Shown: piece after piece, positions 1 through 56,420 of the stretch
How the letters are laid out: every line of letters begins with the position of its first letter
How positions within the stretch are numbered: the first letter of the stretch is position 1
Assembly: GCA_018715365.1 (NCBI GenBank)
Contig: DVLU01000004.1
Span: 1 to 56,420, forward strand
Direction of reading: 5' to 3'
Source: Candidatus Ornithomonoglobus intestinigallinarum
GTDB lineage: Bacteria > Bacillota > Clostridia > UBA1381
DNA length: 56,420 nucleotides
Made by a program: the position numbers and the translations under genes
The notes under the pieces: model-generated
Database searches by the model: none
The model's input: the letters and a program-made list of their open reading frames with translations, nothing else
What the model was told of the DNA's origin: nothing

Positions 1-157
1 CGGTTGTTTTGTGATACTATTATTATACCATAAAAAGATGGTCGTTTCTATACCATGGAGTGACAAATTTAAAAATTTCATAAGAAAAATGGCTTAAAAC
101 CTATGGTTTTGCTATTTCGCTTATGGCTATAAAATATATATTAAGGAGTGGATTTCG

Positions 158-1228
158 ATGGAAATCTCAATAACAAGAACAGCAAATCCGAAGCAAAAGC
201 CGGCGGACGAATCGAAGCTCGGCTTCGGACAGTATTACACGGACCATATGTTCATCATGAACTACGACGAGGGCGAGGGCTGGCACGATGCGAGGATCGT
301 ACCCTACGGGCCGTTTGAGATAGACCCCGCGTCGATGGTGCTTCATTATGCGCAGGAAATTTTCGAGGGCCTTAAGGCGTACCGCACGGCCGACGGGAGG
401 ATACAGCTTTTCCGTCCCGAAAAGAATATGCAGAGAATGAACGTTTCGTGCGAGCGTTTATGTATTCCGAAGATAGACGAGGAATTTGCGCTGAAGGCGA
501 TAAAGACGCTTGTTGACGTTGACCGCGACTGGGTGCCGTCCGCTCCCGAAACGTCGCTTTATATAAGGCCGTACATATTTGCAAACGACGTGCATATAGG
601 CGTACATCCCGCAAAGCATTTGATATTTGCGATAATTCTGTCGCCTGTTGGAGCGTATTATCCGAACGGTATAGAGCCGGTAAAGATATTTGTTGAGCAG
701 AAGTATGTCCGCGCGGTTGTCGGCGGAACGGGCTTCACAAAGGCGGGCGCGAACTACGCAATATCGCTCAAGGGCCAGGAGGAGGCCGAGCAGCAGGGAT
801 ATATCCAGACGCTCTGGCTCGACGGCGTTGAGAAGAAATATATAGAAGAAGTCGGCTCGATGAACGTGTTCTTTAAGATAGACGGAGAGGTTGTAACTCC
901 GGCGCTTGTCGGCTCGATTTTAAGCGGCATCACGAGAATGTCGATAATAGAGCTTTTAAGGGCCAAGGGCTATAAGGTAACGGAGCGCAGGATTTCTGTG
1001 GACGAGCTTGTTGAGGCGTACAACACCGGCAAGCTTGAGGAAGCCTGGGGCACCGGCACGGCGGCCGTTATATCGCCGATAGGCGAGCTCAAATACGGAG
1101 AGCTTGTTATGCCGATAAACAGCGGAGAGATAGGCGAGGTTTCGCAGATGTGCTACGATACGCTCACCGGCATCCAGTGGGGCAAGATAGAGGACGAGTT
1201 CGGCTGGACGGAGAGCATAGACGAATAA
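158..1228 (+). CDS. ilvE: Branched-chain amino acid aminotransferase
   Basis: This 356-aa class IV PLP-dependent aminotransferase interconverts leucine, isoleucine and valine with their 2-oxo acids using glutamate/2-oxoglutarate in the cytoplasm. The N-terminal region holds the family block EIFEGLKAYR (about residues 67-76). The PLP lysine is K195 in GFTKAGANYAISL; most relatives have GGNY where this has GANY. The block YIEEVGSMNVFF (228-239) follows, and the C-terminal GTGTAAVISPIG is the phosphate-binding loop. Length matches the larger BCAT type of Firmicutes and Bacteroidetes. The ATG is set by AAGGAGTGG 7 nt upstream. The gene stands alone; I see no T-box leader in the 157 bases before it. 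Confidence 0.95.
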   Translation: MEISITRTANPKQKPADESKLGFGQYYTDHMFIMNYDEGEGWHDARIVPYGPFEIDPASMVLHYAQEIFEGLKAYRTADGRIQLFRPEKNMQRMNVSCERLCIPKIDEEFALKAIKTLVDVDRDWVPSAPETSLYIRPYIFANDVHIGVHPAKHLIFAIILSPVGAYYPNGIEPVKIFVEQKYVRAVVGGTGFTKAGANYAISLKGQEEAEQQGYIQTLWLDGVEKKYIEEVGSMNVFFKIDGEVVTPALVGSILSGITRMSIIELLRAKGYKVTERRISVDELVEAYNTGKLEEAWGTGTAAVISPIGELKYGELVMPINSGEIGEVSQMCYDTLTGIQWGKIEDEFGWTESIDE

Positions 1229-1239
1229 TCGATCTTTCC

Positions 1240-1261
1240 CCGGGGGGCTTTTGCCCCCCGG
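1240..1261 (+). terminator. GC-rich hairpin after ilvE (palindrome family A variant)
   Basis: A nine-base-pair stem CCGGGGGGC/GCCCCCCGG with a TTTT loop starts 11 bases after the ilvE stop and is followed by ACCCCC rather than a T-run. It matches the variant found twice at 37.80-37.88 kb. It may terminate ilvE but belongs to the dispersed repeat family. Confidence 0.55.
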
Positions 1262-1290
1262 ACCCCCATGCGCGGCGCAAAAAATAATCC

Positions 1291-1319
1291 TTGACAAAGG
1301 ACAAAAAATATAGTATAAT
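1291..1319 (+). promoter_or_regulatory. Sigma-A promoter of tRNA-Thr
   Basis: A perfect TTGACA (1291-1296) is followed by a 17-nt spacer and a perfect TATAAT (1314-1319). The start would fall near 1326, 14 bases before the tRNA. Confidence 0.9.
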
Positions 1320-1339
1320 CAATATGTTGCATTGATATT

Positions 1340-1415
1340 GCTGACGTAGCTCAGTAGGCAGAGCACTTCATTGGTAATGAAGAGGTCGGCGGTTCGACTC
1401 CGCTCGTTAGCTCCA
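1340..1415 (+). tRNA. tRNA-Thr(GGT), attachment site of the integrated element
   Basis: The acceptor stem GCTGACG/CGTTAGC closes a full cloverleaf with encoded CCA (1413-1415). The anticodon stem CTTCA/TGAAG holds the loop TTGGTAA, giving anticodon GGT (threonine). The T arm GGCGGTTCGACTCCGC is canonical. From 1371 to the CCA the sequence is duplicated exactly at 7164-7208, so this intact copy is attL. Confidence 0.97.
1371..1415. repeat. attL core (45 bp)
   Basis: This is the left copy of the direct repeat, lying within tRNA-Thr from the anticodon loop to CCA. The match stops at the flanking bases on both sides (A versus T at the left, A versus G at the right). Confidence 0.92.
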
Positions 1416-1424
1416 ACCGTCAAA

Positions 1425-1468
1425 GCCGCTTGTTTGCTTGCTTTTTGCAGGCTTGCAGGCGGTTTTTT
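1425..1468 (+). terminator. Terminator after tRNA-Thr, element-borne
   Basis: A two-part hairpin (outer CCGCTTG/CAGGCGG, inner GCTTGC/GCAGGC) is followed by TTTTTT. It replaces the chromosomal terminator displaced to 7214-7249 by the integration. Confidence 0.7.
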
Positions 1469-1537
1469 GTGTGTGCGTCTGCCTACTTTTCAAGGGTTTA
1501 TCTAACGTTTATCTAATGACATCTAATAAGCCGTTTA

Positions 1538-2680
1538 TCATGCTTTAAGCAGCCCGTTAAGGCTGTTTCCCATTTTGCGTTTATGTGTCATATCCAAATG
1601 TGCGTATATGTTCATTGTTGTTGATATATCGGCATGACCCAACCAATCGGATATATCCTTCATGCTCCAGTTTTCGTTTAATAAAGCACTTGCGCAGGAA
1701 TGTCTTAAATCATGCCATGTTATACGCGGCAAATTATTCCTTTTTATAATTTTGATAAGCCTTTTGCTCGGATAATCGGGGTAATACGGTTTTCCCTCTT
1801 CATTCGTGAACACATAGCCGCTGTTTATGTATTTTTTTCCGTACAGCTTTTTATCTGCCTTTTGCTTTTCTTTGATATTAAGCAGCATTTCGCGCACATC
1901 ATCAAGCAACGGGTATACTCTGTTTGACGCTTGGCTTTTTGTTTTGTCTTTTTCAACAACAATACCGTTTGCGACAATCGTATGACAAATTGTGACCGTC
2001 CCTGCAGAAAAGTTAATATCTCGCCATCTTAAACCTACAAGCTCGCTTCTTCGCAATCCGTAAAGGAACGTAATATAAACCATATCATGCAACGGTTCGC
2101 CCTTTATAATATCAAGCAGCGTTTGACATTGCTCTTTCGTATAGTAGTTTATATTTTTGCTTTTTTGAGCTTTTGGTATTTTCGCAAACTCGCAGGGATT
2201 TTGTTTTATAAGCTCTCTTTTTACAGCGTCTTTAAAAATCAAGCTTAATACAACACCGTGACGTTTTATGCTGTCCCTGCTTAAACCGCCTTTTTTTCCG
2301 TCAAGTCTGCCGTTGTGCAGTTTGTAGCTGTAATACTTTTCTATATGCTCAAAAGTAACTTGCTGTAACCGTAAGTCTAACGGTTCAAAATACGGTATTA
2401 TATGCTTTTCAACGTGCTGTTTATAGCTTTCAAAAGTTATTATATCAATGGCTCCCTCTTCTTTTTCAAGCCATTTTCTGCTATAATCAACAAAGCTTAT
2501 TTTGTCATACATATGCGGATTGCTTTCATATTCAAGCAATATTTCTTTTAATCGCTGTTGTGCTTTCCGCTTATTGCCCCGTTGGACTTTTATGCCTGTA
2601 CTTTTCCATTTTTGCTTTCCGTTGTAATAAAACACGGCTTGGTATATACCGTTTTTCTCTTGTAAACTGCCTTTTAGCAT
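1538..2680 (-). CDS. Tyrosine site-specific integrase
   Basis: This 380-aa phage-type integrase would catalyse integration and excision at tRNA-Thr. An N-terminal arm-binding region (about 1-60) and a SAM-like core-binding domain (about 62-165) precede the catalytic domain. Catalytic residues visible are R210 in YGLRRSEL, a K in KDKTKSQ (about 246-248), H323 and R326 in TWHDLRHS, H349 in WLGHADISTT, and the nucleophile Y359 in MNIYAH. Length is typical of Tn916/ICE and prophage integrases. The start is set by AAGGAGTG 5-6 nt upstream of ATG at 2680. Its 3' end faces the attL tRNA, the usual arrangement. Confidence 0.95.
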   Translation of the reverse strand: MLKGSLQEKNGIYQAVFYYNGKQKWKSTGIKVQRGNKRKAQQRLKEILLEYESNPHMYDKISFVDYSRKWLEKEEGAIDIITFESYKQHVEKHIIPYFEPLDLRLQQVTFEHIEKYYSYKLHNGRLDGKKGGLSRDSIKRHGVVLSLIFKDAVKRELIKQNPCEFAKIPKAQKSKNINYYTKEQCQTLLDIIKGEPLHDMVYITFLYGLRRSELVGLRWRDINFSAGTVTICHTIVANGIVVEKDKTKSQASNRVYPLLDDVREMLLNIKEKQKADKKLYGKKYINSGYVFTNEEGKPYYPDYPSKRLIKIIKRNNLPRITWHDLRHSCASALLNENWSMKDISDWLGHADISTTMNIYAHLDMTHKRKMGNSLNGLLKA

Positions 2681-2702
2681 TATTATATTTCACTCCTTAG
2701 GC

Positions 2703-2717
2703 TAAAAGCAGACCATT
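2703..2717 (-). repeat. 15-bp repeat between integrase promoter and start
   Basis: AATGGTCTGCTTTTA reads on the minus strand here and recurs exactly on the plus strand at 7076-7090, near attR. The pair could be integrase or excisionase arm sites, or a regulator site. Confidence 0.5.
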
Positions 2718-2727
2718 AAACAAATTT

Positions 2728-2756
2728 ATCATAACATTAACGGTTTGCTTTTTCAA
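2728..2756 (-). promoter_or_regulatory. Promoter of the integrase gene
   Basis: On the minus strand TTGAAA (2756-2751), a 17-nt spacer and TATGAT (2733-2728) form a good sigma-A promoter just upstream of the integrase ribosome-binding site. Confidence 0.75.
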
Positions 2757-2883
2757 CATTTTTTTGTTACATCTTTTTTACAGTTTGTTTTGTATAATAA
2801 ATATAAGTAATTTTTCTCTTGTGTCCGACACTTCATATATTGGTCGGGTATGCACCAATCAAAACACCTCAAAAACGGCTTGG

Positions 2884-3846
2884 TTATGCGTTGTTTGCGG
2901 TTTTTTCGGCATTGTCCCCACCGTTGCAAAAGGTACCACAAAGGGGTACCTTTTGGGTATCCTTTTTTTCATACCGTCTGACAGCGTTTTTTAACAGTCT
3001 GCAATATGCTGTTATATTCTTTTTTGATATAAATTGAAGGTTACCGCCCTTTTGACGATATTTTTTTATCCAATTATCGTAATTGCCTTTTAAAACTTTA
3101 TCATGCAATCCCCTTGCGATTTCAACGGTAAATATATCGTTTCCGTATCTTCTGAAAAATTCGGGCAATGATTTAACGGGTGTGTTTTTGTAATCGGGCT
3201 TGCTTTCCTTCAGCCAAATGCTGTATAATTTTTTGATTTTTAATTCGTTCAGTTTGTTTATGTATTTTGGAAGGCTGTCCAAAATGGTATATATGCGTTC
3301 AAATACCGTCTTGCTTGTGTTCTCTGTCAACAACTTAAATCTGAACTCACAGCGGTTATACGGTTCTCTGTAATGGCTTTCAAGCGCTTTGTCATATATG
3401 GCAAAACTTATTTTTCGGTCACTGTACAGCAACTGACGTTTTCTCTTGTCATGCTGTCCGCAGGTATCCGTTATTTTATCTATCTGTCCCCTGTACAATC
3501 CAAACAGCGAAATAAGCATATTGTTCAGCTTATAAAACTGTTCATAGGAATAATCAATATCAATTGCTATATCCAGTCTGTCAATATACCAGCTGTCAAT
3601 AAACAAATCATCGCGTATATCCTCGACAACCTCAAGGAACTTGCTGTAGCTGTCTATCTTGTTGCTTGTATAGCTGTCTATGTTCAAGGGATATAATACA
3701 CCTCTTTTAACAACGGATATATTCCTTGACATATACGGTTTATTGTTTATCTCGTCCATAGGCAAAAGCATTTCTTGCGATACCATTTGTACGGTATCGG
3801 CTTTTGCTGCAATGTTAATTTTGTTTTTCGGTTTGTCTTTTTCCAT
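2884..3846 (-). CDS. Replication initiation protein (Rep_trans / rolling-circle type)
   Basis: This 320-aa protein resembles plasmid and phage rolling-circle initiators. It has the blocks RLDIAIDID (residues 90-98), IYDKALE (150-156, a candidate catalytic tyrosine at Y151) and RCEFRFK (165-171), in the order and spacing seen in Rep_trans-like proteins. I infer that it nicks an element origin, probably in the gene-free region upstream. The start ATG follows AAAGGAATTAACTT. The last 20 residues are low-complexity, and their DNA holds a 10-bp inverted repeat around GGTACC (2928-2954). The exact family could be related Inovirus or ICE replication factors instead. Confidence 0.72.
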   Translation of the reverse strand: MEKDKPKNKINIAAKADTVQMVSQEMLLPMDEINNKPYMSRNISVVKRGVLYPLNIDSYTSNKIDSYSKFLEVVEDIRDDLFIDSWYIDRLDIAIDIDYSYEQFYKLNNMLISLFGLYRGQIDKITDTCGQHDKRKRQLLYSDRKISFAIYDKALESHYREPYNRCEFRFKLLTENTSKTVFERIYTILDSLPKYINKLNELKIKKLYSIWLKESKPDYKNTPVKSLPEFFRRYGNDIFTVEIARGLHDKVLKGNYDNWIKKYRQKGGNLQFISKKNITAYCRLLKNAVRRYEKKDTQKVPLCGTFCNGGDNAEKTANNA

Positions 3847-4035
3847 AAGTTAATTCCTTTCCGTCCGCAATCGGACAAACAATATTTATTTATCGTGAGC
3901 AAAAATATCCGCAGTATCAAAGCAAATATTTCAGCGTCCATTTACATTATTCTTTTTTTAAAATATTGTTTGTTTAAAAAAATGCGAAAACAAAAGCAAA
4001 AAAATCGGTATATAAAATTGTGTAAATTAAAAATT

Positions 4036-4080
4036 TAAAAAAATAAAGCTCTGATAAAATTAAAAAAATAAATCACAAAA
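4036..4080 (+). repeat. 45-bp direct repeat, copy 1
   Basis: The unit contains AAAGCTCTGATAAAATT and ends AAATCACAAAA. It is identical to 4334-4378, 298 bp downstream. Confidence 0.85.
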
Positions 4081-4333
4081 TCAATACACATATCCTTCCA
4101 TATTCCAATTGTTTTAAAAATAGCCTACAGCAGTATATAAAACGTCTTATGTGATTTATGATTGGTATATATGTTTCATAATAAAGCAGCTTACAATCCA
4201 TTCTGACACGTCACAGGGGCATATACAAAGCATTATTATCTTTTATCGCTTGTGTGGTTGTGTCCAGTTGATGTATTGGTTAATATATTTTATCAATCAT
4301 AAGTTTTTAAAAAATAATAAAAATCATGAGCAA

Positions 4334-4378
4334 TAAAAAAATAAAGCTCTGATAAAATTAAAAAAATAAATCACAAAA
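4334..4378 (+). repeat. 45-bp direct repeat, copy 2
   Basis: Exact second copy of the 4036-4080 unit. The spacing of 298 bp and the absence of a gene between them suggest a control or recombination region. Confidence 0.85.
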
Positions 4379-4499
4379 AATATAAGCTTTTACGTTGCCT
4401 ATTTTTAAAAAAATTGAATTTCAAAAAATGGAATAATATATTATGGGCTTTTTTATCAATATGGCTTCTGTATACGTCAAATAGCTTATATCAGGCGCT

Positions 4500-4520
4500 G
4501 CCGACCTCCAAGGAGTCGGC
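4500..4520. other. Isolated GC-rich hairpin in AT-rich DNA
   Basis: GCCGAC and GTCGGC pair, with an inner TCC/GGA stem and one bulged C. It is followed by ATAATATAT. It has no T-run and sits in very AT-rich sequence, as expected of a rolling-circle nick-site or single-strand-origin hairpin. Confidence 0.45.
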
Positions 4521-5349
4521 ATAATATATTCTATCTTTTATATATTATATCTTTTATTATGACTGTAGATATGTACTGGAAATATATTACTTACAGTAAC
4601 CACCACTTTAGTCCAGACGCGTAAAAAGTATTGCTTTTGGTAAGGGGGGTGCTATTTTTCAAACCACGGTTTTAAGCCATTTTTTAGGGGTGTTTTAGGG
4701 TGAAATTTAAGAAAAACACATTTTATGGATAAAAAATAGCTAAAATGTCTATTTATGGCTTTGACTCCCCCAAACTCCTTACTGGTATAATATGTTTTTT
4801 CTGGTATTTGGTTATCATGGACTCCGTTTTTGCATTTTTTGCGTTTCAAAAAATTAAATTTTAAAAAAGTTTGGAATAATATATTTATAGGCTTTTTTAT
4901 ATGTGGATTTTTAAATTTTCAAAAAATAAAGCAACACATTTTTCGTTGCTTCATTTTTTTGTGTTTTTTTGAACGCATTTTTTGTGTTTTTTTTGACATC
5001 AAAAACACGCGCATTTTTTAAAAAATAATTTTCCATATCCAAAAGTGCCAAACAAAAATTATAAAATTAAAAAACATCAAAATTTCCGATGTGATAATAT
5101 TAAAATAATTATTTACAGTTTGTTCATAAAAAAATAATAAAACAGACACATTTATATAGTGACATTCTTTCGCTTTTTGGCTCGGTTGCAAAAATCAAAT
5201 TTATTATAAGGCTAATGAGGTATACAATTTATTTTATTTGATAATATATGTAAAAATGTAAACTACCCCCTGTAAGGCTGTAGGATTGATTTTAAGACGT
5301 TTTATGCAAATATATAGTAACTATACCACAAAAACCATTCAAAGGCTTA

Positions 5350-5473
5350 CAGGGGCATTTAAACGCTTCTCAAGGGCATGCCATTTAAACGCATTAAATC
5401 AATGCTGACAATGATTTCATATTACAACAGTGTTACAACACCCACAGGGGCATTAAAACGCTTCACAGGGGCA
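5350..5473 (+). repeat. Iteron-like direct repeats
   Basis: A 29-bp unit CAGGGGCATTTAAACGCTTC... at 5350-5378 recurs with a few changes at 5445-5473. A partial unit lies at 5381-5393 (CATTTAAACGCAT), a CACAGGGGCATATACA copy at 4212-4227, and the inverted GCCTTACAGGGG arm at 5267-5278 opposes GGCTTACAGGGG at 5344-5354. This looks like an initiator-binding array. Confidence 0.6.
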
Positions 5474-5628
5474 CATACAGTTTTTAGGATATATAAAATT
5501 TCTATTTTGCGTTATTTGTGTTAAAACATGACACGATTTTTATTGGTTTTTTAGTCAATCATCAAACCTAACAAACTTTTTGCTTAAATTTTGGTACTTT
5601 TGTATATTGGACATTTTGCACATTGATT

Positions 5629-5660
5629 TTGAACTATCGATTGTTGTATGATGTATACAA
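5629..5660 (+). promoter_or_regulatory. Promoter with overlapping operator for the coiled-coil gene
   Basis: TTGAAC (5629-5634), a 17-nt spacer and TGTATA (5652-5657) precede the gene by about 65 nt. The inverted repeat TTGTAT-GATGT-ATACAA (5644-5660) covers the -10 and is a plausible repressor site. Confidence 0.55.
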
Positions 5661-5721
5661 CGTTAGCAAATTGAACGCTAATAAATAAAAAATATTTTTT
5701 TAAGCAAAGGAGTTTTTACAA

Positions 5722-6081
5722 ATGGCTACTGATTACAAAAAAATCGTTGACGATTTATCAAAAAAAATGCGTAATGTTACTGATACATTAGACCAATTAG
5801 ACTTTACATTGCGAAAAAGCCGCATTACATCTATGCAATTAGCGGAGGATATGGACAAATTAAAAAACTCGGAAACGATAAATGAGTGCCTATCCGCGCA
5901 CTGGCTTGTTGGTATTATACAGGAAGAACTTGAAGAATTATACACAAAAGCGGACATTGTAATTGACTACGAAATACAGGCAAACAACTTATTGAAAACA
6001 GCAAAAGAAACGGGGGATAAAATACATAGTATAATACGCAATGCTGATTCAGCCCCTCAATCAGGGCTTGTACAGCAGTAA
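5722..6081 (+). CDS. Small coiled-coil protein of the element, unknown function
   Basis: This 119-aa acidic, mostly helical protein has heptad-like stretches (about residues 1-45 and 60-100) and a single C-terminal low-complexity tail. I do not recognise a family. It has no signal peptide or membrane segment. The start is well supported by AAAGGAG 8-9 nt upstream of ATG. It is followed by a hairpin (6088-6113) and then the serine recombinase gene. Being the only other gene on a small replicon-like element, it could be a copy-control or partition helper; that is guesswork. Confidence 0.75.
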   Translation: MATDYKKIVDDLSKKMRNVTDTLDQLDFTLRKSRITSMQLAEDMDKLKNSETINECLSAHWLVGIIQEELEELYTKADIVIDYEIQANNLLKTAKETGDKIHSIIRNADSAPQSGLVQQ

Positions 6082-6087
6082 TAAATA

Positions 6088-6113
6088 AAGGGTGTCGCAT
6101 TTAAGACACCCTT
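6088..6113 (+). terminator. Hairpin after the coiled-coil gene
   Basis: AAGGGTGTC and GACACCCTT form a nine-base-pair stem with an eight-base loop, seven bases past the stop. No T-run follows, so termination strength is uncertain. Confidence 0.55.
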
Positions 6114-6130
6114 ACAAAATACATATACAG

Positions 6131-6235
6131 TACCAAAAGTAACGTATATTTAAAAAGTATTAAAAGTAAGGATTACAGATATTAAAAAATCGGTATCAAA
6201 AATAACGGTCGTTAAAATCAATATCAAAAGGGGTG
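6131..6235 (+). repeat. Four degenerate repeats upstream of the serine recombinase
   Basis: Units of the form TAYYAAAARTAASG start at 6131, 6158, 6194 and 6222 (spacings 27, 36 and 28). They fill the leader of the recombinase gene and are candidates for its binding (res-like) or operator sites. Confidence 0.5.
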
Positions 6236-6241
6236 TCAAAC

Positions 6242-6937
6242 ATGGCTGTTCAATACGGTTATTGCAGAATATCAACGCGCAGTCAAAACATAGACAGACA
6301 GGTTCGCAACATTCGGTCGCTGTACCCAAATGCGCTTATTGTAAAGGAAACGTATACTGGAACGAAATTTCAAGGCCGCAGGGAGCTTGATAAGATATTA
6401 TCCAAAGTGAATACGGGTGATACAATTATATTTGACAGCGTTTCACGTATGAGCAGGAACACAGAGGAAGGAACATCGCTTTATATGCAGTTGTATGACA
6501 AGGGTGTTAATCTTGTGTTTTTAAAAGAACCTCAAATAAATACTGACACATATAAATCGGCTTTAGCCGATAAAATACAGCTGACAGGCAATGACGTTGA
6601 CGAGATTCTTATTGGAATAAACAATTATTTTAAAAAACTTGCAGCAAAACAAATACAGCTTGCCTTTGAGCAGTCGGAAAAAGAAGTAACCGACTTGCAC
6701 CAACGCACAAAAGAAGGTATCGAAACAGCTCGCTTGAACGGTAAACGTATAGGCAACACAAAGGGAATAAGGCTTGTTACAAAAAAAGAATTATCTAATA
6801 AAAAAATAATTTTTGAACATTCGTGCGATTTCGGAGGTACTTTAAAAGATATTGAAATTATAAAACTTACAGGCCTGTCACGCAATACATATTATAAATA
6901 TAAACGCGAATTGAAGATTGAAAATAAATGCGTGTGA
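6242..6937 (+). CDS. Serine recombinase (resolvase/invertase family)
   Basis: This 231-aa small serine recombinase probably resolves multimers or inverts DNA of the element. The catalytic serine is S11 in YCRISTRSQNIDRQ, with the DSVSRMSRN arginine block near residues 65-75 and a long E helix about 115-150. The C-terminal part (GTLKDIEIIKLTGLSRNTYYKY) is a Hin-type helix-turn-helix. ATG at 6242 is preferred over GTG at 6233 because AAAAGGGG lies 8 nt upstream of it. It is read toward attR and its leader carries four repeats. Confidence 0.9.
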   Translation: MAVQYGYCRISTRSQNIDRQVRNIRSLYPNALIVKETYTGTKFQGRRELDKILSKVNTGDTIIFDSVSRMSRNTEEGTSLYMQLYDKGVNLVFLKEPQINTDTYKSALADKIQLTGNDVDEILIGINNYFKKLAAKQIQLAFEQSEKEVTDLHQRTKEGIETARLNGKRIGNTKGIRLVTKKELSNKKIIFEHSCDFGGTLKDIEIIKLTGLSRNTYYKYKRELKIENKCV

Positions 6938-7163
6938 TGCAAGTAAATGGATATTGCTATATTGTTGTATTTGACCGAATGGATTTATTTTTAAATCAAA
7001 ATGGACGTAGACATATTTTTACATAACAATGCTTTTTGCTTCATGTGGTGATATTATACTTTAATAAAAATGAGTAATGGTCTGCTTTTAAATATATTTT
7101 TATGTAATAAAGTATTTTTATTGCTGGATATAATGTAAATTATAATAGTATATTATATAACTT
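6938..7163. other. AT-rich gene-free end of the element
   Basis: These 226 bases hold no reading frame with a ribosome-binding site. The only structure noted is the AATGGTCTGCTTTTA repeat at 7076-7090, shared with the integrase leader. Confidence 0.5.
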
Positions 7164-7208
7164 TTGGTAATGAAGAGGTCGGCGGTTCGACTCCGCTCGT
7201 TAGCTCCA
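7164..7208 (+). repeat. attR core, orphan 3' half of tRNA-Thr
   Basis: This 45-bp exact copy of 1371-1415 ends in GCTCCA and has no 5' tRNA half before it. It marks the right end of the element. Confidence 0.93.
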
Positions 7209-7213
7209 GCAAA

Positions 7214-7249
7214 AACGGCTCGGGAATGCGATTCCCGGGCCGTTTTTTT
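7214..7249 (+). terminator. Original tRNA-Thr terminator, displaced by integration
   Basis: AACGGCTCGGGAAT/ATTCCCGGGCCGTT forms a long stem with a GCG loop, followed by seven Ts. It lies six bases beyond attR, where the terminator of the uninterrupted tRNA gene would be. Confidence 0.85.
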
Positions 7250-7255
7250 ATTTTC

Positions 7256-7291
7256 TCAAAGGGGCTCGTTCCGCCCCTTTGGAACCCCGGG
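7256..7291 (+). repeat. Palindrome family A copy
   Basis: TCAAAGGGGC...GCCCCTTTGGAACCCC with a slightly enlarged loop. It belongs to the dispersed GC-rich palindromes of this window. Confidence 0.8.
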
Positions 7292-7358
7292 GGTTTGCTA
7301 AGCTGCCGCTGCGGGCGGTTAATTTTCAAATTGACATAAAAAAATAATGCCGGTTATA

Positions 7359-7387
7359 TTGACATTGGCAAAAACATATGATAAAAT
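7359..7387 (+). promoter_or_regulatory. Antitoxin RNA promoter, copy 1
   Basis: TTGACA (7359-7364), a 17-nt spacer and TAAAAT (7382-7387) direct rightward transcription from about 7394, toward the toxin gene. Confidence 0.85.
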
Positions 7388-7393
7388 ACAGGT

Positions 7394-7485
7394 AAGAGGA
7401 TAACCTTAACGGTTATCCTGCAAAATGACTATTTTAAAATATAAATAGCCGTCTATTGTGCAAGGTAGGCGGCTATTTGTTTTAT
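7394..7485 (+). ncRNA. Candidate antitoxin RNA of the par-like locus, copy 1
   Basis: A short RNA of about 90 nt is predicted from the promoter at 7359-7387 to the bidirectional terminator at 7443-7478. Its 5' part folds as AGGATAACC-TTAAC-GGTTATCCT (7397-7419). AGGATAACC is repeated directly at 7601-7609, where the opposite-strand toxin mRNA carries its complement GGTTATCCT. The RNAs therefore pair at the 5' regions and across the shared terminator, the arrangement known from RNA II of the enterococcal par locus. Transcription is inferred, not shown. Confidence 0.75.
7443..7478. terminator. Shared bidirectional terminator, toxin-antitoxin copy 1
   Basis: AAATAGCCGTCTA pairs with TAGGCGGCTATTT (one mismatch), with a 10-nt loop. 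T-rich sequence follows on both strands. The toxin stop codon lies inside the stem. Confidence 0.8.
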
Positions 7486-7572
7486 GAGTTTGATCAGCTC
7501 GTATAAAACGAGCGTTTTTATTATATCGAGTACAATAAGTAGCTTTATTATATCGAATATATCAAAATTCAT
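7453..7572 (-). CDS. 39-aa amphipathic peptide, candidate type I toxin, copy 1
   Basis: The peptide begins MNFDIFDIIKLL and ends IKQIAAYLAQ. Charged residues (D4, D7, K10, D16, K19, E25, K28, K31) fall every three or four positions on a face of an otherwise I/L/V-rich helix, so it should bind or insert into membranes. It has no proline and lacks the Fst-family pattern. AAGGAGG lies 9 nt upstream of ATG and is partly locked in the hairpin ACACCT/AGGTGT. It is nearly identical to the second copy at 22772-22891 (last residue Q here, D there), and synonymous changes separate them. It is too short to be noticed by routine gene calling. Confidence 0.8.
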   Translation of the reverse strand: MNFDIFDIIKLLIVLDIIKTLVLYELIKLIKQIAAYLAQ

Positions 7573-7632
7573 AAACCGACACCTCCTTTATAAAGGTGTC
7601 AGGATAACCGTATACCCTCTTACCGTAATCGT

Positions 7633-7662
7633 ATTATATCATACAGTGTTGAAATTTGTCAA
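7633..7662 (-). promoter_or_regulatory. Toxin mRNA promoter, copy 1
   Basis: On the minus strand TTGACA (7662-7657), an 18-nt spacer and TATAAT (7638-7633) predict a start near 7626. That gives a leader of about 54 nt before the toxin ATG. Confidence 0.88.
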
Positions 7663-7680
7663 GGTGATTTTGTTTTTTTG

Positions 7681-8080
7681 CGTGGGGGCTGCCGCCCCCA
7701 CACCCCCGCGCGGAGGCTGCTGTGTTTTTTTGTTTGCGGCACATATCACTCCTTCCTCGGAAGGGGAAATATGCGCTGTTTAGAGAGCGCCCGTCACTGT
7801 CTGCTCTGAGCTGGTAACGCACGCTGCGCGTTAAGGCTCTTCCGCAGACAGATGACGTGCGCCGTTAAGCTGCGGCTGTGTAAGGCGGCTGTTGTCTGTT
7901 ACGCGAAATGTTCGGTGCAGCAAGCGAAACGCATGCCGTCTTCGTGAATACGGTAAAGATTTTTGCCTGTGCTCGTGCGCGTGGTATGCGTGAGCGCAGC
8001 AAGGCGATTTTTGAGCGGAACAGATAACAGTTGCCTTTTTTATTTTCTCAAAGGGGCTCCGCCCCTTTGGAACCCCGGGG
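7681..8080 (+). repeat. Mosaic repeat element, A-B-C-D-A order
   Basis: Module B (7736-7777, short form), C (7788-7865) and D (7880-8040) lie between GC palindromes at 7681-7725 and 8047-8080. The same modules recur inverted at 20812-21226 and in other orders at 15637-15866 and 56108-56420. No reading frame is conserved, so a non-autonomous mobile or structural repeat is likely. Confidence 0.75.
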
Positions 8081-8101
8081 CGGCTGCCGTGTTTTTTGTT
8101 T

Positions 8102-8176
8102 GCGGCACATATCACCCCTTCCTCGGAAAGGATGTTACGATGCACATACATTCCTCGGAAGGGGAAATATGCGCCG
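8102..8176 (+). repeat. Repeat module B, long form
   Basis: GCGGCACATATCACCCCTTCC... with two TTCCTCGGAA cores. It is nearly identical to 15637-15713 and to the reverse complement of 23055-23131. Confidence 0.85.
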
Positions 8177-8208
8177 CTTCTTGGGAACATCGGGGAGGGG
8201 GACAAAAA

Positions 8209-8238
8209 AACAGGGGAAGCGGTTTTGCTTTCCCTGTT
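8209..8238. terminator. gdhA terminator (bidirectional)
   Basis: AACAGGGGAAGC/GCTTTCCCTGTT forms a stem flanked by an A-run on one side and a T-run on the other. On the minus strand it lies 20 bases after the gdhA stop. Confidence 0.85.
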
Positions 8239-8257
8239 TTTTTAATATATTCGGTAT

Positions 8258-9619
<1,362 letters not shown>

Positions 9620-9632
9620 TTAAATTAGTTGC

Positions 9633-9667
9633 ATGATAAAGGCAATACGGGAAACGGCCTTTATCAT
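9633..9667 (-). promoter_or_regulatory. Hairpin in the gdhA leader
   Basis: ATGATAAAGGC and GCCTTTATCAT pair exactly (11 bp) around a 13-nt loop, between the gdhA transcription start and its ribosome-binding site. It may be an operator or an mRNA stability element. Confidence 0.6.
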
Positions 9668-9678
9668 TTTCAGTTTAT

Positions 9679-9707
9679 ATTTTAGCAGATTTCGATTATT
9701 ATTGCAA
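9679..9707 (-). promoter_or_regulatory. gdhA promoter
   Basis: TTGCAA (9707-9702), a 17-nt spacer and TAAAAT (9684-9679) on the minus strand predict a start near 9672. Confidence 0.8.
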
Positions 9708-9851
9708 CAAAAAAATAACCAAAATTCAAAAAAAATTTGCATGAATGTTTAATTATTCATACAATACGAATAAACAAACGGCGCAGACGGCGGCGTTTGC
9801 GCATAAATATCGCGGCCGGCTGAATAATGTTGCATACGCACTGCATAACGC

Positions 9852-10697
9852 TTACCACGGCGTTCGGCGTCCGAGCGCGTCGAGGACGGCCGCCGCCGCG
9901 TCCTCGGGCGTAAACGCCCTGCGCACGCCCGTTCCGCGCGAGCTCAGCTCCTCCGCAAGATACGCGCTTTCGGTGGGCAGAAGCCCGGCGGATTTGAGCG
10001 TTTCAAGGTCGGCAAGCAGCTCCGCGGGCGCGCCCTGCGCCGCGATTTTGCCGCCGCTCATTATTATAAGGCTGTCGGCGCGGACGGCTTCGGCAGGCGA
10101 ATGGGTTACGAATATAACGGTCATTTCGGGCCTGCGCGAGCTTAAGCCGCTCAAAAGCTCCCAAAACGCGTCGGCCGCCGACGGGTCAAGCCCCGAGGTC
10201 GGTTCGTCAAACACGAGCGTATCGGGCTCCGACGCAAGCACTCCGGCTATGGCGGCGCGCCTTTTTTCGCCGCCGGAGAGCGCAAACGGCGATTTTGAAA
10301 AAAGCTCCGGCGAAAGGTTTACGGCTTTTGCGGCCTCCCTTGCCTTTTCTTCGGCGTCACGCTCCGAAAGGCCGAGATTGCGCGGCCCGAACGCTATGTC
10401 GTCAAGCACCGTTTCGGCAAAGAGCTGCTTTTCGGGATACTGGAACACAAGCCCGACACGTTGCCGTATCGTTTTTTGGGAGACGCCCTTTTTTGACGTG
10501 TCGAGCCCGTAGACGCATACGCTGCCGTGCTGCGGCGCAATGAGCCCGTTAAGGCAGCGCATAAGCGTCGATTTCCCGCTGCCGGTGCGGCCCATAACGG
10601 CGTACATCTGCCCGTCGTCAAACGAGAGCGACACGTTTTCGAGCGCGTATGAATTTGTGCGCGGATATGAAAAAAATGCGTTTTTGATCTGTATCAA
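9852..10697 (-). CDS. Energy-coupling factor (ECF) transporter ATPase
   Basis: This 281-aa ABC ATPase belongs to the EcfA type that energises vitamin and metal-ion uptake with EcfT and a substrate-binding S protein. It shows Walker A GRTGSGKST (residues 36-44), the EcfA-specific Q-loop region FQYPEKQLFAETVLDDIAFG, signature LSGGEKRR, Walker B LVFDEPTSGLD and switch histidine THS. The start is TTG at 10697, supported by GGGAGGT 9 nt upstream; no ATG fits. It lies 17 bp after the nucleoid-protein gene. Only one EcfA is here and its likely EcfT partner is at 45.9 kb. Confidence 0.85.
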   Translation of the reverse strand: MIQIKNAFFSYPRTNSYALENVSLSFDDGQMYAVMGRTGSGKSTLMRCLNGLIAPQHGSVCVYGLDTSKKGVSQKTIRQRVGLVFQYPEKQLFAETVLDDIAFGPRNLGLSERDAEEKAREAAKAVNLSPELFSKSPFALSGGEKRRAAIAGVLASEPDTLVFDEPTSGLDPSAADAFWELLSGLSSRRPEMTVIFVTHSPAEAVRADSLIIMSGGKIAAQGAPAELLADLETLKSAGLLPTESAYLAEELSSRGTGVRRAFTPEDAAAAVLDALGRRTPW

Positions 10698-10714
10698 GGC
10701 AGGCGCACCTCCCG

Positions 10715-11737
10715 TTATCTGTTTTTCAGCTCGTTTATGTTGTTTATGCGTATGGATATTGTGCCGTTTTCGTTGTTGATTATTTCGATGTAATCGCTGT
10801 CGCGGTAATATTCGGCGGGGAAGGACAGCTCAACGCCTATGTCGGTTGTTATTTTTATGTTTGAGTTTATCTTTTTTGTGACGTAGCTTGTCACCTCGAC
10901 CTTTTCGGGCACCGACGATTCCCTCAGCTTTTCCACAAGCTCCTCCTTCATTGCGGGGCGGCCGTCGAAAACGTTTTCGGCGACTTTTTCGGTGTCGATA
11001 AATTCAAAATCGTTGCTTTCCATGTTTTCGGCGGTGCATTTTTTAACGAGCGCGCTTGTTTCTATCGGGTCCGCGCCGTTTTCCTCGGCGATTTTTTTTG
11101 CGAGCTTCGCAACAGTGTTTACCGATTCGCGCGGCGAGAGGTCAAACACGCCGTCGAGCAGAATATCGGCTATAAGATCGACCGTTTCGCCGTCTATTTT
11201 GCGCCGCCTGCCCGAATATTTTACGGAAAAATCGTTCAGGTCCACAAACGCGCATTCCGAAAGCTTCTGCGTTACGGGCGGCAGAATCGAATAATGGTTT
11301 ATGAGATTGTTCGCAATGCCGCCGTCGTCGCCGCGCAGCACCTGATGCGTGTAGCCCGTTTTGCTGTCGCATTTTAAAACGGCAATGACGGGCGTTTCGT
11401 TTACGGTGCAGTCGCATACTATAACGTCGCACGATTCCGTTTCCTCCGCCGACGCTATGCCCTCGTACAGCCTTTCGGCGGCAAAGAGCGAAAGGCTTTT
11501 TAAGCTGCGGCCGTCCTCCGGCTGCTCAAGGTATTCCTTTACGTGGTACAAAAACCCGCTGCCGGAATTAAATTCGCCGCGGCGCAGTCCCGCGCCCTCG
11601 TAAAGCTTGTCTATATGCTTTGTCAGAAAATTGTTTACGCCCGCGTCCGAAACGTCAAGCTCCGCGTCGGAATAGACGGTGACGCCGGAGTTTGCGTCAA
11701 GAATGTGGAGTATTGCGTGTTTTATGCCGACTATCAT
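10715..11737 (-). CDS. Nucleoid-associated protein (NdpA/YejK family)
   Basis: This 340-aa cytoplasmic protein matches the 37-kDa nucleoid-associated family. The N-terminus IVGIKHAILHILD and the C-terminal block (about 290-335: NIKITTDIGVELSFPAEYY followed by DYIEIINNENGTISIRINNI) are characteristic. Its biochemical role is poorly defined; relatives bind the nucleoid. It is the first gene of a two-gene unit with the ECF ATPase. Upstream lies a promoter whose transcript would first meet a terminator (11790-11827), which could mean attenuation. Confidence 0.8.
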   Translation of the reverse strand: MIVGIKHAILHILDANSGVTVYSDAELDVSDAGVNNFLTKHIDKLYEGAGLRRGEFNSGSGFLYHVKEYLEQPEDGRSLKSLSLFAAERLYEGIASAEETESCDVIVCDCTVNETPVIAVLKCDSKTGYTHQVLRGDDGGIANNLINHYSILPPVTQKLSECAFVDLNDFSVKYSGRRRKIDGETVDLIADILLDGVFDLSPRESVNTVAKLAKKIAEENGADPIETSALVKKCTAENMESNDFEFIDTEKVAENVFDGRPAMKEELVEKLRESSVPEKVEVTSYVTKKINSNIKITTDIGVELSFPAEYYRDSDYIEIINNENGTISIRINNINELKNR

Positions 11738-11789
11738 TTATATATCGTTCCCTTCAAGATTATTTGCGTTTTTTGTTTGTGCTTTATCG

Positions 11790-11888
11790 AAAAAACCCCC
11801 TTAAGACGCTCCCCGCGTCCTAAGGGGATGAGCGGCGCGGAAGCGCCGTGATGTTTTATAAAATCCTACCCTTATATTTAACCTCACA
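11790..11888 (-). ncRNA. Candidate short RNA or attenuated leader
   Basis: A strong minus-strand promoter at 11895-11923 is followed about 60 nt into its transcript by GGCGC-TTCC-GCGCC and then by an intrinsic terminator (11797-11827 plus six Ts). The product would be about 100 nt. It either is a free small RNA or controls read-through into the nucleoid-associated protein gene. I recognise no known RNA class in it. Confidence 0.5.
11797..11827 (-). terminator. Intrinsic terminator upstream of the nucleoid-protein gene
   Basis: CCCCTTA/TAAGGGG with inner GACGC/GCGTC, followed on the minus strand by TTTTTT (11795-11790). Confidence 0.85.
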
Positions 11889-11894
11889 AGGCTT

Positions 11895-11923
11895 ATTATA
11901 TCGCGTTTTGCGTGTGATTTCAA
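11895..11923 (-). promoter_or_regulatory. Sigma-A promoter of the short RNA / leader
   Basis: TTGAAA (11923-11918), a 17-nt spacer and TATAAT (11900-11895) on the minus strand. Confidence 0.85.
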
Positions 11924-12008
11924 CCCCGTTTGTTATATGTAAATAAAATGTTAAGCCGGAAAATAGCTTTTGCAACAAACGTAATACGAACGAAATGCGG
12001 CTGTAAAG

Positions 12009-12278
12009 TTAAAACATATCCGACAGCAGCACAAACGCCACGGCGGCGATAAGGAGCTTGTCGCCGCAGCCGTCGAGGACAAGCGCGGCAAGCACGGCGA
12101 GAAGCAGAATGTCGTCTGTTTTAAGAGCCGGAGGCGCAGCGCCGGCGCTCTGCGGCGCGCGCTGCTGCGCGGGAGTATCGTGATGCTGTTTTTCGGGCGG
12201 CGGCGACGGCCTTGGCGGCGGCTTTTGCTTTTCCGTTACGGCGCGCGGCATATCGTTATAGCTGTAGGATTTATACAC
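12009..12278 (-). CDS. Small proline-rich protein with hydrophobic C-terminus, unknown
   Basis: This 89-aa protein has a short polar start, a Pro/Gln/Ala-rich linker (about 20-50) and a C-terminal hydrophobic half of the pattern TDDILLLAVLAALVLDGCGDKLLIAAVAFVLL (shown in pieces: TDDILLLAVL, then LVLDGCGDKLL), probably one or two membrane helices. I have a general memory of such DGC(D)D-L-rich tails in Clostridia hypothetical proteins, but no function. GTG at 12278 is chosen because GGGAGGT ends 8 nt before it; a GTG three codons earlier overlaps that site. It is the last of three small genes. Confidence 0.65.
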   Translation of the reverse strand: MYKSYSYNDMPRAVTEKQKPPPRPSPPPEKQHHDTPAQQRAPQSAGAAPPALKTDDILLLAVLAALVLDGCGDKLLIAAVAFVLLSDMF

Positions 12279-12299
12279 GCTTTCCACCTCCCGTGATTT

Positions 12300-12587
12300 T
12301 TATTTGAACAGCGCGGCGATGCGGCTGAGATTAAGCAGCTTCACGGCGCTGTCCACGGAGCTTTGCCTTTCCGGACGAAGGTAGGGCCGCAGTGACAGCA
12401 GCAGCTGTGCGCGCGGATCGCCGCGGCTTGAAGAAAGCCTGCCGATAAGGCTTTTAAGCTCGTCAATATCGTCGGGCGCGGCGGGAACGGGTGCGTCCGC
12501 GGCGGACAGGGAGCTTATAACGCTTTTTATTTTATCCTCCGCGCCGTCGCCCAAAAGATTTTTTAACGTTTCGGGAACGTCTGCCAT
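12300..12587 (-). CDS. Small helical protein, unknown
   Basis: This 95-aa soluble protein is mostly helical, with a C-terminal block GDPRAQLLLSLRPYLRPERQ and VDSAVKLLNLSR that suggests a compact helical domain. I do not recognise a named family. ATG at 12587 is preferred because GGGAGGG lies 6 nt upstream; a TTG start at 12608 would overlap the previous gene. It is the middle gene of a three-gene unit with 21-26 bp gaps. Confidence 0.7.
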   Translation of the reverse strand: MADVPETLKNLLGDGAEDKIKSVISSLSAADAPVPAAPDDIDELKSLIGRLSSSRGDPRAQLLLSLRPYLRPERQSSVDSAVKLLNLSRIAALFK

Positions 12588-12604
12588 GGTTTTCCCTCCC
12601 ATTG

Positions 12605-12829
12605 TCAAAGCTTTTTGAGAAGCTTTAAAATATCTCCGCTTTTCATTGACCGCAGCCGTTTTTCGACCTCTGCTTTATCGAGCGACGAAAAGGCTTTTAT
12701 GAGCTCGTCTTTGTCGGCGGAGCTGATTTTTTGCCTAACCGCGCGCCCCTGCGCGGAGCCGAGGAAGTCGTTTATCTCGCGGAGCTGATTTTGATTGAGC
12801 GACTTCAGCAGGGAATTTATATCGGGCAT
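12605..12829 (-). CDS. Small helical protein, unknown
   Basis: This 74-aa acidic and basic mixed helical protein begins MPDINSLLKSLNQNQLREI and ends with SMKSGDILKLLKKL. It has no membrane segment and no recognised domain. The ATG at 12829 follows AGAGGTGAT. It starts the three-gene unit that runs to 12009. The company of a membrane-anchored third protein hints at a small complex, which is inference only. Confidence 0.7.
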   Translation of the reverse strand: MPDINSLLKSLNQNQLREINDFLGSAQGRAVRQKISSADKDELIKAFSSLDKAEVEKRLRSMKSGDILKLLKKL

Positions 12830-12858
12830 GATACATCACCTCTTTATATTTTAATATC

Positions 12859-12879
12859 CTCAAAGGGGCGGAGCCCCTC
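12859..12879 (+). repeat. Palindrome family A, short copy
   Basis: CAAAGGGGCGGAGCCCCTCTG, an inverted-core member of the family just upstream of the three small genes. Confidence 0.6.
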
Positions 12880-12898
12880 TGATAAAGAAAAAAAACAA

Positions 12899-12940
12899 AA
12901 CCCGTGCATACTGCTATATTATATGCGGTATATGCGGGTT
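12899..12940 (-). terminator. Terminator of the 864-aa secreted protein gene
   Basis: AACCCG/CGGGTT closes an imperfect stem (GCATA/TATATGC) and is followed on the minus strand by a long T-run (12898-12890 as As on the plus strand). It lies 25 bases after the stop. Confidence 0.8.
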
Positions 12941-12964
12941 TTGTTCCGGTTTTTTAATTTATCG

Positions 12965-15559
12965 TCAATTTATCGTTACTGTTTGCGAGGCTTCGTCGTA
13001 TTCCACCGTAAAGCCGAGCGACTTTGCGAAATTCATAAGCGGCACGTAAACGGTGCTGCCGTCGTAAAACGGCGCGGTGTACGCAAAGAGCGAATCGCCG
13101 CCCGCGTAAAACGCGTGGCCGCCCGTTATGAACGAAACCTCCCTGCCGTCCAGGCTTACGCTGACGCGCTTTTCGCCGTTTGGCATGTCTGCTGTGTAAA
13201 CGTCCGCGCCGAGCGCTCCGGCGAGGTAGTCAAGATCGACGCACGTTGTTTCGTCAAATTCCGTAAGCGTGTATTCAAGCGACAGATAGCCCTCGGGAGT
13301 GAGGAATTTTATGCCGCCCTCGTAGTCGAATTTCGGGCGCGAATACGTTTCGTTACGTCCCACGGCATACAGCGTGCCGCCAACGGAATCGAGGCGCATG
13401 AATCTGAACTGGCTGTTCGGGAGCGTCATATCGCGGTAATTTACGCCGTCTGTCGAAACGGAGAGCCAATTGCCGGTGTTAAAGTCGGTATCGTAATTTT
13501 TAAGCGAGCGCACGGCGTAATAAACGCCGTCGGACGCGCGTATTTCGGAAACGTCTGGGTATTCGAAATTTATTTTTGTAAATTCCGTTTTGCCGTTTTC
13601 TTTTATGTACCACCCGTCAAGACGTTTTTCCACAACGCTCCTGCCGTTTGTTACGGGCAGCGACGAAAGCTTGCTTTCGAAGAGCGTAACGCCGTTTTGC
13701 GTTTCGTATATTTTATCGGATTGGATATACGTAACGCCGTCGGCGTATACGGCGCCGCTTATATACGCCGGAAGCTCCGAGGATTTTATGCAGTTTAATT
13801 TGTCGTCAAGCACATAGAGCGTGCGCTTGTCGCTTGTGTCGGCTATGTTCCCGCCGTATTGGTCGTAGCCGGCAAACCGCGCAATATAGCCCGACTTCGT
13901 TTTTGTGAGCCGTATGTCCTTGAGGATACCGCCGAAAAGCTCGCGCGTTTTCTGCGGAAGGTCAAGCTTTTTCCATGAATTGTTCCTGTATGCGTAAATA
14001 TCGCCGCCGTCGCAGCGCATCGTTTCGTATCCGTCAAACCACGTGTTGTAATAATATTCGTAAAGCTCCGATTTTTCGGGGAAGCCGATTATTTCCGCGG
14101 GCTTCATAAGCGGCTCGTCATCGACGGTCAGTCCGTTTACTATGCCGCCGTAGCAGTTTGTGGGGAGCGTTATGTCTATTATGTATTCGCGCTCCTCGCC
14201 CGGGGAGAGCATGACGCTGAAAAGGTAATCGGTCTTTTTTGTGTAGTTTATGCCCTTCGACTGGATATACGCGTCCTCCGGCTCAAGCGTATACGGATTT
14301 AACAAGTTGCCGTCGGCGTCGCGTATTGCGGCAAGGCACGACGAATAGCTTGCGTCGATGTAATAATTAAGGCTGCGGCTTATTGTGTCGCTGTTCTTGA
14401 CATTTAAACGATACCTGTTTGTTACGCCGAAATTGCCGAGATTGAATTCATAGTCGAGATCGGGCGGGTCGTTTATGTCAAGCCGGTCGGGAAGCGGTGC
14501 GTTCGGCGTGTGGTAGAGCTCGGAGCGCGAGGGGCAGCCGCTTTCGTATTCCGTTGTGTTGTGGTGGTATATGTCGAAATTCCATACGCTGTTTCGCTGC
14601 GTGCGCGGCACGCCGGAGCCGTAATAGGAAAGCTTTGAGCTGTCCCTGAACTCAAATTCGAGCATATCGGAGCCCGTGCTGCATTCCTTGCTGTACCGGT
14701 ACGCGTCGCGGCTCGGGTTGATGTTCGTCATCCAGTAATCGTAGGTGTTCCCAGAGGGGAAGTATTGGTTATACACGCGCACGGGGACGTTTTGACCGTC
14801 GTTTATTTTTGACGTTATCGTAACGTCAAGCCCGGCTTCCACAACGGGCAGCGTTTCCGGCTCTATGCCCTTTATTGCCGTGTCGTTTTTATACGGCGAC
14901 TGCGGCGCGTTTTTAACGTGGTGCGAACGGTCGCCGATTTTGTCGTAGGATTTTAACGCCGCAAAATTAACGTCGGCCGTGCCCTTTTCGATCGTGAAAT
15001 CGACAAGCATATTAAACGTCACCTTGGGCGATACGGCGTCGTAATTATATATGTATTTGTTTATCCATTCGGTTGAATTTTTAAGCGAGAACGTCTGCGG
15101 CAGCTCGATGCCCGAATACGGCACATACTGCGCCAGACCGTCTATTGTGCGTATGTTTTCGCCCGTGTAGTCCGCCCATGCGCCGAGGCAGTCCCAGTAA
15201 TCCCAGCCCTGCGGGATGCAGTAGCCTACGGAGTTTATCGTTATTTCAGCGTCGTCCGACACAAACTCGATGTCGGGCTCAACGTCGAACGGCGTCCAGT
15301 TGTAGAAGCAGAAAAAGACGGAGTATTTGCCGGGCGTTAAGCCCTCCTGCTTCATCATGTAAACGGGATTCGGGTTCTCGTCGGTGGACAGGTCGCTTTC
15401 GGAAACGAATTCCGGGTTGTTGCAGTAGAGGAACTGCCCGCCGCCGTGCTTTTCGAATCTTACGGGCACGGGATCGACGTCCCGCGGCGCCGCCGACGCG
15501 GCAATGCCGAATACCGCGGCAAAGGCAAGGAGCAGAGCGAGTACCGTTCTTTTTTTCAT
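12965..15559 (-). CDS. Large secreted protein with C-terminal copper-amine-oxidase-like domain
   Basis: This 864-aa protein starts with a signal peptide (MKKRTVLALLLAFAAVFGIAASAAP, cleavage near 23-25; read as MKKRTVLALLLAF then AAVFGIAASA). Most of the chain (about 30-760) is aromatic- and Asn/Tyr-rich beta-type sequence that I cannot assign. Residues about 775-864 match the copper amine oxidase N-terminal-like domain common in secreted Firmicutes proteins, with the YVPLMNFAKSLGFTVEYD block and terminal SQTVTIN. I infer a cell-surface or wall-associated role. The start is supported by GAGGTGATGAC. It is monocistronic, with its own terminator. Confidence 0.8.
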   Translation of the reverse strand: MKKRTVLALLLAFAAVFGIAASAAPRDVDPVPVRFEKHGGGQFLYCNNPEFVSESDLSTDENPNPVYMMKQEGLTPGKYSVFFCFYNWTPFDVEPDIEFVSDDAEITINSVGYCIPQGWDYWDCLGAWADYTGENIRTIDGLAQYVPYSGIELPQTFSLKNSTEWINKYIYNYDAVSPKVTFNMLVDFTIEKGTADVNFAALKSYDKIGDRSHHVKNAPQSPYKNDTAIKGIEPETLPVVEAGLDVTITSKINDGQNVPVRVYNQYFPSGNTYDYWMTNINPSRDAYRYSKECSTGSDMLEFEFRDSSKLSYYGSGVPRTQRNSVWNFDIYHHNTTEYESGCPSRSELYHTPNAPLPDRLDINDPPDLDYEFNLGNFGVTNRYRLNVKNSDTISRSLNYYIDASYSSCLAAIRDADGNLLNPYTLEPEDAYIQSKGINYTKKTDYLFSVMLSPGEEREYIIDITLPTNCYGGIVNGLTVDDEPLMKPAEIIGFPEKSELYEYYYNTWFDGYETMRCDGGDIYAYRNNSWKKLDLPQKTRELFGGILKDIRLTKTKSGYIARFAGYDQYGGNIADTSDKRTLYVLDDKLNCIKSSELPAYISGAVYADGVTYIQSDKIYETQNGVTLFESKLSSLPVTNGRSVVEKRLDGWYIKENGKTEFTKINFEYPDVSEIRASDGVYYAVRSLKNYDTDFNTGNWLSVSTDGVNYRDMTLPNSQFRFMRLDSVGGTLYAVGRNETYSRPKFDYEGGIKFLTPEGYLSLEYTLTEFDETTCVDLDYLAGALGADVYTADMPNGEKRVSVSLDGREVSFITGGHAFYAGGDSLFAYTAPFYDGSTVYVPLMNFAKSLGFTVEYDEASQTVTIN

Positions 15560-15588
15560 GTCATCACCTCAAATTGATTTGTTTTTTT

Positions 15589-15866
15589 CAAAGGGGGCTC
15601 CGCCCCCTTTGGAACCCCCGAAGGGGTTATTTATCCGCGGCACATATCACCCCTTCCTCGGAAAGGATGTTACGCTGCACATACATTCCTCGGAAGGGGA
15701 AATATGCGCCGCTTACACAGCGCACGTTATCCGTTTGCGGAAGAGCCTTAACGCGCATCGTGCGTTACCAGCTCGGAGCAAATGGTAACGGGCGCGGAAA
15801 GATAACAGCTGCCTTTTTTGTTTTCTCGAAGGGGCTCCGCCCCCTTTGAAACCCCCGACCCCCCCC
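15589..15866. repeat. Mosaic repeat cluster A-B-C(reverse)-D fragment-A
   Basis: Module B here is almost identical to 8102-8176. Module C is inverted relative to 7788-7865, and D is reduced to GATAACAGCTGCCTTTTTTG. This shows that modules shuffle independently. Confidence 0.75.
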
Positions 15867-16065
15867 CCGGAAGGGCGGAAGCCGTATATGATATTAGACG
15901 CATGGGACATACAATTTGTTCCGCTGCGGTGCGGGGGAGAAAAAATTTAAAAAAACTTTATATTTGTTTATGAAATCTTTATAATTATATTATATAATGT
16001 TTATGAAAGCAAGATATGATATAAACGTAAGCTTACCACGGGCGCAAAAAAGAAAAACAGCAGCC

Positions 16066-16105
16066 GCCCCCGGGGGTTTCAGAAGGGGGCCTGCCCCCTT
16101 TTGGG
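16066..16105 (-). repeat. Palindrome family A copy
   Basis: CCCCGGGGGTTTCAGAAGGGGGCCTGCCCCCTTTTGGG, reading in reverse orientation, 35 bases before the next start codon. Confidence 0.7.
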
Positions 16106-16139
16106 AAAATAAAATAAATTGCGGAAAGGAAGTATCACC

Positions 16140-17069
16140 ATGAAAAACAAAAAAACAATGTCGCTTATAGGCGCGGGCGTGGGCGTGTGCATACTCGGCA
16201 CCGCGGCGCTTGCAAACTACAGCACAACAAACGGCTATGAAGCGCTGAAGCAGACGCTGCTCTATCCCGCCGACGTCCCCAATTACACAATGAGCATCGA
16301 AGGGACAATGAGCTACGACGGCACGGAGCTTGCGTCGGGAAAGTATCTGCTCGAAACGGACGCCGATTCGGCGCTTGAGCATTCCAAAACGGAAAGCACA
16401 ACGGTTGACGGGGTAAACAGCCTGAGCGAGGACTGGCAGCAGGACGGCATGAACATCTGGTACAACGATTATAACGAGGGCTACCTCGGGATAAGAAACG
16501 CCGGCGACTTTTTCGCATCAACGCTCCTCCCGGCAGTGGAAACGGGCGACGAAAAAACGGATTCTAAAATAAAAACGTTCATGAGCCTGCTTGCCGATAC
16601 GTTTGTGGGCGATCTGAGGAACAATTTCGTATGCGTTGACGACGGCGAGGACGCGGCGACGTATGAGGTAAATCTCTCGTCGGTCCAGATACCGGAGCTT
16701 GTAAACGCCGGTCTCGGCGCAATGCTCTCGCTTCAGAATTACACCTATGAAACGTCGGAATATTATCAAGACAATGAGCTTACGGACACCGACGTGATGG
16801 TCCGCAGCATGGCGGAGGACGCGCGCGTTGAAAGCATAAGCGCGGTGTTTACGATAGGTCACGACAATATGATAAGAAACGGCGAATGCAGCGTTGTGTT
16901 TGCCGGTGAGGATGAAAACGGCGCAAGCCACAGCTTCACGGTAAACGGAAAGCTCAGCGTAACGGACATCGGTACGACAGAGGTTCAAAAGCTCGATATA
17001 AACAGCGTTGACATCGAGTTCCTGGACGTTGAGCCGGTTGACACCGAAAGCACGGAAGCCGTGGGCTAA
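16140..17069 (+). CDS. Membrane-anchored or secreted protein of unknown function
   Basis: This 309-aa protein has an N-terminal hydrophobic segment (about residues 8-26, MSLIGAGVGVCILGTAALA) that is an anchor or uncleaved signal. The rest is an acidic, soluble extracellular domain rich in Tyr, Asp and Thr, without a motif I can name. ATG at 16140 follows GGAAAGGAAG by 8 nt; upstream in-frame codons fall in repeat A. It is followed 75 bp later by an ABC exporter pair in the same direction, so it may be a sensor or accessory of that exporter. Confidence 0.7.
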   Translation: MKNKKTMSLIGAGVGVCILGTAALANYSTTNGYEALKQTLLYPADVPNYTMSIEGTMSYDGTELASGKYLLETDADSALEHSKTESTTVDGVNSLSEDWQQDGMNIWYNDYNEGYLGIRNAGDFFASTLLPAVETGDEKTDSKIKTFMSLLADTFVGDLRNNFVCVDDGEDAATYEVNLSSVQIPELVNAGLGAMLSLQNYTYETSEYYQDNELTDTDVMVRSMAEDARVESISAVFTIGHDNMIRNGECSVVFAGEDENGASHSFTVNGKLSVTDIGTTEVQKLDINSVDIEFLDVEPVDTESTEAVG

Positions 17070-17144
17070 CCGGCGGGAACAAATCTGAATTCGGTGCAGG
17101 GCCGCGTTTTGCGGCTCTGCATATGCGTATAAACGGAGGCGGCA

Positions 17145-17861
17145 ATGATTACGATAAACAAGCTGACAAAGCTCTACAGCAACAAAAGGGGCGTTAAAAA
17201 CGTTTCGTTCACGGTGCAGACGGGCGATATTCTTGGGCTTTTGGGCCCGAACGGGTCGGGCAAAACGACGATCATGAAAACAATGCTCGGGCTGACGCGC
17301 GAAACGGACGGCACCGTTGAGGTTGACGGAAAGGATATTCACGAGCATTTTGAGGAAATAATGCGGCGCACCGGGGCGCTTATAGAAGCTCCGGCAATAT
17401 ACAAGGACCTGACGGCGTATCAGAATATGTTCCTTGCCGCAAAAACGCGCGCGGAGCGAAAGGATATAGACAGGCTCTTAAAGCTTGTTCATCTTGAAAA
17501 ATACGCCGGCGATAAGGCGGGGCGTTTTTCGCTCGGCATGAAGCAGCGTCTCGGCCTTGCCGAAGCGTTTATGGGGCGTCCCGATATTGTGCTGCTCGAC
17601 GAGCCCGTGAACGGGCTTGACATAGAGGGCGTTGTTGAGGTAAGGGATATAATAAAGGGTATGAATGAAAAATACGGCACGACGTTTATAATATCGAGCC
17701 ATATCGCATCGGAGATAGAAAAGGTCTGCAACAAGGCCGCCGTGATATACGACGGCGAGCTTATAGCATTTGACACGATGGAACGGATACTGAGCCTTTA
17801 TCCGTCGCTTGAGGAATATTTCCTTGACCGCGTGCACGAAAGGAGGGGCAGCGCGATATGA
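17145..17861 (+). CDS. ABC transporter ATP-binding protein (bacitracin/lantibiotic-exporter type)
   Basis: This 238-aa ATPase drives an ABC-2 exporter. It has Walker A GPNGSGKTT (residues 35-43), the Q-loop region, a degenerate signature FSLGMKQRLGLA, Walker B IVLLDEPVNGLD and switch SSH. The overall match is to the BcrA/NatA/EcsA-like group of exporters used for peptide antibiotics and lipids. The ATG follows GGAGGCGGCA. It overlaps the permease gene by four bases (ATGA), showing translational coupling. Confidence 0.9.
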   Translation: MITINKLTKLYSNKRGVKNVSFTVQTGDILGLLGPNGSGKTTIMKTMLGLTRETDGTVEVDGKDIHEHFEEIMRRTGALIEAPAIYKDLTAYQNMFLAAKTRAERKDIDRLLKLVHLEKYAGDKAGRFSLGMKQRLGLAEAFMGRPDIVLLDEPVNGLDIEGVVEVRDIIKGMNEKYGTTFIISSHIASEIEKVCNKAAVIYDGELIAFDTMERILSLYPSLEEYFLDRVHERRGSAI

Positions 17862-18601
17862 AGGAGCTTGCTTTTGCGTTAAACTCGGAGCTCTATAAGC
17901 TGCGTCACAGAAAAAAATATTACGTTATGCTCATAATAGGCGCGGCGGTGTGCGCCCTGCGCTGGGGCGGCAGCGCGCTTTTGAGCCGCGTTTCCGGCGG
18001 CGCGGTGACTGTCGGCGGCAGCATACCGCTCGAGATGCTGTCGTTTTCCGCGGAGCTGCTTGTGCCGATAATGATATTTATGGCCGTTACCGATATGTTC
18101 ACGGGCGAATATTCGGCGGATACGCTGAAAGCGTGCCTTTTAAAGCCGGCTGTAAGGCTTAAGGTCATGACGGCGAAGGCGGGAGCGGCGTTTTTGCTTG
18201 CCGCGGCGGCGATGGTTATAATGTATTTTGTGTGTTTGCTGTTCCAGGCGCTTTCGGGCGGCGGATTTTCGCGTGCGGGCGCGGCGTTTGCGGCGTATAT
18301 GATAGACCTTGTGCCGCTTGCCGGAGTTGTGCTTTTGTGCGTGCTTGTGAACGTATGCCTAAAGGGCCCGTCGGCGGCGATGCTTTTGTCGCTTGCCGTG
18401 TATGCCGTTATGAAGTACATGGGCTTTTACGTTGCCGGCTCGGAGTCGTTTCTGTTCACGGCTTACGCCAAGTGGCATACGCTGTTTATCGGCGCGGCGC
18501 TGCCGTTTCATATACTTATCTCAAAAATAGGCATCGTTGCCGGGAGCATATTGGTGCTGTATTTTGTATCATATATGATATTCGATAAAAAAGACATATA
18601 A
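17858..18601 (+). CDS. ABC-2 type permease
   Basis: This 247-aa integral membrane protein has about six helices (near 20-38, 62-82, 105-130, 148-170, 175-195 and 222-242) and an N-terminal NSELYKLRHRKKYYVM motif typical of ABC-2 permeases of small exporters. It is the partner of the ATPase encoded just before it. The substrate is not evident. The unit ends at a family A repeat. Confidence 0.85.
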   Translation: MKELAFALNSELYKLRHRKKYYVMLIIGAAVCALRWGGSALLSRVSGGAVTVGGSIPLEMLSFSAELLVPIMIFMAVTDMFTGEYSADTLKACLLKPAVRLKVMTAKAGAAFLLAAAAMVIMYFVCLLFQALSGGGFSRAGAAFAAYMIDLVPLAGVVLLCVLVNVCLKGPSAAMLLSLAVYAVMKYMGFYVAGSESFLFTAYAKWHTLFIGAALPFHILISKIGIVAGSILVLYFVSYMIFDKKDI

Positions 18602-18616
18602 AGGCTTTGTTTTTTT

Positions 18617-18687
18617 CAAAGGGGGCGCAGCCCCCTTTGGAACCCCCGATAGCCGCCCCTCGGGGGTGAGGGGGCAGAGCCCCCTCA
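18617..18687 (+). repeat. Two tandem palindrome family A copies
   Basis: AAGGGGGCGCAGCCCCCTTTGG is followed by ACCCCC and then by GAGGGGGCAGAGCCCCCTC. They lie just after the ABC permease gene and could terminate it. Confidence 0.75.
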
Positions 18688-18705
18688 TAAAAATAAAAAT
18701 AACTG

Positions 18706-18734
18706 TGGAAAAGCGCCTGCGTTTATGATATAAT
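18706..18734 (+). promoter_or_regulatory. Promoter of the phosphoesterase-kinase operon
   Basis: A perfect TATAAT (18729-18734) lies 17 nt after a weak TGGAAA (18706-18711). The start would be near 18741. Confidence 0.6.
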
Positions 18735-18743
18735 ACCATCATA

Positions 18744-18763
18744 GCGCAAAGGGCGCTTTGCGC
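18744..18763 (+). promoter_or_regulatory. Perfect inverted repeat at the operon start
   Basis: GCGCAAAG-GGCG-CTTTGCGC lies at the predicted transcription start, so it could be an operator or a 5' hairpin. Confidence 0.6.
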
Positions 18764-18796
18764 ATTTAAAAAAACATCCCGGAGGTAATGCGGCAG

Positions 18797-19657
18797 GTGG
18801 CAAAAAAAATCCTCGGCGCGCTGTGTATCGTTATCGCGGCGGCGCTTCTGATACTTATCGACAACACGTGCGTAAAGCTCACGCACTATACCGTAAAAAG
18901 CGGCGAAATACCGCCTCAGTTTGACGGCTTTAAAATAATCCAGCTCTCCGACATTCACGGCACGGAATTCGGCGAAAACAATTCGGTGCTTGTTGAAAAA
19001 ATAAAGCGCGCGGAGCCGGATATTATAGTCATAACGGGCGATATTCTCGATTCGATACAGAAAACCGATATAGACATAGAGGTGTTCGACGCGCTTTTGC
19101 CGCAGCTTGACGATGTTGCGCCGATGTACGGCGTGAGCGGCAACCACGATATATCGGCGTCGAAATTCATAAAGCTCTCGGCAGACTGGGAGGCGGAGCA
19201 CAATATTGAATTTCTCGAAAACGAAACGGTCACGCTCACAAGAAACGGCGCGGAAATTTATTTGAGCGGCATGGACGACCCGAAATATTACGATGAGGAA
19301 AAGCGCGATAAGCGGTTTTACGAAAACCTTGCGAAGCTTGACGTCCCGGACGGCTTTAACATACTGCTTTTCCACCGCGCCGATATGCTCAATATGCTGC
19401 TTGACAGCGAATTTGATGTTGTGTTTGCCGGGCATCTTCACGGCGGGCAGTGGCGCATACCGTTCATAGGCGGCGTGATCGACCAGGCGCGGCGGCCGTT
19501 CCCCGAATACAGCGGCGGCAGGTACAGGCGCGGCGACAAGACGTTTATCGTAAGCTGCGGCGTGGGGAACAATCAGCGGCTGTTCGATACGGAGATACCG
19601 TTCCCGAGGATATTCAACATGGCAGAGATAGTTGAGGTCACATTGGAGGCGCAGTAA
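18797..19657 (+). CDS. Membrane-anchored metallophosphoesterase
   Basis: This 286-aa calcineurin-like phosphoesterase has one N-terminal helix (about 5-23) and then the metal-binding motifs in order: SDIHG, GDILD, GNHD and GHLHGGQ. It resembles YkuE/YaeI-type enzymes that act at the membrane, sometimes on lipid headgroups. GTG at 18797 is preferred because GGAGGT at 18781-18786 is 10 nt upstream; the ATG at 18788 would be only 1 nt from it. It overlaps the kinase gene by one base. Confidence 0.88.
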   Translation: MAKKILGALCIVIAAALLILIDNTCVKLTHYTVKSGEIPPQFDGFKIIQLSDIHGTEFGENNSVLVEKIKRAEPDIIVITGDILDSIQKTDIDIEVFDALLPQLDDVAPMYGVSGNHDISASKFIKLSADWEAEHNIEFLENETVTLTRNGAEIYLSGMDDPKYYDEEKRDKRFYENLAKLDVPDGFNILLFHRADMLNMLLDSEFDVVFAGHLHGGQWRIPFIGGVIDQARRPFPEYSGGRYRRGDKTFIVSCGVGNNQRLFDTEIPFPRIFNMAEIVEVTLEAQ

Positions 19658-20808
19658 TGAAAATACGCAGGAAATTCAGCTTCTACAGCTTAATGATGTT
19701 CCTTTTGCCGGTGCTTGCGATAGCGGCCGTTTCTGTTGTGTTCCTTATAATATTTATTATGAAATTCCCGGTTGAGGAGCTGTCGCTTTCGCGGGCGGCG
19801 CTTTTAAATCCCGTTATACTTATCAGGGCGTTCGGCCAGTTTTTCCGCGATCACCCCGAGGCTGCCGGCTACGTTTTGCTGTGGCTTTTGATATGCGTCG
19901 TTATAACGGGCACGGCGACCGTTACGATAACGGGCATAATGGCGCGCAGCATAGAAAAACCGATAAACGAGCTTATAGAAAGCGTCGGACGCATACAAAA
20001 GGGCGAGCTCGGCTTTGAGGTTGCGGGCAGCGAATACGATGAAATAAACGAGCTCTGCGAGGGCTTCGACAAAATGCGCGGTGCGCTTATGAGCGCGCGC
20101 ATAAAGGAAACGGAAATGAAGGACGAGAGAAGCCGTCTGCTTGCGAATATTTCGCACGACATCAAAACGCCGCTGGCGTCGATACGCGGCTACGTTGAGG
20201 GTATCCTCGACGGCGTTGCCGACACGCCCGAAAAGCTGCGGAAATATTTAAGCACTATACAGCGGAAAACAGGCACGATAAACGACCTTGCAAACAACCT
20301 TTCGCTGTTTTCGCGGCTGGAGCTTTCGCGGCTTGAGTTTGCGTTTGAGGACGGCGACGTCCGCGAGCCGCTCATAAAATGCCTTAACGGGCTGCGGCTC
20401 GATATCGAAACGGCGGGGCTGGCGCTTGAAACGGAAATAAGCGACGAGCCGCTGACGGTCAGGATGGACGCGGAAAAGCTTGAGCGCGTGTTTGCCAACC
20501 TTTTGGGCAACGCCGTAAAATACCGGCGCGCGGAAAGCAAGCTGATAAAAGTCTCGGCGTACCGCGACGGCGGGTTTGTGTTTGTCTGCATCAAAGACGA
20601 CGGCATGGGAATAGCGCCGGAGGAGCTTGATAAGGTGTTTGAGAGCTTTTACAGGACGGACGCGTCGCGCACGTCGCAGATAAAGGGCAACGGCCTCGGG
20701 CTCGGCATTGCGAAGGAGATCGTGTCGCGCCACGGCGGGCTGGTGTGGCTTGAAAGCGAAGGCAGGGATAAGGGCACGCGCGCCATAGTCAGACTAAGGT
20801 CATTATAA
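19657..20808 (+). CDS. Sensor histidine kinase
   Basis: This 383-aa kinase has two membrane helices (about 12-36 and 70-95) around a short extracytoplasmic loop, a HAMP domain (about 96-148), the phospho-accepting H167 in ANISHDIKTPLASIRGY, an N-box FANLLGNAVKY and G-boxes DDGMGI and GNGLGLGIAKE. It would phosphorylate the response regulator encoded downstream at 21245. The order kinase-then-regulator, with 436 bp of repeats between them, is unusual; regulator-kinase is the common order. Confidence 0.93.
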   Translation: MKIRRKFSFYSLMMFLLPVLAIAAVSVVFLIIFIMKFPVEELSLSRAALLNPVILIRAFGQFFRDHPEAAGYVLLWLLICVVITGTATVTITGIMARSIEKPINELIESVGRIQKGELGFEVAGSEYDEINELCEGFDKMRGALMSARIKETEMKDERSRLLANISHDIKTPLASIRGYVEGILDGVADTPEKLRKYLSTIQRKTGTINDLANNLSLFSRLELSRLEFAFEDGDVREPLIKCLNGLRLDIETAGLALETEISDEPLTVRMDAEKLERVFANLLGNAVKYRRAESKLIKVSAYRDGGFVFVCIKDDGMGIAPEELDKVFESFYRTDASRTSQIKGNGLGLGIAKEIVSRHGGLVWLESEGRDKGTRAIVRLRSL

Positions 20809-21244
20809 CCGGGGGTTTCAAAGGGGGCAGAGCCCTTTGAGAAAATAAAAAGGCAACTGTTATCTGTTCTGCAAGACAGTTCCTCTGCTGCGCTCACGCA
20901 TACCACACGCACGAACACAGGGAAAAAATCTTTACTGTATTCACGAAGACGGTATGCGTTTCGCTTGCATTCGTCAATCATCTTGCCGAACAGACAACAG
21001 CCGCCTTCCACAGCGGCAGCTTAGCAGCGCACGTCATCTGTCTGCGGAAGAGCCTTAACGCGCAGCGTGCGTTACCAGCTCGGAGCAGATAGTGACGGGC
21101 GCTATTCAAACAGCGCATATTTCCCTTTCCGAGGAAGGGGTGATATGTGACGCAAATAAAAAACTCTCGCCCTGTGCCGCCCAGGGGGTTCCAAAGGGGG
21201 CGGAGCCCCCTTTGAGAAAAAACAAAAACATTGGAGATAATATA
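20809..21244. other. Gene-free gap inside the two-component locus, all repeat
   Basis: The gap holds A, D reversed (20851-21008), C reversed (21028-21104), B reversed short form (21112-21153) and A reversed (21184-21226). Nothing else is seen apart from the ribosome-binding site of the next gene. Confidence 0.8.
20812..21226 (-). repeat. Mosaic repeat element, inverted A-D-C-B-A
   Basis: This copy has the same module content and flanking palindromes as 7681-8080 but in reverse orientation. It is the best-defined complete copy because coding sequence abuts both sides. Confidence 0.8.
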
Positions 21245-21913
21245 ATGAAAAAAATACTGATCATCGAGGACGACCGCGAAATAGCGGAGCTCGAACGCGA
21301 TTATCTTGAAATAAACAATTTTGAATGCGACATAGAAACGTGGGGCACGACGGGTCTTGCCGCCGCGCTTGACGGCGACTATGATCTGTTTATAATCGAC
21401 GTTATGCTCCCCGGCATGGACGGCTTTGAAATAGTTTCGGAAATACGCCGCAAAAAGCAAACGCCGATCATTTTCCTCTCCGCAAAGGGCGGGGACATAG
21501 ATAAAATACGCGGTCTGGGGCTCGGCGCGGACGATTACATGACAAAGCCGTTCAGCCCAAACGAGCTTGTTGCGCGCGTCAAGGCGCACATAAGCAGGCA
21601 TGAAACGCTCACATCGGGCGGCGGCGGGAAAATAACGGCGCGGTCGCTTACCATAGACTGCGCGCCGCGGCGCGTGTTCCTCAACGGCTCCGAAATAACG
21701 CTTACGGCAAAGGAATTTGACCTGCTCGAATTTCTTGCGTCGCATCCCGACAGGGCGTTTTCAAAGGAGCAGCTCTTTGACAGGATCTGGGGCATGGACG
21801 CATTGGGCGACGTTTCAACCGTCGCCGTGCATATTCAGCGTATACGCGAAAAGCTTGCGCCCGAAAAATTTATAGACACAGTCTGGGGCGTGGGCTACAG
21901 GTTTATTAAATAG
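21245..21913 (+). CDS. OmpR-family response regulator
   Basis: This 222-aa regulator has a receiver domain (1-115) with acidic pocket EDD (8-10), phosphorylated D52 in IIDVMLPGMDG and K101 in MTKPF, then a winged-helix DNA-binding domain ending VWGVGYRFIK. ATG at 21245 follows TTGGAGATAATATA. Longer readings upstream run through repeat sequence and are artefacts. It is the likely partner of the kinase at 19657-20808. The cbiL gene starts 15 bp later. Confidence 0.93.
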   Translation: MKKILIIEDDREIAELERDYLEINNFECDIETWGTTGLAAALDGDYDLFIIDVMLPGMDGFEIVSEIRRKKQTPIIFLSAKGGDIDKIRGLGLGADDYMTKPFSPNELVARVKAHISRHETLTSGGGGKITARSLTIDCAPRRVFLNGSEITLTAKEFDLLEFLASHPDRAFSKEQLFDRIWGMDALGDVSTVAVHIQRIREKLAPEKFIDTVWGVGYRFIK

Positions 21914-21928
21914 AAGGAGATAAAAAAC

Positions 21929-22606
21929 ATGGCAAAGCTTTATCTTGCGGGCGTCGGCCCGGGCGGAGCGGGGCTTGTTACGCTTGCGGCAAAGCGCGCC
22001 GCCGAAACGGCGGACGTTGTTGCGTATCCCGTGCGGGAGCGCGGCGAAAAATCGGCCGCGCTCGATATTATTTCGGGAGCGGCGGACATAAAAGAAACGT
22101 GCGAGCTTGTGTTCCCTATGTCCGCGCCGGAGGCGGAGCGCAAACGCGCACGGCATGCGGCGGCGGAAAAGCTCGCGGCGCTGCTTTCCGAGAACAAAAC
22201 GGTCTGTATGGTAACGCTCGGCGACGTGTCGGTGTATTCAACGTGCGGCTATGTACGCGGATTTGTTGAGAGCGCGGGCTTTGAAACGGAAACGATCCCC
22301 GGGATAACGTCGTTTTCCGCGGCGGCCGCGGCGGCGGGCGTTAATCTGTGCGAGGGGAACGAGAGCGTCGCCGTTGTTTCCGGCGTGCGCGGCGCGGCGG
22401 AGCTTGAGCGGCTCGTTGATGGGTTTGATACCGTTGTTGTTATGAAGGCGGCGCGGTCAATGGGGATCATATATGAAACGCTTAAAAAGCGCGGGCTGCT
22501 TGAAACGTCGTTTGCCGCGCGCTCCGTCGGCATGGACGGCGGCGGCATTTTCCCCGTTTCGCCGAACGAAAGCGGGTATTTTACAACGGTTATTATAAAG
22601 AAATAA
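21929..22606 (+). CDS. cbiL: Precorrin-2 / cobalt-factor-II C20-methyltransferase
   Basis: This 225-aa SAM-dependent tetrapyrrole methylase adds the C20 methyl group in corrin-ring (vitamin B12) synthesis. The N-terminal GVGPGGAGLVTLAAKRA replaces the usual GPGDPELLT. The VTLGDVSVYSTCGYV block and ETIPGITSFSAAAAAAG (about 122-140) are typical of CobI/CbiL. It has a ribosome-binding site GAAGGAG just after the regulator stop. It lies away from other cobalamin genes, although hemA-hemC-cobA/hemD occur at 46.8-50.1 kb. Confidence 0.87.
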   Translation: MAKLYLAGVGPGGAGLVTLAAKRAAETADVVAYPVRERGEKSAALDIISGAADIKETCELVFPMSAPEAERKRARHAAAEKLAALLSENKTVCMVTLGDVSVYSTCGYVRGFVESAGFETETIPGITSFSAAAAAAGVNLCEGNESVAVVSGVRGAAELERLVDGFDTVVVMKAARSMGIIYETLKKRGLLETSFAARSVGMDGGGIFPVSPNESGYFTTVIIKK

Positions 22607-22610
22607 CTTA

Positions 22611-22664
22611 ACCCCGCCCGGGGGACGCCCTGCACGGGGGGTACGGGGGGCGGAGCCCCCACGT
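22611..22664 (-). repeat. Palindrome family A variant next to toxin-antitoxin copy 2
   Basis: CACGGGGGGTACGGGGGGCGGAGCCCCCACG. It corresponds to the palindrome at 7681-7725 beside copy 1. Confidence 0.7.
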
Positions 22665-22681
22665 AAAAAAACAAAATCACC

Positions 22682-22711
22682 TTGACAAATTTCAACACTG
22701 TATGATATAAT
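22682..22711 (+). promoter_or_regulatory. Toxin mRNA promoter, copy 2
   Basis: A perfect TTGACA (22682-22687), an 18-nt spacer and a perfect TATAAT (22706-22711) predict a start near 22718. Confidence 0.9.
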
Positions 22712-22734
22712 ACGATTACGGTAAGAGGGTATAC

Positions 22735-22766
22735 GGTTATCCTGACACCTTTATGAAGGAGGTGTC
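22735..22766 (+). promoter_or_regulatory. Toxin leader: antisense-pairing site and ribosome-site hairpin, copy 2
   Basis: GGTTATCCT (22735-22743) is the site complementary to AGGATAACC of the antitoxin RNA. Directly after it, GACACCT (22744-22750) pairs with AGGTGTC (22760-22766) and traps part of AAGGAGG (22756-22762). Antisense pairing next to this hairpin could block translation. Confidence 0.65.
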
Positions 22767-22771
22767 GGTTT

Positions 22772-22891
22772 ATGAATTTTGATATATTCGATATAATAAA
22801 GTTACTTATTGTACTCGATATAATAAAAACGCTCGTTTTATACGAGCTGATCAAACTCATAAAACAAATAGCCGCCTACCTTGCAGATTAG
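22772..22891 (+). CDS. 39-aa amphipathic peptide, candidate type I toxin, copy 2
   Basis: The peptide starts MNFDIFDIIKLLIVLDIIK and ends IKQIAAYLAD; it differs from copy 1 only in the last residue. It should form one amphipathic or membrane helix, the hallmark of small type I toxins. AAGGAGG is 9 nt upstream of the ATG. Its stop codon lies in the shared terminator. Conservation of the frame between two divergent copies supports real translation. It does not resemble Fst, TxpA, Ldr or Hok by eye, so it may be a separate family; it might also be a non-toxic signalling or phage-related peptide. Confidence 0.82.
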   Translation: MNFDIFDIIKLLIVLDIIKTLVLYELIKLIKQIAAYLAD

Positions 22892-22950
22892 ACGGCTATT
22901 TATTTATTTTTAATAGCTGATTGCAGGATAACCGTTAAGGTTATCCTCTT
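22860..22950 (-). ncRNA. Candidate antitoxin RNA of the par-like locus, copy 2
   Basis: A leftward RNA of about 90 nt is predicted from near 22950 to the terminator at 22866-22901. It has a 5' hairpin GGATAACC-TTAAC-GGTTATCC and overlaps the toxin mRNA 3' end. Its AGGATAACC (complement of 22939-22947) pairs with the toxin leader. The loop between hairpin and terminator differs from copy 1, which might make the two antitoxins partly specific. Confidence 0.75.
22866..22901. terminator. Shared bidirectional terminator, toxin-antitoxin copy 2
   Basis: AAATAGCCGCCTA pairs with TAGACGGCTATTT around a 10-nt loop, with T-rich sequence on both strands. Confidence 0.8.
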
Positions 22951-22956
22951 ACCTGT

Positions 22957-22985
22957 ATTTTATCATATGTTTTTGTTAATGTCAA
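22957..22985 (-). promoter_or_regulatory. Antitoxin RNA promoter, copy 2
   Basis: On the minus strand TTGACA (22985-22980), a 17-nt spacer and TAAAAT (22962-22957) direct leftward transcription toward the toxin. Confidence 0.85.
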
Positions 22986-23054
22986 TATAAACGGCATTAT
23001 TTTTTTATGTCAATTTGAAAATTAACCGCCCTGCACGGGGGACATCTATCGTTA

Positions 23055-23131
23055 AGCGGCGCATATTTCCCCTTCCGAGGAATGTATGTGCAGCGTAACA
23101 TCCTTTCCGAGGAAGGGGTGATATGTGCCGT
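23055..23131 (-). repeat. Repeat module B, long form, reversed
   Basis: GCGGCGCATATTTCCCCTTCC... is the reverse complement of 8102-8176 with few changes. Confidence 0.85.
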
Positions 23132-23149
23132 GAATAAAAAACTCCCGCC

Positions 23150-23200
23150 AGCAGCAGTCCCGCACGGGGGGGGGTACGGGGGGCGGAGCCCCCCGGGATC
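23150..23200 (-). repeat. Palindrome family A variant
   Basis: CCCGCACGGGGGGGGTACGGGGGGCGGAGCCCCCCGGG overlaps the 3' end of the lipoprotein gene's stop region and may serve as its terminator. Confidence 0.7.
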
Positions 23201-23522
23201 AATTGTTTTCGCCGTCCCCCACAATGTCGTTGACGGCGTCGCCGACATCCTGCGCCGCCTCACCGACGCCGTCGCCCAAATCCTCGGCGGCGTCGCCCAT
23301 TTCCTCCATTGCGCCTTCCGCACCCTCCGCGGCGGGATCGGAATTCGAATCGGCCGCCGGAGTGGGCGATGCGCTGTCGCTTACGGCAGTAGGCTCGGGC
23401 GACGGCGTTGATGTTGTGCTCGTCTTGTTCCCGCAGGCGCAAAGCATCGTGCAGCCGAGCGCCGCGATAATCAAAATTTTCGTATTTTTAATTTTCGTGT
23501 TTTTTATCATGGTTATAACCAT
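23199..23522 (-). CDS. Small acidic lipoprotein
   Basis: This 107-aa exported lipoprotein has a signal with lipobox LCAC (lipidated C30), a Thr/Ser/Pro-rich linker (about 33-62) and an acidic, Gly-spaced amphipathic tail with repeats such as EEMGDAAEDLGDGVGEAAQD. It would be tethered to the outer face of the membrane. Function is unknown. The start is uncertain: ATG at 23522 is 3 nt from AGGAG and ATG at 23510 is 15 nt from it. It reads divergently from the SLH protein. Confidence 0.78.
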   Translation of the reverse strand: MVITMIKNTKIKNTKILIIAALGCTMLCACGNKTSTTSTPSPEPTAVSDSASPTPAADSNSDPAAEGAEGAMEEMGDAAEDLGDGVGEAAQDVGDAVNDIVGDGENN

Positions 23523-23777
23523 TAACTCCTTTCAAACCAAATTGCACGCTTACAGTCATAGTATTGTCGTATTTTTGATTTTTAGTCGGTATGTTCATAA
23601 AAAGTTCAAAAATATTTTCCGAAAAAGCGGAACAAATTTTTAATATGCGCGTCTAATACACTGTTGACGGGCATTAAAGGCGCTGCCGGAGGGCGGCGCG
23701 TTAATACCGCAGGGTCACGGGTATACCGCGGATACCGTGTCATACATATAAAAAAACTATGTAGAGGAGAAAAAGTT

Positions 23778-25469
23778 ATGAAAAAGAAGATTTTATCGGT
23801 TATGATAGTATCGGCAATGCTTTTGTCATCAACAGCCGCATTTGCCGAAACAGCAGCCGTTGACACAACGGCGGACACAGTCGTTACGGAGCAGGTACAG
23901 GCAGAGGTACAGCCCGCGTTCGCAAGAATGGAGCTTACGGTCGTATCGAACGAGGACGGCGTTATTGAAACAACGGACGAAAACGGCGGAACTGTTTTCC
24001 TTAACACAAACAAGGCGCTTGTTTACGCCATAGACGGCACGGAGCTTACGGCCGGTGACGTTAAGGAGGGCGACGCAATATCGGTATTTATGAGAGCAAA
24101 CGAGCCCGCTCCGGCGATTTATCCGCCCGAGTACACACCGGCTGTTATAGTTGTAAACAGCGAGGAGGATTTGGCGGGCAGCGTTGCCGTTGCGCACTTC
24201 TCGAAAAACGAGGACGGTTCCGGTTACATAAATGACGAGGGCGACCTTGTTGTTCACGCTCCCGAGGATTACGAGGGAACGCTTGAAGGCGATTTTATAG
24301 TATTCTACACAATAACAACAATGAGCATCCCGCCGCAGGCCCCCGCAAATAAGGTAGTGGCTCTCGGTTCGGACGCGGCCGCAGACGATGCGAACGCGCC
24401 GGCAGAGGATACGGAAAACGACGAACAGGCAATCGAAAACCCGTTCGTTAAGTTTGAGGGCTCGAGCGTAGCGTCGGTTGAAAACGATGTTGTTGTGCTT
24501 GAGGACGCAGAGGGCAACCCCTCATCGCTAAACGCCGCTCAGGCGCTTATATACGACGTTGACGGCACAGAGCTTACGGCAGCAGACCTCAAAGAGGGCG
24601 ACAGCGTAACGTTCTACGTAAGAGCAAACCAGCCGACGATACTTATCTATCCGCCGGTATACACTCCTGCCGTTATCATAAGAAACGATGCGGAATATGC
24701 GGGCAGCGTTGACGTTTCGAAATACGTTCCCGCCGAAGGCGAAGGCTACATAAACGCAGAGGGCAGCCTTGTTATCCACATGCCCGAGGGCTTTGTTGAG
24801 AACAAGAAGCTTGACAATGATTACATCGTATTCTATTCGGTGACAACAAAGAGCCTTCCGCCGCAGACAACTCCCGATAAGCTCGTGCTTATAGAGGAGC
24901 CTGTTATAGAGAGCACATACGCGGACGTTGCCGATGACGCATGGTATGCCGAAAGCGTTGCGGACGTAACAAACAGCGGCCTCTTTAACGGTATATCGGA
25001 GGAGGAATTCGCTCCCGAGGAAAGCATGACAAGAGCTATGTTCGTTACGGTACTTGGCAGACTTGACGGCGTTGCCGTTAAGGACGCGTGTGTAACGGGC
25101 TTTGAGGATACACCGGGCGATCAGTATTATTCGTCATACGTTGCATGGGCAAACATGAACAACATAGTAAACGGCTATGAGGACGGCACATTCAGACCGG
25201 ACGAAACGGTTACACGTGAAGAAGCTATGCAGATAATCTTCAATTACTGCGAATACAAGGGCGTGGGCCCCGAGGGCGCATGGGCTGTTCTTGTTGACTA
25301 TGCGGACGCTGCCGAAATTTCGGAATATGCGAACGACGCAGCTATGTGGAACGTAATTCACGGTTATCTTCTTGAAGATGAAAACGGGAACATAAACCCC
25401 GACAAGACTGCAACAAGAGCGGAAATTGCATACGCAATGGACATTCTTGCAACGCAGCTCGGCAAATAA
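23778..25469 (+). CDS. S-layer homology (SLH) domain surface protein with duplicated module
   Basis: This 563-aa exported protein has a signal peptide ending near SSTAAFAE, two tandem modules of about 150 residues (about 45-190 and 220-365) sharing LTEL-type DGTELTA..KEGD, RAN(E/Q)P, IYPPxYTPAVI and FYxxTT(M/K)SxPPQ, and three C-terminal SLH repeats (about 375-563; FADV/YADVADDAWYAESV, YEDGTFRPDETVTREEAMQI, NPDKTATRAEIAYAM). SLH repeats anchor proteins to pyruvylated wall polymers. ATG at 23778 follows GAGGAG by 8 nt. The upstream 255 bases hold regulatory sequence that I cannot resolve. Confidence 0.9.
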   Translation: MKKKILSVMIVSAMLLSSTAAFAETAAVDTTADTVVTEQVQAEVQPAFARMELTVVSNEDGVIETTDENGGTVFLNTNKALVYAIDGTELTAGDVKEGDAISVFMRANEPAPAIYPPEYTPAVIVVNSEEDLAGSVAVAHFSKNEDGSGYINDEGDLVVHAPEDYEGTLEGDFIVFYTITTMSIPPQAPANKVVALGSDAAADDANAPAEDTENDEQAIENPFVKFEGSSVASVENDVVVLEDAEGNPSSLNAAQALIYDVDGTELTAADLKEGDSVTFYVRANQPTILIYPPVYTPAVIIRNDAEYAGSVDVSKYVPAEGEGYINAEGSLVIHMPEGFVENKKLDNDYIVFYSVTTKSLPPQTTPDKLVLIEEPVIESTYADVADDAWYAESVADVTNSGLFNGISEEEFAPEESMTRAMFVTVLGRLDGVAVKDACVTGFEDTPGDQYYSSYVAWANMNNIVNGYEDGTFRPDETVTREEAMQIIFNYCEYKGVGPEGAWAVLVDYADAAEISEYANDAAMWNVIHGYLLEDENGNINPDKTATRAEIAYAMDILATQLGK

Positions 25470-25755
25470 TCAGCCACTGACTTCCGTATGCGGGCGGGCA
25501 GCCGAAAGGCCGGCGCTCAGCAGCAGCCGCAGGGCGGGCGCGTTTACACAAAAAGCGGTATAGAAAACGCTTGCGTGCCCTGCGGGGAAACCCGGCGCCG
25601 GAGGTTCACTTGAAAGCTTATCCGACCCAATATAATTTGCGATGTATAGGAATCTTGACCTCCCCGAATTTCCGGCGGGCAAGAGCGCAGTCCGTATACG
25701 GAGTTTGCGGGCCGGAGCTATCCGGACAATGCTCCGGTAATAAAAACATCAAAAA
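25470..25755 (+). ncRNA. Candidate structured RNA between SLH gene and terminator
   Basis: The 286 bases hold many strong helices: CCGCAGGGC/GCCCTGCGG with inner GCGTTT/AAACGC, GCC-GAAA-GGC, GGG-GAAA-CCC, GGAGGT/ACCTCC, a long-range closing pair ACTTCCGTATGCG/CGTATACGGAGT, and CCGGAGC/GCTCCGG near the end, then the terminator at 25756. This density is not expected by chance or from repeats elsewhere in the window. I cannot match it to SRP RNA, tmRNA or RNase P. 6S-like or another clostridial structured RNA class is possible. The plus strand is favoured but not proven. Confidence 0.55.
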
Positions 25756-25785
25756 AACGCCCTGCTCCCGCAGCGGCGTTTTTTT
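25756..25785. terminator. Bidirectional terminator between the structured RNA and trhP
   Basis: AACGCC/GGCGTT with inner CTGC/GCAG, an A-run on the left and seven Ts on the right. It serves the rightward unit and the leftward trhP operon. Confidence 0.88.
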
Positions 25786-25811
25786 GGTGTTTTTTTGTAT
25801 TCTTTTTTTGC

Positions 25812-27041
25812 TTATTCGGGCTTTTTCTTTCTCAGCATATCGCCGCGCTTAACGGGCCTGTCCACCTTAAAGCGGACGATCATTTCGGGGTGGTTCGCAA
25901 CGTCTATGCTCTCCCCCTCCTCGTTTGTCATTTCGCCTATCACCTGCGTAAAATGCGGGCGCAGCGGACCCATGATCTCCGTTTCGTCGCCCTTAAAGAA
26001 GCGGTTGCGCTGCGTTACGGCCGCAACGCCCGTTTTTTCGTCGTAGTCAAGCACGATTCCTATAAGCTCGTAATCGCGGATATATGAGCTTGTTGTGTAA
26101 ACCTGCGATTCCGAGTCGGGCTTGTGATAATAAAAGCCGGTAGTATACGGCCGGTGGCTTACCTTGCAGAGCTCCTCAAGCTCGGCGGGATTGAAGCTGT
26201 AGTTTTCGGGATCGTCAAAATACCTGTCGATTTCGCGCCTGTATGCGCCTGTGACCGTTGCGGCGTAATATGCCGTTTTAACGCGCCCCTCTATTTTAAA
26301 GCTCGTTATCCCGCTTTGCACAAGCTCCGGGATATGCTCTATCATGCAGAGGTCCTTTGAATTGAATATAAAAGTGCCGCGGTCGTTTTCGAAAACGTCC
26401 ATGTACTGCCCCGGGCGCTTTTCCTCAACGAGGCTGTATTTCCAGCGGCAGGGGTGCGAGCACCGGCCGAGATTTGCATCGCGGCTTGTGAGATAATTCG
26501 AAAGCAGGCAGCGCCCCGAATACGATATGCACATCGCGCCGTGGACAAACGCTTCAAGCTCAAGCTCCGGCGGCGTGTTCCTGCGTATTTCCGCGATTTC
26601 CTTAAACGACATTTCGCGGGCGAGCACAACGCGCTTTGCGCCCATGCGGTGCCAGAACAATGCCGAACGGTAATTGGTGTTGTTTGCCTGTGTGCTTATG
26701 TGGACGGGAAGCTCCGGGGCAAGCGTGCGCGTTATGTCAAAAATGCCGGGGTCGGCGACAAGCACGGCGTCGAAGCCCATCGGGCGCATTTTTGCTATAA
26801 ATTTTTCGTATTCGTCAATATCGCTGTTATGCGGTATGATGTTTGCCGTGAGGTAAACCTTTTTGCCGCGCTCATGCGCAAAGCGGAGGCCCTCGGCGAT
26901 TTCATCGTCCGTGAAGTTTTCCGACGCCGTTCGGAGGCTGAACGCTTCGCCGCCTATATATACGGCGTCGGCGCCGTATTCTATGACGGTTTTGAGCTTT
27001 TCAAGACTGCCCCCCGGCGCAAGCAGCTCCGGTTTTTTCAT
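25812..27041 (-). CDS. trhP: Peptidase U32-family protein, tRNA uridine hydroxylation (TrhP)
   Basis: This 409-aa protein is of the U32 family, whose bacterial members TrhP/RlhA hydroxylate RNA bases with prephenate; TrhP makes ho5U at the tRNA wobble position. The start KKPELLAPGGSLEKLK, the QANNTN block, and the cysteine cluster CISYSGRCLLSNY...NLGRCSHPCRW (about 170-200), which binds an iron-sulfur cluster, are visible. It follows trmR, which methylates the same modification. B. subtilis has two U32 genes at this place; only one is seen here. ATG at 27041 is chosen although GGAGC is 14 nt away. Confidence 0.87.
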   Translation of the reverse strand: MKKPELLAPGGSLEKLKTVIEYGADAVYIGGEAFSLRTASENFTDDEIAEGLRFAHERGKKVYLTANIIPHNSDIDEYEKFIAKMRPMGFDAVLVADPGIFDITRTLAPELPVHISTQANNTNYRSALFWHRMGAKRVVLAREMSFKEIAEIRRNTPPELELEAFVHGAMCISYSGRCLLSNYLTSRDANLGRCSHPCRWKYSLVEEKRPGQYMDVFENDRGTFIFNSKDLCMIEHIPELVQSGITSFKIEGRVKTAYYAATVTGAYRREIDRYFDDPENYSFNPAELEELCKVSHRPYTTGFYYHKPDSESQVYTTSSYIRDYELIGIVLDYDEKTGVAAVTQRNRFFKGDETEIMGPLRPHFTQVIGEMTNEEGESIDVANHPEMIVRFKVDRPVKRGDMLRKKKPE

Positions 27042-27095
27042 AATTATGGCTGTTAGCTCCTTTCGCAAAACTATTCTCTCGGTAATTTCTTTATG

Positions 27096-27761
27096 TTATT
27101 TTTTGACCGACAGCGCAACGCCGTCGCCCAGCGGCAGCAGCGACGTTTCAAGATCGCCGCGCGCCATGAGCTCGTCTATAAACCGCCTGAGCCGCTTTAC
27201 TATTGTGATTTTGCGGCGGACAACGTGGTTGTCGTCGGGTATCATGCCCTTGTAGAACACGTTGTCGGCAATCAGCACGCCGCCGGTTCTCAAAAGCCGT
27301 ATGCAGTCGTCAAGCATATAGATATAGTGCGCCTTTGGGCCGTCAAGGAAGATCAGGTCAAACGCGCCGTCCGTATCGATATACGAAAGGTATTCCTTCG
27401 CGTCGGCTTCAACGACTTCTATTTTGCTTTCACAGCCGGCGCGCTTTATGTTTTCGCGCGCCGTTTCTGCCATATCATGATTATATTCGAGCGTTGTTAT
27501 TTTGCCGCCGCCGCCGAGATTTTTTGCCATAACGAGCGACGAATAGCCTATGGCGCAGCCGATCTCGAGAATACGGCGCGGGCGTATAAGCCGCGTTATC
27601 ACAGACAAAAACCGCGCAGTTTCAGGCTCCGCGATCGGAACGCTGTTACGGGCGGCGAATTTCTCCAGCTCACGGAGAAATTCGCTGTCCTGCACGGTTT
27701 TTGCTCTTAAATATTCCGTTATATAAGGCGGGACAATCGCGTCCTTATCATATTCTATCAT
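27096..27761 (-). CDS. trmR: tRNA 5-hydroxyuridine O-methyltransferase
   Basis: This 221-aa class I SAM methyltransferase matches YrrM/TrmR, which converts ho5U34 to mo5U34 in tRNA. The SAM site is ILEIGCAIGYSSLVMA (about 69-84), followed by TTLEYN, the metal-binding FDLIFLDGPKAHY (about 133-145) and LIADNVFYKG. The neighbours mltG and trhP reproduce the yrrL-yrrM-yrrN order of B. subtilis, which supports the assignment. It lies 54 bp before trhP and 18 bp after mltG. Confidence 0.9.
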   Translation of the reverse strand: MIEYDKDAIVPPYITEYLRAKTVQDSEFLRELEKFAARNSVPIAEPETARFLSVITRLIRPRRILEIGCAIGYSSLVMAKNLGGGGKITTLEYNHDMAETARENIKRAGCESKIEVVEADAKEYLSYIDTDGAFDLIFLDGPKAHYIYMLDDCIRLLRTGGVLIADNVFYKGMIPDDNHVVRRKITIVKRLRRFIDELMARGDLETSLLPLGDGVALSVKK

Positions 27762-27779
27762 TAAAATATCAAGCCTCTT

Positions 27780-28868
27780 TTACTGCGGGATTTTGTCGTC
27801 CTGGTTTTTTATAACGTCGGAATCGACCGTTATCGCCATATCGGCAGCGTTTACAAGCCCGATGAACTCATCGTAGGTTGACGCGAATATCGGTTCTCCG
27901 GCGGCCGTCAGCGCAAAGTAGTACGCCGTTTCCGCGCTGTAATCGAGCACCGCTTCTATGGCTTCGATGCTTGGGCTGCCTATGGGCCCTATCGGAAGCC
28001 CCTCGTAAACGTAGGTGTTGTACGGCGAATCCGTTTTTGTGTCGGCTATCGCAAGCACGGGCTTGCGCTCTCCGAGCACATACTGCACCGAAGCGTTTGA
28101 ATCGAAATACATATTGGTGTTGCGCTTGTTGTGGTAAACGCCGGCAACTCTTTTGAGGTCGCAGTTTTCGTTTGTTTCGCGCTCGAGTATCGATGCCATC
28201 GTAACAACCTCGTCCACCGTCATGTTGAGCTCCGCCGCCCTGTTGTAATATTCGGGCTTAAACTGGGCGTCGAACGTCTGGAGCATTAAATCGACTATAT
28301 CGTGCGCGCTCATGCCGTGCGGTATCTCGTACGTTGCGGGGTAGAGATAGCCCTCGAGCATGCTGTCGCGCGACGGCAGCCCCTGAAGGAAGGCATAATC
28401 GTAGTCGGTAACGTGGTAAACGGCATCGTAAAATTCGTCCCACGTTGTAAGCCCGAGCTCACAGAGCTTTATCGCAATTTCGCGAACCTCGCAGCCGGGC
28501 GGGATTATGACCTTTGTTGTGTTCCTCGACGGCGTTATGAGCATATCGAGTATCTGCGAATACGTCATGCCGTTTTCTATGTTTGCCGAGCCGGGCTGAA
28601 AATGGCCGCTGTAGCCGCCGGCAAGCGCCTGAAGGCGGAACATGAGCGGGTATTTTATTATGCCCTCGTCCTTCAGCATGGACGCAACGTCAGCCGTTGA
28701 CTGACCCTCGGATATTTCAACGTATTTTATGTCCTCGTCAAGCTTTACGCCGAGGCTGTCCGTAAGCGATATGCCTACAGCGGCAAGAAACGCCGCAAGC
28801 AGGACTATAACAACGATAAGAATTATTTTCCCCTTTTTGGAATGGCTCTCCTCTATTTTTACAGCCAT
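27780..28868 (-). CDS. mltG: Endolytic murein transglycosylase
   Basis: This 362-aa membrane-anchored enzyme cuts nascent peptidoglycan strands and helps terminate glycan synthesis. It has a basic start, one N-terminal helix (about 14-34), a LysM-like region (EISEGQSTADVASMLKDEG) and the YceG/MltG domain with catalytic glutamate in MASILERETNE (about 225-235), plus the end block PYNTYVYEGLPIGPIGSPS. The ATG follows GGAGGTAAAGCT. It sits in the leftward operon with GNAT, trmR and trhP. Confidence 0.93.
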   Translation of the reverse strand: MAVKIEESHSKKGKIILIVVIVLLAAFLAAVGISLTDSLGVKLDEDIKYVEISEGQSTADVASMLKDEGIIKYPLMFRLQALAGGYSGHFQPGSANIENGMTYSQILDMLITPSRNTTKVIIPPGCEVREIAIKLCELGLTTWDEFYDAVYHVTDYDYAFLQGLPSRDSMLEGYLYPATYEIPHGMSAHDIVDLMLQTFDAQFKPEYYNRAAELNMTVDEVVTMASILERETNENCDLKRVAGVYHNKRNTNMYFDSNASVQYVLGERKPVLAIADTKTDSPYNTYVYEGLPIGPIGSPSIEAIEAVLDYSAETAYYFALTAAGEPIFASTYDEFIGLVNAADMAITVDSDVIKNQDDKIPQ

Positions 28869-28920
28869 AGCTTTACCTCCGAAATCAGATTTTATATTTT
28901 GTACGCGGGACGGCGGCAGA

Positions 28921-29358
28921 TCAATCCTTGCTCCACAGCATTGTATACTGTATCTCCCCGTTTATCGGGTCGCGCAGCGCGCCGTCTATAAGAAACCCGT
29001 GATACGTCGCAAAATTGAGCGTATTTTTATTTTTCATGTATATATTCATCCTGAGTATCGTGTAAATATCCTTGACGTAATTCATAAGCGCCGTGCCGAT
29101 GCCGCGGTTTTCGTGTTTGGGATCGACAAACACGCCGCGGACGGAATTTGTGCTGTCAACGCATATGAAGCCTATTATTTGTCCGTTGTCGTCTGTATAC
29201 ACAAAGTTATCCTTTTCGTTTAAATACGTTTCCTTTGCAATATCGTAATGCTTCTGCCAAAAATCGTTTTCTATAAACGAGTTGCCGTGAGTGAACGATC
29301 TCATCCACAAATCGAGAAGCTCGTAGGATTCCGATTTTTCCAAGCGCCTTATACTCAT
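28921..29358 (-). CDS. GNAT-family N-acetyltransferase
   Basis: This 145-aa protein has the GNAT core: IGFICVDST on beta strands 3-4, then VFVDPKHENRGIGTALMNYVKD with the acetyl-CoA loop (R/Q)xxGxG/A. The acceptor is unknown; small GNATs acylate drugs, polyamines or protein N-termini. It lies 28 bp after the L,D-transpeptidase gene and 52 bp before mltG, so it is probably cotranscribed. The ribosome-binding site is weak. Confidence 0.85.
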   Translation of the reverse strand: MSIRRLEKSESYELLDLWMRSFTHGNSFIENDFWQKHYDIAKETYLNEKDNFVYTDDNGQIIGFICVDSTNSVRGVFVDPKHENRGIGTALMNYVKDIYTILRMNIYMKNKNTLNFATYHGFLIDGALRDPINGEIQYTMLWSKD

Positions 29359-29386
29359 CTATACGCCATCTTTCCTGTATTTTTAT

Positions 29387-30946
29387 TTATTCGGTTACCC
29401 AAATCCTCGAATAGAGCGGGATATTGTCAACGAGCCAGTTTATATCCTGCGGGTGCAGGCGGACGCAGCCGTGGGAAATCTGCACGCCGACGCGCCCGTC
29501 GTATTCGCCGCCGCCGTAGTAGAGCAGCGTTGAATGGAGCGCGTAGCCGTTATAGAAGCGCATTATGGGGCCGACGTAATACGTATCGTAATTCCATGCG
29601 CTTTCGCGGCTTATGTAATCGAACTGCCCCGTTATCGTCGGCGTCCCCGGCGCGCCTATGGCGCACGGGAATTCGCCTATCGGCTCCCATTTGTACTGCT
29701 GGCCCTTGTATGCCCTTACTTTATATTCCGACTTTGAAACCCAAACAAGATAATTCGTTTTTGAGCCTATGCCCATGCGGTTTACGTAGAACGAATCGTA
29801 ATAATCGTCCACAACCTGTGATTCTCCGAGTATAACGTCAAAGTGGTCTATAAAATCGAGGACCTCTATTCCCGTTTCGAACGCCTCCGCAAGGCTGCGC
29901 ACGGGAACGAACACGTATCCGCCTATCGAACGCGTTGTGCCGTTCATCATTTCGTCCGTGCCGAAATAATTCGTTATCGGCGAATTGATATTATACGCAA
30001 CCGCTTTATTGCCTATGCTTACGGCAACGCTGTTGTAGCGGCCGTCGTAGCGCACGTTAAGCCCGAGGCTTTCCGCAACCTGGCGGACGGGAACGTACGT
30101 TACGCCGTCTATAAGGCGGGCTTTCGGCGAAAGGTCCATCATGCCGTATTCGTTGTATACGACAACGTCGCGCGTAAACAGCGGGTCGCCCGTCATAAGG
30201 AAGTCGTTGCCCGTAACGTGGCTGCCGTTTTCGTCGTAATAGCCGTAGGTGTCTATGTAAAATACGCTGCCGGGAGGGTATTGCGTGTCGTAATACTGGA
30301 GCCAGTTAAGGCCGCTCACGAGCTTTACCTTAAACGTCTGGCCGAGCACGTATTCGGGCGTGTCAAAGTGAAGGACTATCCTTTCCGTTATGCCGCCCAC
30401 CCATTCGCTTGCCGAGGCCAAAAGCACGTCCTCCGGCGAATAAAGCTCAACAACGGCAAACGAATCGACAACGAGCGGGTGCTCCTCCATATCGATAACA
30501 AGGTCAACGGAGCTTGCTATATTGTTTGGGTCCGTGCCCTCCGAGGGCGCCGTTATGCCGGGAACGTCGCCCGTTGTGAATACCGGCTCATCGCCCGAGG
30601 CGTCGGCTACGGCATGCCCGCCATCGGGAGCGCCGGACGCATCGGCGGTGAGCGTTTCGTCCGCCGCATCGGTCATTGCTTTTTCCGCGGCTTCGGCCGA
30701 TTCCGTTTCGCCGGGCACGGGCTCTGCCGTATTTTCGGGCTCTTCCGCCTCCGGCCTGTTTGCGGCGGCGGGGCTTACCGGATACGCAATCATGCTGCCG
30801 TCCTCCGATTCCGTGAGCAAAGGCTCGTTCGTCTGCTCAAGCTGTTCCGGCGTTTTTGCTTCCGCGAGGGCCGCGGGAGCTGCAAACGCGCATACTCCGA
30901 ATGTCATAAGCGCTGCCGCAATAAGCGCTGTCAGTTGTTTTTTCAT
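29387..30946 (-). CDS. Secreted L,D-transpeptidase with copper-amine-oxidase-like domain
   Basis: This 519-aa exported enzyme probably forms 3-3 peptidoglycan cross-links or anchors to the wall. It has a signal peptide (cut near AAPAALA), an acidic Ala/Glu/Thr-rich linker (about 30-130), a beta region, a copper amine oxidase-like domain (about 275-385; VTYVPVRQVAESLGLNVRYD and FVPVRSLAEAFE), and a C-terminal YkuD domain with HSTLLYYGG and the catalytic SHGCVRL. The start follows GGGAGAAAGGAAAAACACC. It is the first gene of the leftward operon that ends with trhP. Confidence 0.93.
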   Translation of the reverse strand: MKKQLTALIAAALMTFGVCAFAAPAALAEAKTPEQLEQTNEPLLTESEDGSMIAYPVSPAAANRPEAEEPENTAEPVPGETESAEAAEKAMTDAADETLTADASGAPDGGHAVADASGDEPVFTTGDVPGITAPSEGTDPNNIASSVDLVIDMEEHPLVVDSFAVVELYSPEDVLLASASEWVGGITERIVLHFDTPEYVLGQTFKVKLVSGLNWLQYYDTQYPPGSVFYIDTYGYYDENGSHVTGNDFLMTGDPLFTRDVVVYNEYGMMDLSPKARLIDGVTYVPVRQVAESLGLNVRYDGRYNSVAVSIGNKAVAYNINSPITNYFGTDEMMNGTTRSIGGYVFVPVRSLAEAFETGIEVLDFIDHFDVILGESQVVDDYYDSFYVNRMGIGSKTNYLVWVSKSEYKVRAYKGQQYKWEPIGEFPCAIGAPGTPTITGQFDYISRESAWNYDTYYVGPIMRFYNGYALHSTLLYYGGGEYDGRVGVQISHGCVRLHPQDINWLVDNIPLYSRIWVTE

Positions 30947-31036
30947 GGTGTTTTTCCTTTCTCCCGTAATGGTTTTGTTGTCATAACATGTAACCGCCGT
31001 GCGTTTTCCGTGCCGCGGCGTTTTTTATATAATACC

Positions 31037-31065
31037 ATTATACCATTTAACCGGAGAATAATCAA
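31037..31065 (-). promoter_or_regulatory. Promoter of the L,D-transpeptidase operon
   Basis: TTGATT (31065-31060), a 17-nt spacer and TATAAT (31042-31037) on the minus strand. Confidence 0.8.
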
Positions 31066-31143
31066 GAAAAATAAAGCGAAACTCCAATATTTTTTTGCGG
31101 GTAAACTTTCCGTGAACAAAATGTAAATTCGGCGGCGCGCCCG

Positions 31144-31172
31144 TTGACACCCGTATTTTGAATTGCTAAAAT
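31144..31172 (+). promoter_or_regulatory. Promoter of the MacAB-type exporter operon
   Basis: TTGACA (31144-31149), a 17-nt spacer and TAAAAT (31167-31172), 45 bases before the start codon. It is divergent from the promoter at 31037-31065. Confidence 0.85.
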
Positions 31173-31216
31173 AAAATTACCTGAAAATTCAATATATTGC
31201 GGGAGGATTTTGGGCT

Positions 31217-33346
31217 ATGGACAGCGAAAACGAGGGAAGGACGGTATTTTCCGACATTCCCGAACCTGAGAACGAAAGCGAAGACGCGGCGGCAGAGAAC
31301 GTGCCGGAGGGAGGCGCGCCGCCCGACGGAGAGGCAGAGGACAAAAGGAACGTTATAACAAAAATATTCCGCAGGAAAAGAAAAAGCAGAGGAGAAGATG
31401 ACGGCGAAGAAAACGACGGCGGCGATATAATAAAAAAGCCGAAAAAGAAGAAGCTTATAATAATTATTATAATCCTGCTTGCGGCGGGCGCGGCGGCATT
31501 TATGTTTTTCAAGGGAGGAAGGAACAAGGACGCCATGCCGCAGTCGGTGCCGGTAACGGTGGAACGGCGCGATATTAAAAATACCGTTTCGGGCTCGTCG
31601 GTCATAGAGCCGAAGGATTCCTACAACGTTACGGCAATGGTAACGGGAGAGATAACGGCCGATACGTTCAGCGAGGGCGATACCGTAAAAAAGAACGATA
31701 TTCTTTATCAGATAGATTCGGAAACGGTTCAGCAGTCGGTGCAGACGGCGGAAAATTCTCTCGAAAAGGCGAAAAATTCGCTGCTCCAGGCGGAGCAGTC
31801 GTATAAGGACGCCGTAAAAACAAAGGGCGACAACGCCTTAAACAACGCCGGAAGCATAGAAACGGCAAGACATTCGCTCGAAAAAGCGCAGCTTACATAT
31901 AACGATTCGCTCGAAAGCTATAACGATTTAAGCGTTACAAGCTCCGTGTCCGGAACGGTGAGCGAGGTTATGGTGCACGAGGGCGACGAAATACAGGCCG
32001 GCGCTTCGATCGCAAAGGTTTATTCCGATAAATATCTGAAGCTGCGGCTGCCGTTTAACAAAAACGACGCGGAAAGCATAAGCGTCGGCGACGGCGCAAC
32101 CGTAACGATAGCCGGTACGGGCGACGAGGTCTGGGGCTCGGTAACGGAGGTTTCGAACGCGGACGTTGCAACGGACAGCCATGCCGTTGTGCGCTACGTG
32201 ACTCTCGAGCTTGAGAACCCCGGGGCGCTCACGGTAAACGACAAGGCGACGGCCGTTATTAACGGCACGGCGTCAAACGACGTGGGAACGTTTGAATACA
32301 TAACCGATACAACAATAACGGCGAAGGCGGCGGGCACCGTTGAGGAGCTCGGCATTGCGGCAAACAGCAGCGTGTATGCGGGGCAGGTTGTTGCGGTGCT
32401 TTCGTCGGATACGATAGACGATACGATAACGACGGCGCTGAACGCCGTTGAGGATGCGGAAATATCGCTCGATAAAACGATACGCTCCTCCGACGGCTCG
32501 TCCGACGAAACGAGCGTTTTAAACGCGCAGATTTCATTAAGCAACGCGAAAATATCTCTTGAGGACGCGCAGATATCGCTCGACAAGGCGAAGAAGGACC
32601 TTGAGGATTACACGATAAAGGCGCCGATAGACGGCACGGTCGTAACAAAAAACAAAAAAGCGGGCGACAAGCTCGAGAGCGGCTCCGCAGCCGCGTCGTC
32701 GTCATCGGGCAGCACGTCGGCGATGGCGGTCATATACGACCTTTCAAGCGTAAAATTCCAGCTTGATATTGACGAAACCGAAGTCCGCGAGATAAGCGTA
32801 GGGCAGGAGGTTACGGTAACGGCCGACGCGCTCGAGGGGCAGACGTTTACCGGAAAGGTGACAAAGGTCGGCGTTGACGGCACGTCGTCAAACGGCGTTA
32901 CAACATATCCCGTGGACGTTGAAATAACGGAATACGGCGATCTTCTGCCCGGCATGAATATTACTGCCGAAATAGTGACGGCCGAGGCGGAAAACGTGCT
33001 TGCCGTGCCGGTGAGCAGCGTTCAGCGCGGCGACGTGGTTTACGTCAAGGGCGAAAAGACAGACGAAAACGACACCGCACCCGAGGGCTATATGTCCGTG
33101 GAGGTCGAAACGGGAATAAACGACGAGGATTATATAGAAATAAAATCGGGGCTTACGGAAGGCCAGGAGCTCATGGGAATGGAAATATCCGAGGGTATGA
33201 GCCTTGAGGATATGATGAACGGCGGTATGCCCGGAATGGGCGGAGGAATGCCCGGCGGCGGCATGGGCGGCGGTCCTCCGTCGGGCGGCGGCGGAATGTC
33301 CGGCGGGCCCCCGTCCGGAGGCGGCGCCCCGGGCGGCATGAGATAA
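31217..33346 (+). CDS. Membrane-fusion adaptor of a MacAB-type exporter
   Basis: This 709-aa protein links a MacB-like ABC exporter to its extracytoplasmic path. It has a long acidic then basic cytoplasmic N-terminus (1-74), one membrane helix (about 75-95, LIIIIIILLAAGAAAFMFF), split lipoyl halves, two long helical-hairpin regions (about 175-240 and 400-465, heptad-rich, for example ISLSNAKISLEDAQISLDK), beta-barrel domains and a Gly/Pro/Met-rich tail (about 670-709). Most adaptors have a single hairpin and no such tail, so this is an enlarged form. The ATG follows GGGAGG. ATPase and permease genes follow at 15 bp and then directly. Confidence 0.88.
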   Translation: MDSENEGRTVFSDIPEPENESEDAAAENVPEGGAPPDGEAEDKRNVITKIFRRKRKSRGEDDGEENDGGDIIKKPKKKKLIIIIIILLAAGAAAFMFFKGGRNKDAMPQSVPVTVERRDIKNTVSGSSVIEPKDSYNVTAMVTGEITADTFSEGDTVKKNDILYQIDSETVQQSVQTAENSLEKAKNSLLQAEQSYKDAVKTKGDNALNNAGSIETARHSLEKAQLTYNDSLESYNDLSVTSSVSGTVSEVMVHEGDEIQAGASIAKVYSDKYLKLRLPFNKNDAESISVGDGATVTIAGTGDEVWGSVTEVSNADVATDSHAVVRYVTLELENPGALTVNDKATAVINGTASNDVGTFEYITDTTITAKAAGTVEELGIAANSSVYAGQVVAVLSSDTIDDTITTALNAVEDAEISLDKTIRSSDGSSDETSVLNAQISLSNAKISLEDAQISLDKAKKDLEDYTIKAPIDGTVVTKNKKAGDKLESGSAAASSSSGSTSAMAVIYDLSSVKFQLDIDETEVREISVGQEVTVTADALEGQTFTGKVTKVGVDGTSSNGVTTYPVDVEITEYGDLLPGMNITAEIVTAEAENVLAVPVSSVQRGDVVYVKGEKTDENDTAPEGYMSVEVETGINDEDYIEIKSGLTEGQELMGMEISEGMSLEDMMNGGMPGMGGGMPGGGMGGGPPSGGGGMSGGPPSGGGAPGGMR

Positions 33347-33361
33347 GGGGGCGGAGCCGAT

Positions 33362-34096
33362 ATGCCTCATTTAATAGAAATGAAGGATATATATAAAATA
33401 TATCATATGGGCGATACGGAAATACACGCCCTTGACGGTATTTCGCTTACGATAGACAAGGGCGAGTTTGTTGCGATAGTGGGCCAGTCGGGAAGCGGAA
33501 AATCAACGTGCATGAACATAATAGGCTGCCTTGACGTGCCCACAAGGGGCGTGTACAAATTAAACGGCAGGGACATAAGCAGGTATTCGGACGATGAGCT
33601 TGCGATGGTCAGAAACAAAATGCTCGGCTTTATATTCCAGCAGTATAACCTTCTGCCGAAGCTCTCCGTTGAGGAGAACGTTGCGCTGCCGCTGCTTTAC
33701 GGCGGTTACAGCGACAGGGAGCAGAAAAAGCGCGCCCATGCGGCGCTTAAAAAGGTCGGGCTTGAAACAAAGGCGAAAAACCTGCCGACGCAGCTCTCCG
33801 GCGGCCAGCAGCAGAGGGTTTCCATTGCGCGCGCGCTTGCCGGCGACCCGTCCGTCATACTTGCCGACGAACCCACCGGCGCGCTAGACTCAAGAACCGG
33901 CCGGGAGGTTATGACGTTTTTAAGGAACCTGAACAAAGAGGGCAACACAATAGTGCTCATAACGCACGATAACTCCATTGCGGCGCAGGCAAAGCGGATC
34001 GTCCGCATAACGGACGGGCGCATCGTTTACGACGGCCCGACCTCCGGCGACAAGATAGTTGCCATGCAGGAGCGCGCCGGAGAGGAGGAGGCGTAA
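33362..34096 (+). CDS. MacB/LolD-type ABC ATPase
   Basis: This 244-aa ATPase shows Walker A GQSGSGKST (about 40-48), the family insert FIFQQYNLLPKLSVEENVALPL, signature LSGGQQQRVSIARAL, Walker B VILADEPTGALD and the switch ITHD. It powers the mechanotransmission-type exporter with the permease downstream, whose start codon directly abuts this stop. Start spacing from GGAG is normal. Confidence 0.94.
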   Translation: MPHLIEMKDIYKIYHMGDTEIHALDGISLTIDKGEFVAIVGQSGSGKSTCMNIIGCLDVPTRGVYKLNGRDISRYSDDELAMVRNKMLGFIFQQYNLLPKLSVEENVALPLLYGGYSDREQKKRAHAALKKVGLETKAKNLPTQLSGGQQQRVSIARALAGDPSVILADEPTGALDSRTGREVMTFLRNLNKEGNTIVLITHDNSIAAQAKRIVRITDGRIVYDGPTSGDKIVAMQERAGEEEA

Positions 34097-35278
34097 ATGG
34101 GTCTCGGTAAAAGCTTTAAGATGGCTCTCGAGAGCATCGTAAGCTCCAAGATGCGTTCGTTTCTTACGATGCTCGGAATAATAATAGGTATAATGGCCGT
34201 TATTGTGCTTGTGAGCCTTATGAACGGGCTGACCGGCGAGGTTACGGACACGTTCCAGGAGCTGGGCACAACGAGCATAAACGTTATGGTCATGGACAGG
34301 ACGGCGACGAGGGAATTAAAGGACGATGAAGCGTTTGAATTTGTGAAGGAAAACAGCGAATATATTTCAAACGTTTCGCCGACTGTCAGCGTAAGCGCGG
34401 AGCTTAAGGCAAGCGGCTATGACGATACGATAACGGCGTCGTCCGCCACGGGCGTTGCCGAAACGTATGCCGACATGAAGCAGCTCACCGTAACGGACGG
34501 GCGGTTTCTGCAGTATATAGACGTTGACCGCGAGCAGCGCGTGTGCGTTATAGGCACGTACGAGGCAAACGAGCTTTTCGGCGGCGACGCCGTGGGCGAG
34601 CAGCTTAAAATAAACGGACTGCTCTTTAAGGTTGTCGGCGTGCTTGAGGAAACGGAGGATTCAACGTCCGGCTCGGGCGACGACGTTGTGTATATACCGT
34701 ACACGACGGCCGCAAAGATGAACGGTACGGGCACAATAAGCAGCTATCTTTTTACGGCCGTGGACGAGGACAGCGTACCGACGGCGTCGTCGCTGCTTGA
34801 GGATTTGCTTTTGAGAAAAATAGGCGACGAGGATTATTACACAGTTACCGATATGCTTTCGATGATAGACAGCATGACGGAAATGATGGACATAATGGAA
34901 AAAATACTCGTTGCGATAGCGGGAATATCACTGCTTGTGGGCGGTATCGGGATAATGAACATAATGCTTGTGTCTGTCACGGAGCGCACGCGCGAAATAG
35001 GCATACGAAAGTCGCTCGGTGCGCGGCAGGTGCATATAATGTCGCAGTTTGTTATAGAAGCCGGCGTTATAAGCTGCATAGGCGGCGCGATAGGCATAAT
35101 TTTGGGTATTGCGTTTTCGTATGCCGGCGGAAAGCTGCTCGGCATAAACGCCGTGCCGTCCGCCGGGGCGATAATAATATCGTTTACGATTTCGGCGGGT
35201 ATAGGCGTGGCGTTCGGGTTTTTCCCGGCGCGCAAGGCGGCGCGGCTCAACCCGATAGACGCACTGAGATACGATTAA
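34097..35278 (+). CDS. MacB-type ABC transporter permease
   Basis: This 393-aa FtsX-like permease has the expected four helices: one near 20-45 (SFLTMLGIIIGIMAVIVLVSL), an extracytoplasmic domain (about 50-270), and three C-terminal helices (about 272-295, 320-350 and 355-380). The block VTERTREIGIRKSLGARQVHI is diagnostic, and the C-terminus ends RLNPIDALRYD. With the adaptor and ATPase it forms a complete exporter. The substrate is unknown; peptide, antibiotic or lipid-linked substrates are usual. Confidence 0.93.
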   Translation: MGLGKSFKMALESIVSSKMRSFLTMLGIIIGIMAVIVLVSLMNGLTGEVTDTFQELGTTSINVMVMDRTATRELKDDEAFEFVKENSEYISNVSPTVSVSAELKASGYDDTITASSATGVAETYADMKQLTVTDGRFLQYIDVDREQRVCVIGTYEANELFGGDAVGEQLKINGLLFKVVGVLEETEDSTSGSGDDVVYIPYTTAAKMNGTGTISSYLFTAVDEDSVPTASSLLEDLLLRKIGDEDYYTVTDMLSMIDSMTEMMDIMEKILVAIAGISLLVGGIGIMNIMLVSVTERTREIGIRKSLGARQVHIMSQFVIEAGVISCIGGAIGIILGIAFSYAGGKLLGINAVPSAGAIIISFTISAGIGVAFGFFPARKAARLNPIDALRYD

Positions 35279-35300
35279 AATTCCGGAAAGGACGAAGGTC

Positions 35301-37790
35301 ATGAAAAATAAAATAATCTCTGTGATTGCGGCGGCGGCGGTAACGCTTTCCGCGGCCGCCGCTCCGTTCGCCGCCGCCGGGGAGAGCGAGGAAAGCCTCC
35401 TCCCGCTCCTTGACAGCTTAAAAATCATGCAGGGCGACGGCAGCGGCAATTACCGCCTGGACGACAACGTTTCGCGCGCAGAATTTGCGAAGGTCGCCGT
35501 TGCGTCGTCGTCGGCAAAGGACACCGTTGCGGCGGGAATGAGCATTTCGCCGTTCAGCGACGTTAAATACACCGACTGGTTTGCGCCGTACGTGCAGGCG
35601 GCCGTAAGCGCGGGGCTGTGCCAGGGCTATATAGACGGCTCGTTCCGTCCGTACAATACGGTAACGTATGAAGAAGCGATAACGATGCTCTTAAAAGCGC
35701 TCGGCTACACGGACGAGGACTTCGGCGTTTCGTGGCCCTACGGGCAGGTGGGCATGGCGGACAGCCTTGAAATAACAAAGGACGTAAATTCGTCCGTCGG
35801 CAGCCCGCTCACAAGGCGTCAGGTTGCGCGGCTTGTGTATAATACGCTGAACACAAAAATGAAGGACGGCCAAAGCGACCTTATATCGATATTTGACTGC
35901 ACAATAACCGAAGGCGCGACGATTATAGCGTCGCACAGCGAGGATTCGTCGCTCGGCACGGATAAAGTTTACACAACGGCCGGCATACTTGAAACGGACG
36001 GCAATTTCGATTCCGACTGGATAGGGCGCATGGGCGATCTGATCGTCAGGAACGGGGACGATCTTGCCGCGTTCACTCCGCGCGACCAGACGGTTGAAAC
36101 GCACACCGTAACAAATATAATCGGCAAGGACCTTGTGCTTGACGGTCAGATATACGATATAAACGAAAACACAACGGCTTATTACAAGTCGCAGTCGCTC
36201 ACATACGACACCGTTGCGTCAAAGGCAAATAAGGGCGATACGGTGAGGATAGTCAAAAACACAAACGGCTCGGTTGACTGCGTTGTGCTCGTTGCGGCGG
36301 GCTCAAACATAGCCGGCGTTGACAGCCTTGAAAGGTACGTTGTTTATTCGCTGCTTCAAAACGCCGTCGTATGCTATAAAGACGGCGCGTTTACGCAGAT
36401 AAACGTCAAGGATACGACAACGTGCTACCGCGATACGACGCAGACCACCTACGGCGCAGTCAAATCCGAAATGGAAATGGGCGATATTTTATACGTTAAA
36501 ATGAACGGCGGCAGCGTCGATTACGTAAGCTACGAAAAGGGCACGATGGAAGGCCCCGTTAAGGTTACGTCGTCAGACTGGCAGTCGCGCTTTGACACAA
36601 ATTCATCGACGCAGATAATGCGCGACGGAAACCGTGTTTCGGCAGGCGATATTTTAACGAACGATATTGTTTACTACAGCAGCGACCTCAATATGATACT
36701 TGCCTACAGCGATAAGGTAACGGGCGTTTACGAGTCGGCGTCGCCTTCGCGCGACGCGCCCACAAGCGTTACGATATCCGGCAGGGAATACACGATAGAA
36801 AGCGTTGAGGCGTTTAACGACCTGTCGTCGAGCGGAAGCTTTAAGATAGGCGATACCATAACGGTGCTGCTCGGCAGAAACGGCGAGATCGCGGGAGTTG
36901 TTACGGCGGACGAGGGCGGCACGTCAAGCGTCGTGTTTGTCACGGGCTGCGGCACAAAGACGTTTACCGATACGTCCGGCAGCGAATACACGGGGAATTA
37001 TATAACCGTTGTTCACACGGACGGCACGGAGGGCGAATATGAAACCTCAAACAGCGGCGAATATTACGTCGGCAGCGTTTGCCGCATAGAGTTTGACGGC
37101 GGCAAGGCGCTTGTGCAGAGCCTGAATTCCTCGGGCGGCGTTTCGGGCACGGCGTCGGCGGACAATATGCGCATAGGCTCAACGCCCGTTTCCGGCAGCG
37201 TGAAGATACTGGATACGGTGCAGTCGAACGCAGCGTTTGATTCGGCAATGTCAAAGAGGATATATATGCAGCGTATCGACGGGCTGACCATAAATTCGTC
37301 GGACGTGCTCTACTGCGCAAAAAATTCGTCGGGCGAAATAACGGAGCTTATTCTGAACAACGTCACCGGCGATGCGTATGAATACGGCATAGTGACAAAA
37401 AAGGTTTCCGGCAACAGCGAGCTCGGCACGGGAGACACCGTGACGCTCGATATAAAGGGCTCAAGCTATGTGCTGTCCGGCTCAATCAGAAACGGCATCG
37501 GCTCGCGCACGCCGGTTAAGGTTATGACCGACGGCAGCGGCGTGACGTCGATAGATAAGCTGTACAGCTATTCCGGCTCGGTCTCGAAGCTTACGTATAC
37601 GTATGCGCGTATAAACAGCGCCGATTATCTGCTCAGCGACAGCGTTGAGGTTTATCTTATAAACAAGTCGAACGAGGTGCGGCGCATGACGCTCAGCGAC
37701 GCCATAGACGGCGATTACCGCCTTACGGCGTATTACGATAAGCAGCAGTCGCAGGGCGGCAGGATAAGGATTATAACGGCACAGGAATAA
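35301..37790 (+). CDS. SLH-domain surface protein cotranscribed with the exporter
   Basis: This 829-aa protein has a signal peptide (to about residue 26, cut near FAAAG), three N-terminal SLH repeats (about 30-205; RLDDNVSRAEFAKVAV, FSDVKYTDWFAPYVQAAV, YIDGSFRPYNTVTYEEAITML, SPLTRRQVARLVYNTL) and a long beta-rich Ser/Thr/Gly-rich body (about 210-829) of repeated strand-turn segments that I cannot name. It starts 22 bp after the permease stop behind GGAAAGGACGAAGGTC, so it likely belongs to the same operon. It would be anchored to secondary wall polymer. Confidence 0.88.
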   Translation: MKNKIISVIAAAAVTLSAAAAPFAAAGESEESLLPLLDSLKIMQGDGSGNYRLDDNVSRAEFAKVAVASSSAKDTVAAGMSISPFSDVKYTDWFAPYVQAAVSAGLCQGYIDGSFRPYNTVTYEEAITMLLKALGYTDEDFGVSWPYGQVGMADSLEITKDVNSSVGSPLTRRQVARLVYNTLNTKMKDGQSDLISIFDCTITEGATIIASHSEDSSLGTDKVYTTAGILETDGNFDSDWIGRMGDLIVRNGDDLAAFTPRDQTVETHTVTNIIGKDLVLDGQIYDINENTTAYYKSQSLTYDTVASKANKGDTVRIVKNTNGSVDCVVLVAAGSNIAGVDSLERYVVYSLLQNAVVCYKDGAFTQINVKDTTTCYRDTTQTTYGAVKSEMEMGDILYVKMNGGSVDYVSYEKGTMEGPVKVTSSDWQSRFDTNSSTQIMRDGNRVSAGDILTNDIVYYSSDLNMILAYSDKVTGVYESASPSRDAPTSVTISGREYTIESVEAFNDLSSSGSFKIGDTITVLLGRNGEIAGVVTADEGGTSSVVFVTGCGTKTFTDTSGSEYTGNYITVVHTDGTEGEYETSNSGEYYVGSVCRIEFDGGKALVQSLNSSGGVSGTASADNMRIGSTPVSGSVKILDTVQSNAAFDSAMSKRIYMQRIDGLTINSSDVLYCAKNSSGEITELILNNVTGDAYEYGIVTKKVSGNSELGTGDTVTLDIKGSSYVLSGSIRNGIGSRTPVKVMTDGSGVTSIDKLYSYSGSVSKLTYTYARINSADYLLSDSVEVYLINKSNEVRRMTLSDAIDGDYRLTAYYDKQQSQGGRIRIITAQE

Positions 37791-37800
37791 TTGCTGTTTA

Positions 37801-37875
37801 CCGGGGGGCTTCGCCGCCCCCCGGACCCCCTGCGGCAATTTAAAAAAGGGCAGCCCGCCCCCCGGACCCCCTGCG
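37801..37875 (+). repeat. Two GC-rich palindromes (family A variant)
   Basis: CCGGGGGGCTTCGCCGCCCCCCGGACCCCCTGCGG is followed by a half copy CCCGCCCCCCGGACCCCCTGCGG. They directly follow the SLH gene and may terminate the operon. Confidence 0.7.
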
Positions 37876-37926
37876 GACTCCGGCGTTTTTTTGAGAAAAA
37901 ATTTAAATTATATTTTAAATTATATC

Positions 37927-37955
37927 TTGAAACGCGGCGGATAATATGTTATAAT
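37927..37955 (+). promoter_or_regulatory. Promoter of the RpiB-family isomerase gene
   Basis: TTGAAA (37927-37932), a 17-nt spacer and TATAAT (37950-37955). Confidence 0.85.
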
Positions 37956-37991
37956 GTAATTACAAATTAAAAGAGAAAGAGGGTAATTCCG

Positions 37992-38627
37992 ATGAGAATA
38001 GCATTGATCAACGAAAACAGCCAGGCGGCAAAAAACGCTCTTATTGAAGAAACGTTAAGAAAGGTTGTTGAACCGCTCGGCCACACGGTTGATAACTACG
38101 GTATGTATACGGCAGAGGACGAAGCGCAGCTTACCTACGTTCAGATAGGCATCCTTGCTTCAATCCTCCTTAATTCGGGCGCGGCAGATCTCGTTATAAC
38201 GGGCTGCGGCACGGGCGAGGGCGCATGCCTTGCGTGCAACGCGTTCCCCGGCGTTCTCTGCGGTCACGTTGTTGACCCCACAGACGCTTATCAGTTCACA
38301 CAGGTAAACAACGGCAACTGCATAGCTCTTCCGTTTGCCAAGGGCTGGGGCTGGGGCGCAGAGCTCAACCTTCAGTATGTGTTCGAAAAGCTGTTTGTTG
38401 AAGAATGGGGCGGCGGTTATCCCAAGGAAAGAGCCGTTCCCGAGCAGAGAAACGCAAAGATACTGAACGAGGTTAAGAAGGTTACTCACAGAGACCTGCT
38501 CGATATTCTTCCCAAGCTTGATCAGGAGCTTGTTAAGGGCGCCGTTGCGGGCAAGAACTTTAAGGAGCTGTTCTTTGCAAACTGCAAGTGCGATAAGATT
38601 GCGGAATATGTTAAAACCATTGCATAA
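37992..38627 (+). CDS. RpiB/LacAB-family sugar-phosphate isomerase
   Basis: This 211-aa protein belongs to the RpiB/LacA/LacB fold of ribose-5-phosphate and galactose-6-phosphate isomerases. It keeps the active-site loop as ITGCGTGEGACLACNAFPGV (about 70-89). It is longer than RpiB (about 150 aa), with an extra C-terminal helical part (about 150-211). That makes it a member of the larger uncharacterised RpiB-like group, so the substrate is open. It has its own consensus promoter and terminator. Confidence 0.85.
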   Translation: MRIALINENSQAAKNALIEETLRKVVEPLGHTVDNYGMYTAEDEAQLTYVQIGILASILLNSGAADLVITGCGTGEGACLACNAFPGVLCGHVVDPTDAYQFTQVNNGNCIALPFAKGWGWGAELNLQYVFEKLFVEEWGGGYPKERAVPEQRNAKILNEVKKVTHRDLLDILPKLDQELVKGAVAGKNFKELFFANCKCDKIAEYVKTIA

Positions 38628-38698
38628 TTAAAAAAGCATTGCAATTGTTTTTTCGTGTTTTTTCATTTTTTCAGACTTCTATATTTTATATATTAAAA

Positions 38699-38727
38699 AA
38701 CGACCGGTCCGCCGGTCGTTTTTTTTA
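38699..38727. terminator. Bidirectional terminator between isomerase and chromate-transporter genes
   Basis: AACGACCGG/CCGGTCGTT with a TCCG loop, an A-run to the left and a T-run to the right, at the convergent junction. Confidence 0.92.
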
Positions 38728-38749
38728 TCAGCCGTATTCACACTCGTAT

Positions 38750-39352
38750 TCACATTGAAAGCAAAGCCCCGAGAACGCCGGACGCTGCAATAAAAATTAT
38801 CGGGTGCAGCTTGAACCTGCGCACGCACACAAGCACTGCGGCAAAAAGTATGACCGCCTTAAAATCAACAAGTGCCCAAATTTGGCTAAGCCACTGCAAA
38901 AGCCCCGTAAATTCGGGCACGGCGCCGTTGAGCAGACCCTGCTGCACAAGCAAAAGCGCGGACGACGCGATCATCCCGGCAACAACGGGGCGGACGCCGT
39001 AGAACGCGTTTTCAACGAGCGGGTTTTCCTTGAATTTCCTGTATGCCTTTGATATGAGCGTTATTGTCACAAGCGCGGGGACGACTATTCCCATAGTCGC
39101 CGTAAAGCCGCCGGCGATGCCGCCCAAAAGCCCGTATATGTGCCCCGCCTGGAAGCCGGCGTACGTTGCCATGTTTATGCCCACGGGCCCCGGCGTAGAT
39201 TCGGCTATCGCTATCATGCGCCCGAGCATGCTTATATCGAACCAGTCGTATTTGCCGGCAATATCCTGCAGAAACGGTATCGTAGCAAGCCCGCCGCCGA
39301 CCGAGAAAAGGCCTATTTTAAAAAATTCGAGAAAAAGCGTAAGAAAAATCAT
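38750..39352 (-). CDS. Chromate transporter half-subunit (ChrA family), second gene
   Basis: This 200-aa protein is one half of a short-chain CHR transporter. The N-terminal motif FFKIGLFSVGGGLATIPFL and the ESTPGPVGINMATYAGFQAG block are diagnostic, with about six helices. Paired short CHR proteins make a heteromeric anion transporter; chromate is the known but perhaps not the natural substrate. It overlaps the other half by four bases (ATGA). Confidence 0.9.
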   Translation of the reverse strand: MIFLTLFLEFFKIGLFSVGGGLATIPFLQDIAGKYDWFDISMLGRMIAIAESTPGPVGINMATYAGFQAGHIYGLLGGIAGGFTATMGIVVPALVTITLISKAYRKFKENPLVENAFYGVRPVVAGMIASSALLLVQQGLLNGAVPEFTGLLQWLSQIWALVDFKAVILFAAVLVCVRRFKLHPIIFIAASGVLGALLSM

Positions 39353-39888
39353 TTTTTGATCCCCCGCTTTCTGCCCTTTAATATAAGCCCCATCGCCGCG
39401 CCGCCGAGCACGATCAAAACGGGCGAAACGTCAAAGAACACCGACAGTATAAACGAAGCCGCGGCAAGCGCTATGCAGATCTTATCGACGATCGATTTTT
39501 TTGAAATTGTGATTACCGCGTCAACTATAAGCGCCGCAACGGCAGCGTTTATGCCGCCGAATATGTGCGTTACGATTTCGTATTCGAGAAAGTTTTTTAT
39601 AAACGCCGCTATGATCAGGATTATTATAAGCGACGGGAGCACAACGCCGAACGTTGCAACGATGCCACCCAATATCCCGCGGTGCTTAACGCCTATGAAC
39701 GTTGCCGTGTTTACGGCTATAACGCCGGGCGTGCACTGCGCTATGGCATAGTAATCGAGCAGCTCCTCTTCGGCTGCCCAATTGTGGTTATCGACTATTT
39801 CGCGCTGAAGGATCGAGAGCATGGCGTAGCCGCCGCCGAAGGTGAAAGCGCCTATTTTAAAAAACGTGGCGAAAAGTTCCCAGAGCAT
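39349..39888 (-). CDS. Chromate transporter half-subunit (ChrA family), first gene
   Basis: This 179-aa partner has the same signatures: FFKIGAFTFGGGYAMLSIL, YYAIAQCTPGVIAVNTATFIG and a hydrophobic C-terminal half, ending in a basic tail GRKRGIKK. The two halves are the usual tandem pair. It lies 49 bp after prfB and may be read from its transcript. Confidence 0.9.
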   Translation of the reverse strand: MLWELFATFFKIGAFTFGGGYAMLSILQREIVDNHNWAAEEELLDYYAIAQCTPGVIAVNTATFIGVKHRGILGGIVATFGVVLPSLIIILIIAAFIKNFLEYEIVTHIFGGINAAVAALIVDAVITISKKSIVDKICIALAAASFILSVFFDVSPVLIVLGGAAMGLILKGRKRGIKK

Positions 39889-39937
39889 AGCTTACAACTC
39901 CTTGCTTTTTTGTTTTTGAGGGCCGTTCTCCCGCCGG

Positions 39938-41060
39938 TTATTTCAGATTTAAGGTGCCGAGGCTCTTTGCCTTGAGATACGCGTTTATGAAGCCGTTCAG
40001 GTCGCCGTCCATAACGGCGCCGATATTGCCCATTTCGTAATTTGTGCGCAGGTCCTTGACCATCGTATACGGCTGGAAAACGTAGGAGCGTATCTGGCTG
40101 CCCCAGCCGTTATCCTTCTGCTCGCCCTTTATTTCCGATATTTTTTCCTTCTGCTGCTCCTGCGCAAGCTCAACAAGCTTTGCAACGAGCATCTTCATCG
40201 CGTAATCCTTGTTCTGGTGCTGCGAACGCTGCGTCTGGCACGACGTTACAACGCCCGTCGGGATATGCGTAAGACGAACGGCGGAATCCGTTTTGTTTAT
40301 GTGCTGGCCGCCGGCGCCGCTTGCCCTGAAGGTATCCATTTTTATATCCTCGGGACGGAGGTCGATTTCAACGTTGTCGTCAAGCTCCGGCATTACCTCT
40401 ATCGACGCAAACGACGTCATGCGCTTGCCCTGCGAATTGAACGGCGATATGCGGACAAGGCGGTGTATGCCCTTTTCGGCCTTTAAATAGCCGTATGCGT
40501 TTTCGCCCGTGACCTCGATTGTGCAGCTCTTTATCCCGGCCTCGTCGCCGTCGAGCGAATCGAGCACCGTTACGGAATAGCCGTTTTTCTGCGCCCACAT
40601 CTGGTACATCCTTATAAGCATCTGGCACCAGTCCTGAGCCTCGGTGCCGCCCGCGCCGGCATGGAACGTCATTATCGCGTTGTTTTTGTCGTACGGGCCG
40701 TTAAGGAGCGTTTCGAGCGTCATTTTTTCGATGTCGGCGTTTAATTTGTCAACGGCGCCTTTAACGTCGTCAACAAGGCTTGCGTCGCCGTCCTCCTCTG
40801 CAAGGTCTATCATCATGAGCGTGTCCTCGCGGAGCGTCCGGAGCGCGTTGAAGCGTTCCGCCTTATCCTTTAAATGCTTTATTTTCTGAAGCACCTTCTG
40901 GGAGTTTTCCATATCGTCCCAGAAGCCCGGCTCTGCCGTCTGCGCCTCCAATTCCTCTGTTTCCTTTACCGCATTTGCGATGTCAAAGTGAATCCCTCAA
41001 ATCGTTAATGCTTTTTTCCAGACCGTTAAGCGTCTGACGGTACTCATCGTACTCCAACAT
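39938..41060 (-). CDS. prfB: Peptide chain release factor 2, +1 programmed frameshift
   Basis: RF2 releases peptides at UGA and UAA. The first 25 codons (ATG at 41060, MLEYDEYRQTL...) end at an in-frame TGA (40985-40983). Slipping +1 at CTT TGA C (40988-40982) continues as DIANAVKETEELEAQ into the main body, giving 373 aa. AGGGAT precedes the slip site and acts as the internal Shine-Dalgarno-like stimulator. The RF2-specific anticodon-like SPF (RISPFNSQGKR) and catalytic GGQ (ASGAGGQHINK) are present. The ATG follows AAGGATGTGATCAAA. A naive prediction from 40951 misses the N-terminus. Confidence 0.95.
40982..40998 (-). promoter_or_regulatory. prfB +1 frameshift signal
   Basis: AGGGATTCACTTTGAC on the minus strand combines a Shine-Dalgarno-like AGGG with the slippery CTT-TGA-C. 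It lets RF2 level set its own synthesis. Confidence 0.93.
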
Positions 41061-41080
41061 TTTGATCACATCCTTAAAAA

Positions 41081-41111
41081 ATTATTCTGCGGCAAACCGC
41101 CGCAGAATAAT
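41081..41111 (-). terminator. Terminator of the GT28 gene, abutting the prfB ribosome site
   Basis: ATTATTCTGCGGC/GCCGCAGAATAAT is a perfect 13-bp stem with a five-base loop. TTTTTAAGG follows on the minus strand, so the T-run touches the prfB Shine-Dalgarno. Confidence 0.88.
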
Positions 41112-41138
41112 TGTATCACAATACGCTTTCTTTTTCAA
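41110..41138 (-). promoter_or_regulatory. prfB promoter overlapping the upstream gene end and terminator
   Basis: TTGAAA (41138-41133), a 17-nt spacer and TACAAT (41115-41110) on the minus strand. The -35 covers the GT28 stop codon and the -10 touches the terminator stem. Confidence 0.75.
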
Positions 41139-42259
41139 GTGTTTTTTTTGGCGCCCTCAAGACGCATTATAAAATCGTAAAGGCGCTCCGTTGCGTCGGG
41201 CTTGCCTATATGCGAAACGCTCTCGCGCATGAGATCGACGCGCCACTTTTCGGTGAGCAGCTGCCAGAGCGCGTCGGAGATCGTATATTCGCTGTTTACG
41301 GCAACTGCCGCGCCGTTGTTTACGAGGAACGCGAGGTTTTTGTCCTCCTGCCCCGGTATCGGGTTCATCGCAATCATCGGCAGCCCCTTTGCAAACGCTT
41401 CGGACGCCGTAAGCCCGCCGGGCTTTGAAATTATAATATCGGAGGCGTCCATCATAACGTCAACGTTTTTAACAAAGCCGAAGCCGTGCACGTTCTTTTG
41501 CCAGCTGTGCGAATTTACAAACGAAAGCAGCTTGTTGTTTGAGCCGCATACGACAATCACCTGAAAATCGGCGTCGAAGCTGTCGATTTCAAGAAGCGCG
41601 TCGGAAATATTGCCGTAGCCCATAGAGCCCATCATAACGAGCAGCGTCGTTTTGTTTTCGTCAAGCCCGAGCAGCCTGCGCGCTTCGGATTTATCCGTTT
41701 TTTCGGAGAACTCGCGCCGTATCGGTATGCCGAACGGCAGGAGCTTTTCGGAGGGTATCCCCTTTTTGTTCATGCGGTGAGAAAGCAGGCTGTCGGGTAT
41801 GATATAATAATCGAGACGCGTGCTCTCCCAGAACGGATGAACGGTGAAGTCGGTGACGATGCCTATAAGCGGGCATTTCACAACGCCCTTTTCGCGCAGT
41901 ATGCTCATAACAACGCCGGCATAGCTGTGCGTGCCGATTATAATGTCCGGCTCAAAGTCGGAAACGCAGCCTATGAGCTTTTTTGTTATCTTGTTTGACA
42001 CGAGCGACGTAACCGAAAGCCGCTCATACGGTTCGTCCTTGCGGCTCAATTTGTCATATACCTTGCCGTATGCGGCGGGGAGGTATTTTGTGGAAAGCAG
42101 GTAGCCGTCCTGTATGAAATTGCCGAGGCTGCCGCTTATGTATTCAAAAATATCGAGCATATAGCAGTTGTGGCCGCGCTTTTCGAAGCAGTCGATTATT
42201 GCCGCGGCCGTCGAATGATGGCCGAAGCCCGCCTTTATGGACATGAGCAGTATGTTCAT
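41135..42259 (-). CDS. GT28-family glycolipid glycosyltransferase (MGDG synthase / UgtP-like)
   Basis: This 374-aa protein resembles the diacylglycerol glucosyl/galactosyltransferase group. The N-terminal MNILLMSIKAGFGHHSTAAAI is the MGDG-synthase acceptor motif. The C-terminal nucleotide-sugar half has VMMGSMGYGN, VVCGSNNKL and the SKPGGLTASEAFAKGLPMIAM block. It should act at the inner face of the membrane to make glycolipids, often the lipoteichoic acid anchor. MurG is the main alternative but lacks this N-terminus. The gap to tatD is 37 bp. Confidence 0.87.
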   Translation of the reverse strand: MNILLMSIKAGFGHHSTAAAIIDCFEKRGHNCYMLDIFEYISGSLGNFIQDGYLLSTKYLPAAYGKVYDKLSRKDEPYERLSVTSLVSNKITKKLIGCVSDFEPDIIIGTHSYAGVVMSILREKGVVKCPLIGIVTDFTVHPFWESTRLDYYIIPDSLLSHRMNKKGIPSEKLLPFGIPIRREFSEKTDKSEARRLLGLDENKTTLLVMMGSMGYGNISDALLEIDSFDADFQVIVVCGSNNKLLSFVNSHSWQKNVHGFGFVKNVDVMMDASDIIISKPGGLTASEAFAKGLPMIAMNPIPGQEDKNLAFLVNNGAAVAVNSEYTISDALWQLLTEKWRVDLMRESVSHIGKPDATERLYDFIMRLEGAKKNT

Positions 42260-42296
42260 GATTTTTTCTCTCTCTTTCTTCCCTTTCCCCCGGCCT

Positions 42297-43061
42297 TTAA
42301 ATGCCGAACAGCCGTTTTCCGTTTTCGAACGTTATAGCTTCAACCGTTTTGTACGGCACGTTTTTTATGCGCGCAAGCTCCGCCGCAACAAAGTGCATAT
42401 AGCGCGAATCGTTTCGCCGTCCGCGCTGCGGCTCGGGAGCAAGGTACGGGGAGTCGGTTTCGGTGACTGCCCTGTCAAGAGGGACGTAGGCGGCAACCTC
42501 GCGCGGACGCACCGATTTTTTGAACGTGAGCGATCCGCCGAACGCTATATACATTCCCCAGTCGAGAATTTCGCGCGCCGTTTCCGCGCTTCCCGCGTAG
42601 CAGTGGAACACGCCGCCGCAGTCGCGCACATTGCAGGCGCGCAGAATATCCATTGTGTCCTTGTGGGCGTCGCGGTCGTGGATTATTACGGGCAGATGAA
42701 GCTCCTTTGCAAGCTCGACCTGCTCGGCAAAGCGCTGCTTTTGGATTTCCCTGTCGGAAAAATCGTAAAAATAGTCAAGCCCTATTTCGCCTATCGCCTT
42801 TATTTTGCCGTGAGCTGCGGCGGCTTTTATTTTATCGAAATCATTGGCCGTCATTTTTTCCGCCTCGTGCGGATGGACGCCCGCCGCGCCGTAAACGAAG
42901 CTGTATTTTTCGCAGAGGGCGATTATATCGGGTATTTCGGACGTATCCGAGCAGGCGTTCATTATAAGGCCTATGCCGTTTTGCTCCATCGAGGAGAGGA
43001 CGGCGCCGCGGTCGCCGTCAAATTTTTTGTCGTTGTAATGCGCGTGCGTATCAAACAGCAT
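42297..43061 (-). CDS. tatD: TatD-family metal-dependent DNase
   Basis: This 254-aa TIM-barrel hydrolase keeps the metal ligands HAH in FDTHAHYND, GVHPH, the glutamate in AIGEIGLDYFY, VIIHDRDA, HCYAGS and ETDSPYL. Family members are 3'-5' exonucleases acting in DNA repair and turnover. ATG at 43061 is preferred to GTG at 43070, since GGAG lies 10 nt before it. It overlaps the end of the cyclo-ligase gene by 11 bases. Confidence 0.93.
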   Translation of the reverse strand: MLFDTHAHYNDKKFDGDRGAVLSSMEQNGIGLIMNACSDTSEIPDIIALCEKYSFVYGAAGVHPHEAEKMTANDFDKIKAAAAHGKIKAIGEIGLDYFYDFSDREIQKQRFAEQVELAKELHLPVIIHDRDAHKDTMDILRACNVRDCGGVFHCYAGSAETAREILDWGMYIAFGGSLTFKKSVRPREVAAYVPLDRAVTETDSPYLAPEPQRGRRNDSRYMHFVAAELARIKNVPYKTVEAITFENGKRLFGI

Positions 43062-43614
43062 ATGTACCACTCTCCGTTACAATCATATCCATCGGCACGT
43101 CGTGCTTATCAAAGGGGACGGCGTCAATGAGCTGGAACTCGTAGCATACGCCTATTTTAAGGCCCTTGTAGTTTTCGAGGAACCTGTCGTAGCAGCCCTT
43201 GCCGAAGCCCATGCGCATGCCGCCTTCGTCAAACGCAAGACCGGGAACAAGCACCGCGTCTATTTCCGAGAGCGGTACCTCGCTTACGTTTATCGGCTCG
43301 CGTATGCCGTATGCGCCGCGCTTTATGTCGCTTAAGGACGTTATTTCCGACGGCGTGATAACGGACGTTTCCTTTTCCGTTACCGGCACGGCAACGCCGA
43401 TGCCTTCGGATATAAGCACCCGCATAAGCGAATCGACGTTTACCTCGTTAAAAAGCGCACAGTATGCCATAACAAATTTTTTGCCGCGGAGCACCGAGGA
43501 CAGGCGGTTGCATATAACGGCGCTTTTAAGCGTCACCTCATCGGGGCTCAGAGCTGCGCGTTCGGCCTTCATGCGGGCGCGCAGCCCGTTTTTTTGATTT
43601 TCCGTATTCTCCAT
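43051..43614 (-). CDS. 5-formyltetrahydrofolate cyclo-ligase
   Basis: This 187-aa enzyme converts 5-formyl-THF to 5,10-methenyl-THF with ATP. The C-terminal ATP and substrate motif is VLVPGLAFDEGGMRMGFGKGCYDRFL (read as VLVPGLAFD and GFGKGCYDRFL), and the N-terminal LRARMKAERAAL is basic as usual. Two starts are possible: ATG at 43614 (14 nt from GGAG) or GTG at 43626 (2 nt). It lies 29 bp after the DUF5711 gene. Confidence 0.92.
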   Translation of the reverse strand: MENTENQKNGLRARMKAERAALSPDEVTLKSAVICNRLSSVLRGKKFVMAYCALFNEVNVDSLMRVLISEGIGVAVPVTEKETSVITPSEITSLSDIKRGAYGIREPINVSEVPLSEIDAVLVPGLAFDEGGMRMGFGKGCYDRFLENYKGLKIGVCYEFQLIDAVPFDKHDVPMDMIVTESGTYAV

Positions 43615-43643
43615 TGTGACGGTCACAACTCCTTTGCGTTTTT

Positions 43644-45161
43644 TTAGATCGTTACAAATTCGATGCTGTTCGAATGTATAACGGCGTAGGACGAGCCGCT
43701 TATAAGCTTAAGCTCGAGAATATCCATCGTTGCGGTGTATTCGTTTACGCGGTCGCTGCCGGCGCGGCGGAGCATTACGCTTCTGCCGCTGCTGTATAAT
43801 ATATAATTTCCGTTTATATCTGTTTTGTCGGGCTGGGCGGACGTTATGATCTCATGCTCGAGAACGCCCTTTCTGCCGTATACCTGAAGCGCGGGAGTGC
43901 CGGCGCTGTCAACGCTTATCAGCTTGTTGCCCTCACCGTCGCCGCTTACGCCCGTTATGTCTATAATATCAAAGCGCCTGTCGTTTATCACCCTGCCCGT
44001 TGACGTCATGCAGACAAGGCTGTTGTCGCCGAAGCCCGTTACCGTGTCGCCCGTATAGTCAACGCGGAAGATGAGCGTATCCTCAAACGCCATTTCGCTG
44101 CTTTCGGCGTTGTTTATGTCAAACACGCGTATTATGGAATACACCTGCCTGTCGGCGTTTACAAGCGCGGCGGCAACGCGGCGCGAGGCCGAGGAAATGT
44201 CGGCGTCGGCAACGGTGTTTTGCCCGGACGACCATGAAAATATCTCCTGCCCGCTTTTGTTGTAGACGGCAACGCCGCCCTTGTAGTTTTCCCTGTCGCC
44301 GGTTATTACGGTGTCGCCGCCCGAGGAAACGCTTACGCTTCTTATTTTGTCGGACGTGTCCGTTTCGTAAAGCAGCTCGCTGCCGTCAAAGAGGCAGAGC
44401 CTTGTTCCGCCCTCGGAGCCTATCGCTATATATTTTCCGTCAACGCTCAGGAGCGGGTCAACAACGGACGTGGCGGTTTCCCATTCGGTTTCGCCCTTTG
44501 AATTTATAAAGCAGATGTAGTTTGTGCGCGCGCAGACGAGCCCGCCGCCGTATTTTTCAAATTCAGCGTCGGCGGCGCCGTCGAACGATACGGTGGTCAC
44601 GTTTTCGGCCGTGCGCTCAACTGTCCTGATCTCGGCGCCGCCCGGCTCTATGTAGCCCTGCTCGCCGGTATCGTTGTGCGTTGCGCCTATATCGACCTGA
44701 CGGTCCGTTTCGGGGAAGAGCCGCTTGTAATTTATCATGAAGTTATCCTTGTATGCGCCTATCGCGCCGGTGTCCGTAAAGATGAAAATGAGAACAAGCA
44801 ATGCCGCAAGCGATACGCAGAGCGCGATAACGCCCGTTTTTACGATAAACGCGCGCTTTTTTTGCTTTTCCTCCTCAATGCGCCGCCAGTAGCGCTCCTC
44901 AAAGCTTTCGGAGTCGAAATCGGGCTCGATGTCCTCCTCCGTCCCGTCGGTTTCAGGCGGCAGCTCCCCGCGTTTTTCGGCAACGTCATCGATGCCGAAC
45001 ATCACGCTTTTGATGTTTTCGCGTTCGGCGTCCGCCGGAACGGTTTCGGCGGAGCTGTTTTCCGATTCAATATTTCCCGATTCGATATTTTTCGATTCGC
45101 TGTTTTCCGATTCGTGGTTTTCGATGTTTTCCGCGTTTTCGTTTTTGCTGTCATCATTCAT
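43644..45161 (-). CDS. DUF5711-like membrane-anchored beta-propeller protein
   Basis: This 505-aa protein has a low-complexity N-terminus of repeated E/N/S/I (about 5-38), an acidic cytoplasmic part, one helix (about 108-128) and an extracytoplasmic domain (about 150-505) of WD/PQQ-like strands (FINSKGETEWET, VSVSSGGDTVITG, RVFDIN, QVYGRKGVLEHEI) that should fold as a propeller. That layout fits the DUF5711 group of Clostridia. The role is unknown. It overlaps the end of truA by eight bases. The ATG follows AAGGAGGTG. Confidence 0.78.
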   Translation of the reverse strand: MNDDSKNENAENIENHESENSESKNIESGNIESENSSAETVPADAERENIKSVMFGIDDVAEKRGELPPETDGTEEDIEPDFDSESFEERYWRRIEEEKQKKRAFIVKTGVIALCVSLAALLVLIFIFTDTGAIGAYKDNFMINYKRLFPETDRQVDIGATHNDTGEQGYIEPGGAEIRTVERTAENVTTVSFDGAADAEFEKYGGGLVCARTNYICFINSKGETEWETATSVVDPLLSVDGKYIAIGSEGGTRLCLFDGSELLYETDTSDKIRSVSVSSGGDTVITGDRENYKGGVAVYNKSGQEIFSWSSGQNTVADADISSASRRVAAALVNADRQVYSIIRVFDINNAESSEMAFEDTLIFRVDYTGDTVTGFGDNSLVCMTSTGRVINDRRFDIIDITGVSGDGEGNKLISVDSAGTPALQVYGRKGVLEHEIITSAQPDKTDINGNYILYSSGRSVMLRRAGSDRVNEYTATMDILELKLISGSSYAVIHSNSIEFVTI

Positions 45162-45894
45162 TCCGGTAATACACCTCCTTTAAGAAAAGCCCGTGCGGCG
45201 GTGCGGTAATTCCCGCGCGGCGCCTGTCCCTTGACGCGATTATTTCCGCGGCGCTTTTGTAATCGATAAGCTCCGCGCCCATCATAACGAGCGTTCCCGC
45301 GATTATTCTGACCATATTGTATAAAAAGCCGTTTCCCGTTATCTCAAGCGTTATAAGCCCGTTTTTTTCCGAAATATCGAGCGAATAAACGGTTCTTACG
45401 GTTGTTTTTACTGTAAAGCCCGACGAGGCGAAGCCCAAAAAATCGTGCTCGCCGATAAACGCCTTTGACGCTTCGCGCATTTTTTCAACGTCGAGCGGGT
45501 ATTTGTAATGCCAGGCGTATTTCCGTTCAAACACGTCGGGCGTTTCGGTGTTTAAGATCCTGTAGATGTACGTTTTTTTGACTGCCGAGCGCGCCGCGTC
45601 GAAATCATCGGCGGCAAATTCCGCGCTTTTGCAGACAATATCGCCGGGGAGGTTTGCGTTCAGTGCGGCGGCAAAACGCTCCCCGGGGATACGCGACGAC
45701 GTATCGAAGCTGCACACGTAATTTATTGCGTGGACGCCGGAATCGGTTCTGCCGCAGCCCGTTATCAAAGCGTCCTCGCCCGTTATTTTCCTTACGGCGT
45801 TTTTTAGCGTTTCCTGCACCGTAACGGCGTTTTTCTGTATCTGCCAGCCGTGATACGACGTGCCGTCGAAGCTTATCGTAAGCCTGACCTTCAA
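45154..45894 (-). CDS. truA: tRNA pseudouridine(38-40) synthase
   Basis: This 246-aa enzyme makes pseudouridine in the tRNA anticodon arm. It has the catalytic aspartate in TGCGRTDSGVHA (about residue 53), FDGTSYHGWQ at the N-terminus and the C-terminal NGFLYNMVRIIAGTL. The start is TTG at 45894: its last two bases and the next A make the TGA stop of ecfT, and GGAG lies 5 nt upstream. A longer frame upstream is only the overlap with ecfT. Confidence 0.95.
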   Translation of the reverse strand: MKVRLTISFDGTSYHGWQIQKNAVTVQETLKNAVRKITGEDALITGCGRTDSGVHAINYVCSFDTSSRIPGERFAAALNANLPGDIVCKSAEFAADDFDAARSAVKKTYIYRILNTETPDVFERKYAWHYKYPLDVEKMREASKAFIGEHDFLGFASSGFTVKTTVRTVYSLDISEKNGLITLEITGNGFLYNMVRIIAGTLVMMGAELIDYKSAAEIIASRDRRRAGITAPPHGLFLKEVYYRNE

Positions 45895-46688
45895 AGCAGC
45901 TCCACCCCCGCAAAAGCAGCCGCCGCAAAAATTACGATAACGGCAGCGGCGGCGTCCGTTTTTTGAAATGTATGCGCGCTCATGCGCGTGCGGCGGCAAA
46001 AGCCGTAGCAGCGCGCGTCCATTGCGTCGGCAAGCGCGTCGGAATGCCTGAACGCGCCCGCAAGCAGCGGCACGATAAGCGGCAGCGCCGCGCGCGCCTT
46101 TTTTATTATCCCCCTGCCGTCAAAGTCCGCGCCGCGCGATTTTTGCGCGTCGGCTATTGCGCGCGCCTCCTCGGCAAGCGTCGGGATAAAGCGTATCGCT
46201 ATGCCCGTCATTGCGGCGATGTCGCGGACGGGAAGCTTAAATGCGGCAAGCGGGCTTAAAAGGCTTTCGACAGCCGACGTTAAATCGAGCGGCTTTGTCG
46301 AAGCCGTCAGAATACACGACGAAAGCGCAAGCAGCATGAGCCGAAGCGCGGCGAATGCGCCGTAAAACAGCCCTTCGCGCGTGCATATGAGCGCGCCGAA
46401 TGAAAATATTTCCGTTCCCGCCCGCGAAAACGCGCCGAATATAAGCGCAAATGCGGCAAGGAACGCAACGGGGCGCAGCCCGCGCAGCAGCGGCCGTATG
46501 CCGACACGCGAAAGCGCGATAAGCAATGATGTATATATAAGCATAAGCAGCATGGTGCGGGCCGTTGACGCTGTAAAGAGCATAACGGCAAATGCGGCAA
46601 GCGATATTATTTTCAGCCGCGCGTCGAGGCGCTCCAAAACGGAGCCCGAGGCGGCGTATTGACCTATTAAAACAGTATTTGCAATCAT
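45891..46688 (-). CDS. ecfT: Energy-coupling factor transporter transmembrane subunit
   Basis: This 265-aa integral membrane protein is the scaffold T-component of ECF vitamin and ion importers. The N-terminal IGQYAASGSVLERLDARLK, several helices (about 28-45, 50-62, 70-90, 105-125) and the two coupling-helix motifs ADAQKSRGADF and DAMDARCYG are visible. Its ATPases are not adjacent (ecfA-ecfA-ecfT-truA is the usual order); one ECF ATPase is at 9.9 kb. No clear ribosome-binding site precedes the ATG, and a family A palindrome lies just 17 bp upstream. Confidence 0.9.
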   Translation of the reverse strand: MIANTVLIGQYAASGSVLERLDARLKIISLAAFAVMLFTASTARTMLLMLIYTSLLIALSRVGIRPLLRGLRPVAFLAAFALIFGAFSRAGTEIFSFGALICTREGLFYGAFAALRLMLLALSSCILTASTKPLDLTSAVESLLSPLAAFKLPVRDIAAMTGIAIRFIPTLAEEARAIADAQKSRGADFDGRGIIKKARAALPLIVPLLAGAFRHSDALADAMDARCYGFCRRTRMSAHTFQKTDAAAAVIVIFAAAAFAGVELL

Positions 46689-46705
46689 GGTTATTGTCTT
46701 TTTTT

Positions 46706-46785
46706 CAAAGGGGGCTCCGCCCCCTTTGGAACCCCCGGGGTTTTCTTTTTATCAAAAAGGGCTCCGCCCCCCTTTGGAACCCCCG
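46706..46785 (+). repeat. Two tandem palindrome family A copies
   Basis: TCAAAGGGGGCTCCGCCCCC... at 46706-46740 is followed by a second degenerate copy at 46754-46785. They fill the ecfT-cobA/hemD gap. Confidence 0.85.
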
Positions 46786-46833
46786 GTTTCAATTATATCA
46801 TAAAAACATCAAATGTCAATGTATTTTTATGCC

Positions 46834-48282
46834 TTATAAAACAGCGCGGCGGATTGCGTCGGCAACGGCGCGGACGTCCGGCGTTTCGGCCGATGATGCG
46901 ACGCGTATGCCGAGCTCCCCGGCGCGGCGCTTTGTGCTTGCGCCTATCGCGGCAACGCTTGCCGCGCCGCCGTGCGGAAGGATCTCGCGGTACGCCCCGG
47001 CGCATGTGCCGCTCGTTAAAACAACGCAGTCGGCAGTCGGCTCGTAAAGCGAAAAAAGCTCCGCGCGCGACATATCGGTTATCGTGTCAAAAAGCTCAAG
47101 CCGCTCGGCGCGGATATTTTTGAGCCTGTCGGAAAGCTCGCGTCCGCCGCGCGACGAGCACGGAATAAGCACGCTTTTGCATTTGCCGTCTTCGGCAATC
47201 GCTTCGGCAAGCCCCTCCGCATTATGGGTTTTTGCCAAAATATCGGGAATAAGCCCGCGCCTTTGAAGCGATAAACGCGCGCGCTCGCCGAGTGCGGCAA
47301 GCCGTATCCCGCAAAGGCGGCGCAAATCGATATTTTGCTCGTTTAAATATTCAAAAAAATATTCGGCGCCGTTTGCGCTTGAAAACGCAATGCAGTCAAA
47401 GCCCGTTATATCGGGAGCTTTTACGCGCTCTTTTTTTATTGTTTTGATTATGGGTATTCTAAGGAGCTGCGCTCCCGGAATTTCGTTTTCAAGCCCGGCA
47501 AGCGTATTTTCAAGCCCGGCGCATATAACGCGCTTTCCGAAAAGCTCGCCGCCGTTTTTGCCGCAGGCGTTTTCAGCCGCCGCGCCGACAACCGCAACGG
47601 CCGGGGACGGAAGCTCCGCCGCTTTTTTTTCAATATCGGAAAGCGTGCCCGCCGCGCACCGCATACGCGGCGACGTGCCCTCGGATACAACGGCGCACGG
47701 CGTGTTTTCCGGCTTGCCGTATTTTATAAGCTCCGACGAAATTTCGCCGAGCCGCGATTTCCCCATCATAAAAACGAGCGTGCCCTCAAGGCGCGCAAGC
47801 GTTTTGTAGCCGGGCTTTTTCCCCGCGCCGCCGGGGTGCGCCGTTATTATATGGACGGACGACGCGGTGTTCCTGTCGGTAACGGAAATACCGGCAGACG
47901 CGGGTACGGCGTAGGCTGACGAAACGCCGCTTATTATTTCGTATTTTATGCCGTGCTCCTTAAGATACAGCGCCTCCTCCGCGCCGCGCCCGAATATATA
48001 GGGGTCGCCGCCCTTAAGGCGCACAACCGTTTTGCTTTCCGATGCAAGGCGAAGGAGCAGCCTGTTTATTTCGTCCTGCTCCATTGCGTGGTTTCCGGCG
48101 CGCTTGCCGGCAAATATAAGCTCCGCGTTTTTGGCAATCGTCAGGACGGTGGGATTGACGAGCGCGTCGTAAACGACGGCGTCGGCACGCGTGAGCGCAT
48201 CGGCGCATTTTAAAGTAAGCAGCCCCGCGTCCCACGGGCCCGCTCCGGCTATGTATACGAAGCCGTTATTTTTGTGTTTCAA
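46834..48282 (-). CDS. cobA-hemD: Fused uroporphyrinogen-III methyltransferase / uroporphyrinogen-III synthase
   Basis: This 482-aa bifunctional protein would close the uroporphyrinogen-III ring and methylate it to precorrin-2. The N-terminal SAM methylase (about 1-240) has YIAGAGPWDAGLLTLK, where relatives have GPGDPELLT, plus VRLKGGDPYIFGRG and ISGVSSAYAVPASAGI. The C-terminal HemD domain (about 250-482) starts at GKRVICAGLENT and has FSSANGAEYFF. TTG at 48282 is supported by AAGGAGG 7 nt upstream and gives a 17-base overlap with hemC. Such fusions are common in Clostridia. Confidence 0.92.
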   Translation of the reverse strand: MKHKNNGFVYIAGAGPWDAGLLTLKCADALTRADAVVYDALVNPTVLTIAKNAELIFAGKRAGNHAMEQDEINRLLLRLASESKTVVRLKGGDPYIFGRGAEEALYLKEHGIKYEIISGVSSAYAVPASAGISVTDRNTASSVHIITAHPGGAGKKPGYKTLARLEGTLVFMMGKSRLGEISSELIKYGKPENTPCAVVSEGTSPRMRCAAGTLSDIEKKAAELPSPAVAVVGAAAENACGKNGGELFGKRVICAGLENTLAGLENEIPGAQLLRIPIIKTIKKERVKAPDITGFDCIAFSSANGAEYFFEYLNEQNIDLRRLCGIRLAALGERARLSLQRRGLIPDILAKTHNAEGLAEAIAEDGKCKSVLIPCSSRGGRELSDRLKNIRAERLELFDTITDMSRAELFSLYEPTADCVVLTSGTCAGAYREILPHGGAASVAAIGASTKRRAGELGIRVASSAETPDVRAVADAIRRAVL

Positions 48283-49120
48283 GCCAGAGCCTCCTTCCGA
48301 GCTCCTCGGGGTCTGTGCCCGTGCCTTCGGCAAACGAAAGCGCGCCGTTTCTGCCCGGTGCGACAGCCTCCATAATAAGCCCGTTTTCGCCGTTTTTTCG
48401 CGCATACGCGCCGACGGGCGCATGGCAGCCGCCGCCCGCGGCTCTTAAAAACGCGCGCTCGGCCGTTAAAGCCGCCATTGTTTCCTTGTCGTTTATCGCG
48501 CTCATATAGCCCTCCATCGTGCCCTTTCGGACCTCGACGGCTATTATGCCCTGCCCCGCCGCGCTCACAACGTCGGAAAGGACTGTTACGCGTATCGATT
48601 TATCGTGTATTTCAAGCCGCTCTATCGCCGCCTTGGCGATGACGACGGCGTCGTATTCGCCATCCTTCAGCTTTTGAAGGCGCGTTTCTATATTGCCGCG
48701 TATGGGCAGTATTTCGGCATTGGGGTACATTTGCTTAAGCTGCGCCGCGCGCCGCGGCGAGCCGGTGCCTATCGTCCGCACATGATATTTTCCGCCGTGG
48801 GTGACGAGCGTGTCCTCGTGGGCGGCGCGTTTCAGCGCAGCGCCTATCACAAGCTCACCGGGGAGCGACGCCGTCATATCCTTTGCCGAATGGACGGCCA
48901 TATCTATGCGCCCGCCGAGCAGCGCGTTTTCAAGCTCCTTTACAAAAACGCCGCCGCTGCCGAGCTGTGAGAGCGGGCTTTTTTTGTCGCGGTCGCCGCG
49001 CGTTGATATTTCAACGATTTCAAAGCCTTCGGCGGGAAATTTTTTTCTGAGCTCAAGCATTGCAAGGCGTGCCTGACGAAGCGCCAGCTCGCTTGAGCGC
49101 GTTCCTATTTTTATGCTCAT
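48266..49120 (-). CDS. hemC: Hydroxymethylbilane synthase (porphobilinogen deaminase)
   Basis: This 284-aa enzyme joins four porphobilinogens. Visible are KIGTRSSELALRQA at the N-terminus, HSAKDM with catalytic D81, GTGSPRRAAQL and the dipyrromethane cofactor cysteine C232 in GGGCHAPVGAYA. It is slightly shorter than E. coli HemC (313 aa). ATG at 49120 follows AAAGGAAAAAACGGT. The preceding hemA frame runs 68 bases past this start, an unusually long overlap. Confidence 0.95.
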   Translation of the reverse strand: MSIKIGTRSSELALRQARLAMLELRKKFPAEGFEIVEISTRGDRDKKSPLSQLGSGGVFVKELENALLGGRIDMAVHSAKDMTASLPGELVIGAALKRAAHEDTLVTHGGKYHVRTIGTGSPRRAAQLKQMYPNAEILPIRGNIETRLQKLKDGEYDAVVIAKAAIERLEIHDKSIRVTVLSDVVSAAGQGIIAVEVRKGTMEGYMSAINDKETMAALTAERAFLRAAGGGCHAPVGAYARKNGENGLIMEAVAPGRNGALSFAEGTGTDPEELGRRLWLETQK

Positions 49121-50087
49121 ACCGTTTTTTCCTTTCGAGCCAGTCGTAAAATTCATCTATGCAGCGGTCGATTATGGGCAGCGCGCGGAGAGCCTCCGCG
49201 GCGCGCGTCCTGTTGTTTTCCTCGGCCGCCGTTTTTATCATATCTATATTTATCACGATATTTTCGGGAGAAGGCGAAACGTCCATGTCGGACGGTACGG
49301 CCATATCGAGAAATACGCGTTTTTTTCTTGTTTTAAAGGTGATTTTGCGCTCCTCTATCGTTTTATGCGGCGCCGTTGTTGCGCTGACTATCAGATCGGC
49401 GTCGTCTATGTAATCGTACCTGGCGGCATAATCTATAAGCTCCGCGCCGGGAGGATATGCGCCGTGCGGAGCGCTTCCGCGGATCGTTATTATTTCGCGG
49501 CAAAGCCCCGCGAGGTCTTTTGCGATTACAGAACCCGTTTTTCCGCCGGCGCCTATTATGAGGGCGGTGTTTACAGTGCCGCCGAGCTCCGAGCGCGCCG
49601 CCTTTAACGCGATCCCGGCCGCCGAAACGGGCGTTGACGACAGGAGCGTTTCCGTTTTTACGCGCTTTGCGGACGTTACAGCAAGGCGGAAAAGCGTGTT
49701 AAGGTATGAATTTGTAAAGCCCATGGAGCGCGAAAGCTCAAACGCGCGCTTTATCTGGCCGAGGATCTGATCCTCGCCGAGGACCATGGAATTAAGCCCC
49801 GCCGCCGTCGCAAAAAGGTGTTCGGCAGCATCGCGGCCCGTTTTTATCACGGCGTATTTTGTGAGATACCGCAGCGTGCAGCCGGCTGCCGCGCAGATAT
49901 ACGGGCGTATATCGCCGCCGGAGTCGGTGCAGACCTCAAAGCGGTTGCAGGTTGATATTAAAACGGAGCATATGCCGTTTTTGTGAAGCTCGCGCATAAG
50001 ACCGAGACGGCGCTCGGAGGTGAGAGCGAAGCGTTCGCGGACGGCAAGCGGCGCCGTCCGGTGGTCAACGGAAATTATCTGCATCAT
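49053..50087 (-). CDS. hemA: Glutamyl-tRNA reductase, short C-terminus
   Basis: This 344-aa enzyme reduces glutamyl-tRNA to glutamate-1-semialdehyde, the first step of C5 tetrapyrrole synthesis. Catalytic C47 lies in LISTCNRFEV; GLNSMVLGEDQILGQIK (about 98-114) and the NADPH site IIGAGGKTGSVIA follow. Full-length enzymes have about 410 residues; here the dimerisation helix is cut short near DEFYDWLERKK, and the last 23 residues are read through the start of hemC in another frame. GAGG lies 4 nt before the first ATG and 7 nt before the second (50084), which fits better. Confidence 0.9.
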   Translation of the reverse strand: MMQIISVDHRTAPLAVRERFALTSERRLGLMRELHKNGICSVLISTCNRFEVCTDSGGDIRPYICAAAGCTLRYLTKYAVIKTGRDAAEHLFATAAGLNSMVLGEDQILGQIKRAFELSRSMGFTNSYLNTLFRLAVTSAKRVKTETLLSSTPVSAAGIALKAARSELGGTVNTALIIGAGGKTGSVIAKDLAGLCREIITIRGSAPHGAYPPGAELIDYAARYDYIDDADLIVSATTAPHKTIEERKITFKTRKKRVFLDMAVPSDMDVSPSPENIVINIDMIKTAAEENNRTRAAEALRALPIIDRCIDEFYDWLERKKRYEHKNRNALKRAGASSGTPCNA

Positions 50088-50105
50088 AAAACCTCTTTTT
50101 TTTCT

Positions 50106-50140
50106 TCAAAGGGGGCTCTGCCCCCTTTGGAACCCCCGGG
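50106..50140 (+). repeat. Palindrome family A copy
   Basis: TCAAAGGGGGCTCTGCCCCCTTTGGAACCCCC between secA and hemA. Confidence 0.85.
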
Positions 50141-50160
50141 GGATCTTTGAAATAGCGAAA

Positions 50161-50182
50161 AAGGCGGCGCGGACGCCGCCTT
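50161..50182 (-). terminator. secA terminator
   Basis: AAGGCGGCG/CGCCGCCTT with a CGGA loop. T-runs lie on both sides; on the minus strand it starts five bases after the secA stop. Confidence 0.9.
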
Positions 50183-50186
50183 TTTT

Positions 50187-52919
50187 TTATTTGTTCTTGC
50201 CGCAGCAGTGCTTATACTTCTTGCCGCTGCCACAGGGACAGGGATCGTTCCTGCCCGGCTCTTTCTTTGCCGCGGCGCCCTTGCTCTTTAACGAGCCGTC
50301 GCCGCCGGTATCGAGCGGCTTTGCAACCTGCTCTCTTTCTATCTTTATCCTCGGCATCGCCGAAAGGACGTATCTTACCGTGTCGCGCTTTATGGAATCG
50401 AGCATACCCTGGTACAGCTCCGCCCCGACGTTCTTGTATTCCATAACGGGATCGTGCTGGCCGTAAGCCCTTAACCCTATCTCGCGCTTAACGTGCTCCA
50501 TCTCGTCGAGATGGTCCATCCAAAGCGTGTCGACAACCTTGAGCATTATAACGCGCTCAAGCTCGCGCATATTTTCGCCGAATATCTGCTCCTGGTATTC
50601 GTAGCGTTTGCCTGCGATTTCCATGAGCTGATCCTTAACGTCGTTGCGCGTTATCGTTTCCATATCCTCCGCGGGTATGTCAAACGCGTTGTCGGCGCGC
50701 AGATAAATATTTGCAAATTCCTTTATTGCGCGGATATTCCATTCCTCGGGTATTTCCGAGATCCCGATGTAGTCGTCGAGCGCGCCGTCTATAACGCTCT
50801 CGATCATGTCCTTTATCGTGCCCGAAATATCTTCGCCGTCGAGAACCGTCTGGCGCTGGGCGTAGATTATCTTTCTCTGCTCGTTCATGACCTCGTCGTA
50901 CTGGAGCACGTGCTTACGTGCGTCAAAGTTGCGGCTCTCGAGGTTCTTCTGCGCGTTTTCTATTGCGTTTGTGAGCATTTTCGCTTCTATCGGCTCGTCC
51001 TCCGCAAGGCCGAGGCCGTCAACCATTTTCTTGACTCTTTCGGAGCCGAAAATACGCATCAGGTCATCGTCGAGCGACAGGAAGAATCGCGATGCGCCCG
51101 GGTCGCCCTGACGTCCCGCACGTCCGCGGAGCTGGTTGTCTATACGTCTTGATTCGTGACGCTCCGTGCCTATGATAAACAGGCCGCCCGCCTGCTTTAC
51201 GGCCTCCTGCTCGGGCTTTATCTGCTCCTTGAATTTCTCGTTAAGCTCCGTAAACGTCTTTCTTGCGTTTATTATTTCTTCGTCGTCCGTGTCGGCAAAG
51301 CCTGTGGCCTCCGCTATGAGCTCATCGGTAAAGCCCTGCTTCACCATTTCGTGCTTCGCCATATATTCGGCGTTTCCGCCGAGCATAATATCCGTACCGC
51401 GGCCCGCCATGTTCGTGGCTATCGTAACGGCTCCGCGCTTGCCGGCCTGGGCGATTATTTCGGCTTCCTTTTCGTGGTATTTTGCGTTTAAGACCTCGTG
51501 CTTTATGCCCTGGCGCTTAAGGAGCGCGCTCAGGTGCTCCGACTTATCGACGTTTACCGTGCCGACAAGCACCGGCTGGCCTTTTTCGTGGCATTCCTTT
51601 ATCTGCTTTATAACGGCCGTGTATTTGCCGTTTTCCGTTTTGTAAACGGAATCGTGCATATCCGTTCTTATAACGGGCTTGTTTGTGGGCACGGCAACGC
51701 AGTCCAGCTTATAGATGTGCTGGAATTCCTCCTCCTCGGTAAGAGCCGTACCGGTCATGCCGGAGAGCTTGCCGTATAATCTGAAGAAGTTCTGGAACGT
51801 TATTGTTGCAAGCGTTTTCGATTCCGCCTCGACTTTAACGCCCTCTTTTGCTTCTATGGCCTGATGCAGGCCGTCGCTGTAGCGGCGTCCCGGCATTATA
51901 CGGCCCGTGAATTCGTCAACAATCAAAACCTCGCCGTCTTTTACAACGTACTGCTGGTCGCGGTGCATAACGCCGTTTGCGTGAAGCGCCTGGTTGATGT
52001 GGTGAAGGAGCTTCATGTTTTCGGGGTCGGAAAGGTTCTCAACGCCGAAGCCCTGCTCAGCTTTTTTGACGCCGCGCTCCGTGAGCGTTGCTGTTTTTGC
52101 TTTTTCGTCAACTATATAATCGGCGTCTACGTCAACGTCGAGCTGCTTGTCGTCGTGCTCCGTCAGGACGAGCTTTTTAAGGCGCTTTGCAAACATATCG
52201 GCAACTCTGTACATATCGCTTGACGTGTTGCCGGGACCGGAAATTATAAGCGGCGTTCTCGCTTCGTCTATGAGGATCGAGTCGACCTCATCGACGATGG
52301 CGTAGTTGTGCCCGCGCTGAACCATTTCCTCCTTGTGGACAACCATGTTATCTCTGAGGTAATCGAAGCCCAGCTCGTTGTTTGTGCCGTAGGTGATGTC
52401 GCTTGCGTAAGCCTCGCGGCGCTCCGGCTGCGATTTGTCGTGGATTATAAGGCCGCAGGTCATGCCGAGGAAACGGTAGACCTTGCCCATCCATTCGCTG
52501 TCGCGCTTTGCAAGGTAATCGTTTACCGTAACGATATGTACGCCCTTGCCGGTGAGCGCGTTAAGATATGCGGGGAGCGTTGAAACGAGAGTTTTACCCT
52601 CACCCGTTTTCATTTCGGCGATTCTGCCCTGATGCAGGATAACGCCGCCTATTACCTGAACGTAGAAGTGCTTCATGCCGAGCACGCGCCAGCTTGCTTC
52701 TCTCACAACGGCAAACGCCTCGGGAAGAAGGTCGTCGAGAGTTTCGCCGTTTTGCAGGCGCTGCCTGAATTCCGGTGTTTTTGCCTTTAATTCGGCGTCC
52801 GAAAGCTTTGCCATATCGTCCTCGAGCGCCATGACCTTGTCGGCGATGGGGCGGACCTTTTTAAGCTCGCGGTCGGAATACGAGCCGAAAATCTTATCAA
52901 ATAAACTCAAAAGTTTCAC
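50187..52919 (-). CDS. secA: Preprotein translocase ATPase SecA
   Basis: This 910-aa motor drives proteins through SecYEG. It has Walker [18 protein letters not shown] (about 101-117), [19 protein letters not shown], the helicase motif GRGTDI in [28 protein letters not shown], and the C-terminal zinc motif [17 protein letters not shown]. Length is typical. The GTG at 52919 is only 1 nt from AAGGA, while TTG at 52910 ([16 protein letters not shown]) is 10 nt from it and fits the family start better. It is monocistronic by its terminator. Confidence 0.97.
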
Positions 52920-52973
52920 ATCCTTAAATATTTATCGCGGCATATCTCAGCCGATTTTACACTATACCATTCT

Positions 52974-52979
52974 ATTATA
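52974..52979 (-). promoter_or_regulatory. Probable -10 of the secA promoter
   Basis: TATAAT on the minus strand lies 55 bases before the secA start. No good -35 is seen, so confidence is low. Confidence 0.4.
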
Positions 52980-53009
52980 ACACATATTTAAAACAAATAC
53001 CACTGTTTT

Positions 53010-53942
53010 TTATGAAAAATTTTTTAAAAATTCCGAAACTATCTGTGAAATATCACGGTCGGGAGCGATTTTTATTATGCGTTCGTCGCGGTTAAACCAT
53101 GTGAGCTGCCTTTTTGCGTAGCGTCTGGAATTTCTTTTTATAAGCTCGGCACATTCCGAAAGCGTGATCTCGCCGTTTATAAAGCGTATCGTTTCCCTGT
53201 AGCCTATGCCCTGCATCGACTGCATATCCGGCGTGCAGCCCATATCGAGCAGGCGGCGTACCTCGCTTTCAAGACCTTCGGAGAACATTATGTCAACCCT
53301 TTTGTTTATGCGTTCGTAAAGCGCCGCGCGGTCGAAGGCGGGCATTAGCATAAGCGGCGCGTAGCGGCTTTTTACAAGCTTTGTTTCGCGCCTGTGCTCC
53401 GATATTGTTTTGCCCGTCGTTTTGTAAAATTCTATCGCGCGTATTATACGGCGCGAATTGTTCGGGTGGAGCTGCGCCGCCGATTCGGGGTCGAACCGCG
53501 AAAGCATATCCAAAAGATATTCGGCGCCCTTTTCCTTTAAAACAACGTTAAGCTCGCTTCTTATGCGCTCGTCGGAGCCGCCGTCGCCGAACGTTACGTC
53601 GTTTACGACGCTTGAAATATACAGCCCCGTGCCGCCCGAAAGTATCGGGATTTTGCCGCTGCGGCGGATTTTTTCGGCGCAGCCGTGAGCAAGCGGGACG
53701 TAATCGGCAACGCTGAAGCCCTCGCGCGGGTCGATAAAATCTATAAGATGATGAACGGCCGCGGCGCGTTCCTCAGCCGTCGGCTTTGCAGTGCCGACGT
53801 CCATATATTTATAAATCTGCATGCTGTCGGCGTTTATTATTTCGCCGCCGAAATCTTGTGCCGTTTTTATGGCAAGCGACGTTTTGCCGCTTGCCGTTGG
53901 GCCGCATATGACGATAAGCGGCGTTTTTTCTGTTTTATCCAT
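53010..53942 (-). CDS. miaA: tRNA dimethylallyltransferase
   Basis: This 310-aa enzyme adds a dimethylallyl group to A37 of UNN-reading tRNAs. It shows the P-loop GPTASGKTSLA (about 14-24), INADSMQIYKYMDVGTAKP, HHLIDFIDP, GGTGLYISSV and the C-terminal KRNSRRYAKRQLTWF. Length and order are standard. It lies 14 bp after mutL, the conserved mutL-miaA pairing of many bacteria. Confidence 0.96.
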   Translation of the reverse strand: MDKTEKTPLIVICGPTASGKTSLAIKTAQDFGGEIINADSMQIYKYMDVGTAKPTAEERAAAVHHLIDFIDPREGFSVADYVPLAHGCAEKIRRSGKIPILSGGTGLYISSVVNDVTFGDGGSDERIRSELNVVLKEKGAEYLLDMLSRFDPESAAQLHPNNSRRIIRAIEFYKTTGKTISEHRRETKLVKSRYAPLMLMPAFDRAALYERINKRVDIMFSEGLESEVRRLLDMGCTPDMQSMQGIGYRETIRFINGEITLSECAELIKRNSRRYAKRQLTWFNRDERIIKIAPDRDISQIVSEFLKNFS

Positions 53943-53956
53943 TTTATACTGTTCTC

Positions 53957-56068
53957 TTATACTATTCTCTTAAATGCTTTTTCAATATCCCTTTTTGAGT
54001 ATCTTATTATCATCGGGCGTCCGTGAGGGCAGCTGCCCTTGCCCTTTTTCTCAAGCGAAAGCGCCGTTTTTACAAGCGCGCGCGCCTCCGGCTCCGAGAG
54101 CGCGTGATTTGCCTTTACGGCGGCCTTGCAGGCTATTGTGTATAAAAGCCTTTGGCGCGTTTCGGAGATAAGCTCGTTTCTGCCCTCGCCGAACTGCGTT
54201 ATAAGCTCCGTCAAAAGGTCCTCCGCGCCGCTCATTGAAATGTCGGCCGGTACGGCCGAAATAAATACGGTATTATCCTCAAGGCGGCAGTCAAAGCCGA
54301 GCTTTTTCAGTTCCGCTTCGGCTTCGATATAATTCCCCGTTTCGCCGCCGCCCAAAGCAACCTCGACGGGCACGATGAGCATTTGTGAGTATATGCCGTT
54401 CTGCGAAAGCTCGGCAAGCAGCTCCTCGTATTTTTGACGCTCGTGCGCCGCGTGCTGGTCGATCATTATCATTTCGCCGTTTTCCTCGGCGATGATGTAG
54501 GTATCAAACAGCTGCCCGACTATGCGTATGCTGTAATCATCGATCTCGGTGTCCCCGGCAGCTTTAGTGTCCCCCCTAACTTTAGTGTCCCCGTCAAAAA
54601 AATCATTCCCCTGCGGGGGTGCGGGGGCGGCAGCCTCCGCAGAAAGAGAACGAAGCTCCGCCGCCCTGCGCTTATATTTTAATATCTCGCTGTCGCTTTT
54701 TATAAGCTCCGGCTCGTCCTGCTTTGCGCCCGTTGCGCGCAGTATACCGTGGCTTACGCGCGGCGACGTGCCGTCGTCCGCAACGTGAACGCCCGCCGAC
54801 GCGTCGGCGGCAATCTGGCTGTTGGGCTGCGTGAACAGCTCGCCGTAATTTTCCTTTAAGGTGCTGCCCTTAAGCGCAAACGGATCGGCGCCTTTAGTGT
54901 CCCCGGTGAGCTTGGTGTCCCCGTGCGGGACGGCGCTCCGGTGTGATGCGGAGGGCTTGCTTTTAGTGTCCCCGACAAGGAACGGATTTTTGCGCGGGTC
55001 GAATTTTCCGCTGTACGCCTTTAAAACATCTGTCGGTATGCCGAGAAAATCGGACGCCGCCGGTTTTTCGTTTTCCTCCTCGGGGATTTTGTAAAGAGCG
55101 TTTTTTACGCCGTAATAGACTGTTTGGAACGCCTTTTTCTCGTCGGAGAATTTCACCTCAAGCTTTGTTGGGTGGACGTTTATATCTATAAAATGAGGGT
55201 CTGTTTCGATATTCAAAACGGCAAGAGGGAACTTGCCTATCATTATCTGGTTTTTAAACGCTTCCTCAAGCGCCGCCGTAAGCCGCGGGCTTTTTATCCA
55301 GCGTTTATTTACAAAAAAGCTTTCGTGGGAGCGGTTTGAGCGCGAAACGCTGCCGTTTCCCACAACGCCCGTGACGCGGAAGCCGTCGTTATCGTAGTTT
55401 ACCGGTATGAGATTTGCGCCGAAGTCGCGGCCGTATACGGCGGAAACGGCGTTTTTAAGACTGCTGTCGCCGGGGCTGAAGAGCTTTTCCTTTCCGTTTA
55501 TTACAAGCCTGAAGGAAACCTCCGTATGCGCAAAAATAAGGCGCGACACAACGTCGGTTATATAGCCTGCCTCGGTTGAGTCTTTTTTCAGGAATTTTGC
55601 GCGCGCGGGCGTGTTGTAGAACAGGTCGCGGACAATGACGGACGTGCCCTCGGCAAGCCCGGCCTCCTCGGAGGATATTATTTCGCCGCCTTCGCACCTT
55701 ACGCACACGCCTTTGCCGTCTTTTTTGCGCGTGTAAAGGCTTACGCGCGCAACGGCGCCGATGCTTGAGAGCGCTTCGCCGCGGAAGCCGAGCGTATATA
55801 TTGCGTCGAGGTCCGCGTCGGTTTTTATTTTGCTTGTGGCGTGGCGGAGAAAGCAGATGCGCGCGTCCTCGGGGCTCATGCCGCAGCCGTTGTCGGTGAC
55901 TCTTATATATGTTGAGCCGCCTTTTTCGATTTCTATCGTAACGGCTGCCGCGCCCGCGTCTATTGAGTTTTCTGCAAGCTCCTTAACGACGCTCGCGGGG
56001 CGTTCAACAACTTCTCCGGCGGCGATTTTGTTTGATATGCCGCTCGGCAGGAGGTTTATTATTCCCAT
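53957..56068 (-). CDS. mutL: DNA mismatch repair endonuclease MutL
   Basis: This 703-aa protein couples mismatch recognition to strand nicking. The N-terminal GHKL ATPase has ELAENSIDAGA, DNGCGM and TLGFRGEALSSI. The C-terminal endonuclease domain has the metal site MIDQHAAHERQKYE (about 555-570) and CPHGRPMIIRYSK. The linker (about 335-520) contains six GDTK or GDTE tetrapeptides encoded by GGGGACACTAAA-like DNA repeats. ATG at 56068 follows AGGACCGTAAAA; an earlier frame start lies in the repeat-rich leader. The next repeat block begins 40 bp upstream. Confidence 0.96.
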   Translation of the reverse strand: MGIINLLPSGISNKIAAGEVVERPASVVKELAENSIDAGAAAVTIEIEKGGSTYIRVTDNGCGMSPEDARICFLRHATSKIKTDADLDAIYTLGFRGEALSSIGAVARVSLYTRKKDGKGVCVRCEGGEIISSEEAGLAEGTSVIVRDLFYNTPARAKFLKKDSTEAGYITDVVSRLIFAHTEVSFRLVINGKEKLFSPGDSSLKNAVSAVYGRDFGANLIPVNYDNDGFRVTGVVGNGSVSRSNRSHESFFVNKRWIKSPRLTAALEEAFKNQIMIGKFPLAVLNIETDPHFIDINVHPTKLEVKFSDEKKAFQTVYYGVKNALYKIPEEENEKPAASDFLGIPTDVLKAYSGKFDPRKNPFLVGDTKSKPSASHRSAVPHGDTKLTGDTKGADPFALKGSTLKENYGELFTQPNSQIAADASAGVHVADDGTSPRVSHGILRATGAKQDEPELIKSDSEILKYKRRAAELRSLSAEAAAPAPPQGNDFFDGDTKVRGDTKAAGDTEIDDYSIRIVGQLFDTYIIAEENGEMIMIDQHAAHERQKYEELLAELSQNGIYSQMLIVPVEVALGGGETGNYIEAEAELKKLGFDCRLEDNTVFISAVPADISMSGAEDLLTELITQFGEGRNELISETRQRLLYTIACKAAVKANHALSEPEARALVKTALSLEKKGKGSCPHGRPMIIRYSKRDIEKAFKRIV
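54548..54980 (-). repeat. In-phase GGGGACACTAAA repeats inside mutL
   Basis: GTGTCCCC on the plus strand occurs near 54552, 54570, 54588, 54897, 54916 and 54969, several preceded by TTTA. All are in the same frame and encode GDTK or GDTE. Confidence 0.8.
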
Positions 56069-56107
56069 TTTTACGGTCCTTTCATACTCGGGGTTTTGTG
56101 TTTTTTT

Positions 56108-56420
56108 CAAAGGGGGCTCCGCCCCCTTTGGAACCCCCGGCGGCTGCCGCGGGGGTTTTTTATGCGCCCGTCACTGTCTGCTCCGAGCTGGTAACGCACG
56201 GTGCGCGTTAAGGCTCTTCCGCAGACAGATGACGTGCGCTTTTAAGGCTGCACATACATTCCTCGGAAGGGGAAATATGTGCCGCTTTTATGTAAGGCGG
56301 CTGTTGTCTGTTCGGCGAGATGATTGACGAATGCAAGCGAAACGCACGCCGTCTTCGTGAACGCAATAAAAATTTATTGCTTGTGTTGGGGCGAGTGGTG
56401 TGCGTGAGCGAAGCAGAGGA
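56108..56420 (+). repeat. Mosaic repeat A-C-B-D, cut by the window end
   Basis: A (56108-56140), C (56164-56240), half of B (56248-56286) and D (56291 to the end) follow in this order. No gene is seen in this 310-base stretch. The order differs from 7681-8080, showing module shuffling. Confidence 0.8.

What the first reader, a model, noticed from the sequence alone, without database searches (positions are those of the whole stretch)
25470..25785. Possible structured noncoding RNA downstream of the SLH gene
About 240-280 bases with many nested helices, two GAAA-capped hairpins, a long-range closing pair and a clean terminator lie between SLH and trhP. The sequence is not one of the window's repeats. 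It does not match the RNA classes that I can recall in detail.
Basis: inference. Interest (0 to 1): 0.6.

Follow-up and report, generated by a model that had tools for sequence, protein, structure and literature searches.

The report
Conserved structured RNA behind S-layer gene
Right after a gene for an S-layer-type surface protein, this Clostridia genome carries a roughly 260-base stretch that very probably folds into a specific RNA shape; the same RNA sits behind the same gene in one sister species, belongs to no catalogued RNA family, and has an unknown job.

Summary
Window 25480-25740 (+), ending in an intrinsic terminator (25742-25794), folds unusually well (z -4.1 with terminator, -2.6 without). 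No Rfam family matches; RNase P and 6S RNA lie elsewhere in the genome. One homologue was found, in a same-genus species (G001, record CALXRY010000050.1), behind the orthologous SLH gene (76% aa identity). The 3' core is 87% identical, while fourfold-degenerate SLH sites are only 45% identical, so the element is under strong selection. Closing helix P1, hairpin P3 and helix P5 recur in the homologue with four two-sided compensatory and eight one-sided pair-keeping changes; the changes are not protein-like. Nothing was found in the other 93 genomes of the order, about 390 of the class, IMG/VR, phages or plasmids. Only 10 nt and no terminator separate the SLH stop from the RNA, so it is most likely a structured 3' UTR co-transcribed with SLH, perhaps released as a stable RNA. 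That function is inference: no expression data, two sequences. It is a new, narrowly distributed member of a known kind.

The parts
23778..25469 (+). SLH-domain surface protein gene (563 aa), presumed host transcript
   Evidence: ORF, PF00395 E 4e-25; ortholog 76% aa identity in G001
25480..25740 (+). structured RNA element (body)
   Evidence: z -2.6 alone and -4.1 with terminator; homologue L009:3222-3510
25480..25493 (+). P1, 5' strand (ACUUCCGUAUGCGG)
   Evidence: pairing probability about 1 for most pairs; 3 one-sided changes in the homologue, no broken pair
25501..25510 (+). GAAA-capped hairpin 1 (lineage-specific)
   Evidence: GCCGAAAGGC; not in the homologue
25529..25583 (+). P3 hairpin (outer 25530-25536/25576-25582, inner 25540-25545/25565-25570)
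   Evidence: fold z -2.85 here and -3.46 in the homologue; 4 two-sided compensatory changes
25546..25564 (+). P3 terminal loop with conserved AAAGCGGUAUAGA
   Evidence: 17 of 19 aligned loop bases identical, although its stem varies
25583..25594 (+). GAAA-capped hairpin 2 (lineage-specific)
   Evidence: CGGGGAAACCCG; replaced by a different, longer stretch in the homologue
25597..25676 (+). P5 domain: P5 25597-25606/25667-25676, inner helices 25610-25615/25653-25658 and 25617-25621/25646-25650, conserved UAUCCRACCC...AUGUAUAGG internal loop
   Evidence: P5 probability about 0.75 in the homologue; in the window part of a structure 3.4 kcal/mol above the MFE; alifold finds P5
25658..25668 (+). 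invariant C-rich, anti-Shine-Dalgarno-like segment ACCUCCCCGAA
   Evidence: identical in both genomes apart from one inserted A at its 3' end; mostly accessible in the homologue, partly in the window
25692..25704 (+). P1, 3' strand (CCGUAUACGGAGU)
   Evidence: identical in both genomes
25712..25737 (+). 3' hairpin CCGGAGC/GCUCCGG
25742..25794 (.). intrinsic terminator, palindromic, probably bidirectional
25812..27068 (-). convergent U32 peptidase (trhP-like) gene; not linked to the RNA in the sister species
   Evidence: PF01136/PF16325; the sister species has a HydF-like GTPase gene there (name given from sequence by inspection)

Best explanation
It is a structured RNA that forms the 3' UTR of the SLH-protein mRNA and ends at its intrinsic terminator. 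SHOWN computationally: a conserved, selected element on the + strand with helices P1, P3 and P5, linked to one SLH gene. INFERRED: it is transcribed by read-through from SLH, because there is no terminator and only 10-11 nt between the stop codon and P1. INFERRED: the P1-closed fold resists exonucleases, so the roughly 260-310-nt piece outlives or is cut from the mRNA and acts as a stable RNA whose invariant segments (the AAAGCGGUAUAGA loop, UAUCCRACCC/AUGUAUAGG, ACCUCCCC) contact a protein or target mRNAs, so that its dose follows expression of the surface protein.
For: Fold scores: window z -4.08, homologue z -7.25 with terminator and -5.33 without. Selection: core 25597-25711 is 98/112 identical against 45% at SLH fourfold sites and 48% at third positions. 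Pairing: 46 of 48 consensus pairs kept in both species, with 8 one-sided and 4 two-sided changes; RNAalifold on the sequence-only alignment z -2.75 on + against -1.34 on -. Linkage: same position 10-11 nt after the orthologous SLH stop although the 3' neighbour differs; the full-length SLH ortholog and the RNA are both missing from the third genus member G002, and two more distant SLH relatives (G005, G020) have no such RNA after the stop. Not coding: differences fall 5/5/4 over the codon positions of the one shared small frame, 7 of 9 changed codons nonsynonymous. Precedent: RsaC and RsaG are 3'-UTR-derived RNAs in Gram-positives made by RNase III or by exonuclease blockage (PMC9438474).
Against: Only two sequences exist, so the covariation is thin, and the consensus helices were chosen from those same sequences, which flatters the pair counts; the stricter null that re-deals letters at the substituted sites is only weakly exceeded (1042 of 20000 reach the observed value). 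P5 is not in the window's own MFE. No expression data. No target or binding partner was found: pairing with the SLH 5' region is no better than with shuffled sequence. A promoter inside the SLH gene is not excluded.
Confidence: 0.5

Rival explanations
1. A free-standing small RNA gene with its own promoter inside the 3' end of the SLH coding sequence, overlapping but not depending on the SLH mRNA.
For: A promoter-like site TTGAGG-17-TATTAT lies at 25102-25130 and at the matching place in the homologue; [quoted passage not shown] ArgX in Lactococcus (PMC9438474).
Against: The match is weak (9 of 12), is fixed by coding sequence (FEDTPGDQYY) and lies about 350 nt upstream; nothing better lies close to the RNA.
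Confidence: 0.2
2. A purely cis-acting 3' UTR: it stabilises or regulates the SLH mRNA (exonuclease block, or binding of a protein to its own mRNA) with no separate RNA product.
For: Same cotranscription argument; S-layer-type transcripts are often abundant (general knowledge); the stable closing helix and 3' hairpin would hinder 3' exonucleases (inference).
Against: Plain end protection would not need sequence-level conservation of loops (P3 loop 17/19 identical, core 87%). No pairing to the SLH 5' region beyond chance.
Confidence: 0.2
3. A short protein-coding frame (25642-25740; MYRNLDLPEF..., 32 aa) or another coding or DNA-level constraint explains the conservation.
For: The frame is open, with matching start and stop, in both species.
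Against: Differences are spread 5/5/4 over codon positions with 7 of 9 changed codons nonsynonymous; no Shine-Dalgarno sequence before the ATG; conservation extends to the P1 5' strand and the P3 loop, outside the frame.
Confidence: 0.05
4. A chance fold of a G+C-rich intergenic spacer, conserved only because the two species are close.
For: The stretch is G+C-rich and the terminator supplies part of the z-score.
Against: Near-neutral sites of the neighbouring gene are only 45% identical against 87% in the core; the homologue has lower G+C yet folds with a better z; compensatory changes in P3.
Confidence: 0.05

Closest known systems
RsaC (Staphylococcus aureus, 3' end of mntABC) and RsaG (3' end of uhpT)
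   Same: Gram-positive RNAs carried at the 3' end of an mRNA; RsaC is long and confined to a few species (PMC9438474).
   Different: No sequence relation claimed or tested; their processing and targets are known experimentally, here neither is; the host gene is an SLH surface protein.
raiA RNA (Rfam RF03072)
   Same: Structured RNA of Clostridia, 209 model positions.
   Different: The covariance model gives no match in this genome or 20 relatives (control genomes also gave none) nor in the window at E up to 10.
RNase P RNA (RF00010) and 6S RNA (RF00013)
   Same: Similar size and a complex fold closed by a long-range helix (RNase P); long hairpin-like RNA (6S).
   Different: Both are found elsewhere in this genome at high score, so this is neither.
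Uncatalogued structured-RNA candidates of human microbiomes (PMC8040213)
   Same: Intergenic structured candidates outside Rfam.
   Different: Those models are 27-219 bp long; their tables could not be searched here, so overlap with part of this RNA is not excluded.

Membership tests
Structured 3'-UTR RNA (kind, not homology family) | lies directly behind a stop codon with no terminator in between and ends in an intrinsic terminator | tested here: met
   10 nt after the SLH stop, terminator only at 25742-25794; same layout in the homologue
Structured 3'-UTR RNA (kind, not homology family) | conserved secondary structure with compensatory changes | tested here: met
   4 two-sided and 8 one-sided pair-keeping changes, but from two sequences only; alifold z -2.75
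Structured 3'-UTR RNA (kind, not homology family) | transcribed together with, or processed from, the upstream mRNA | not testable with these tools
   no RNA data
3'-UTR-derived trans-acting sRNA | discrete stable RNA with target mRNAs | not testable with these tools
   only an anti-SD-like conserved segment at 25658-25668 as a hint
raiA RNA RF03072 | match to the family covariance model | tested here: not met
RNase P RF00010 / 6S RF00013 | the genome's copy is this locus | tested here: not met
   copies at G000:C98 and G000:C26
Any Rfam 15 family | score above gathering threshold | tested here: not met
   only a tRNA in the whole window
Riboswitch / 5' leader | lies upstream of a co-directional gene | tested here: not met
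   the downstream gene is convergent in both species

The most novel reading that the evidence does not exclude
A new family of about 300-nt structured RNA released from an S-layer-type mRNA, using its invariant loops to bind a dedicated protein or to regulate other envelope mRNAs, thereby coupling surface-layer production to other genes.
Probability: 0.25. Interest if true: 0.6.

Novelty: new member of a known kind. Interest (0 to 1): 0.4.

Why it matters
Large structured RNAs embedded in 3' UTRs of Gram-positive mRNAs are rarely described. This one is better conserved than synonymous sites of its host gene and keeps its helices by compensatory changes, so it is probably doing something; its strict linkage to one SLH gene gives a clear starting point for experiments. 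Its restriction to two species known only from metagenome-type assemblies limits its reach.

Tried and rejected
Rfam at gathering and permissive thresholds: only chance hits, mostly on the terminator. raiA, RNase P, 6S: rejected. Pattern scan of 84,980 GTDB genomes: six hits, one is the sister species' own contig; the other five have no surrounding similarity. Covariance and sequence models over the order and class: weak hits shown to be chance; the two best order-level hits lie inside or across protein genes. Phages, plasmids, IMG/VR: nothing. Pairing of conserved loops with the SLH 5' region: an 8-nt match UAUACCGC/GCGGUAUA exists in the window but not in the homologue, and overall pairing is not above shuffles. 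Small ORF: rejected. Alternative pairing GGAGGU/ACCUCC in the window: its register is not kept in the homologue (by inspection).

Full report
OBSERVATION. The stretch 25470-25785 begins directly after the stop codon (25467-25469) of a 563-aa SLH-domain protein gene and ends before a convergent U32-peptidase (trhP-like) gene. It folds with -134.1 kcal/mol, z -4.08, and no shuffle does as well; without the terminator the z-score is -2.61 on the + strand and -1.64 on the - strand. The sequence occurs once in the genome.

KNOWN FAMILIES. Rfam 15 gives no match at gathering scores in the whole window except one tRNA, and only chance-level matches, mostly to the terminator, at E up to 10. The genome's RNase P and 6S RNAs are elsewhere. 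raiA RNA is not detected.

HOMOLOGUE. It starts 11 nt behind the stop of the orthologous SLH gene (76% amino-acid identity), ends with its own terminator, and is followed by a convergent HydF-like GTPase gene instead of the U32 peptidase. The SLH 5' region is conserved too. The RNA thus goes with the SLH gene, not with the downstream gene. The third genus member (97% complete) lacks both the full-length SLH ortholog and the RNA, and two 34%-identical SLH relatives have no such RNA after the stop. The full-length sequence model finds only the window copy among 391 genomes of the class apart from one chance hit, and the core model adds only chance hits. Searches of about 85,000 species genomes by pattern, of IMG/VR, phages and plasmids found nothing else. 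Absence statements hold for these collections and sensitivities.

SELECTION. Fourfold-degenerate sites of the SLH pair are 45% identical and third positions 48%; the RNA core 25597-25711 is 98/112 (87%) identical and the P3 loop 17/19, whereas the P3 hairpin as a whole is 65% and the spacer regions 54-62%. This pattern, conserved loops on changing stems, is typical of functional RNA (general knowledge). The one small frame open in both species does not evolve like a protein: differences 5/5/4 by codon position, 7 of 9 changed codons nonsynonymous.

STRUCTURE. Six consensus helices (48 pairs) were compared: 46 pairs form in both species; 8 of these differ on one side (G-U being one of the two states, so they pair in both species only on the + strand, apart from one) and 4, all in P3, differ on both sides. 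P1 and P3 have pairing probabilities near 1 for most pairs in both species folded independently; P5 is at about 0.75 in the homologue, while in the window it belongs to a structure 3.4 kcal/mol above the optimum. RNAalifold on the plain MAFFT alignment, against column shuffles, gives z -2.75 on the + strand (1 of 100 shuffles as good) and -1.34 on the - strand. Caveats: two sequences only; the helices were partly chosen from the same sequences; the null that keeps the substituted sites and re-deals their letters is reached in 1042 of 20000 draws. The two GAAA hairpins are not conserved; the homologue has other sequence there.

MECHANISM. With 10-11 nt between stop and P1, no terminator in between and no convincing promoter nearby, read-through from SLH is the simplest source of the transcript (inference). 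Either the RNA stays as a structured 3' UTR or it is released, as RsaC and RsaG are in Staphylococcus (PMC9438474). The invariant, at least partly exposed segments (AAAGCGGUAUAGA, UAUCCRACCC/AUGUAUAGG, ACCUCCCCGAA) are the likely contact sites; the last resembles an anti-Shine-Dalgarno sequence, a lead only. Pairing with the SLH mRNA's own 5' region is not supported. I favour a co-transcribed 3'-UTR RNA that persists as a stable product (0.5), with an own-promoter sRNA (0.2) and a purely cis-acting element (0.2) as rivals.

VERDICT. It is a new, narrowly distributed structured RNA without an Rfam family, of a known kind, function unproven. Interest 0.4.

Noticed in passing
window 23524-23777: The intergenic region upstream of SLH (shared with a divergent small lipoprotein-like gene at 23199-23522, -) is conserved in the sister species with long near-identical blocks (e.g. 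TTACAGTCATAGTATT, AGTCGG..TGTTCATAAAAA), suggesting shared promoter or regulator sites.
   Followed up: partly
window 23722-23731 and 25555-25562: The P3 loop GCGGUAUA is perfectly complementary to UAUACCGC in the SLH 5' leader of the window; the match is not kept in the sister species.
   Followed up: yes
window 25642-25740: A 32-codon frame (MYRNLDLPEFPAGKSAVRIRSLRAGAIRTMLR) is open with matching ends in the sister species, but its substitutions are not protein-like.
   Followed up: yes
window 25742-25794: The terminator is a near-perfect palindrome with A- and T-runs on both sides and probably also ends the convergent U32-peptidase transcript; such palindromes make some of its weak BLAST hits in other genomes.
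   Followed up: no
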